Assembly: GCA_015065335.1 (NCBI GenBank)
Contig: SVQM01000012.1
Location: 1-33,007, forward strand
Direction of reading: 5' to 3'
From: Oscillospiraceae bacterium
GTDB taxonomy: Bacteria; Bacillota; Clostridia; Oscillospirales; CAG-272
Length of the DNA: 33,007 nt
Of the stretch, positions 1 to 33,007 are shown piece by piece (positions within the stretch are counted from its first letter, which is position 1; the number at the start of each line of letters is the position of its first letter). The notes beneath the pieces are model-generated. The model had not been told where the DNA came from and made no database searches. It saw only the letters and a program-made list of their open reading frames with translations. Position numbers and translations under genes: made by a program.

Positions 1-603
1 ATAGGCGGAAGTGCAACCTGTACAGCTAAGGCGATATGTGATGTGTGCGGACAGAGCTACGGTGATATCGCACCCGATAATCATGACATCGTAAAGTATG
101 ACGGAAAGGCTCCTACCTGTGTAGATGGCGGATACAAGGCATACGAGAGCTGTACAAGATGTGACTATACCACCTATGAGGAGATTCCCGCAACGGGAGC
201 TCATGCAGGCGGCAGTGCAACCTGTACCGATAAGGCTATCTGTGATGTGTGCGGACAGAGCTACGGTGATATCGCTCCCGATAATCATACTGAAACAGAA
301 ATACGCAATGCTGTTGAGGCTACCGGTACTACTGATGGATATACCGGAGATACCTATTGTAAGGACTGTAACACCAAGCTGTCCGACGGTGAGGTTATTC
401 CCAAATTATCTGTTCCCGGAGATGTGAACGGTGACGGTAAGGTAAATCTGAATGATGTTTCACTTATCCTCAAGAACATCGCCAAGTGGAATGTAACAAT
501 GGATGCTGATGCAGCAGACGTTAACGATGATGGTAAGGTGAATCTGAATGATGTGTCTCTTATTCTTAAATATATTGCAAAGTGGGATATAACTCTTAAG
601 TAA
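1..603 (+). CDS. 5'-truncated cell-surface protein with Cys-rich (CxxC) repeats and C-terminal type I dockerin-like module
   Basis: Frame 1 is open from base 1, so the listed GTG at 43 is probably not the true start. Repeats of the form GGSATCT.KAICDVCGQSYGDIAPDNH are present. The C-terminus PGDVNGDGKVNLNDVSLILKNIAKW...ADVNDDGKVNLNDVSLILKYIAKW is a duplicated dockerin Ca-binding motif. Confidence 0.85.
   Translation: MGGSATCTAKAICDVCGQSYGDIAPDNHDIVKYDGKAPTCVDGGYKAYESCTRCDYTTYEEIPATGAHAGGSATCTDKAICDVCGQSYGDIAPDNHTETEIRNAVEATGTTDGYTGDTYCKDCNTKLSDGEVIPKLSVPGDVNGDGKVNLNDVSLILKNIAKWNVTMDADAADVNDDGKVNLNDVSLILKYIAKWDITLK
4..288 (+). repeat. Two copies of an approximately 81-bp in-frame repeat at 4-84 and 208-288, spaced by 204 bp
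   Basis: Nearly identical DNA 'ggcgg.agtgcaacctgtac...aaggc.at.tgtgatgtgtgcggacagagctacggtgatatcgc.cccgataatcat' at both positions. Confidence 0.85.
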
Positions 604-621
604 TAAAGAAAGGACTGCAAA

Positions 622-2322
622 ATGAAAAAAGCATTATCGTTTTTTCTCTCGCTTGTTCTTCTGTTTTCTGTAATAACTGCCAATGAGGCTATTGCAGAAG
701 ATTATCTCATGATCGATGAACATTGCCCTATGTGCGGACATATAATGTCTGCAGGATATATTGAACCTACATGTGTTACAGACGGCTATATAGTATGGGA
801 ATGTTCAAATTGCGGTGCAAGTTTTACTGAAGAATTACCTGATTTTCCCGATGCTTCTTTACACAGGTGGGATTTGAGGGAGACATTAGAGCCTAACTGC
901 TATGAAGAAGGGTATGAGTTCTATGTTTGTTATATATGCGGAGAGGAAAAATACGAATACTTTGCTATTCCTCCTCATTACTTTGTAGAATATAAAGGCA
1001 AAGAGCCAACCTGTACGGAAAACGGCTGGTACCCCTACGAAGAATGTATAAGATGTGGCTATTCCACATATGAGCCGATTCCTGCACCGGGACATGACTT
1101 TGTGTTTTACCCTTATTCCACACCCAAATGTTTTACCGGAGGAGTGCAGACGGGTGAATATGTGTGTGATATATGCGGATACACAGAAGGTGTTGACGCA
1201 CCAATGGTAATAAGGCATGTGGATTTGCGTCCTGTATATACCGTAGAGCCTACTTGTGTTGATGATGGTTATACTGAGTACGAATGCTATGAATGTTTCA
1301 GAGGCTATGAAACTGAAACCATTCCCGCTACAGGTATTCACACCCCCGGTGATTGGGCAACTGTGAGTGAACCTACTGTTACCACGGAAGGACTTCGCAC
1401 AAAGTCCTGTACTGTTTGTAATACCGTGCTTGAATCTGAAGTGATCCCCATGATCGCTGTCGACAACGGTTCTGTAACTGTTACATCAGAGTATGATACC
1501 GTTATGGTTGGTCAGACATTTGATGTTTATGTATCCGTAAGTGACTGTGAGCCGGTTAAATCAATTGCATTTGTACCCATATATGATGTTGATGTGTTTG
1601 AGCTTGTATCAGCGGAATGGCTTACTTCTGCCACGATACAGATAACCGAGCCCGAGATCGTATCTGCATGGATGAATCCTACCGATATCAACGGTAATGT
1701 TCTGAAGCTTGTTCTAAGAGCAAAGGATGTTGCAGATAGCAGCATGATCTCCGCTAAGACGTATTATCATAATACCGAGCATATAACGCTTGACTCTGTT
1801 CCGGATAGTGTGAATGTTATTGAATGTATTCATGAGCATTACAGCATTGTCCCCGGCGATGAGTCTTTCCATGTAAATATCTGTGATCTTTGCGGATACA
1901 GCTTTGAATCAGTTCATACATATGATTTTGACTGTGATGCAAAATGTAATGATTGCGGACATACAAGAGAGGTAACACATATTCCATGTGACAGCTACGA
2001 GTTCAGCGAAACTGAGCATTGGATCAATTGTGTTGTATGCGGTGAGACTATTGAATGTCATTCTCATGAATATGACGGCGACGATGATCCTTCATGTGAT
2101 GTATGCGGATATATAAGATTGCTTCGCGGAGATATGGATGAAGACGGAGACGTTGATTCCGACGATTCAATATTACTTCTTCTTTATGTGTATGCTCCGG
2201 GATCATATGAACTGAGCCAGAATGGGGATATGGACGGAGACGGAGATGTTGATTCCGATGATTCAATAAGGATACTTCTTTATATCTATTTTCCCACGGA
2301 ATATCCACTCAGCAGTTTCTGA
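622..2322 (+). CDS. Secreted Cys-rich repeat protein with cohesin-like domain and C-terminal dockerin-like module
   Basis: Signal peptide MKKALSFFLSLVLLFSVITANEAIA. Multiple 'EPTC..(D/E)GY..YEC..C' repeats. Cohesin-like stretch VGQTFDVYVSVSDCEPVKSIAFVPIYDVDVFELVSAEW...NGNVLKLVLRAKD. C-terminal GDMDEDGDVDSDDSI...GDMDGDGDVDSDDSI. AAAGGA RBS upstream. Confidence 0.82.
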   Translation: MKKALSFFLSLVLLFSVITANEAIAEDYLMIDEHCPMCGHIMSAGYIEPTCVTDGYIVWECSNCGASFTEELPDFPDASLHRWDLRETLEPNCYEEGYEFYVCYICGEEKYEYFAIPPHYFVEYKGKEPTCTENGWYPYEECIRCGYSTYEPIPAPGHDFVFYPYSTPKCFTGGVQTGEYVCDICGYTEGVDAPMVIRHVDLRPVYTVEPTCVDDGYTEYECYECFRGYETETIPATGIHTPGDWATVSEPTVTTEGLRTKSCTVCNTVLESEVIPMIAVDNGSVTVTSEYDTVMVGQTFDVYVSVSDCEPVKSIAFVPIYDVDVFELVSAEWLTSATIQITEPEIVSAWMNPTDINGNVLKLVLRAKDVADSSMISAKTYYHNTEHITLDSVPDSVNVIECIHEHYSIVPGDESFHVNICDLCGYSFESVHTYDFDCDAKCNDCGHTREVTHIPCDSYEFSETEHWINCVVCGETIECHSHEYDGDDDPSCDVCGYIRLLRGDMDEDGDVDSDDSILLLLYVYAPGSYELSQNGDMDGDGDVDSDDSIRILLYIYFPTEYPLSSF

Positions 2323-2337
2323 AGATAATATAGGTCA

Positions 2338-2370
2338 AAAGCCATCGTTTTTACGAACGATGGCTTTACT
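2338..2370 (+). terminator. Rho-independent terminator-like hairpin
   Basis: AAAGCCATCGTT / AACGATGGCTTT perfect 12-bp stem between convergent genes. Confidence 0.75.
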
Positions 2371-2394
2371 TATACTGCAAGAAATTCTGAATAA

Positions 2395-2886
2395 TTATTT
2401 GATCTTTGACTTGAACATATCTGCAGCTTCTTCAATTGAGATACTGAGAATATGTGAAATTTCGCCGAATAATATCCTCTCGCAATCAGCGAGAGCTTTT
2501 TCGTCAGATGCATGAAGTTTTTTATTTGTATCTGACAGCTCGTCTTTTCTTTTATACAATAATCTTAATGTTGCAGATAGCTCAGCGGTATCACATCTTT
2601 TGAGAATTGCAGAAAAACAGTCCCGTCTTTCGTGATCATTTTCTATCCATGAAACTGTCGGACAGTTATGAAAAGTTAAGATCCTGTCAAGCTCTTCTTT
2701 AGTAATGACTTTTCTCATCGTGACTTTTACGTTGTTAACGGGACAAAAGATCATCGAACCCTTGGATTGTAGTGGTCTTAGAATATAATATGTTTCTTTT
2801 TTGCCAAGAAAATCTTCAAGACGTATATCTTCGATTATGCAAATACCGGTATTTCCGTAAATGACGTTGTCTCCTACATTGAACAT
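2395..2886 (-). CDS. CarD/CdnL-TRCF-like domain transcriptional regulator
   Basis: N-terminus MFNVGDNVIYGNTGICIIEDI...GKKETYYILRPLQSKGSMIFCPVNNVKVTMRKVITKEE is typical of the CarD_CdnL_TRCF family. Confidence 0.85.
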   Translation of the reverse strand: MFNVGDNVIYGNTGICIIEDIRLEDFLGKKETYYILRPLQSKGSMIFCPVNNVKVTMRKVITKEELDRILTFHNCPTVSWIENDHERRDCFSAILKRCDTAELSATLRLLYKRKDELSDTNKKLHASDEKALADCERILFGEISHILSISIEEAADMFKSKIK

Positions 2887-2936
2887 TTATTCAAGTTCCT
2901 CACTTCTATGAATAGGGATAGATTTCTCCCTATATA

Positions 2937-2966
2937 ATTGTACCATATTAAAAAAATAAATGTCAT
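2937..2966 (-). promoter_or_regulatory. Putative sigma-A promoter for the CarD-like gene (ATGACA-N18-TACAAT on the minus strand)
   Basis: Minus-strand ATGACA (2961-2966), 18-bp spacer, TACAAT (2937-2942). Followed by inverted repeat ATAGGGA/TCCCTAT at 2912-2933. Confidence 0.45.
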
Positions 2967-3090
2967 AGGCGTTCTGTACAACAAATAATTTTTTTTGAGA
3001 CAGGCTTGTTACAATAATTAACAATTATCTTCAGAAGAGAGAAATATATAAAAACAGGTAATATTTCGGCATAATTACAAAAAAACCTAT

Positions 3091-3118
3091 TTACGAACGC
3101 AGAAAGTTGTGATATAAT
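3091..3118 (+). promoter_or_regulatory. Putative sigma-A promoter upstream of the cytidylate kinase-like gene
   Basis: TTACGA (3091-3096), 16-bp spacer, perfect TATAAT (3113-3118). Confidence 0.4.
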
Positions 3119-3153
3119 ATATATAATAAAACTTTTTGAGAGGAGTATTACCT

Positions 3154-3765
3154 ATGGCAAGCAAGATCATTACCATAGCAAGACAGTACGGCAGTGGCGG
3201 AAGGGAGATAGGGCATATTCTCGCCGAACAATGCGGTTTTGAATTTTATGATAATAACCTTATTACGCTTTCTGCTCAAAAGATAGGTCTTGATGCAGGC
3301 AGACTTACCGAAGCAGATGAAAAGATTCCCAACAGTATTCTTTACACTCTTGCGATAGGATCCTCAATGTACAGCGGCATGCATAATCATAATTTTCAGC
3401 CTGTCAATGATAAGCTGTTTGTTGCACAGTCCGATATTATAGAAGAGATCGCAAAAGGTGAAAAAGGTGCTGTTATCGTAGGCAGATGTGCAGATTATGT
3501 TCTTGAGGGAAGGGAGGATGTTACAAGAATCTTCCTCTACGCTGATTTTGACCGCCGTGTTGCCGAGATCGCACGAAGACATAATATAAAACTCTCAGAT
3601 GCTAAACCTCTTGTTGTAAAGACTGATAAGCGCCGTGCTAATTATTACAATTATTATACGGGTAAAAAATGGGGTAAGCTTGAAAATTATGATATGGCAC
3701 TGTGTACTGATAATCATACTCATGAGGAGATATGCTCAATAATAAAAGTTCTTGCAGGAATATAA
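3154..3765 (+). CDS. Cytidylate kinase-like family protein
   Basis: MASKIITIARQYGSGGREIGHILAEQCGFEFYDNNLI: P-loop-like motif of the Cytidylate_kin2 family. ATG at 3154 preceded by GAGAGGAG RBS; the TTG at 3136 is less likely. Confidence 0.85.
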   Translation: MASKIITIARQYGSGGREIGHILAEQCGFEFYDNNLITLSAQKIGLDAGRLTEADEKIPNSILYTLAIGSSMYSGMHNHNFQPVNDKLFVAQSDIIEEIAKGEKGAVIVGRCADYVLEGREDVTRIFLYADFDRRVAEIARRHNIKLSDAKPLVVKTDKRRANYYNYYTGKKWGKLENYDMALCTDNHTHEEICSIIKVLAGI

Positions 3766-3771
3766 AAAACG

Positions 3772-3801
3772 ATCCCATCGGAAGAAACCGATGGGATTTT
3801 T
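3772..3801 (+). terminator. Rho-independent terminator
   Basis: ATCCCATCGG-aagaaa-CCGATGGGAT followed by a T run. Confidence 0.8.
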
Positions 3802-3807
3802 GCTGTA

Positions 3808-4548
3808 TTATTTACCGCCTTTGATCTTGTAGAGCCATGTTCCAAAATAGAATTTTGGAAGCTTCATCATTCGTCCTATACGGTAAGGCTGTTTTATGAG
3901 CCTGTAAAACCATTCAAGTCCGAATTTACAGAAGAATTTCGGTGCACGTTCCACATGACCTGAGAATACGTCAAGAGATCCCCCAAGTCCCATGAGGACA
4001 TTGACCGAATCAAGCTTTTCACGATTCTCGTATATCCATTTTTCTTGCGCAGGAGCCCCGAGACAAACAAAAAGGATAGATGCACCTGATTTTTTGATCT
4101 CCTCGATCACGGCATCATTTTCTTCACCGCTTTTTTTGAAATAGCCATCATGAATTCCGCATACAACAAGATCAGGATATTTTTCCTTCATTTTTGCGGC
4201 GGCTTCATCGGCGATACCCGGCTTTCCGCCCATGAAGAATACAGGGATGTCTGCATTGGCAACAGACAAGAGCTTTTCACCGAGTTCGATTCCGGGAACA
4301 CGCTCCTTTATCGGAAGCTTAAGTATCTTTGCGGCTTTGATAACACCTATTCCGTCGGGGATGATCACTTCAGCGGAATTTATGACATCATATAGTGAGT
4401 TATCATCAATACAAAGCTGAACGATCTCGGAATTAGGTGTATAAACTGCAGTCTGCTTACCGTCTTTTATTCTTTTCAGAATATGATCTGTTATTTCTTC
4501 AAGGGATCCGGGTGTAAAGTTAACCCCTCTAAGCTGTACAGTGTTCAT
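3808..4548 (-). CDS. WecG/TagA/CpsF family glycosyltransferase
   Basis: TPNSEIVQLC, IIPDGIGVIKAAKILKLPIKERVPGIEL, LFVCLGAPAQEKWI and GLGGSLDVFSGHVERAPKFFCKFGLEWFYRL are diagnostic family motifs. AAGGAG RBS. Confidence 0.92.
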   Translation of the reverse strand: MNTVQLRGVNFTPGSLEEITDHILKRIKDGKQTAVYTPNSEIVQLCIDDNSLYDVINSAEVIIPDGIGVIKAAKILKLPIKERVPGIELGEKLLSVANADIPVFFMGGKPGIADEAAAKMKEKYPDLVVCGIHDGYFKKSGEENDAVIEEIKKSGASILFVCLGAPAQEKWIYENREKLDSVNVLMGLGGSLDVFSGHVERAPKFFCKFGLEWFYRLIKQPYRIGRMMKLPKFYFGTWLYKIKGGK

Positions 4549-4575
4549 AATGTCTCCTTAAATTACACAAAAGCA

Positions 4576-4599
4576 ATGCGCGAAGAAAACTTCGCGCAT
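4576..4599 (-). terminator. Hairpin between ACP and TagA-like genes (possible terminator or attenuator)
   Basis: ATGCGCGAAG-AAAA-CTTCGCGCAT perfect 10-bp stem, T-rich on both sides. Confidence 0.55.
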
Positions 4600-4636
4600 T
4601 TAATTTTTGGACACAATGCGGAAATACCGCAACTTG

Positions 4637-4864
4637 TTATTCTTCTATGGATGAAAGATAATTTACGATGTCTCCAACGGTAATAAAATTACGTATATCC
4701 TCATCACCGATTTCAATATCAAACTTTTCCTCACAGAGAAGGATAAGATCAGCAAGCTCAAGAGAGTTTACACCGAGATCGGCTACAAGCTCTGCATTCA
4801 TGGTAATATCATCTGCACTTACAGACAGCTCATTTACAAGCATGTTTTTGACCTGTTCAAACAT
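4637..4864 (-). CDS. acpP: Acyl carrier protein
   Basis: 75 aa with the phosphopantetheine attachment motif DLGVNSLELADL. Strong GGGAGGTGA RBS. Confidence 0.88.
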   Translation of the reverse strand: MFEQVKNMLVNELSVSADDITMNAELVADLGVNSLELADLILLCEEKFDIEIGDEDIRNFITVGDIVNYLSSIEE

Positions 4865-4925
4865 TTAGTTCACCTCCCTTATGAAAATATTGGATCAACG
4901 TATATATTATAACCTAAAACAAAAC

Positions 4926-6641
4926 TTATTTCAATAGGAAACGCTTTATTTTTTTGGAAGGTGTTTTTTCAAATTCCTCATCTCTTACCTCAAACTTGTT
5001 AATATGCTTGTAAGAGGGGAGAGTTTTGTTGATCTGAGTGATACCGCTTTTGATAGTATCACATACCTTTTCATGATCAAAATCTTCACCTACAACTTCA
5101 ACATCAGGGAAAATAAGTGCCGTAATAATAATATCACCTGTGTTTTTGTCAGTGCGAGCAAGAACGACGGATTCCTTTATTTCAGGGATCTTTGAGAGTC
5201 TTTCCTCAAGCTCCTCGGGGAACACATTCTTACCATTGGAAGCGATAATGACATTCTTTTTTCTTCCGGTAATTGTGATATAACCCTTTTTGTCCATGCG
5301 GCCGATATCTCCGGTACGGAACCATCCGTCATCGGTAAATACCTCAGCGGTAGCCTCGGGATTCTCATAATAACCCATCATTACGTTGCCACCCTTGACG
5401 AGGATCTCACCTTCGCCTTCAGCACAGCCTTCCATCTGCTCAATACGAACCTCGCAGTCTGTTACAGGCTGACCGACAGTGTCAAAGCTTACCTTACCGG
5501 GAACATTAACAGAGATAAGGGGAGAGCACTCTGTGATTCCGTAACCCTGAAGCACGGTAATACCGAAAGAATAGAAATCTTTGATGATCTGAGGATCGAG
5601 GGGAGCACCGCCTACAATAACACTTTTAAGCCTGCCTCCGAATACGTCTGTGATCTCTGAGAAAAACTTACTTCTCATGTCGACACCGGTACGGAGGAGA
5701 GCATCACTTATCTTCATTGCAGATCGCACCTTTTTCTCGATGCCCTTTTTGCGGATAGTCTCCCATATCTTTTTGTGGATAGTCTCAAGGAAGAGGGGAA
5801 CGAGCACAAGAAGAGTGGGCTTGAATTCCTTGAAGTTTCTTGTGGCATATCTTATAGATTCATTTATATAAGTGGTCATACCGAGGTTTGATGCTGCAAT
5901 ATGCATGGTGGTAAGCTCAAATGTATGATGGATGGGAAGAACAGATACATTTGAGTCCTTAGAATCGTATCTTGTGCACTGACAACACGCATTCGCAGCA
6001 GTATGGAGATTGCGGTGAGAAAGCATAACACCCTTGCTTGTTCCGGTAGTACCGGAGGTGAAGAGGAGAGCGCACATATCGTCCATGGGGATAACAAAAT
6101 CCTCAAAGGAGGTATCACCGTCTGCCATTCTGGAAGCACCGTTCGCAAGACATCTTGCCATGGAACGGATCTTCGGAGAGGAGGTATCCTCGGTCTCGGG
6201 CTTTATGACAATGAGTCTCTTAAGAAAATCAAGATCGTCAATACGCTCGGTAAATCGCTTGTTGAAGCATTCGGTATATACTACGGCACTGCAATCTGCG
6301 ATCTTCATGAATTCGATTATCTGGTCCATCTCAAGCTCTTTGTCAAGAGGAACAGCAACACAACCGCTGCAAATAATGGCATTGAACGCAACTACCCACA
6401 TGGGATGGGTATCACCAATAATGGCGATCCTCTTTCCTGCAAGTGAGGAATTCATAAGATAGGTGGCAAATGACTGTATATCACGCCAAAGCTCATTATA
6501 AGAATACTCTTTAAGATGCCCATCCTCACGATACTGATACCGTGCCTTGTCACCGAAAGCTTCGGCGCTTGTACGGAAAAGATCTCTGATATCTTTAAAT
6601 TTTTTAGGGGGGGCAGCGTGGAGATTGTTATAGGTTCTCAT
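4926..6641 (-). CDS. AMP-forming acyl-CoA/acyl-ACP ligase (AMP-dependent synthetase)
   Basis: LLFTSGTTGTSKGVMLSHRN, GYGITECSPLIS, GWFRTGDIGRMDKKGYITITGRKKNVIIASNGKNVFPEELEE: canonical adenylation motifs. Confidence 0.92.
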   Translation of the reverse strand: MRTYNNLHAAPPKKFKDIRDLFRTSAEAFGDKARYQYREDGHLKEYSYNELWRDIQSFATYLMNSSLAGKRIAIIGDTHPMWVVAFNAIICSGCVAVPLDKELEMDQIIEFMKIADCSAVVYTECFNKRFTERIDDLDFLKRLIVIKPETEDTSSPKIRSMARCLANGASRMADGDTSFEDFVIPMDDMCALLFTSGTTGTSKGVMLSHRNLHTAANACCQCTRYDSKDSNVSVLPIHHTFELTTMHIAASNLGMTTYINESIRYATRNFKEFKPTLLVLVPLFLETIHKKIWETIRKKGIEKKVRSAMKISDALLRTGVDMRSKFFSEITDVFGGRLKSVIVGGAPLDPQIIKDFYSFGITVLQGYGITECSPLISVNVPGKVSFDTVGQPVTDCEVRIEQMEGCAEGEGEILVKGGNVMMGYYENPEATAEVFTDDGWFRTGDIGRMDKKGYITITGRKKNVIIASNGKNVFPEELEERLSKIPEIKESVVLARTDKNTGDIIITALIFPDVEVVGEDFDHEKVCDTIKSGITQINKTLPSYKHINKFEVRDEEFEKTPSKKIKRFLLK

Positions 6642-6902
6642 TTAATTATTACCTTTCGTTAAAAACGCCTGACCCGATAAGGATAAGGCGAAAACTAAGA
6701 TCTGATGTTGTATCTATTATACTTTTTTAAGTCCGTCGTGTCAAGGATATTTCATCGGTTATTCTCCCAAATAAAGGGATTTGGGCAAATATTTAAAATT
6801 GATTTTAGATTTTGTAATTTATTTTTGCCGTTTCTTAACGATAATTTAAGAAATAAATGACGATAAAAATTACAATAATGAAGAAAATTTATAATATCCT
6901 TA

Positions 6903-6931
6903 TTGATTTCCGTCGTTCTATGTTATATAAT
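6903..6931 (+). promoter_or_regulatory. Putative sigma-A promoter TTGATT-N17-TATAAT
   Basis: TTGATT 6903-6908, 17-bp spacer, TATAAT 6926-6931, upstream of the ATG at 6978. Confidence 0.65.
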
Positions 6932-6977
6932 TTACAGAGTACACTCAGACAATACATATTCCGGAGGAATAGAAAAA

Positions 6978-7844
6978 ATGAAAACTTGTGTAAGCTCATA
7001 CAGCTATGGTGGATACAACTCCGACGAGAAGCTTGGTATCTACGGTATTATCGAACATGCAAAGAAGACCGGCTTTGACGGTATAGAGTTTGTTGAGGGC
7101 GGATGGCAGAACGATCCCGACGGTGCAAAAAAGATCCGTGAGCACTGTGAGAAGGTTGGGATCACTCCCGTCGCATTCCTCGTCGGTGCCGATTTTATCA
7201 ACTGGGGCTCCGAGGACGGAAAAGAGGAGATCGCTCGAATCAAGGGACTCATCGATACTGCAGAGGCTCTCGGAGTTAAGATGCTCCGTCACGATGTTAC
7301 AGGCGGAGTTCGTTCAAGAAAGTACGGCATCGGTTATGACGATCTTCTTCCTACTCTTGCAGAGCGTATCCGTGAGGTGACAGAGTATGCGGCAGAGAAG
7401 GGTATTCGTACCATGACTGAGAACCACGGTTTCTTCTCACAGGATGCAAATCGTGTTGAGAAGCTCATCAACGCAGTAGGACATCCCAATTTCGGTGCTC
7501 TTATCGATATGGGTAACTTCCTTTGTGCAGACGAGAACCCCAATGTTTCCGTTGGAATCATGGCACCCTATGCGTTCCATGTTCATGCGAAGGACTTCTT
7601 CATCAAGGACGGTCTTGAGCCTAATCCCGGTGACGGATGGTTCATGTCCAGAGCAGGAAATTATCTCCGTGGAGCTATTATCGGTCACGGTAACGCAAGA
7701 GTTGCTCAGAGCATCAGAACTATCGTGCGCTCAGGTTACGATGGGTACATCACCATCGAATTCGAGGGAATGGAAGACAATCTCGCAGGAATCGAGATCG
7801 GCTACAAGAATCTCAAGAGATTCATCGAGATGGCTCAGAATTGA
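6978..7844 (+). CDS. Sugar phosphate isomerase/epimerase (xylose isomerase-like TIM barrel)
   Basis: MKTCVSSYSYGGYNSDEKLGIYGIIEHAKKTGFDGIEFVEGGW..., TENHG, IDMGNF, HVHAKDF, GYDGYITIEFEGMED. RBS CCGGAGG before 6978; the longer ORF start at 6903 overlaps the promoter. Confidence 0.85.
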   Translation: MKTCVSSYSYGGYNSDEKLGIYGIIEHAKKTGFDGIEFVEGGWQNDPDGAKKIREHCEKVGITPVAFLVGADFINWGSEDGKEEIARIKGLIDTAEALGVKMLRHDVTGGVRSRKYGIGYDDLLPTLAERIREVTEYAAEKGIRTMTENHGFFSQDANRVEKLINAVGHPNFGALIDMGNFLCADENPNVSVGIMAPYAFHVHAKDFFIKDGLEPNPGDGWFMSRAGNYLRGAIIGHGNARVAQSIRTIVRSGYDGYITIEFEGMEDNLAGIEIGYKNLKRFIEMAQN

Positions 7845-7924
7845 CATAACGGTTATATCCCCACAAGGTTTATACTTTGTGGGGAATGCTGTAATAAAGG
7901 AATATCTGTAAGGAAAAGAAATCT

Positions 7925-8536
7925 ATGGATAAGCGAAAAAAGAGAGCTCTCATTTTTGCGGTAAGCTCAGTTGTACTTGCGATAGTATGCGGCATCTCAC
8001 TTCTTTTAATAAGCTTTTTTGAAGGAAAAGAGGAGAAAAAACCTACCAATATGTATTCCGATGAGCTACACAGCTACATTTTTTATGAGCCGGATTATGA
8101 CCTTGATGTAACAACAGTCGATGAGTATATGGAGCTTGACAGACTTCTTTACTACAAGAACGGAGCTGAAGAATACGGTATCGACGGTGATGCAGAGAAG
8201 TACGGTGCTGATATAGTATTCTTTCAGAAATATTTTGAAATAGTGATCGAGGGCAGATGGGAAGAGTATAATGAGCTTTTTACCGATCATTATTATGAGA
8301 CAAATGAGAAAAAGAATCGCTTTGCACCCCAGATGATATACGATATGCATATCGAAAAGCTTTGGGAAAAGGACGAAACGGAGGACCGACTTGCATTTAA
8401 TGTAAGCTATCGTATATATAAAAATAACGGTACCTTCAGGAATGATATCGACAGTGGTGCTTCAAAGGTTCTTTACTTTGAGCTTGTTATTGAGAACGGC
8501 GAGTACAAGATCGACAGGATCACTTACTACATCTGA
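7925..8536 (+). CDS. Hypothetical single-TM protein
   Basis: N-terminal [30 protein letters not shown] is a TM anchor or signal anchor. RBS AAGGAAAAG. The rest is not recognised. Confidence 0.65.
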
Positions 8537-8568
8537 TACCAAATGGAATGCATACAGGAGAATTAAAA

Positions 8569-9198
8569 ATGGGAGAATTTTATCTTACTGATCACCCCAT
8601 GATAGTGCATAAGTTATCTGTCATGAGGATGAAGGAAACGGGTACAAAGGATTTCAGACGTCTGCTTTATGAAATATCAATGTTCATGAGTTATGAGATT
8701 ACAAGAGATCTGCCTCTTGAGGATGTTGAGATCGAAACACCGGTATCACCGATGACAGCAAAGCAGATCGCAGGAAAAAAGCTGGCAGTAGTACCTATTC
8801 TCCGAGCAGGACTTGGCATGGCTGACGGATTTTTGAATGTTGTTCCCAATGCTAAAGTCGGTCATATCGGAATGTACAGAGATCCTGAGACTCATACTCC
8901 CGTTGAGTATTACTGTAAGCTCCCCTCGGATATAGGAGAGAGACTTACGGTACTTGTGGACCCCATGCTTGCGACAGGTGGCTCTGCATCTGATGCAGTG
9001 ACGCTTCTAAAAAATAAAGGGGCAAGGACAATAAAATTCATGTGTCTCGTGGCGGCTCCCGAAGGTGTGGAAAAGCTGCGCCTGGAGCATCCGGATGTTG
9101 ATATATACTGTGCGGCTCTTGATGAGAGACTTAACGAAAAGGCGTATATCGTTCCGGGTCTCGGAGATGCGGGTGACAGGATATTCGGTACTGACTGA
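8569..9198 (+). CDS. upp: Uracil phosphoribosyltransferase
   Basis: [58 protein letters not shown] and [17 protein letters not shown] (PRPP-binding motif). RBS CAGGAG; internal ATG at 8569 preferred. Confidence 0.95.
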
Positions 9199-10184
9199 TG
9201 AGAGAAATAACCGTAAACAAAAACGATAGCGGACAAAGACTTGACAAATTTCTTACAAAATGCATAAAAGGGCTTCCCGTGTCCCTAATGTACAAATATC
9301 TCAGAAAAAAGAGGATAAAGCTCAATGGGCACCGTGCCGACGGTGCGGATATGCTCTCAGAGGGCGATGTGATCACCCTTTATATCCCCGACGAATTTGC
9401 TGATGAAAAGCGTGGTACAGAAGAGAATTTTCTGTCAAAGCCTGTGCTGAGCATCGTGTATGAGGACAGTAATATCATACTTCTGTCAAAAAAGCCGGGA
9501 CAGCTCGTTCATGACGGCGACGGTGATGACGGAGGAAATACGCTAATCCGTCACCTGAAAAGTTATCTGTACCTTAAGGGTGAATATGATCCCGAAAAGG
9601 AGAATTCATTTGCACCGTCTCTTTGTAACAGGATAGACAGAAATACCGGTGGGATCGTGATCGCTGCAAAGAACGCAGAAACGCTCCGGTATGTAAATGA
9701 GGCAATAAAGGAAAATGCAACAGATAAGAGATATCTTTGTGCGGTACACGGACGTCCTTGTAAGGATAATGCAGTTCTTGAGGCTCATCTTTTTAAGAAT
9801 ACAAAAACGAAAACAGTGCGTGTGAGCGATACTCCCACAAGAGGCTCAAAGCCCATCAAAACAGGTTACAAGGTGATAGATTACAACGCAAAGCTTGATC
9901 TGTCCCTTATTGAGGTAAGGCTTTATACGGGCCGTACACACCAGATACGTGCACATATGGCATACCTCGGATACCCGCTTCTCGGAGAGGGAAAATACGG
10001 TGTGAATAAGGATGACAGACGACTGTTCTATAAACACCAGGCACTTTATTCATATAAGCTCACGTTCAAAGAAAAAGAGGGTGTGCTGTCCTATCTTTGT
10101 GACAGAACATTCTGTGCGGATGACGCTGATATCCGTTTCCTTGAATTTTTCAGGAAGGAAAAATACGGATCTTTATTCAAATAA
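9198..10184 (+). CDS. RluA-family pseudouridine synthase (S4 + RluA)
   Basis: S4-like N-terminus (SGQRLDKFLTKCIKGLP...KRIKLNGHRADGADMLSEGD), catalytic NRIDRNTGGIVIAAKN, and TGRTHQIRAHMAYLGYPLLGEGKYG. Start overlaps the upp stop. Confidence 0.92.
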   Translation: MREITVNKNDSGQRLDKFLTKCIKGLPVSLMYKYLRKKRIKLNGHRADGADMLSEGDVITLYIPDEFADEKRGTEENFLSKPVLSIVYEDSNIILLSKKPGQLVHDGDGDDGGNTLIRHLKSYLYLKGEYDPEKENSFAPSLCNRIDRNTGGIVIAAKNAETLRYVNEAIKENATDKRYLCAVHGRPCKDNAVLEAHLFKNTKTKTVRVSDTPTRGSKPIKTGYKVIDYNAKLDLSLIEVRLYTGRTHQIRAHMAYLGYPLLGEGKYGVNKDDRRLFYKHQALYSYKLTFKEKEGVLSYLCDRTFCADDADIRFLEFFRKEKYGSLFK

Positions 10185-10202
10185 AACATGGAGATAAGGC
10201 TG

Positions 10203-11810
10203 ATGAAACATCGGATACCAAAAATTCTTTTAACATTTTTATCGGGAATGCTGACGGCACTTCCGATAATGTATCCGAAGCTTTTCGTCATCGGCATTAT
10301 CTCCTTTGCAATTCCCGCATTTATTGAATATACGGCTGAGGGAAAAGCATGCAGACTCAGGAGCGCATATCTTCGCGGCCTTGCGTTTTTTATGGGGTTC
10401 GGTTTAATAGTGTTCTCATGGTTTACAGCCATGTATCCCCTTGAATTTACGGGACTTTCTAAGGTAGCGGCTGTAGGTGTTGTATGCGCAGGCTCTCTCG
10501 GTCTCTCTCTTTTGCAGGCACTGTTCTGGGGACTGATGTTTCTTGTGTCAAGGCTTTTTGATAAGCTGTTCTGTACAGGGAAAAATCCTCTTGTGTACTC
10601 ACTTGTGTTCTCCTGCCTTTATGTGGTCTTTGAGTGGATGAGTACAAAAACATGGGCGGCTGTACCTTGGGGAAGGCTCGCTGTAGGACAAAGCGAGTTT
10701 TTGCCAATGGTGCAGATCGCATCCGTTACAGGTTCATACGGTGTCAGCTTTATTCTTGTGCTTGTCGGATGTACGCTCGGTGTCTGCTGTTCGGAATACA
10801 GAAAGCACAGATCAAAGCTCACACTGCGTCCTCTCATTCCGGTGGCTGTCGTCCTTGTATTAAATATAGTATTCGGTTGCGTGCGTCTTATGACATATGA
10901 GGTGTCCGAAGAAAGCACAAAGGTGACTGTTGCAGCAATACAGGGCAATGTTTCTTCCCATGACAAGTGGACATCTGATACCTTTGAAGAGACAAAAGAG
11001 AATTATACAAAGCTTACTCATGCAGCGGTGGCGGAGGGTGCAGATATCGTGATCTTTCCGGAAACTCCCGTGAATTATAACCTGCAGGGAAGCTCGGGTT
11101 ATTATGTTAAAAGCTTTTATGAATCACTGGCGGCTGATGCGGATTGCATTATCGTCACCGGTGCCTTTACAAAAAATGATGATGGGATCAGTGAGAACTC
11201 TATCGTCGTCTTTGATCCCGATGATGGACAAACTGAAGATAAATACGTAAAGAGGCATCTTGTTCCGTTCGGGGAATACGTGCCGCTTCGTGACTTTGTA
11301 TCTTTCGTATTTCCGCCGCTTTCAAGCATAACTATGCTTGAATCAGACCTTGCTCCCGGAACGTCTCCCACTGTTTTTGAAACAAAATACGGCAAAATAG
11401 CCCCCCTAATATGCTTTGATTCGATTTACGAAACTCTTGCGATCGACAGCATACGTGCAGGCGGCGAGCTTCTCACTGTATCTACAAATGACTCGTGGTT
11501 CCTTGACTCATCCGGTGTATGGGAGCATAACCGTCATGCTGTGCTCAGAAGCATCGAATGCGGAAGATACACCGTCAGATCGGCAAACACAGGTGTATCC
11601 TCCATTATCTCTCCTACCGGTGAGATAATGGATATTCTTCCACCTCTTGAGGATGGGTATATTGTGTCGGATGTCTATATGATCGAAGAGAATACGGTAT
11701 ATGTTACTATCGGAAATGTATTTGTTATTTTATGCTTTGCAGGACTTGTACCGCTTGTTTTATATAGTCATTTCATGAAGAAAAAGCAGGAGACTGAAAA
11801 TGACCGTTGA
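10203..11810 (+). CDS. lnt: Apolipoprotein N-acyltransferase-like protein
   Basis: Multiple N-terminal TM helices, then a nitrilase-type domain: VTVAAIQGNVSSHDKW, IVIFPETPVNYN (Glu), KRHLVPFGEYVPLRDF (Lys), APLICFDSIYE (Cys), VSTNDSWFLDSSGVWEHNRHAVLRSIECGRYTVRSANTGVSSII. ATG at 10203 preferred over 10188 because GGAGATAAGG precedes it. Confidence 0.9.
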   Translation: MKHRIPKILLTFLSGMLTALPIMYPKLFVIGIISFAIPAFIEYTAEGKACRLRSAYLRGLAFFMGFGLIVFSWFTAMYPLEFTGLSKVAAVGVVCAGSLGLSLLQALFWGLMFLVSRLFDKLFCTGKNPLVYSLVFSCLYVVFEWMSTKTWAAVPWGRLAVGQSEFLPMVQIASVTGSYGVSFILVLVGCTLGVCCSEYRKHRSKLTLRPLIPVAVVLVLNIVFGCVRLMTYEVSEESTKVTVAAIQGNVSSHDKWTSDTFEETKENYTKLTHAAVAEGADIVIFPETPVNYNLQGSSGYYVKSFYESLAADADCIIVTGAFTKNDDGISENSIVVFDPDDGQTEDKYVKRHLVPFGEYVPLRDFVSFVFPPLSSITMLESDLAPGTSPTVFETKYGKIAPLICFDSIYETLAIDSIRAGGELLTVSTNDSWFLDSSGVWEHNRHAVLRSIECGRYTVRSANTGVSSIISPTGEIMDILPPLEDGYIVSDVYMIEENTVYVTIGNVFVILCFAGLVPLVLYSHFMKKKQETENDR

Positions 11811-12732
11811 AGTTACGTCTGATATTGCCGGGATCACTATACGTGAATATCTCAGAGGAAGACTCGGTTACTCCTCGGCGATGCTTAAAAAATTGAAATT
11901 CACTGAAGGCGGTATTACAGTCAACGGGAATTTTGTAACTGTCCGTCATGTTCTTACAGAGGGAGAGGTGCTTTCTCTCATGTCAGAGGACAGAGATGAT
12001 GATGTCAGCCCTTATATAATACCCTATGATCTCCCCATTGACGTGGTCTATGAGGACAGTCATATTACAGCCGTTAATAAACCGCCTTATATGCCTGCCC
12101 ACCCATCATTCGGTCATAGAGATGACACTGTGGCGAATGCACTTGCATTCAGATATAAGGATTCACCGTATGTGTTTCGTCCTGTCAACAGACTTGACCG
12201 AGATACAAGCGGTATAATGCTCACTGCAAATACAAGACTTGCCTCCTACAAAATGTACAGACTAATGACCGAGGGACGTATCCGCAAAAGCTATATCGCA
12301 GTACTTGATGGTGTGCCCGAAGTGCCATTCGGAGAGATCAGATCCTTCATGAGACGAAAAGATGGAAGTGTGGTCGAAAGGGAGGAGTGCGATGAGGATG
12401 GCGGAGGAAAGATAGCAGTCACTGAGTACAAAACGCTCTTTTCAAACGGCAAGAGGTCACTTGTTCTTGCATCTCCAATAACCGGACGTACTCATCAGCT
12501 TCGTGTCCAGTTTGCAGGGATCGGATGCCCGATCACGGGAGATACAATGTACGGAAGTGAAAGCGATATAATAAAAAGACAAGCGCTCCATGCAATAAAA
12601 ACGGAGTTTCCTCATCCCGAAAGCGGAGATCCTCTTGTTCTATATGCTACTGTTCCCGAGGATATCCGTAAAACTGCAGAAGAGTATTTTGGGGATGATT
12701 TTTCTGCGGAGAAAATTATAGATATGATCTGA
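11800..12732 (+). CDS. RluA-family pseudouridine synthase
   Basis: RPVNRLDRDTSGIMLTANT and TGRTHQLRVQFAGIGCPITGDTMYG. CAGGAG RBS. Overlaps the lnt end by 11 bp. Confidence 0.92.
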   Translation: MTVEVTSDIAGITIREYLRGRLGYSSAMLKKLKFTEGGITVNGNFVTVRHVLTEGEVLSLMSEDRDDDVSPYIIPYDLPIDVVYEDSHITAVNKPPYMPAHPSFGHRDDTVANALAFRYKDSPYVFRPVNRLDRDTSGIMLTANTRLASYKMYRLMTEGRIRKSYIAVLDGVPEVPFGEIRSFMRRKDGSVVEREECDEDGGGKIAVTEYKTLFSNGKRSLVLASPITGRTHQLRVQFAGIGCPITGDTMYGSESDIIKRQALHAIKTEFPHPESGDPLVLYATVPEDIRKTAEEYFGDDFSAEKIIDMI

Positions 12733-12746
12733 AAGGAGATACGGAG

Positions 12747-13841
12747 ATGAAAAAAGTGAGAGAGTTTGTCAGCCGTATCCCTTTTGACGTGAAGATAGTA
12801 TTTTGTGCTTTTCCCATAATACTGTTGCTCCATCTTTTATTTTCCGTATCCGAGATCTTTTCCGAGAGCTATCTTCGTACCGTTGGTGCATTTTTCAGAA
12901 CGGTACTTGCGTGGCTCACAAATTTTTTTCCCATTTCAATTGCCGAGGCGATGATAATTTTTGTTCCCGTCGCTGTAGTTATAGTTATTGTGTTGATCGT
13001 TCGGACATATCAAATGTCGAGAGACTATTCACGCATCATCTGCAGGCTCATTTCAATTGTTATTGTTGTATATGAGCTTTTTGTTCTTACGTTTGCTGCA
13101 GGATTTTATGTCCGTGATATAGGCGAAATGTACGGAATAAAGAGACGGGAGATATCACTTGATGAGTTGTATTCTGCTACTGTGATTTGTGCCGAAGGAG
13201 CAAATGCGAGATATGATGAAATAGACGGAAGAGGCCCTGAATTTACTACAATGGGAATGTCTCTGGATGAGCTTAACTCAAAGCTTCTTAAATCTTTTGA
13301 TATCCTGTCGGATGAATACGGGTACCCCGTGAAGCTGTGGAGCAGAGTAAAGCCGGTTGTGCTTAGTGAGCCAATGACTTATACACATATATCCGGTATC
13401 TATACCTTCTTTACGGGAGAGGCAAACATAAACGTCAATTTCCCCGATTTTATTATCCCTTTCACTGCAGCACATGAGCTGTCCCATCAAAGAGGTGTTT
13501 CGAGGGAGGATGAGGCTAATTTTGTGGCGTTTATGGTATGCATCGCCTCAAATGATGCCTATGTGCGCTACAGCGGTTACCTTAATATGCTCAGGTATAT
13601 GTCGCAAGCTCTTTATTCTGTGTCTCCCGAAAAATACGGTGAAGTGTATGAGCTTCTTTCAGACGGTGTAAAAGCAGAGCTTTATTCCTACAGCAGATTC
13701 TTCGATAAATACAGGGAAAATGTGGCTGCAAGCGTCAGCGATGCAGTAAATGATACTTATCTCAGTGTGATGAGCGGTACCGATTCAAGGAGCTATGGAA
13801 TGGTGGTCGATCTTGCTGCTTTGTACCTTTTGGAAAAATGA
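12747..13841 (+). CDS. DUF3810-like membrane protein (putative zinc metallopeptidase-like)
   Basis: Three N-terminal hydrophobic segments, then FTAAHELSHQRGVSREDEANFVAFMVC (HExxH-like). AAAGGAG RBS. Confidence 0.8.
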   Translation: MKKVREFVSRIPFDVKIVFCAFPIILLLHLLFSVSEIFSESYLRTVGAFFRTVLAWLTNFFPISIAEAMIIFVPVAVVIVIVLIVRTYQMSRDYSRIICRLISIVIVVYELFVLTFAAGFYVRDIGEMYGIKRREISLDELYSATVICAEGANARYDEIDGRGPEFTTMGMSLDELNSKLLKSFDILSDEYGYPVKLWSRVKPVVLSEPMTYTHISGIYTFFTGEANINVNFPDFIIPFTAAHELSHQRGVSREDEANFVAFMVCIASNDAYVRYSGYLNMLRYMSQALYSVSPEKYGEVYELLSDGVKAELYSYSRFFDKYRENVAASVSDAVNDTYLSVMSGTDSRSYGMVVDLAALYLLEK

Positions 13842-14192
13842 CGTGTCAGTGCCTGAAAATACGGCATATACTTTTAACAGATACCGAGCTACATATTTTG
13901 ATTCATGTACAATATGCCAATAATTTTTTATGCATATGATGATTATATATGCAAGACGACCAAATGTGTAAATCCGTTGAAAATTCATGAAAAAAGCCTT
14001 TAATATTTAGAGAAAAAATGCTATAATTATAAGGCTATAGGTATGCTTGTGCATGCTGTAAATGTTTTTAGATATTCAGTTTTTTAGATAGATAAGGTTA
14101 TCGTTTTGTCCATAAAGTATTTGAGTACGAATCAAGTTGGAACAAATGGTACAAATCACACAAATCAGCCGTATTGCGGTATGGAGACTAAT

Positions 14193-15491
14193 ATGGAAAA
14201 GATCGTTGTAAAGGGTGGGACTCCCTTATTCGGCAGCGTTGATATAAGCGGCATGAAAAACGCCGCATTGCCTATAATTTTTGCTTGTGTGCTCGTTAAC
14301 GGAAAATGTACTATTGAGAATATTCCGAGAGTGCGTGATGTTGAGATATCCTTTCAGATATTAAAGGGAATGGGTGCTGTGGTAAATGAAGTATCACGGA
14401 ATACCTATGAGATAGATTGCAGCAATATAAAAGCGGGAACATCTTCTCCTGCGCTTGTGAGCAAGCTTCGTGCTTCATATTATCTTTGGGGAACGGAGTT
14501 TGGTCGTTTCGGATATACAAAAACAGGTCATCCGGGAGGATGTAATTTTGCGGATCGTCCCGTGGATCAGCACATAAAGGGCTTTGAGGCACTTGGTGGA
14601 CGTGTGGTATCCGAAACTGATTTTGTTGAGATACACAGAGACGGTGAGTCCAAGGGTGCTAATATTTATTTTGATGTAGTTACCGTTGGCGGTACCGTTA
14701 ACGTGATGCTCGCATCAGTGCTTTCAGGCGGAGTTACCATTATTGAGAATGCCGCAAGAGAGCCCCATATAGTAGATCTTGCAATCTTTCTTAACAGATG
14801 CGGAGCGAAGATCACGGGTGCCGGTACCGAGATCATTAAGGTCCGTGGCGTGAAGGAGCTTCACGGCTGTACTCACGACATTATTCCCGATATGATCGAG
14901 GCGGGCACATTTATGATAGCAGCAGCGGCTACACGTGGTGCCGTTACTGTAAATAACGTTATTCCCAAGCATATGGAATCTCTTTCCGCAAAGCTTGAAG
15001 AGATCGGTGTTACAATCGAGGAACTTGATGATTCCATAAGAGTAGATGCTACCGGTTCAAGCTTCAGACCTACAAGAATAAAGACGATGCCTTACCCCGG
15101 ATTCCCTACAGATATGCAGCCGCAGATGTGTGTTCTTCTTACCCAGGCAAGCGGTCAGAGCATGATCACCGAGGGAATTTACGAGACAAGATTCCGCTAT
15201 GTTGATGATCTTGTGAGAATGGGTGCACAGATCAAGGTGGATACAAGACGAGCTATAATAACAGGCGGAACTGAGCTTCATGGCGCAGATGTAACAGCTC
15301 TTGATCTCAGAGCCGGTGTTGCAATGGTAATTGCAGGACTCATTGCCGATGGAGAGACATCCATTTCGAATATTTACTGCATTGAGCGAGGTTATGATGA
15401 CCTTGTCGGAAAGCTTACGGGACTTGGAGCAAATGTATTCCATGTGACTGTACCCGATGAAGCAGTAAAGGAATGTGCTCCCTGCGAATAA
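14193..15491 (+). CDS. murA: UDP-N-acetylglucosamine 1-carboxyvinyltransferase
   Basis: MEKIVVKGGTPLFGSVDISGMKNAALPI, catalytic loop GHPGGCNFADRPVDQHIKGFEALGG, YPGFPTDMQPQMCVLLTQASG, IYETRFRYVDDLVRMGA. Confidence 0.92.
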   Translation: MEKIVVKGGTPLFGSVDISGMKNAALPIIFACVLVNGKCTIENIPRVRDVEISFQILKGMGAVVNEVSRNTYEIDCSNIKAGTSSPALVSKLRASYYLWGTEFGRFGYTKTGHPGGCNFADRPVDQHIKGFEALGGRVVSETDFVEIHRDGESKGANIYFDVVTVGGTVNVMLASVLSGGVTIIENAAREPHIVDLAIFLNRCGAKITGAGTEIIKVRGVKELHGCTHDIIPDMIEAGTFMIAAAATRGAVTVNNVIPKHMESLSAKLEEIGVTIEELDDSIRVDATGSSFRPTRIKTMPYPGFPTDMQPQMCVLLTQASGQSMITEGIYETRFRYVDDLVRMGAQIKVDTRRAIITGGTELHGADVTALDLRAGVAMVIAGLIADGETSISNIYCIERGYDDLVGKLTGLGANVFHVTVPDEAVKECAPCE

Positions 15492-15550
15492 ATAATCACG
15501 AATAAGCAAAATATATACACTGATACAGTGCAAAATAAAGGAGATAAAAA

Positions 15551-15754
15551 ATGAAGGTTACAAAAGATTCAATTATCGGTGATGTTCTGGACTTTGATAT
15601 TGAGACTGCCCAGTTCTTCCTTGAGATCGGTATGCATTGTCTCGGATGCCCTGCATCAAGAGGTGAGTCTATCGAGGCGGCTTGTATGGTTCACGATACC
15701 AACGCAGATGAACTTATTGAGAAGATCAATGAGTTCCTTGCATCAAAGGAATAA
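15551..15754 (+). CDS. DUF1858 domain-containing protein (hybrid-cluster-associated redox disulfide type)
   Basis: 67 aa: MKVTKDSIIGDVLDFDIETAQFFLEIGMHCLGCPASRGESIEAAC... with the conserved GMHCLGCPAS. RBS AAAGGAG. Confidence 0.88.
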   Translation: MKVTKDSIIGDVLDFDIETAQFFLEIGMHCLGCPASRGESIEAACMVHDTNADELIEKINEFLASKE

Positions 15755-15765
15755 GAGAGAATAAG

Positions 15766-15792
15766 GAAGCGGAGTCTCTCCGCTTCTTTTTT
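15766..15792 (+). terminator. Rho-independent terminator
   Basis: GAAGCGGAG-tct-CTCCGCTTC followed by T6. Confidence 0.85.
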
Positions 15793-15801
15793 AAAACTAT
15801 T

Positions 15802-16539
15802 ATGACGGATAAATTAACTCTTGATATGCGGCTTGCTACCGTTGCTGAGCTTGTGCCGTCGGGTGCAGTTTTTCTTGATGTTGGTACAGATCACGGATAT
15901 CTTCCCGCAAGACTGCTCCTTGACGGAAAAATAACTGAGGCGGGCGCATCTGATATAAATGCTGATCCCTTGTCAAAGGCGGTGAGGACTGCGGAGAAAT
16001 ACGGTGTAAAGGATAGGATGTCCTTTTACCTCTCCGACGGACTTGATCTTGTGCCCGATCTGCAAAGATACAACTGTATTAGTATATGCGGGATGGGTGG
16101 AGAGCTTATCGCCCGTATACTTTCCGATTCCGAATATGTGAGAAGCGACGGTGTGAAACTGGTGCTTCAGCCTATGTCATCAGCGGAGGAATTGTCAGTG
16201 TATCTTGCTGAGAACGGTTTTTCCATAACTGATGAACGCATTGCCTTTGCTCAGGGGAAGCTCTACCGTGTGATCGCAGCCGTGTACGACGGTGTGAGAC
16301 GTACATATACTGTATTGGAGCATATTCTTGGACGTATCAATATTGAGAAGGGTGTATCTCAGCCTTATTTTGATATGTTTCTACTTAAAAATATTCTTAA
16401 ATACAGACGTGTGTGTGATGGGAAAAGAATGGGCGGTATTGATGCTGCGGCAGAGAATGAGGTGCTTGGCGAGCTTTACAGGATCGCTGAAAAAGAAGGA
16501 GTAGAGTTTGAAAATGATGCGAATGTAAATCGTACATAA
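15802..16539 (+). CDS. trmK: tRNA (adenine(22)-N(1))-methyltransferase TrmK family
   Basis: LDMRLATVAELVPSGAVFLDVGTDHGYLPARLLLDG...ASDINADPLSKA and ISICGMGGELIARIL. Adjacent to a Nif3-family gene, a common synteny. Confidence 0.88.
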   Translation: MTDKLTLDMRLATVAELVPSGAVFLDVGTDHGYLPARLLLDGKITEAGASDINADPLSKAVRTAEKYGVKDRMSFYLSDGLDLVPDLQRYNCISICGMGGELIARILSDSEYVRSDGVKLVLQPMSSAEELSVYLAENGFSITDERIAFAQGKLYRVIAAVYDGVRRTYTVLEHILGRINIEKGVSQPYFDMFLLKNILKYRRVCDGKRMGGIDAAAENEVLGELYRIAEKEGVEFENDANVNRT

Positions 16540-16647
16540 GCTGTTTCAAACTCCATTTGTGCCTTGCCGACAAAAGTCGGTCGGCATTTGGCCCTCTTCG
16601 GAAAGGACCAAAAACGTCACAAATCAAAGAAAGGCATGGCCATAAAT

Positions 16648-17412
16648 ATGACAATACGTGAATTTGCTTGTGAGATGGACAGGCTGTATCCGAGGAGCCT
16701 TGCGGCAGAGTGGGATATGGACGGGCTTCAGTGTTCTGCAAATCCCGCAAAGGAGCTTCGTCGGGTGCTCGTTGCCCTTGATGCAACAGAGGATGCTATA
16801 GATAAAGCTGTTGACGGCGGATATGATCTTCTCCTTACGCATCATCCCATGATATTCGGTAAGGCAGGGGATATCGTTCCCGAAAGGCTTTACGGTAACA
16901 GAATAATAAAGCTCATTACCGCAGGTGTTTCTGCGGCATCCTTCCATACAAGATTTGACGCAGGCGTGGGCGGTGTAAATGACTCACTTGCATCTGCCCT
17001 TGGTTTTAGTGAGACTGAGACATTCGGTGATTCTGAAATGCCTGACGGCGGAAGGATCGGCGTACTCACATCTTCCATGAATGCTGAGGAGTTCTGTGCA
17101 TTCGTGAAGGAAAAGCTTCATACTCCTTATGTAAAGCTTACGGGTGGCGGTGAAGTGAAACGTGTGGCAATGCTCGGCGGTGCGGGAAAGGATTTTGTAA
17201 TGCCGGCAAAGGCGGCAGGTGCCGATGCGATCGTTACGGGAGAGGTATCCTATAATGCGGCACTTGATTTTGCGGAATCGGGTATTGCCGTAATAGAGGC
17301 AGGGCATTATTATACGGAATTTCCTGCGTGCTACCGTCTTGCGGAGCTCGTGAGAGATATTGCCGGTGCCGAGGTCGAGGTTTATGCTGCGGAGCCTCAA
17401 AAAACGATATAG
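16648..17412 (+). CDS. Nif3-like dinuclear metal-center protein
   Basis: WDMDGLQCS, VLVALDATEDAIDKAVDGGYDLLLTHHPMIF, SFHTRFDAGVGGVNDSLASALG, GEVSYNAALDFAESGIAVIEAGHYYTEF. Start uncertain between 16636 and 16648; RBS AAAGAAAGG. Confidence 0.88.
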   Translation: MTIREFACEMDRLYPRSLAAEWDMDGLQCSANPAKELRRVLVALDATEDAIDKAVDGGYDLLLTHHPMIFGKAGDIVPERLYGNRIIKLITAGVSAASFHTRFDAGVGGVNDSLASALGFSETETFGDSEMPDGGRIGVLTSSMNAEEFCAFVKEKLHTPYVKLTGGGEVKRVAMLGGAGKDFVMPAKAAGADAIVTGEVSYNAALDFAESGIAVIEAGHYYTEFPACYRLAELVRDIAGAEVEVYAAEPQKTI

Positions 17413-17421
17413 TGATTATTC

Positions 17422-17450
17422 AGCCGTGCTTTTGGAGTGCGGCTTTTTTT
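17422..17450 (+). terminator. Terminator-like hairpin upstream of sigma cassette 1
   Basis: AGCCGTGCT-tttgg-AGTGCGGCT (two G-U pairs) followed by T7. Confidence 0.7.
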
Positions 17451-17474
17451 ATGAAAAAATTTTTCCCTGATTTA

Positions 17475-17504
17475 TGCAATCGTGGATATTTTCAAGTTAT
17501 ATAA
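17475..17504 (+). promoter_or_regulatory. Putative promoter of sigma cassette 1 (TGCAAT...GTTATATAA)
   Basis: TGCAAT at 17475 and GTTATATAA at 17496 (21-nt offset), 28 nt before the ATG. The same layout occurs upstream of cassettes 2 and 3. Confidence 0.45.
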
Positions 17505-17523
17505 GTGAAGGCGAGGTGAGACA

Positions 17524-18063
17524 ATGGAGAAAAAAACGGACGTTATGGATCTTGACCGATGTATAAGCAAGATAGCACATGATGATCCTTTTGCCCTTGA
17601 GGAGCTTTATAGAGAATTTTGTGATCCGATATATCGATTTGCTTTAATGAATGTGCGTGATCAAAGTGTTGCAGAGGATATAATGCAGACTACATTTCTC
17701 AGAATAATGGCAGGAGCAGGTACATATAAGCTCGGTACAAATGCAAGAGCATGGATCTTTTCCATTGCGAGAAATGCATGCAAGGACCACCACAAACGAA
17801 AGATCCCTATTGCAGAGGATTTCGATCCGGCATATGCGGCAGACGAGAGCTCCATTGATGATCTTACCGATTCGATCGCAGTGAAGGAGGTCGTGGAAAA
17901 GCTCTCCTATCTGGAAAAAGAAATATTGTCATTGTACATCTTCGGTGGTCTGAAACAAACAGAGATCGCAAAAATTCTCGGAATATCTTACATCAAGGTG
18001 CGTTCTAAGTATGGCTATGTACTAAAAAAACTCAGAAAGGAGCTTCAAGGATATGAAAAATAA
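17524..18063 (+). CDS. ECF-like RNA polymerase sigma factor (sigma-70 family), cassette 1
   Basis: Region 2: ALEELYREFCDPIYRFALMNVRDQSVAEDIMQTTFLRIM...ARAWIFSIARNACKD. Region 4: LSYLEKEILSLYIFGGLKQTEIAKILGISYIKVRSKYGYVLKKLRKEL. Confidence 0.92.
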   Translation: MEKKTDVMDLDRCISKIAHDDPFALEELYREFCDPIYRFALMNVRDQSVAEDIMQTTFLRIMAGAGTYKLGTNARAWIFSIARNACKDHHKRKIPIAEDFDPAYAADESSIDDLTDSIAVKEVVEKLSYLEKEILSLYIFGGLKQTEIAKILGISYIKVRSKYGYVLKKLRKELQGYEK

Positions 18064-19738
18064 AGAAGTTATTGAGATCATACGGGAAAGTTATTCTGAG
18101 AGGTCTCCCGATGTGCTTCAAAATTTAAGATTCGACAGCATTGAAAAAACCAAGACAAAGGAAATCCCCGTCAGAAGAAGGTATATTGCGGTTGCGGCAG
18201 TTTATATTGCGGCATGTATAGTTATCGTTTGCATATTGCCATTTATAACATCGATGAAAAAAGACTCCGGCATTACTCCGTCGGGAGATGTTGGTTCAAT
18301 ATCGTCGGATACAAATACCGTCCCTGAAACTACGGAGCAGGAAGCTGATGTAGTCCCACCGAAAAAGGATCACGATTTCGGCGGTGCCGAATTTAAAATA
18401 CTTCATGTTGGTAAAGAGAAGCAGTACGATTACTGGAAAACAAATGTGGCTGATATGTATGCACGTGACATATATCTTATACCGGACGAGCGTGAAGGTG
18501 AGATGATCAGCAGTGCCGTAAGTAAGAGGAATAATACAGTTGAAGAGGAATATAACGTGCGTTTTGTGTCTGAGACTGTGGAGGATCTGTCTAAGGAAAC
18601 TCTTGCGAGGATGCAGGCGGGACAGTGCGATTTCAATGTAATTCTTGATGAGGGAGTAGCATCAAAATGGTATGTGACAGGGCTTAAAGGTTATCTCTAT
18701 GATCTTCGTGAAATGGAGAACATAGATCTGACACAAAGCTACTGGATGCCAAAAGCATCCGAAAGTCTCACCGTGGCAGGCAGACAATTCTTCAGCGGCG
18801 GAATGGTAACCATGGATGCCGTTGGACACGCAGAGATCCTTTATTATAATAATGATCTCATGAGTGAGCTTGGATATGGGGACAAAACTCCTGCCGATAT
18901 GGTAGAGATGGGTTCATGGACCTATGAGCGTATGCTTGAAATGGTAGTGGCTGCGGGAAAGGATCTTAACGGAGACGGACGTATTACTGTAGATGACAGA
19001 TGGAACGGACTTTATGAGCAGTATCTTAAAGGTATCATAATAAACTCATCCACAGCTCTCAGGGATATCGGTAACGGTGAATATGAGCTTGTACCGTACA
19101 CATCAAAAACTCTTGATGCGTATAATAGGTATGCGAATACTATTGAGTCCGCTTATCGTAAGGATGGTAATATAAATCTTCCGGTACACGGTACATATGA
19201 TGTGTGGTATGAGGATTATTTCCTAAGAGCACCGTTTGAGAAGGGCAATACTCTGTTTATGCTCGGCAGCATCGATTATGCCCGAGAACTGAGCGGTGTG
19301 AAGGGCGGCTACAGTATCGTTCCCGTTCCCGTTCTTGAGGAGGGCGATGAATATGTGGCGAGAGGCGATGCCAATTCCAATATGCTGTCAGTACCGATAG
19401 ATATGGCAGATCCGTACATGACCGGTGCAGTTCTTGAATATATGGCAATCCTCTCGGAGAGGATGCTCTATCCTGCATATATTAATGAAACTCTCGGAAC
19501 AAATGTCGCTGATAATGATAATAATTATAAAATGGCTGATGTAATCAAAAACAGTGTAAGATATGACTGGGCAGAGCTTTATAATTGGGGAAGTCAGTAC
19601 AGTAGCTACGGAGAATATGAAAACATGAGGATGCGTCTTTTTGATTCCGGTCTTCATCCGGAATATGAGCTCGATGAGGAAAAAGTTATGCGTCCGATAA
19701 ATACGGTGGTCGAAAGACTTGAAAAAGTCGGCAAGTGA
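18053..19738 (+). CDS. Single-pass membrane protein, putative anti-sigma/sensor with extracellular solute-binding-protein-like domain, cassette 1
   Basis: Basic stretch then TM (RRRYIAVAAVYIAACIVIVCILPFI). Extracellular part resembles family-1 extracellular solute-binding proteins: FGGAEFKILHV, QAGQCDFNVILDEG, YYNNDLMSELGYGD, GSWTYERMLEMV, DLNGDGRITVDDRWNGL. Overlaps the sigma gene by 11 bp. Confidence 0.8.
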   Translation: MKNKEVIEIIRESYSERSPDVLQNLRFDSIEKTKTKEIPVRRRYIAVAAVYIAACIVIVCILPFITSMKKDSGITPSGDVGSISSDTNTVPETTEQEADVVPPKKDHDFGGAEFKILHVGKEKQYDYWKTNVADMYARDIYLIPDEREGEMISSAVSKRNNTVEEEYNVRFVSETVEDLSKETLARMQAGQCDFNVILDEGVASKWYVTGLKGYLYDLREMENIDLTQSYWMPKASESLTVAGRQFFSGGMVTMDAVGHAEILYYNNDLMSELGYGDKTPADMVEMGSWTYERMLEMVVAAGKDLNGDGRITVDDRWNGLYEQYLKGIIINSSTALRDIGNGEYELVPYTSKTLDAYNRYANTIESAYRKDGNINLPVHGTYDVWYEDYFLRAPFEKGNTLFMLGSIDYARELSGVKGGYSIVPVPVLEEGDEYVARGDANSNMLSVPIDMADPYMTGAVLEYMAILSERMLYPAYINETLGTNVADNDNNYKMADVIKNSVRYDWAELYNWGSQYSSYGEYENMRMRLFDSGLHPEYELDEEKVMRPINTVVERLEKVGK

Positions 19739-19757
19739 TCCTTTGTAATATAAAAAT

Positions 19758-19797
19758 AAACGGTATCGGAGAATTGTCCTTCGGTACCGTTTATTTT
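19758..19797 (+). terminator. Terminator after cassette 1
   Basis: AAACGGTATCG...CGGTACCGTTT (one G-U pair) followed by ATTTTT. Confidence 0.75.
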
Positions 19798-19854
19798 TGC
19801 GAGCAGTACCTATTCAAAAAAATAAAAAAATATGATAAAATATTATAAAGCTAT

Positions 19855-19884
19855 CGCATTTGTATATTTTTGGCGGTTATATAA
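19855..19884 (+). promoter_or_regulatory. Putative promoter of sigma cassette 2 (CGCATT...GTTATATAA)
   Basis: CGCATT at 19855 and GTTATATAA at 19876 (21-nt offset), 27 nt before the ATG. Confidence 0.45.
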
Positions 19885-19902
19885 ACAGAGGGAGGTGATA
19901 GA

Positions 19903-20433
19903 ATGAGCAAATATGAATCTACCATAGACCTTGACCGTTGTATCAGTAAGATATCAAGGCGTGACCATACCGCAGTTGAGGAGCTTTACAGAGAGTTCTC
20001 GGGTGCCGTTTATAAGTATGCCCTTGTTATATTGCGGGATACGGGACTTGCCGAGGATGCCATGCAGAATACGTTTCTGAGGATAATGGCAAGTGCAGGT
20101 ACATATAAGCTCGGTACAAATCCTCGGGCGTGGATATTCAAAATAACGAGAAATGTTTGTATGGACATCCATAACAGCAAGATCCCGTCGGCAGATGACG
20201 TTGAGCCTGAGATATTGTCAGACGACCATTCCATAAATGATGTGTCTGAAGCTATTGCCGTCAGAGAGGCCGTTTCAAGACTTACAGATCGTGAGAGGGA
20301 GGTTTTATCCTTGTACCTTTTCGGTGGACTTAAGCAGACCGAGATCGCAAAGATAATGGGACTGTCATATGTGAGAGTGCGCTCCATTTATGAATGTGCC
20401 ATAAAAAAACTGAGAAAGGAGTTTTGTGAGTGA
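19903..20433 (+). CDS. ECF-like RNA polymerase sigma factor, cassette 2
   Basis: AVEELYREFSGAVYKYALVILRDTGLAEDAMQNTFLRIMASAGTYKLGTNPRAWIFKITRNVCMD...LTDREREVLSLYLFGGLKQTEIAKIMGLSYVRVRS. Clear paralog of cassette 1 sigma. RBS GGGAGGTGA. Confidence 0.92.
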   Translation: MSKYESTIDLDRCISKISRRDHTAVEELYREFSGAVYKYALVILRDTGLAEDAMQNTFLRIMASAGTYKLGTNPRAWIFKITRNVCMDIHNSKIPSADDVEPEILSDDHSINDVSEAIAVREAVSRLTDREREVLSLYLFGGLKQTEIAKIMGLSYVRVRSIYECAIKKLRKEFCE

Positions 20434-20434
20434 G

Positions 20435-22831
20435 ATGAACAAGAAAGAAATTTTGGAAAAAGTACTTCGCGGATATGACGTCAAGGTGCCGAACGTTTTG
20501 CCGAATCTGAGTTTTTCTGAGATAGAGGAGACACCTATGAAAAAAGAATCGCTTAAAAAGAAATACATAATTGCCGCCGCAGTATATGCTGCCGCTTGTC
20601 TCGTGATCTTAGCCACGATCCCGTTTATCATAAATACACTCAAAACTCCCGATAAAGATGATCCCATAATACCGGGTGCGGATGAGACGTTTGCGGATAA
20701 GGATTTCGACGGTGAGGAGTTTGTGATACTCGGTGATCATTGGAGCCTTATAAACAATAGCTTTGAGGTGAATAACTCGGAGGATACAGACCCCGGTATT
20801 CTTGACAGAGCAGTAATCAAGGGATTTGAAGATGCCGAGCGCAAATATAACATACAGATAAAAGCAAAGACTGTTGCTGATCCTGCTATGGAGGCTGTGA
20901 TGAGCTATCAGTGCGGTCAGAAGGATCACAGTGCCTTGTGTGACAACGGCTATGAGCTTGGTGAGGCGGCACTTGAAGGGTACCTTTGCGATATCTCTCA
21001 TTTAAGTGAGATCGATCTTACCAAAAGTTATTGGCTTCCTCATACCGTGGATGATCTTACTGTTTCGGGAAAGCTTTATTTCCTTGGCGGTAAGCTGTCG
21101 ATGGCTCCCATAGAGGATGCGGATTTCCTGTATTATAATATGGATATAGTGAAATCCATGGGTAAGAAAGACATCTTTGAGATGGCAAAAGCGGGTGAGT
21201 GGACTTACGATGTGTTTATGGAGTATGTCATTTCATCGGAGAAGGATCTTGACGGTAACGGCGAGATGAGTACTGGTGATCGCTACAGCGGACTCACTGA
21301 TGATGATGCAAAAAGCATGCTTTATGATATTCATGTTGCGGATAACGGCGACGGTACGTATGAATTTATTCCTTATACAGAAGGAAGTATAGCTTTGTAC
21401 TATAAGTATAAGAATGACATAAACGGAATAAATTATGATCTGTATGACAGCAGTAAGGGCCCTTATGCAATAAGTCCCTATGAGAATAAGATCCATCTGT
21501 TCGGGGACGGAAGGTCTCTTTTCCTTCTGAACGGAGACACGATGGATATGGGTGATGATCCCTTCATAATGGATGACAATGTGGGTATTGTGCCTTATCC
21601 AAAGAAATTCGAAACGGCAGAATACACATCTACGGTGCGTCTCGGTTCTCATCTCATGGCGATACCTCTGAATTGTAATAATATCGAAATGACGGCTACA
21701 GTACTTGAGTATCTTGCTGCATCATCTGAGAGAGAGCTTTATCCTGCGTACTACGGGCAGTATACAGATACCGAGGATGAAGAGATAAACAAAAAACGCA
21801 CAGAGATGCTTGACATGATCCTTGATACTGTATCCTACGATTGGACGGATATATATCTGGCAGAATCAGAATTGCATGCGATTGAAGACAGATTTTATGC
21901 ATCCGGAAGCTTTGCAAGTGTTGTAAAGAGATACTTTGCCAAAATACAGGATGATATAGACTTTGTTGCTGATAAGATAAGATCTTTGCCTGTAAGCGAA
22001 TACAGTACCGATGAGGAGGCTGTAATATTCGGAACGAAGCCACTCGTTATGCCGTTCTCGGGAAATATGTCCAAATCTGACATCGGTAGAAAGACTGAGA
22101 TCGTATACGACTATCTGTACGGACTTACAAGTGATGATAAGATATACACCACACCTGAGCTTACAGCGGTGCTTGAGGGCGATCCCACAAGGCTTCTTGC
22201 CGTTACCTTCATGGCATTTTCATCGGATGGAAAGGATATTGTTGATGCGGATGCTCTGAGAGAAGCACTTGCAGGAGATAAAGATCATCCTGTTCCCGAA
22301 TTTGCAAGGTCTGAGGATTACAGTAATGCCGTAAGCGGACTTGAAACCGTGATCTATATGACAGGTGAGGATTTCAGAAATCTCACCCCTCCCGAGGGAA
22401 TGAGAGTCGTAGCGGGACTTGTTGATTTTCCTGATGAGGGTGGAGCACTCAGTTATATTTCAACACAGATCTCAAATGATGAAGAGGTAATTGTATATTA
22501 CACTTACGATCACTTTGATAAAGATACCTCTGACACTGCAGATACCCCCGAAGATAAGTGGGAGGCGTTTGAGCTGAGCGTAAAGCAGTATTACGATGAT
22601 TCTTACCTTGAGGAGTGCAAAAAAGTACGAGAGGACGGAACTTTGGCGGAGAAGCTGAAGAAATATGTAATGGCTCATCATGATGGAGCAAATTATAAGC
22701 TACCCATAGAAGATTTCATGATCGTACCGGAGCTTTGCCGTGTCCAGATGAGGGTAAATAAAGAGATGTTTATCAGAATGCAGGACAATAAATATATTAC
22801 GGCAAGAATAGTAAAGGAAGAAGATAAATAG
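20435..22831 (+). CDS. Single-pass membrane protein, putative anti-sigma/sensor with SBP-like domain plus extra C-terminal domain, cassette 2
   Basis: ATG at 20435 or GTG at 20426. LKKKYIIAAAVYAAACLVILATIPFII is the shared TM motif. SBP-like: DFDGEEFVIL, FLYYNMDIVKSMGKKDIFEMAKAGEWTYDVFMEYV, DLDGNGEMSTGDRYSGL. Confidence 0.78.
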   Translation: MNKKEILEKVLRGYDVKVPNVLPNLSFSEIEETPMKKESLKKKYIIAAAVYAAACLVILATIPFIINTLKTPDKDDPIIPGADETFADKDFDGEEFVILGDHWSLINNSFEVNNSEDTDPGILDRAVIKGFEDAERKYNIQIKAKTVADPAMEAVMSYQCGQKDHSALCDNGYELGEAALEGYLCDISHLSEIDLTKSYWLPHTVDDLTVSGKLYFLGGKLSMAPIEDADFLYYNMDIVKSMGKKDIFEMAKAGEWTYDVFMEYVISSEKDLDGNGEMSTGDRYSGLTDDDAKSMLYDIHVADNGDGTYEFIPYTEGSIALYYKYKNDINGINYDLYDSSKGPYAISPYENKIHLFGDGRSLFLLNGDTMDMGDDPFIMDDNVGIVPYPKKFETAEYTSTVRLGSHLMAIPLNCNNIEMTATVLEYLAASSERELYPAYYGQYTDTEDEEINKKRTEMLDMILDTVSYDWTDIYLAESELHAIEDRFYASGSFASVVKRYFAKIQDDIDFVADKIRSLPVSEYSTDEEAVIFGTKPLVMPFSGNMSKSDIGRKTEIVYDYLYGLTSDDKIYTTPELTAVLEGDPTRLLAVTFMAFSSDGKDIVDADALREALAGDKDHPVPEFARSEDYSNAVSGLETVIYMTGEDFRNLTPPEGMRVVAGLVDFPDEGGALSYISTQISNDEEVIVYYTYDHFDKDTSDTADTPEDKWEAFELSVKQYYDDSYLEECKKVREDGTLAEKLKKYVMAHHDGANYKLPIEDFMIVPELCRVQMRVNKEMFIRMQDNKYITARIVKEEDK

Positions 22832-22832
22832 C

Positions 22833-22863
22833 AAAAAGGGGCAGCTCTAAAGCTGCCCTTTTT
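22833..22863 (+). terminator. Terminator after cassette 2
   Basis: AAAAAGGGGCAGCT-ctaa-AGCTGCCCTTTTT. Confidence 0.85.
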
Positions 22864-22892
22864 ATAAAATTAAAATTTTTTCAAAAATATTC

Positions 22893-22922
22893 CGCAAAAG
22901 GCTCCTCTATACAGTATAATAA
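22893..22922 (+). promoter_or_regulatory. Putative promoter of sigma cassette 3 (CGCAAA...GTATAATAA)
   Basis: CGCAAA at 22893 and GTATAATAA at 22914 (21-nt offset), 27 nt before the ATG. Confidence 0.5.
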
Positions 22923-22940
22923 GTAGATGGAGGTGATAAC

Positions 22941-23480
22941 ATGAAAGACAATCCGAAAGAATTTGACTTTAACACCTGTCTGCAGAGGATCTCCGTAAAG
23001 GATACAGATGCACTTGAGACTCTTTATCGTGAGATGAAGGATCCTGTGTACAGATACGCACTGACGCTTCTTCAGGACCATGGACTTGCCGAGGATGCCA
23101 TGCAGATCACTTTTCTTAAAATAATGGCAAATGCCGATACATATCGCTCGGGAATGACGGGAAAGGCGTGGATAATGGCTATCGTACGGAATACCTGCCA
23201 TGACCTGAGACAGAAGAGAACTCCCGTTGCTGAGGACGATGTCATAAACAGTGTAAAAGATGAAAATGTGATAGATGCGCTTACGGATGTGATCGCAGTA
23301 AGAGAAGCGTTCCGCAAGCTCTCACCGGAGGAGAGGGAGATAATGTCCCTTTATATATTCTCCGGGCTGAGACAGACCGAGATCGCACAGGTAATGAAGA
23401 TTCCGTATATAAAGGTGCGTTCAAAGTATGGTTATGCGGTAAAAAAACTCAGAAAGGAGCTTGGTCAAGATGAAAAATGA
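22941..23480 (+). CDS. ECF-like RNA polymerase sigma factor, cassette 3
   Basis: ALETLYREMKDPVYRYALTLLQDHGLAEDAMQITFLKIMANADTYRSGMTGKAWIMAIVRNTCHDLRQK...LSPEEREIMSLYIFSGLRQTEIAQVMKIPYIKVRSKYGYAVKKLRKEL. RBS GGAGGTGA. Confidence 0.92.
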   Translation: MKDNPKEFDFNTCLQRISVKDTDALETLYREMKDPVYRYALTLLQDHGLAEDAMQITFLKIMANADTYRSGMTGKAWIMAIVRNTCHDLRQKRTPVAEDDVINSVKDENVIDALTDVIAVREAFRKLSPEEREIMSLYIFSGLRQTEIAQVMKIPYIKVRSKYGYAVKKLRKELGQDEK

Positions 23481-25989
23481 TGCTATGTTTAATATGATAA
23501 AAGGAAGCTGTACTGCCACAGCTCCCGAGATACTCTCAAAGCTAAGCTTTGATGCAGCAGCGGAGTACAAAGATACGGTTGCCGCACCGTCACCGAAAAA
23601 GAGCTATATAAAAGCCGCAGTCGTGTATGCCGCCGCCTGCCTTGTGATCGCCGTAGCGATCCCGTTTATAATAGGTAACGTGAGCGACAAGGAGCCGTCT
23701 GTTCCATCATCTTCCGTGGCGGAAAAGAGTATAAATGCCGAGGATATAAACGAGATTTATAACAAGGTCGATCCCGATACTCTGCCTCAGGAGGTCACAG
23801 TGGAGGAGGTCGAGAAGATAATCGAGGCGGCTCGCCGTGCTTACGATGATTACAATGTGGTAATCCTCTCCGGCGGAACAAAGATCACAACCACTCCGAA
23901 GAAACCCGATATTACCGAGGATGATCTTGAGGGGATGTTTTACGGTGATGAAAGGATTTTGGAATATAAAGAATATTTTGATAATATGAATCTCATTATA
24001 TACGACGCAATATCGGCGAGATTTAGTGAAAATTCAACGTGTATCATTGAACCCATGGATTATACAAGTCCCCCTTATGCGAGCTTTTGGGTACTTGATC
24101 TTGAAGCTACTGCTTTCACGGATTCTGAAATAATAGAGCACCTGATGTTTGAGAACGGTAACGAGAATATCAGATACTTCTGCGATATCATCGCATACGG
24201 ATTAGGAAATGGAGAAAAGTATTATTTCGCTCACTATACGGAAACCTTAGGTGAAGAGACCATGCTTTTCCCCACAAAGGAAGAATATGCGATACTTACG
24301 GCTGAACTTCCGGAAGCTTCCGTTGATTACAAGCTGGCGATCGAGGATGAGATCCTTGCGGCTGAGAGCGTGAGATCAAAGGAGGATCTCATAAAGCGTG
24401 GATATGATGATATGACCGAACAGTACGGAACAAAGTCTGTCATGGATGCATTTCGCTGTGAGACCGGTGCTGCACTCATGTATGTGTACTATGATAGAGG
24501 ATATAAGCATCCGAATCATATTTATGTGAATCCCATCAGCACTCCTGTAGGTTTTGCTGATGTAAAAAGAGTTGAGATAGAGATCTGGACTGGGTTTGTT
24601 CTCATAAGTATAGAGCTTAATGTAGAGATAAACGATCCCATAGTACTTCCTCCATCAATAGAAAAGGAACTGAGGTATATACTGAATATGCCGTATAAGC
24701 TTGCGATCGAGGATGAGCTTCTCGGAGCTGAAAGCTCAAAAACCAAAGATGAGCTTATAGATTACGGATATGAGGAGGTTACCCACGGAGGCGATACGTT
24801 CCTGCTACGGGAATTCGAGTGTGAAACCGGAACAGCACATTTCAGAATATTTAATAGGGAGCTGCATATAACCGCACATCCTTATGTGGATGCATTTGAT
24901 GCTCATATTCCCGATCTTGAAGACGGGAAGATATACCTTACTGCGGACATATGGACCGGGAACTGCTTTATTAAAATGCGTGTAATCGTCGATGATGCTT
25001 TTCCCATAGTCCTCCCCGAAGCCGTTGAAGCGGAGCTTAGGTATATCCTGAATATCGAAAAAGAGGATCATATCACGGATCCCCCCGTAGAAGGTATTAT
25101 TGCAGACGATATCAGGTATCTTGATTCCGATGTTGGATATAAGTTTGCAATCATTGAGCGTGACGGAAAGTTTGGTCTTATAAATACCGACGGTGAGATC
25201 ATTCTTCCCGTGGAGTATAAATCTATAGATCTGAATTTTCTTGCGCCTAATGATATGAGAATGAAATTGCAGGCTGTAATTTCGAGTGAAACAAAATATG
25301 AAATATACTGGATAGAGAACGACGGAACCCTGACAGAAGTCCCTTTATACGGATTTGGTGCAGAAGGTGGAATCGAAATATATTGGATGAACGGAAAACC
25401 TCTGATGCTTGATTTTTTCGAGGGTGAGATAGAGTACTCCGTTGATAGATATACCTCTGATATGGTATATAAATTCTCGTATGCGGTAGCATCAGGTAAA
25501 CAGTCGGATGTGATCCCGATACGTGAGATAAACAGTTACATAAGTGATAATGGGTGGTACTATGTCCGGGAGGAGAATCTTGTATCACATAAATATGCTT
25601 TGTACAACTTCAGGACAAAGGAACTTATCACCGATTTTATATTTGATGATTGTGGGTATGATGATCGTAGGAATCAAGGATTTGTAGAGGGTATCCTCGC
25701 CGTAAAGAAAGACGGAAAATGGGGTTATGTCAACGAGTCCGGTGAGATGATAACTGATTTCATTTACGATGCATCCGAAACAAAAGAAATAAACGGTAAT
25801 ATTGTAGAGACAATGTACTACACACTCAATGGATATACCATAGTCAGACAGGGAGATCTTTTCGGACTTATTTATAAGAACGGAGAGCTTGTGCTTGATG
25901 TAATGTACGAGGATATATCCAATGTAAATCCCGACGGATATGTGTGGGTGAAAACTAATGGCAGATGGACTGTGATTAAAATATCATAA
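23470..25989 (+). CDS. Single-pass membrane protein, putative anti-sigma/sensor with tandem 122-aa repeats and WG-repeat domain, cassette 3
   Basis: KKSYIKAAVVYAAACLVIAVAIPFIIG shared TM motif. Two tandem 'YKLAIEDE(I/L)L.AES....(D/E)LI..GY...ELRYILN' units. C-terminal WG-like repeats: RDGKFGLINTDGEIILPVEY, KDGKWGYVNESGEMITDFIYD, QGDLFGLIYKNGELVLDVMYEDI. ATG at 23470 preferred over TTG 23461 (RBS AGAAAGGAG). Confidence 0.78.
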   Translation: MKNDAMFNMIKGSCTATAPEILSKLSFDAAAEYKDTVAAPSPKKSYIKAAVVYAAACLVIAVAIPFIIGNVSDKEPSVPSSSVAEKSINAEDINEIYNKVDPDTLPQEVTVEEVEKIIEAARRAYDDYNVVILSGGTKITTTPKKPDITEDDLEGMFYGDERILEYKEYFDNMNLIIYDAISARFSENSTCIIEPMDYTSPPYASFWVLDLEATAFTDSEIIEHLMFENGNENIRYFCDIIAYGLGNGEKYYFAHYTETLGEETMLFPTKEEYAILTAELPEASVDYKLAIEDEILAAESVRSKEDLIKRGYDDMTEQYGTKSVMDAFRCETGAALMYVYYDRGYKHPNHIYVNPISTPVGFADVKRVEIEIWTGFVLISIELNVEINDPIVLPPSIEKELRYILNMPYKLAIEDELLGAESSKTKDELIDYGYEEVTHGGDTFLLREFECETGTAHFRIFNRELHITAHPYVDAFDAHIPDLEDGKIYLTADIWTGNCFIKMRVIVDDAFPIVLPEAVEAELRYILNIEKEDHITDPPVEGIIADDIRYLDSDVGYKFAIIERDGKFGLINTDGEIILPVEYKSIDLNFLAPNDMRMKLQAVISSETKYEIYWIENDGTLTEVPLYGFGAEGGIEIYWMNGKPLMLDFFEGEIEYSVDRYTSDMVYKFSYAVASGKQSDVIPIREINSYISDNGWYYVREENLVSHKYALYNFRTKELITDFIFDDCGYDDRRNQGFVEGILAVKKDGKWGYVNESGEMITDFIYDASETKEINGNIVETMYYTLNGYTIVRQGDLFGLIYKNGELVLDVMYEDISNVNPDGYVWVKTNGRWTVIKIS
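24325..25056 (+). repeat. Tandem in-frame repeat of two 366-bp (122-codon) units at 24325-24690 and 24691-25056
   Basis: Translated units start DYKLAIEDEILAAES / PYKLAIEDELLGAES and end ELRYILNM / ELRYILNI. Confidence 0.8.
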
Positions 25990-26001
25990 TAAGCAATACA
26001 G

Positions 26002-26035
26002 AAAACGCCACCTTTGCGTAAAGGTGACGTTTTCT
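26002..26035. terminator. Bidirectional terminator-like hairpin between convergent genes
   Basis: AAAACGCCACCTTT-gcgt-AAAGGTGACGTTTT, one mismatch. Confidence 0.75.
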
Positions 26036-27127
26036 CTATTCAGTTACATATAGTGTCAGATCCCATTCGGGGATGCACATAGGACGCCTGAGATAATACT
26101 TTCCGTTGGGGTAGAATTTGCGGATGTACAGGGGAAGCTCAAATATATCTCCCGTTCTGTGATAAAGCGATACGGAGAGGGCAGGGTGTCGCTTCAGCGT
26201 TTCGGTTGCACTGTAAAGTGCCGCCATCTCAAAGCCTTCCGTATCAAGCTTCAAAAAATCTATTTTTCCGTCAAGATGTTCTCTTACTATGTCATCAATG
26301 GAAATGGCAGTGGTGTGTATCTCCTTAGCTCTTTTCGGACTTCCCGGAATTGCCGCATCGGGAGCAGAGCCACGGCTGCCCGACGATACGAATACTCTCT
26401 CTCCCGAACACTCGTCAAGCATGGCACAAAGGGGAATTATCTTAGAGTCACCATGTGATTCAGCCATAATGGAGAGCTTTTTGTGACTTCGAGGATCGGG
26501 TTCGACCGCAACAAGTCCGTCAAGGTTCGGGAATACGTCACAGAAGAGCTCTGCGGTGTCTCCTTTGAACGCTCCTCCATCGATGGCACTGTGGATGCTC
26601 CCTGTATCAAAAACGCTCCTGAGCGATTCTGAGGGGCTTTCCGTGCGCATGAGGAATTTCATTTTCCCCGTGAGCCTGTGAGCGACCATTTCATCGAACA
26701 GTAGGAGAGATTCTTCATCTGCGAGAATGGAGCGAACCTCATGGAGCTTAGCACGGTGTTTTGTATAATATTCATCTGTGAAAAGCTCACTTATCAGATC
26801 ATCGCAGAATAAAGGGACTTCCGGTATATACAGCTCATGACGCTCATCAAGGAGACGGAGGAAATCAATCACATCGGGAAGAGTGGTGCCGAATGCGGCG
26901 AGGATGATCATATCATCACCAAACTCCTCACGCACACTGCTGTATGAACGAACGGGGAAATCACGGAATGTACGTGATCTTACAAATCCGTCGCTGGCAA
27001 AAATGCCGCTTATCTTTACACCAATATGACCGAGAATGTCAATGATCTTATCGGCACCGTTTCCCGTACCGTATATGAAAACAGGCTTGTTCTTATCTGA
27101 AAGCGTATACCAAAAACTTTTATACAT
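26036..27127 (-). CDS. FkbM family methyltransferase with N-terminal Rossmann-like extension
   Basis: SAIDGGAFKGDTAELFCDVFPNLDGLVAVEPDPRSHKKL, TTAISIDDIVREHLDGKIDFLKLDTEGFEMAALYSATETLKRHPALSVSLYHRTGD. N-terminal PVFIYGTGNGADKIIDIL. Confidence 0.87.
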   Translation of the reverse strand: MYKSFWYTLSDKNKPVFIYGTGNGADKIIDILGHIGVKISGIFASDGFVRSRTFRDFPVRSYSSVREEFGDDMIILAAFGTTLPDVIDFLRLLDERHELYIPEVPLFCDDLISELFTDEYYTKHRAKLHEVRSILADEESLLLFDEMVAHRLTGKMKFLMRTESPSESLRSVFDTGSIHSAIDGGAFKGDTAELFCDVFPNLDGLVAVEPDPRSHKKLSIMAESHGDSKIIPLCAMLDECSGERVFVSSGSRGSAPDAAIPGSPKRAKEIHTTAISIDDIVREHLDGKIDFLKLDTEGFEMAALYSATETLKRHPALSVSLYHRTGDIFELPLYIRKFYPNGKYYLRRPMCIPEWDLTLYVTE

Positions 27128-27200
27128 TTTCTGCTCCTATTGATTTATTGAGAGTTTTGTGATAAACTAATGTTACCACTAATCGAAAGGATGAATTATA

Positions 27201-27563
27201 ATGGATTGTCTGTTTTGTAAAATAATCGCAGGGGAGATCCCTTCCGCAAAGGTTTACGAGGATGAGAATATCTTCGCATTCAACGATATCGCACCTGAGG
27301 CACCTGTGCACGTGCTTATCGTGCCCAAGACTCACATCTGCTGTGCAAATGCAATAACCGAGGAGAACAGTGCATATGTTGCACGCATTTTCGAGAAGAT
27401 CCCCGAGATCGCAAGGCTCTGCGGACTTGAGAACGGCTACCGTATTATCAACAACTGCGGTGATGACGGCGGTCAGAGCGTGATGCATCTGCACTTCCAT
27501 CTTATCGGTGGAGCAAAGCTTCCTCTGCACGTCTATAATACCGAGCCGAAGCCCGAGTTTTAA
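27201..27563 (+). CDS. HIT (histidine triad) family protein
   Basis: CLFCKIIAGEIPSAKVYEDENIFAFNDIAPEAPVHVLIVPKTHI and GGQSVMHLHFHLIGG (HxHxH triad). Confidence 0.95.
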   Translation: MDCLFCKIIAGEIPSAKVYEDENIFAFNDIAPEAPVHVLIVPKTHICCANAITEENSAYVARIFEKIPEIARLCGLENGYRIINNCGDDGGQSVMHLHFHLIGGAKLPLHVYNTEPKPEF

Positions 27564-27579
27564 TACAAGACTGTATGTT

Positions 27580-27650
27580 GAGGCTCTGCCTCAAACTCCG
27601 CTAAAGGAACTTTTCGAGAAAAGTTCCTTTAGAATCTTCAAAAGCTTTAA
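27580..27650. repeat. Candidate dispersed intergenic palindromic element with two hairpins
   Basis: GAGGC-TCT-GCCTC (27580-27592) then CTAAAGGAACTTTT-cgag-AAAAGTTCCTTTAG (27601-27632) and AATCTTCAAAAGCTTTAATA. The second hairpin may terminate the HIT gene. Confidence 0.55.
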
Positions 27651-27678
27651 TACAATATTATTATTATCTTATACCAAA

Positions 27679-27710
27679 ATACCCGCCGTGCGGCGGGTAT
27701 CTTTTATTTT
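27679..27710 (-). terminator. Terminator hairpin of the aspartate kinase gene
   Basis: ATACCCGCCG-tg-CGGCGGGTAT perfect stem, T-rich flanks on both sides. Confidence 0.75.
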
Positions 27711-29040
27711 AGCTCATAAACTCGCTGTAGATAGCGTTCAGTGCGTTGATGTAATCAGCCTCATCAACACCGATGATGATGTTGAGCTCAGATGAACCCT
27801 GGTCGATCATACGTACGTTGATGCCAGCGTTGGCAAGAGCACCGAATACCTTTGCCGCAGAACCTGCGGACTTGATCATACCGCGTCCTACTACTGCTAC
27901 AAGAGCAAGACCGTCCTCAAGGGTGATGCTGTCGGGATTTACTTCCTTCTTTATCTCATCGATCACACGATCCTTGATCGCTTCGATATCCTTAGTGCTT
28001 ACAACAACACACATGGTATCGATTCCCGAAGGAAGATGTTCAAAGCAGATACCCTCACGCTCAAGTACCTCAAGCACACGTCTGCCAAAGCCAACTTCGG
28101 CATTCATCATATCCTTCTCGATATTGATGTGAGAGAAGCCCTTCTTACCTGCAATACCGGTGATCTTGCGTGCATCGGCAGAATCATTTGCCTCAGCAAC
28201 GATCATGGTACCTGCATCCTCAGGTCTGTTTGTGTTCCTTATGTTGATCGGAATACCTGCAAAACGAACAGGGAAGATTGCATCCTCGTGAAGCACGCCG
28301 GCACCCATATAGGAAAGCTCACGAAGCTCACGATAGGTGATAACGTCAATAGTCTCGGGGTTCTTTACGATTCTGGGGTCAGCCATCATGAAACCGGAAA
28401 CGTCAGTCCAGTTCTCGTAAAGATCAGCACCTGCAGCTCTTGCTACGATAGAGCCGGTTACATCGGAGCCGCCTCTTGAGAAGGTCTTTACGGTACCGTT
28501 GGGCATTGAGCCGTAGAATCCGGGAATTACTGCATGAACGTGACGACCGAGAGCGGCACCTACAAGCTCATTCGTGATCTCTGAATCGAACTTGCCGTTA
28601 TCACTAAACTTAATGATACGTGCGGCATCAAGGAAATGATAACCGAGAAGCTTTGAAAGAATAACACCGCTGAGATATTCGCCTCGGCTTGCAGCATAGT
28701 CACGGCCTGCCTGATGGGAGATAGCCCATTTGATGTTAGTAAACTCGGTGTCAAGGTCAACTTCAATACCAAGTCCGTCAACGATCTGCTGATATCTCTC
28801 ACGAATACGGTCAAATACGGGGGTAATATCCTTTTCCTCGTCAGCCAGTCTGTAGCACTCGTAGAGCATATCTGTGACCTTTTCGTCCTCGGGGAATCTC
28901 TTACCGGGTGCAGAAGGAACAACATAACGACGTCCCTCCTCGGCTTCAACAATTGCTTTTACCTGAAGGAAATGCTCGGCATCTGCAAGGGAGCTTCCGC
29001 CAAATTTAACGACCTTCAGTGAATCTCTGTTATCACACAT
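27709..29040 (-). CDS. Aspartate kinase
   Basis: LKVVKFGGSSLADAEHFLQVKAIV, FSRGGSDVTGSIVARAAGADLYENWTDVSGFMMADPRIVKNPETI, YMGAGVLHEDAIFPV, two ACT-like regions (TGIAGKKGFSHINIEKDMMN; ALVAVVGRGMIKSAGSAAKVFGALANAGINVRMIDQGSSELNIIIGV). ATG 29040 follows AAAGGACC. Confidence 0.94.
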   Translation of the reverse strand: MCDNRDSLKVVKFGGSSLADAEHFLQVKAIVEAEEGRRYVVPSAPGKRFPEDEKVTDMLYECYRLADEEKDITPVFDRIRERYQQIVDGLGIEVDLDTEFTNIKWAISHQAGRDYAASRGEYLSGVILSKLLGYHFLDAARIIKFSDNGKFDSEITNELVGAALGRHVHAVIPGFYGSMPNGTVKTFSRGGSDVTGSIVARAAGADLYENWTDVSGFMMADPRIVKNPETIDVITYRELRELSYMGAGVLHEDAIFPVRFAGIPINIRNTNRPEDAGTMIVAEANDSADARKITGIAGKKGFSHINIEKDMMNAEVGFGRRVLEVLEREGICFEHLPSGIDTMCVVVSTKDIEAIKDRVIDEIKKEVNPDSITLEDGLALVAVVGRGMIKSAGSAAKVFGALANAGINVRMIDQGSSELNIIIGVDEADYINALNAIYSEFMS

Positions 29041-29171
29041 AATATAATGGTCCTTTCGGATGATTTGCATATGAGGTCTGTATACAACCTATCAGTATAA
29101 TATTATATGTTGAATAATGAAAATTGTCAAGAATTATAATTGATGAAATAATAGTGTCTTTTAGGGGAATA

Positions 29172-31226
29172 TTAAGACATTCTGCCACGGAATCCGTGCT
29201 TTGGCGGCGGATTTCCGTCATCAGTTCCGATCCCGTGATGTAACGGAGGTCTGTTGCCGTGTCCCGGTCTGTCGTTCTCGTGCATTTCTGTGAAAGCTGC
29301 AGGAGGGATGCCCTCACCCTTATCCGAAGAATCACCGTTTTCAATGTACCGTTTTGCCTGCGTTGAAAACAGGGTATAATATTTACCTCGTATCTCCATA
29401 AGCTCACTGTGACTTCCGATCTCAGAAACGATCCCTCCGTCAAGAAGAATTATCTTATCGGCGGTGGTAGCACTTGAAAGTCTGTGAGATACAAAAATCG
29501 TTGTCTTGTCCTGTCTCAGTTCATCGAACTGAGCAAAGATCTCCTGCTCGGCAAGGGGATCGAGAGATGCAGTAGGTTCATCGAGAATAAGAAAATCGGA
29601 ATCACTGTAAAATGCTCTCGCAACTGCAAGCTTCTGCCACTGACCAATGGAAAGCTCGGTTCCGTCAGCTTCAAAATAACGCATTAGAGGAGTATCGTAC
29701 TTTTCCTTCAGCTTTTCTATAAACACATCGGCATTACTGTGTTGAGCGGCTGCTTCAATATTTTCCTGTATTACCTCAGCGCCTATCTCACCGAAAGCGA
29801 TATTTTCACGAACGGTAAATGCATACTTACCGAAATCCTGGAAGATGATGCCGAACATGCCGTACAGCTCATCCGTGTCGTATTTTCGTATATCTTCACC
29901 ATCAAGGAGAACCACGCCGTCTGTGGGATCGTACAGACGTGTAAGGAGCTTGATAAGTGTAGTTTTACCGGCACCGTTAAGTCCGACAAGCACGGCAGTT
30001 TCACCTGCTTCAAGCTTGAATGAAACGCCGTCGAGAACCTTCTTTTCGGATCCCGGATACGAGAATGTTACATCTCTGAATTCGATCGTGTGACCGATAT
30101 GGCGCTTTACATGAAGAGGCTCGTCGATTATCGGAATAATCTTCTGTTCCTCATTCATGAAGGCGATCATGTTGTCGATGAAGAGTGTGCCTTCATAAAT
30201 GGATGCAGTGGTATGTATAAGAGAAGAAACGCCACCCGAAATGGAGTTAAGTGCACCTGTGTAAAGAGAATAGTCACCTACCTTCAGAATACCGTCAAAG
30301 ATCTTTTTTGCGATGTAGAGAAACAGACAGCAGTTCACGGCAGAGTTCACCACGGTAAGAGTAATATTCCATCCACCCTCTCCGTAAATGAGCTTCTTTA
30401 TACCGCCGAAATACCTGTTGAATGTTTCCTTGTAGCATTTGATAAAGGTCTCGGAAAGGCCGAAAATACGGATCTCCTTTGCCATATCCTTGTTAACCAT
30501 CAGCTCATTGTAGTAATTCATCTGGCGACGCTCTTTCGAATGAAAACGCATATACTTAAAGGTCTTTTTACGGTAGATGAAATTTATCACCGCAGTGGGG
30601 ATCGCAAGAATGATTATGATTATCGGAGCAAATGCATTGACATTAACAAGTACAAGAATAAATGATACCATTGAAATAATGGTGCTGATTATGCCGAACA
30701 TTGACGTAAGAATGTTCAGGGGACGCATACCCGCCTCACGGCTTGCATTCTCAAGCTTTTCGTAAAACTCAGGCATATCAAAGCTTGCAAGATCAATGGA
30801 TTTTGCCTTGTTTATGATCTTTATCTTAATGTGGTTGGTAACAAGCTCACCCGCTATTCGGATTATGATGTTGTATATCATTCCGATGAGTGAATTTATA
30901 AAAAGATACCCAAACTGGAATATGAGCAGGAAAACTATCTTCGAAAATTCAGCATTACCGTTCACGGCATCAACGAGAGCATTGATGATCTCCGCAGCAA
31001 TAAATGCACCAACGACCGGCATTACACCGGTGATGATCGAGTTGAACAGCATTACGAAAAATATCCAGGGCTTTGCTTCCCAGACAAGACCGAATATGTA
31101 AAAAAGTCTTGAAAAAAAGCTCTTTGTTATCCTCACAAGAAATCCCGGAACCTCACGGATGCTTTTCGGCAAAGGCTCCTTGTTTTTTTCGCTTGGTCGC
31201 ATGAACGGAGGCGGTCCACCCATCAT
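29172..31226 (-). CDS. ABC transporter, fused permease and ATP-binding protein (type I exporter)
   Basis: Six-TM-like N-terminal region, Walker A VGLNGAGKTTLIKLL, signature LSIGQWQKLAVARAF, Walker B FLILDEPTASLD, H-loop VSHRLSS. RBS AAAGGAAG before ATG 31226. Confidence 0.95.
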   Translation of the reverse strand: MMGGPPPFMRPSEKNKEPLPKSIREVPGFLVRITKSFFSRLFYIFGLVWEAKPWIFFVMLFNSIITGVMPVVGAFIAAEIINALVDAVNGNAEFSKIVFLLIFQFGYLFINSLIGMIYNIIIRIAGELVTNHIKIKIINKAKSIDLASFDMPEFYEKLENASREAGMRPLNILTSMFGIISTIISMVSFILVLVNVNAFAPIIIIILAIPTAVINFIYRKKTFKYMRFHSKERRQMNYYNELMVNKDMAKEIRIFGLSETFIKCYKETFNRYFGGIKKLIYGEGGWNITLTVVNSAVNCCLFLYIAKKIFDGILKVGDYSLYTGALNSISGGVSSLIHTTASIYEGTLFIDNMIAFMNEEQKIIPIIDEPLHVKRHIGHTIEFRDVTFSYPGSEKKVLDGVSFKLEAGETAVLVGLNGAGKTTLIKLLTRLYDPTDGVVLLDGEDIRKYDTDELYGMFGIIFQDFGKYAFTVRENIAFGEIGAEVIQENIEAAAQHSNADVFIEKLKEKYDTPLMRYFEADGTELSIGQWQKLAVARAFYSDSDFLILDEPTASLDPLAEQEIFAQFDELRQDKTTIFVSHRLSSATTADKIILLDGGIVSEIGSHSELMEIRGKYYTLFSTQAKRYIENGDSSDKGEGIPPAAFTEMHENDRPGHGNRPPLHHGIGTDDGNPPPKHGFRGRMS

Positions 31227-31318
31227 AATTATCACTTCCTTTAGTTAGACATACAACAACATTATAAATCATATAGTTAAACATAGCAATAAATTTATGA
31301 GAAAATTTACATCTTTTG

Positions 31319-31347
31319 TTGAGAGAAGGCATATTTTGTGATATACT
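31319..31347 (+). promoter_or_regulatory. Putative sigma-A promoter TTGAGA-N17-TATACT
   Basis: TTGAGA 31319-31324, 17-bp spacer, TATACT 31342-31347, upstream of ATG 31379. Confidence 0.65.
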
Positions 31348-31378
31348 GTATTTACGAAAATACAGGAACGGAGAAAAT

Positions 31379-32161
31379 ATGAAAAACATAAATATAACAC
31401 ATCTTGGACAGACGGGCTTCAGAATCGATTATAGAGATATAACAATCATCATTGATCCATATCTTTCGTACTCCGTTGATGACGGCGACAAATGGGTGAG
31501 AAAATTTGCACCGCCTGTGCTTCCGTCCGATATTACTGATGCAGATATGGTTTTTCTCAGCCACGATCATCTCGATCATGTTGATCCCGAGACTCTTTTG
31601 GGTATTGCGAAAGCGTCACCGGAATGCAGATTTGCCGCATCTGCATGGTATGCTGTAAGACGACTCACCGATATCGGTATTGCGGAGGATAGGATCATTC
31701 CACTTACGGCTGACGAGCCTGTGGTGCTTGCAGATGGGATCACCGTAACTCCGATCCCTGCGGCGCATGAGGAGCTTCATCCCTGTACACCCGGCGGATA
31801 TGAGGAGCTTGGATTCATAATCGATATAGACGGACGGCGTATATATCACGGCGGTGATACCTGCGTTTATGACGGACTCTCAGAGCGTATAAAAGGTGTT
31901 GCGGTTGCGATACTTCCCGTAAACGGACGTGATGAGGAACGCCACAGAATGAACTGTATCGGAAATATGAACGCCGCTGAGGCGGCAAAGCTTGCCTGTG
32001 ATGCAGAGGTGGAGCTTGTGATCCCGAGCCATTGGGAGCTGTACGAGCTTAACGGCGAGACTCCCGAGAATATCCGTGCCGCATTCGGGAAATATCCTGA
32101 CGTAAAGTTTATCCTCACAGGTGTGTGTGAGCCGTTTGAGAAAACTGTTACAATAGAATAA
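31379..32161 (+). CDS. MBL-fold metallo-hydrolase, UlaG-like
   Basis: ITHLGQTGFRIDYRDITIIIDPYLS, VFLSHDHLDHVDPETLL, HGGDTCVYDG, LPVNGRD, NAAEAAKLACDAEVELVIPSHWE. RBS AACGGAG. Confidence 0.92.
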   Translation: MKNINITHLGQTGFRIDYRDITIIIDPYLSYSVDDGDKWVRKFAPPVLPSDITDADMVFLSHDHLDHVDPETLLGIAKASPECRFAASAWYAVRRLTDIGIAEDRIIPLTADEPVVLADGITVTPIPAAHEELHPCTPGGYEELGFIIDIDGRRIYHGGDTCVYDGLSERIKGVAVAILPVNGRDEERHRMNCIGNMNAAEAAKLACDAEVELVIPSHWELYELNGETPENIRAAFGKYPDVKFILTGVCEPFEKTVTIE

Positions 32162-32163
32162 GA

Positions 32164-32201
32164 AAAAACTCTGTCTTCCTCTAAGAGAAGACAGAGTTTT
32201 T
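32164..32201. terminator. Bidirectional terminator hairpin
   Basis: AAAAACTCTGTCTTC-ctctaaga-GAAGACAGAGTTTTT, perfect 15-bp stem between convergent genes. Confidence 0.85.
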
Positions 32202-32205
32202 GATG

Positions 32206-33007
32206 TTATACGTCAGCGCCTGCAAGTTTACGCCTGATGATAGTCAAATCGGCAGAGTTTACTACACCGTCATCGTTGAAATCAGCACCGTCGGATATTT
32301 CAACATCAGCACCGGCGAGCTTACGACTGAGCACAGTCGCATCTGCGGAGTTAACCACGCCGTCACCGTTCACATCACCGAGGGTGATTGTAACCTCTGT
32401 TATAAACTCGTAGGGAATGTTTTTATATATTGCATAAGTATGCGCATCTGAATTTTCGTAGCAGGAAATGGTGAGACTGTCGCATCCGTCGAATGCATCA
32501 TCACCAATGCTCGTTACGCTGTCGGGGATAGTCACGCTCGTGAGGCTTATGCAGTTGTAGAATGTACCCCAACCGATGTTCGTGACGCTGTTGGGGATCA
32601 CAACGCTCGTGAGGCTGCTGCATTGGCAGAATGCACTGCCACCGATGCTCGTTACGCTGTCAGGGATGTTGATGCTCGTGAGGCTGGAGCATTCGTAGAA
32701 TGCATAATCACCAATGCTGGTCACGCTGTCGGGGATTGTTACGCTCGTCAGGCTGCTGCAGCTGGAGAATGAATCAGTACCAATACTTGTCACGCCGTTG
32801 CCGATAGTCACGCTCGTGAGGCTATCGCAGTTGTAGAATGTACCCCAACCGATGTTCGTGACGCTGTTGGGGATCACAACGCTCGTGAGGCTGCTGCAGG
32901 AGGAGAGTGCCAATTCTCCAATACTTGTCACGCTGTTAGGGATCACAACGCTCGTGAGGTTGCTGCAGTTACGGAATGCATAAGAGCCGATGCTCGTGAC
33001 GCTGTCG
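32206..33007 (-). CDS. Leucine-rich repeat (BspA-type) surface protein with C-terminal dockerin-like module, truncated by the window edge
   Basis: Repeats of about 23 aa, SVTSIGDYAFYECSSLTSINIPD, remain open to base 33007 (…DSVTSIGSYAFRNCSNLTSVVIPN). C-terminus LGDVNGDGVVNSADATVLSRKLAGAD...DFNDDGVVNSADLTIIRRKLAGADV. Confidence 0.9.
   Translation of the reverse strand, partial: DSVTSIGSYAFRNCSNLTSVVIPNSVTSIGELALSSCSSLTSVVIPNSVTNIGWGTFYNCDSLTSVTIGNGVTSIGTDSFSSCSSLTSVTIPDSVTSIGDYAFYECSSLTSINIPDSVTSIGGSAFCQCSSLTSVVIPNSVTNIGWGTFYNCISLTSVTIPDSVTSIGDDAFDGCDSLTISCYENSDAHTYAIYKNIPYEFITEVTITLGDVNGDGVVNSADATVLSRKLAGADVEISDGADFNDDGVVNSADLTIIRRKLAGADV
32551..32898 (-). repeat. 69-bp LRR-encoding repeat array with a 72-bp identical block at 32551-32622 and 32827-32898
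   Basis: Identical 'gcagttgtagaatgtaccccaaccgatgttcgtgacgctgttggggatcacaacgctcgtgaggctgctgca' in both places, 276 bp (4 x 69) apart. Confidence 0.88.

Follow-up and report, generated by a model that had tools for sequence, protein, structure and literature searches.

Amplified sets of operons that pair a sigma factor with a single-pass anti-sigma factor are known from C. thermocellum, where the SigI/RsgI pairs exhibit a short cytoplasmic domain, swapped sensors and autoregulation. RsgI consists of a short cytoplasmic tail, one transmembrane (TM) segment with an XAA site and a C-terminal sensor, and its fragments ending at the XAA sites are degraded by ClpXP following RseP cleavage (PMC12203970). 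SigI is a group V sigma70 factor in which a SigI C-terminal domain replaces region 4 (PMC6056542). The TM segment of RsgI is followed by an autocleaving periplasmic domain (RsgI_M, PF23750), and its sensors in C. thermocellum are CBM3, CBM42, PA14, GH10 and others. RsgI_M is also found in partners of ECF sigma factors in Clostridia and Bacilli. Class II anti-sigma factors (CnrY type) have a cytoplasmic segment of about 50 aa or less and a single TM segment, and contact sigma2 and sigma4 through two helices. The cytoplasmic domain of class I anti-sigma factors measures 101 +/- 33 aa and often carries an Hx3Cx2C zinc motif, which is missing in about half of the membrane-bound members (PMC7406223). 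For the RsiV/RsiW-type proteins of Bacillus and Clostridioides, which also have ECF partners, regulated intramembrane proteolysis is the model of sigma release.

Here we describe sigma factor/membrane protein cassettes of which the nearest described relatives are the RsgI_M-type anti-sigma factors and, by function, C. thermocellum SigI/RsgI. Each pair is probably an autoregulated ECF sigma/anti-sigma switch with a lipoprotein-derived sensor, released by proteolysis. The main new point is that the outside part of all four membrane proteins of this kind in the genome has, judging from sequence homology, a counterpart among the lipoproteins of the same genome.

Organization of the locus

The window, i.e. 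the whole stretch of DNA analysed, comprises 33,007 nt of contig SVQM01000012.1 (GCA_015065335.1) from an Oscillospiraceae bacterium (CAG-272). The initial annotation described three consecutive same-strand gene pairs, overlapping or abutting and each followed by its own terminator. All six ORFs and this arrangement are confirmed (Table 1). The sigma and membrane protein ORFs overlap by 11 nt (ATGAAAAATRA) in cassettes 1 and 3, and abut with a 1-nt gap in cassette 2. Each pair is closed by a hairpin terminator folding far better than shuffled sequences. The membrane proteins were also correctly described as single-pass, each exhibiting one hydrophobic segment within residues 47-68. The neighbours of the three cassettes are chromosomal genes: EPSP-synthase/MurA-type, TrmK-type and pseudouridine-synthase genes are found upstream, and the gene on the downstream side encodes an FkbM-type methyltransferase. 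No target operon is apparent among the flanking genes, and there are no permease genes at the cassette locus.

Table 1. Positions of the promoter-like elements, genes and terminators of the three cassettes in the window
Feature	Position	Strand	Remarks
Promoter-like element, cassette 1 (GCAA-N16-GTTATATAA)	17476..17504	+	one of three strict matches in the genome
ECF sigma factor 1, 179 aa	17524..18063	+	Sigma70_r2 and r4; 59% identity with sigma 2
Membrane protein 1, 561 aa	18053..19738	+	cytoplasmic tail 1-46, TM 47-65, linker, SBP ectodomain ~91-561; homology to own-genome lipoprotein SBPs
Terminator, cassette 1	19752..19802	+	stem 20 bp, -25.1 kcal/mol, z -6.7
Promoter-like element, cassette 2 (GCAT-N16-GTTATATAA)	19856..19884	+	strict pattern match
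ECF sigma factor 2, 176 aa	19903..20433	+	Sigma70_r2 and r4
Membrane protein 2, 798 aa	20435..22831	+	tail, TM 48-66, SBP ectodomain ~71-515, C-terminal ~280 aa with no kind assigned
Terminator, cassette 2	22834..22866	+	z -4.8
Promoter-like element, cassette 3, -10 variant (GCAA-N16-GTATAATAA)	22894..22922	+	spacing unchanged; 2 mismatches to the strict pattern
ECF sigma factor 3, 179 aa	22941..23480	+	Sigma70_r2 and r4; 53% identity with sigma 1
Membrane protein 3, 839 aa	23470..25989	+	tail, TM 50-68, lipoprotein-like domain ~107-275, middle segment, C-terminal WG repeats
Terminator, cassette 3	25993..26040	+	z -5.6; minus strand reading also terminator-like

Sigma factors and extent of the family

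Sigma factors 1, 2 and 3 all exhibit Sigma70 region 2 (E-value = 1.9e-12, 9.4e-12 and 2.8e-13, respectively) as well as region 4, above the Pfam cut-offs. With regions 2 and 4, no region 3 and about 180 aa, they have the composition of ECF sigma factors; the presence of region 4 in all three sets them apart from SigI. Sigma 1 shares 59% identity with sigma 2 and 53% with sigma 3, in agreement with the initial description of the three as paralogs.

The genome searched (155 contigs totalling 2.16 Mb; completeness 75%) contains a fourth cassette, on contig C155, of which the sigma factor is 59% identical to sigma 1 and the membrane protein has a related tail and TM segment. Four more sigma/membrane protein pairs (group B), with a distinct sigma clade and a very similar TM segment, are located on contigs C57, C141, C132 and C84. 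The count of three cassettes given in the initial annotation is thus correct for the window, but the family is larger. In a phylogenetic tree, a single clade holds the four cassette sigma factors (group A), apart from the RsgI_M-type ECF sigma factors. Among 397 genomes of the same family, no full match to the tail was found outside the own genome, and the nearest sigma factors beyond group A are distant (E-value of 1e-36 to 1e-44, versus 1e-97). As far as searched, the amplification of the cassettes is therefore lineage-specific.

Cytoplasmic tail and transmembrane segment

The membrane proteins share a tail of about 45 aa (about 40-49 aa precede the TM segment), with a consensus of about MKxKEIIxxIRxxYxxxxPDVLxxLSFD. 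Its residues 1-26, including P-D-V-L, are in register with the RsgI_M-type and other partners of related sigma factors (hhalign E-value = 9.4e-6, probability 83); hmmsearch support for the similarity to RsgI-type tails is modest (E-value = 0.067 for protein 1, worse for the other proteins). The initial annotation had proposed to check whether homologues of the first 80 aa of each membrane protein are linked to the same sigma group. All four full tail matches of the genome abut a sigma gene, and a single-pass partner is encoded directly downstream in 90 of the 105 loci of sigma relatives. Among the 91 partners scanned, a set that takes in those of the window, that of the fourth cassette and another from the same genome (C6), RsgI_M is present in 25, PepSY in 13, zf-HC2 in 7, dockerin in 3 and WG in 2.

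The core of the TM segment, Y[AIV]AAC, is conserved in all four group A and all four group B proteins, and the TM similarity between the two groups is strong (hhalign E-value = 1.7e-12). As this match is confined to the TM region, we do not claim common descent of the whole group A and group B partners.

No classical anti-sigma domain is detected in the window membrane proteins with Pfam or NCBIfam. The HxxxCxxC motif is absent from membrane proteins 1-3, as had been pointed out; its absence is however not noteworthy, being shared with about half of the membrane-bound class I anti-sigma factors (PMC7406223). With a tail of about 45 aa and no motif, the window proteins do not fit the class I anti-sigma domain (ASDI). 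Their cytoplasmic segment is within the size of class II (less than about 50 aa), a likeness to the CnrY type in size and layout, although the window proteins differ from it by their large sensor ectodomains. Unlike the RsiV/RsiW-type proteins, they exhibit neither a zinc-finger-type domain nor an RsiV or RsiW ectodomain.

Promoter-like element and probable autoregulation

The strict ungapped pattern GCAW-N16-GTTATATAA has exactly three matches in the 2.16 Mb, all of them upstream of cassettes 1, 2 and 4, against one for the reversed control; for a related stricter pattern, 0 matches are expected within the window. There is no strict match before cassette 3; the variant present there, GCAA-N16-GTATAATAA, lies as far from its gene as the elements of cassettes 1 and 2 do from theirs. 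The pattern was first spotted by eye in the cassettes and then tested, so that the outgroups provide the sole independent test: the element is present at identical spacing in two of the three nearest outgroup sigma factors, one from another family of the order. The common pattern is found in 6 of 7 upstream regions against a mean of 0.55 expected, at least six being reached in none of 2000 shuffles. Given that strict sites are found only at the cassettes, and that variants with unchanged spacing precede sigma 3 as well as two of the nearest three outgroup sigma factors, the cassettes are likely to be autoregulated through this putative sigma-recognised promoter. Relaxed promoter patterns, searched genome-wide for a distal regulon, exhibit no excess (139 matches versus 139 in the control).

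Relation to RsgI-type anti-sigma factors

The RsgI_M ECF pairs of Clostridia and Bacilli share with the cassettes a related sigma factor, the P-D-V-L position of the tail, one TM segment and a -35-like TGCRAT/YGCAWW upstream. In the RsgI_M-type relatives of the same family, TGCRATAA is found upstream in 13 of 109 loci, versus 0.8 in shuffles. The cassette proteins might be taken for ordinary RsgI-type carbohydrate-sensing anti-sigma factors, with nothing new but the choice of sensor. Their tail, single TM segment with its XAA and C-terminal sensor agree with the RsgI architecture (PMC12203970), RsgI_M is present in many related ECF partners including C6 of the same genome, and this genome also encodes a dockerin protein. 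However, RsgI_M is found in none of the four partners, the window sigma factors have no SigI C-terminal domain in place of their region 4, and the separate clade of the four sigma factors goes with a different -10-like element. We therefore regard this explanation as unlikely. Having a sigma factor with region 4 and a partner without RsgI_M, the cassettes appear to work like SigI/RsgI without being members of that system, and they differ from the C. thermocellum proteins also in their SBP, WG and lipoprotein-type sensors.

Ectodomains and their lipoprotein counterparts

Ectodomains 1 and 2 are homologous to each other (31% identity, E-value = 1.5e-59) and to solute-binding proteins (SBPs), over nearly the full SBP length; the SBP_bac_8 match in protein 2 (E-value = 9e-5) is below the Pfam cut-off. 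In proteins 1 and 2, a sigma-type tail and a TM segment stand where extracellular SBP lipoproteins have their signal peptide and lipidation cysteine. In a tree built from 36 SBPs, the two ectodomains pair (93/66) inside a clade consisting purely of SBPs from the own genome (100/100), with branch lengths of 1.43 and 1.74 for the fused SBPs versus 0.09-0.69 for the standalone ones. Since the tree groups ectodomains 1 and 2, albeit weakly, one fusion followed by duplication is the simpler account, and their separate capture is unsupported. Standalone SBP genes of this clade adjoin L-arabinose-isomerase-family genes on two contigs, and one standalone SBP bears a dockerin. The SBP family profile exhibits a weak match in the PDB to an arabino-oligosaccharide-binding protein (E-value = 0.0054). 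The AlphaFold model of protein 1, from a two-row alignment, has a pLDDT of 28 and a pTM of 0.17.

The C-terminal part of protein 3 contains WG_beta_rep (E-value = 1e-16), and the N-terminal domain of its ectodomain recurs in two small lipoproteins (contigs C81 and C115). For ectodomain 4, the counterpart is a lipoprotein of contig C141, with 30% identity over 198 residues (E-value = 1e-25). The initial annotation regarded the cassettes as an amplified family of sigma/anti-sigma modules with exchanged sensors, each protein having a different ectodomain. The conserved tail and TM segment, the partner linkage and the common promoter speak for such a family, and ectodomain 3 does differ; ectodomains 1 and 2, however, belong by descent to one SBP type, which restricts a real swap of sensors to a part of the family. 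A wider reading is that of a lineage-specific receptor family, the sensors of which were repeatedly captured from own lipoproteins (SBPs for pentose-type sugars, WG and others); a transport-type binding protein would then serve directly as a transcriptional receptor, in a protein that lacks the autocleavage domain of RsgI. We give this reading an even chance. No description of SBP or WG ectodomains on anti-sigma factors was found in the literature searched, most subscription papers being outside its scope, and precedence is unproven.

The resemblance of the ectodomains to own surface lipoproteins would also be expected if they were surface baits (SBP, WG and lipoprotein mimics) sensing damage or antimicrobials, the sigma factor being freed by binding of a toxin, an enzyme or another agent rather than of nutrients. 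RsiV is a precedent: it acts as a receptor for lysozyme (PMC5014341), the binding of which releases the sigma factor. The fast evolution of the fused SBPs fits release from a transport role, but it is also compatible with a changed ligand or role, and the locus gives no hint of a function in defence, which makes the bait explanation improbable. It is more improbable still that the membrane proteins are outputs, i.e. surface proteins co-expressed with a sigma factor regulated otherwise: the lack of a classical anti-sigma domain would fit, but the tail and TM segment are conserved beneath unrelated ectodomains, the tails resemble those of RsgI-type partners, and sigma relatives mostly have such a partner (90 of 105 loci).

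Proposed switch

In the sigma/anti-sigma switch that we favour, the short cytoplasmic tail would bind and silence the co-translated sigma factor, and the ectodomain, taken from the organism's own secreted lipoproteins, would sense a ligand outside the cell, our best guess in the case of cassettes 1 and 2 being a sugar or oligosaccharide. In response to the signal, either ligand or damage, the membrane protein would be cleaved; a site-2 protease would then cut near Y[AIV]AAC and leave an XAA-type end accessible to ClpXP, and the released sigma factor would fire its own GCAA/GTTATATAA promoter. Such an arrangement suggests a route to new nutrient or surface receptors, in which a constant sigma-binding tail and TM segment are fused to the exposed part of a lipoprotein and the unit is then duplicated. 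The four cassettes, with their common promoter site and the standalone lipoprotein twins, lend themselves to tests of ligand specificity, of cross-talk and of the first cleavage in proteins devoid of RsgI_M.

This first cleavage step is not explained by the switch model, because the autocleaving RsgI_M is absent. Use of Y[AIV]AAC as an XAA/ClpXP site, as in RsgI, is suggested by analogy; AA-rich TM segments are common, which counts against reading the motif as a cleavage signal. An M50 protease of the S2P type is encoded in the same genome.

Related sigma factor genes and other features

The upstream regions of RsgI_M-type ECF sigma genes carry a highly conserved TGCRATAA(AA) sequence (DNA stretches L151, L152, L156, L158, L161, L163, L164, L165, L166, L170 and L175), followed about 11-13 nt downstream by a GCATT-like element. 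Together, these two elements are probably the autoregulatory promoter of the RsgI_M-type ECF group. The gene directly downstream of the RsgI_M-type pair on contig C6 looks, by eye, dockerin-bearing.

The sigma factors of the group B pairs (n = 4) belong to a clade distinct from those of the window cassettes. A Y[AV]AAC transmembrane signature is common to the membrane proteins of both sets, and the group B ectodomains differ. Related tails are present, with lower scores, in other genomes of the family. The C-terminal part of membrane protein 2 in the window matched no Pfam family, and exhibited no match to window membrane proteins 1 or 3.

Location of the features discussed
Feature	Location	Details
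Group B sigma/membrane pair	C57, L024 459-4060	
Group B sigma/membrane pair	C141, L025 4415-7197	
Group B sigma/membrane pair	C132, L026 600-2740	
Group B sigma/membrane pair	C84, L027 6100-8804	
ECF sigma and partner	C6, L028 3554-7232	partner with RsgI_M and PepSY
Membrane protein 2, C-terminal segment (~280 aa)	window 20435-22831 (gene)	residues ~515-798
Solute-binding protein (SBP)	C107, L142 5644-7401	N-terminal dockerin type I domain, E-value 1.8e-12
Three tandem SBP lipoprotein genes	C93, L143 1149-7891	
Apolipoprotein N-acyltransferase (Lnt)	window 10188-11810	LNT_N and CN_hydrolase domains

The dockerin-SBP fusion on contig C107 is unusual, and would dock the binding protein onto a scaffold. 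The SBP lipoprotein genes on contig C93 are adjoined by an L-arabinose-isomerase-family gene; the stretch seen contains no ABC permease gene.

Lnt, encoded in the window, is not the default expectation for a spore-former-type Firmicute. The source organism is apparently of this type, since SpoIIP is encoded in the same genome.
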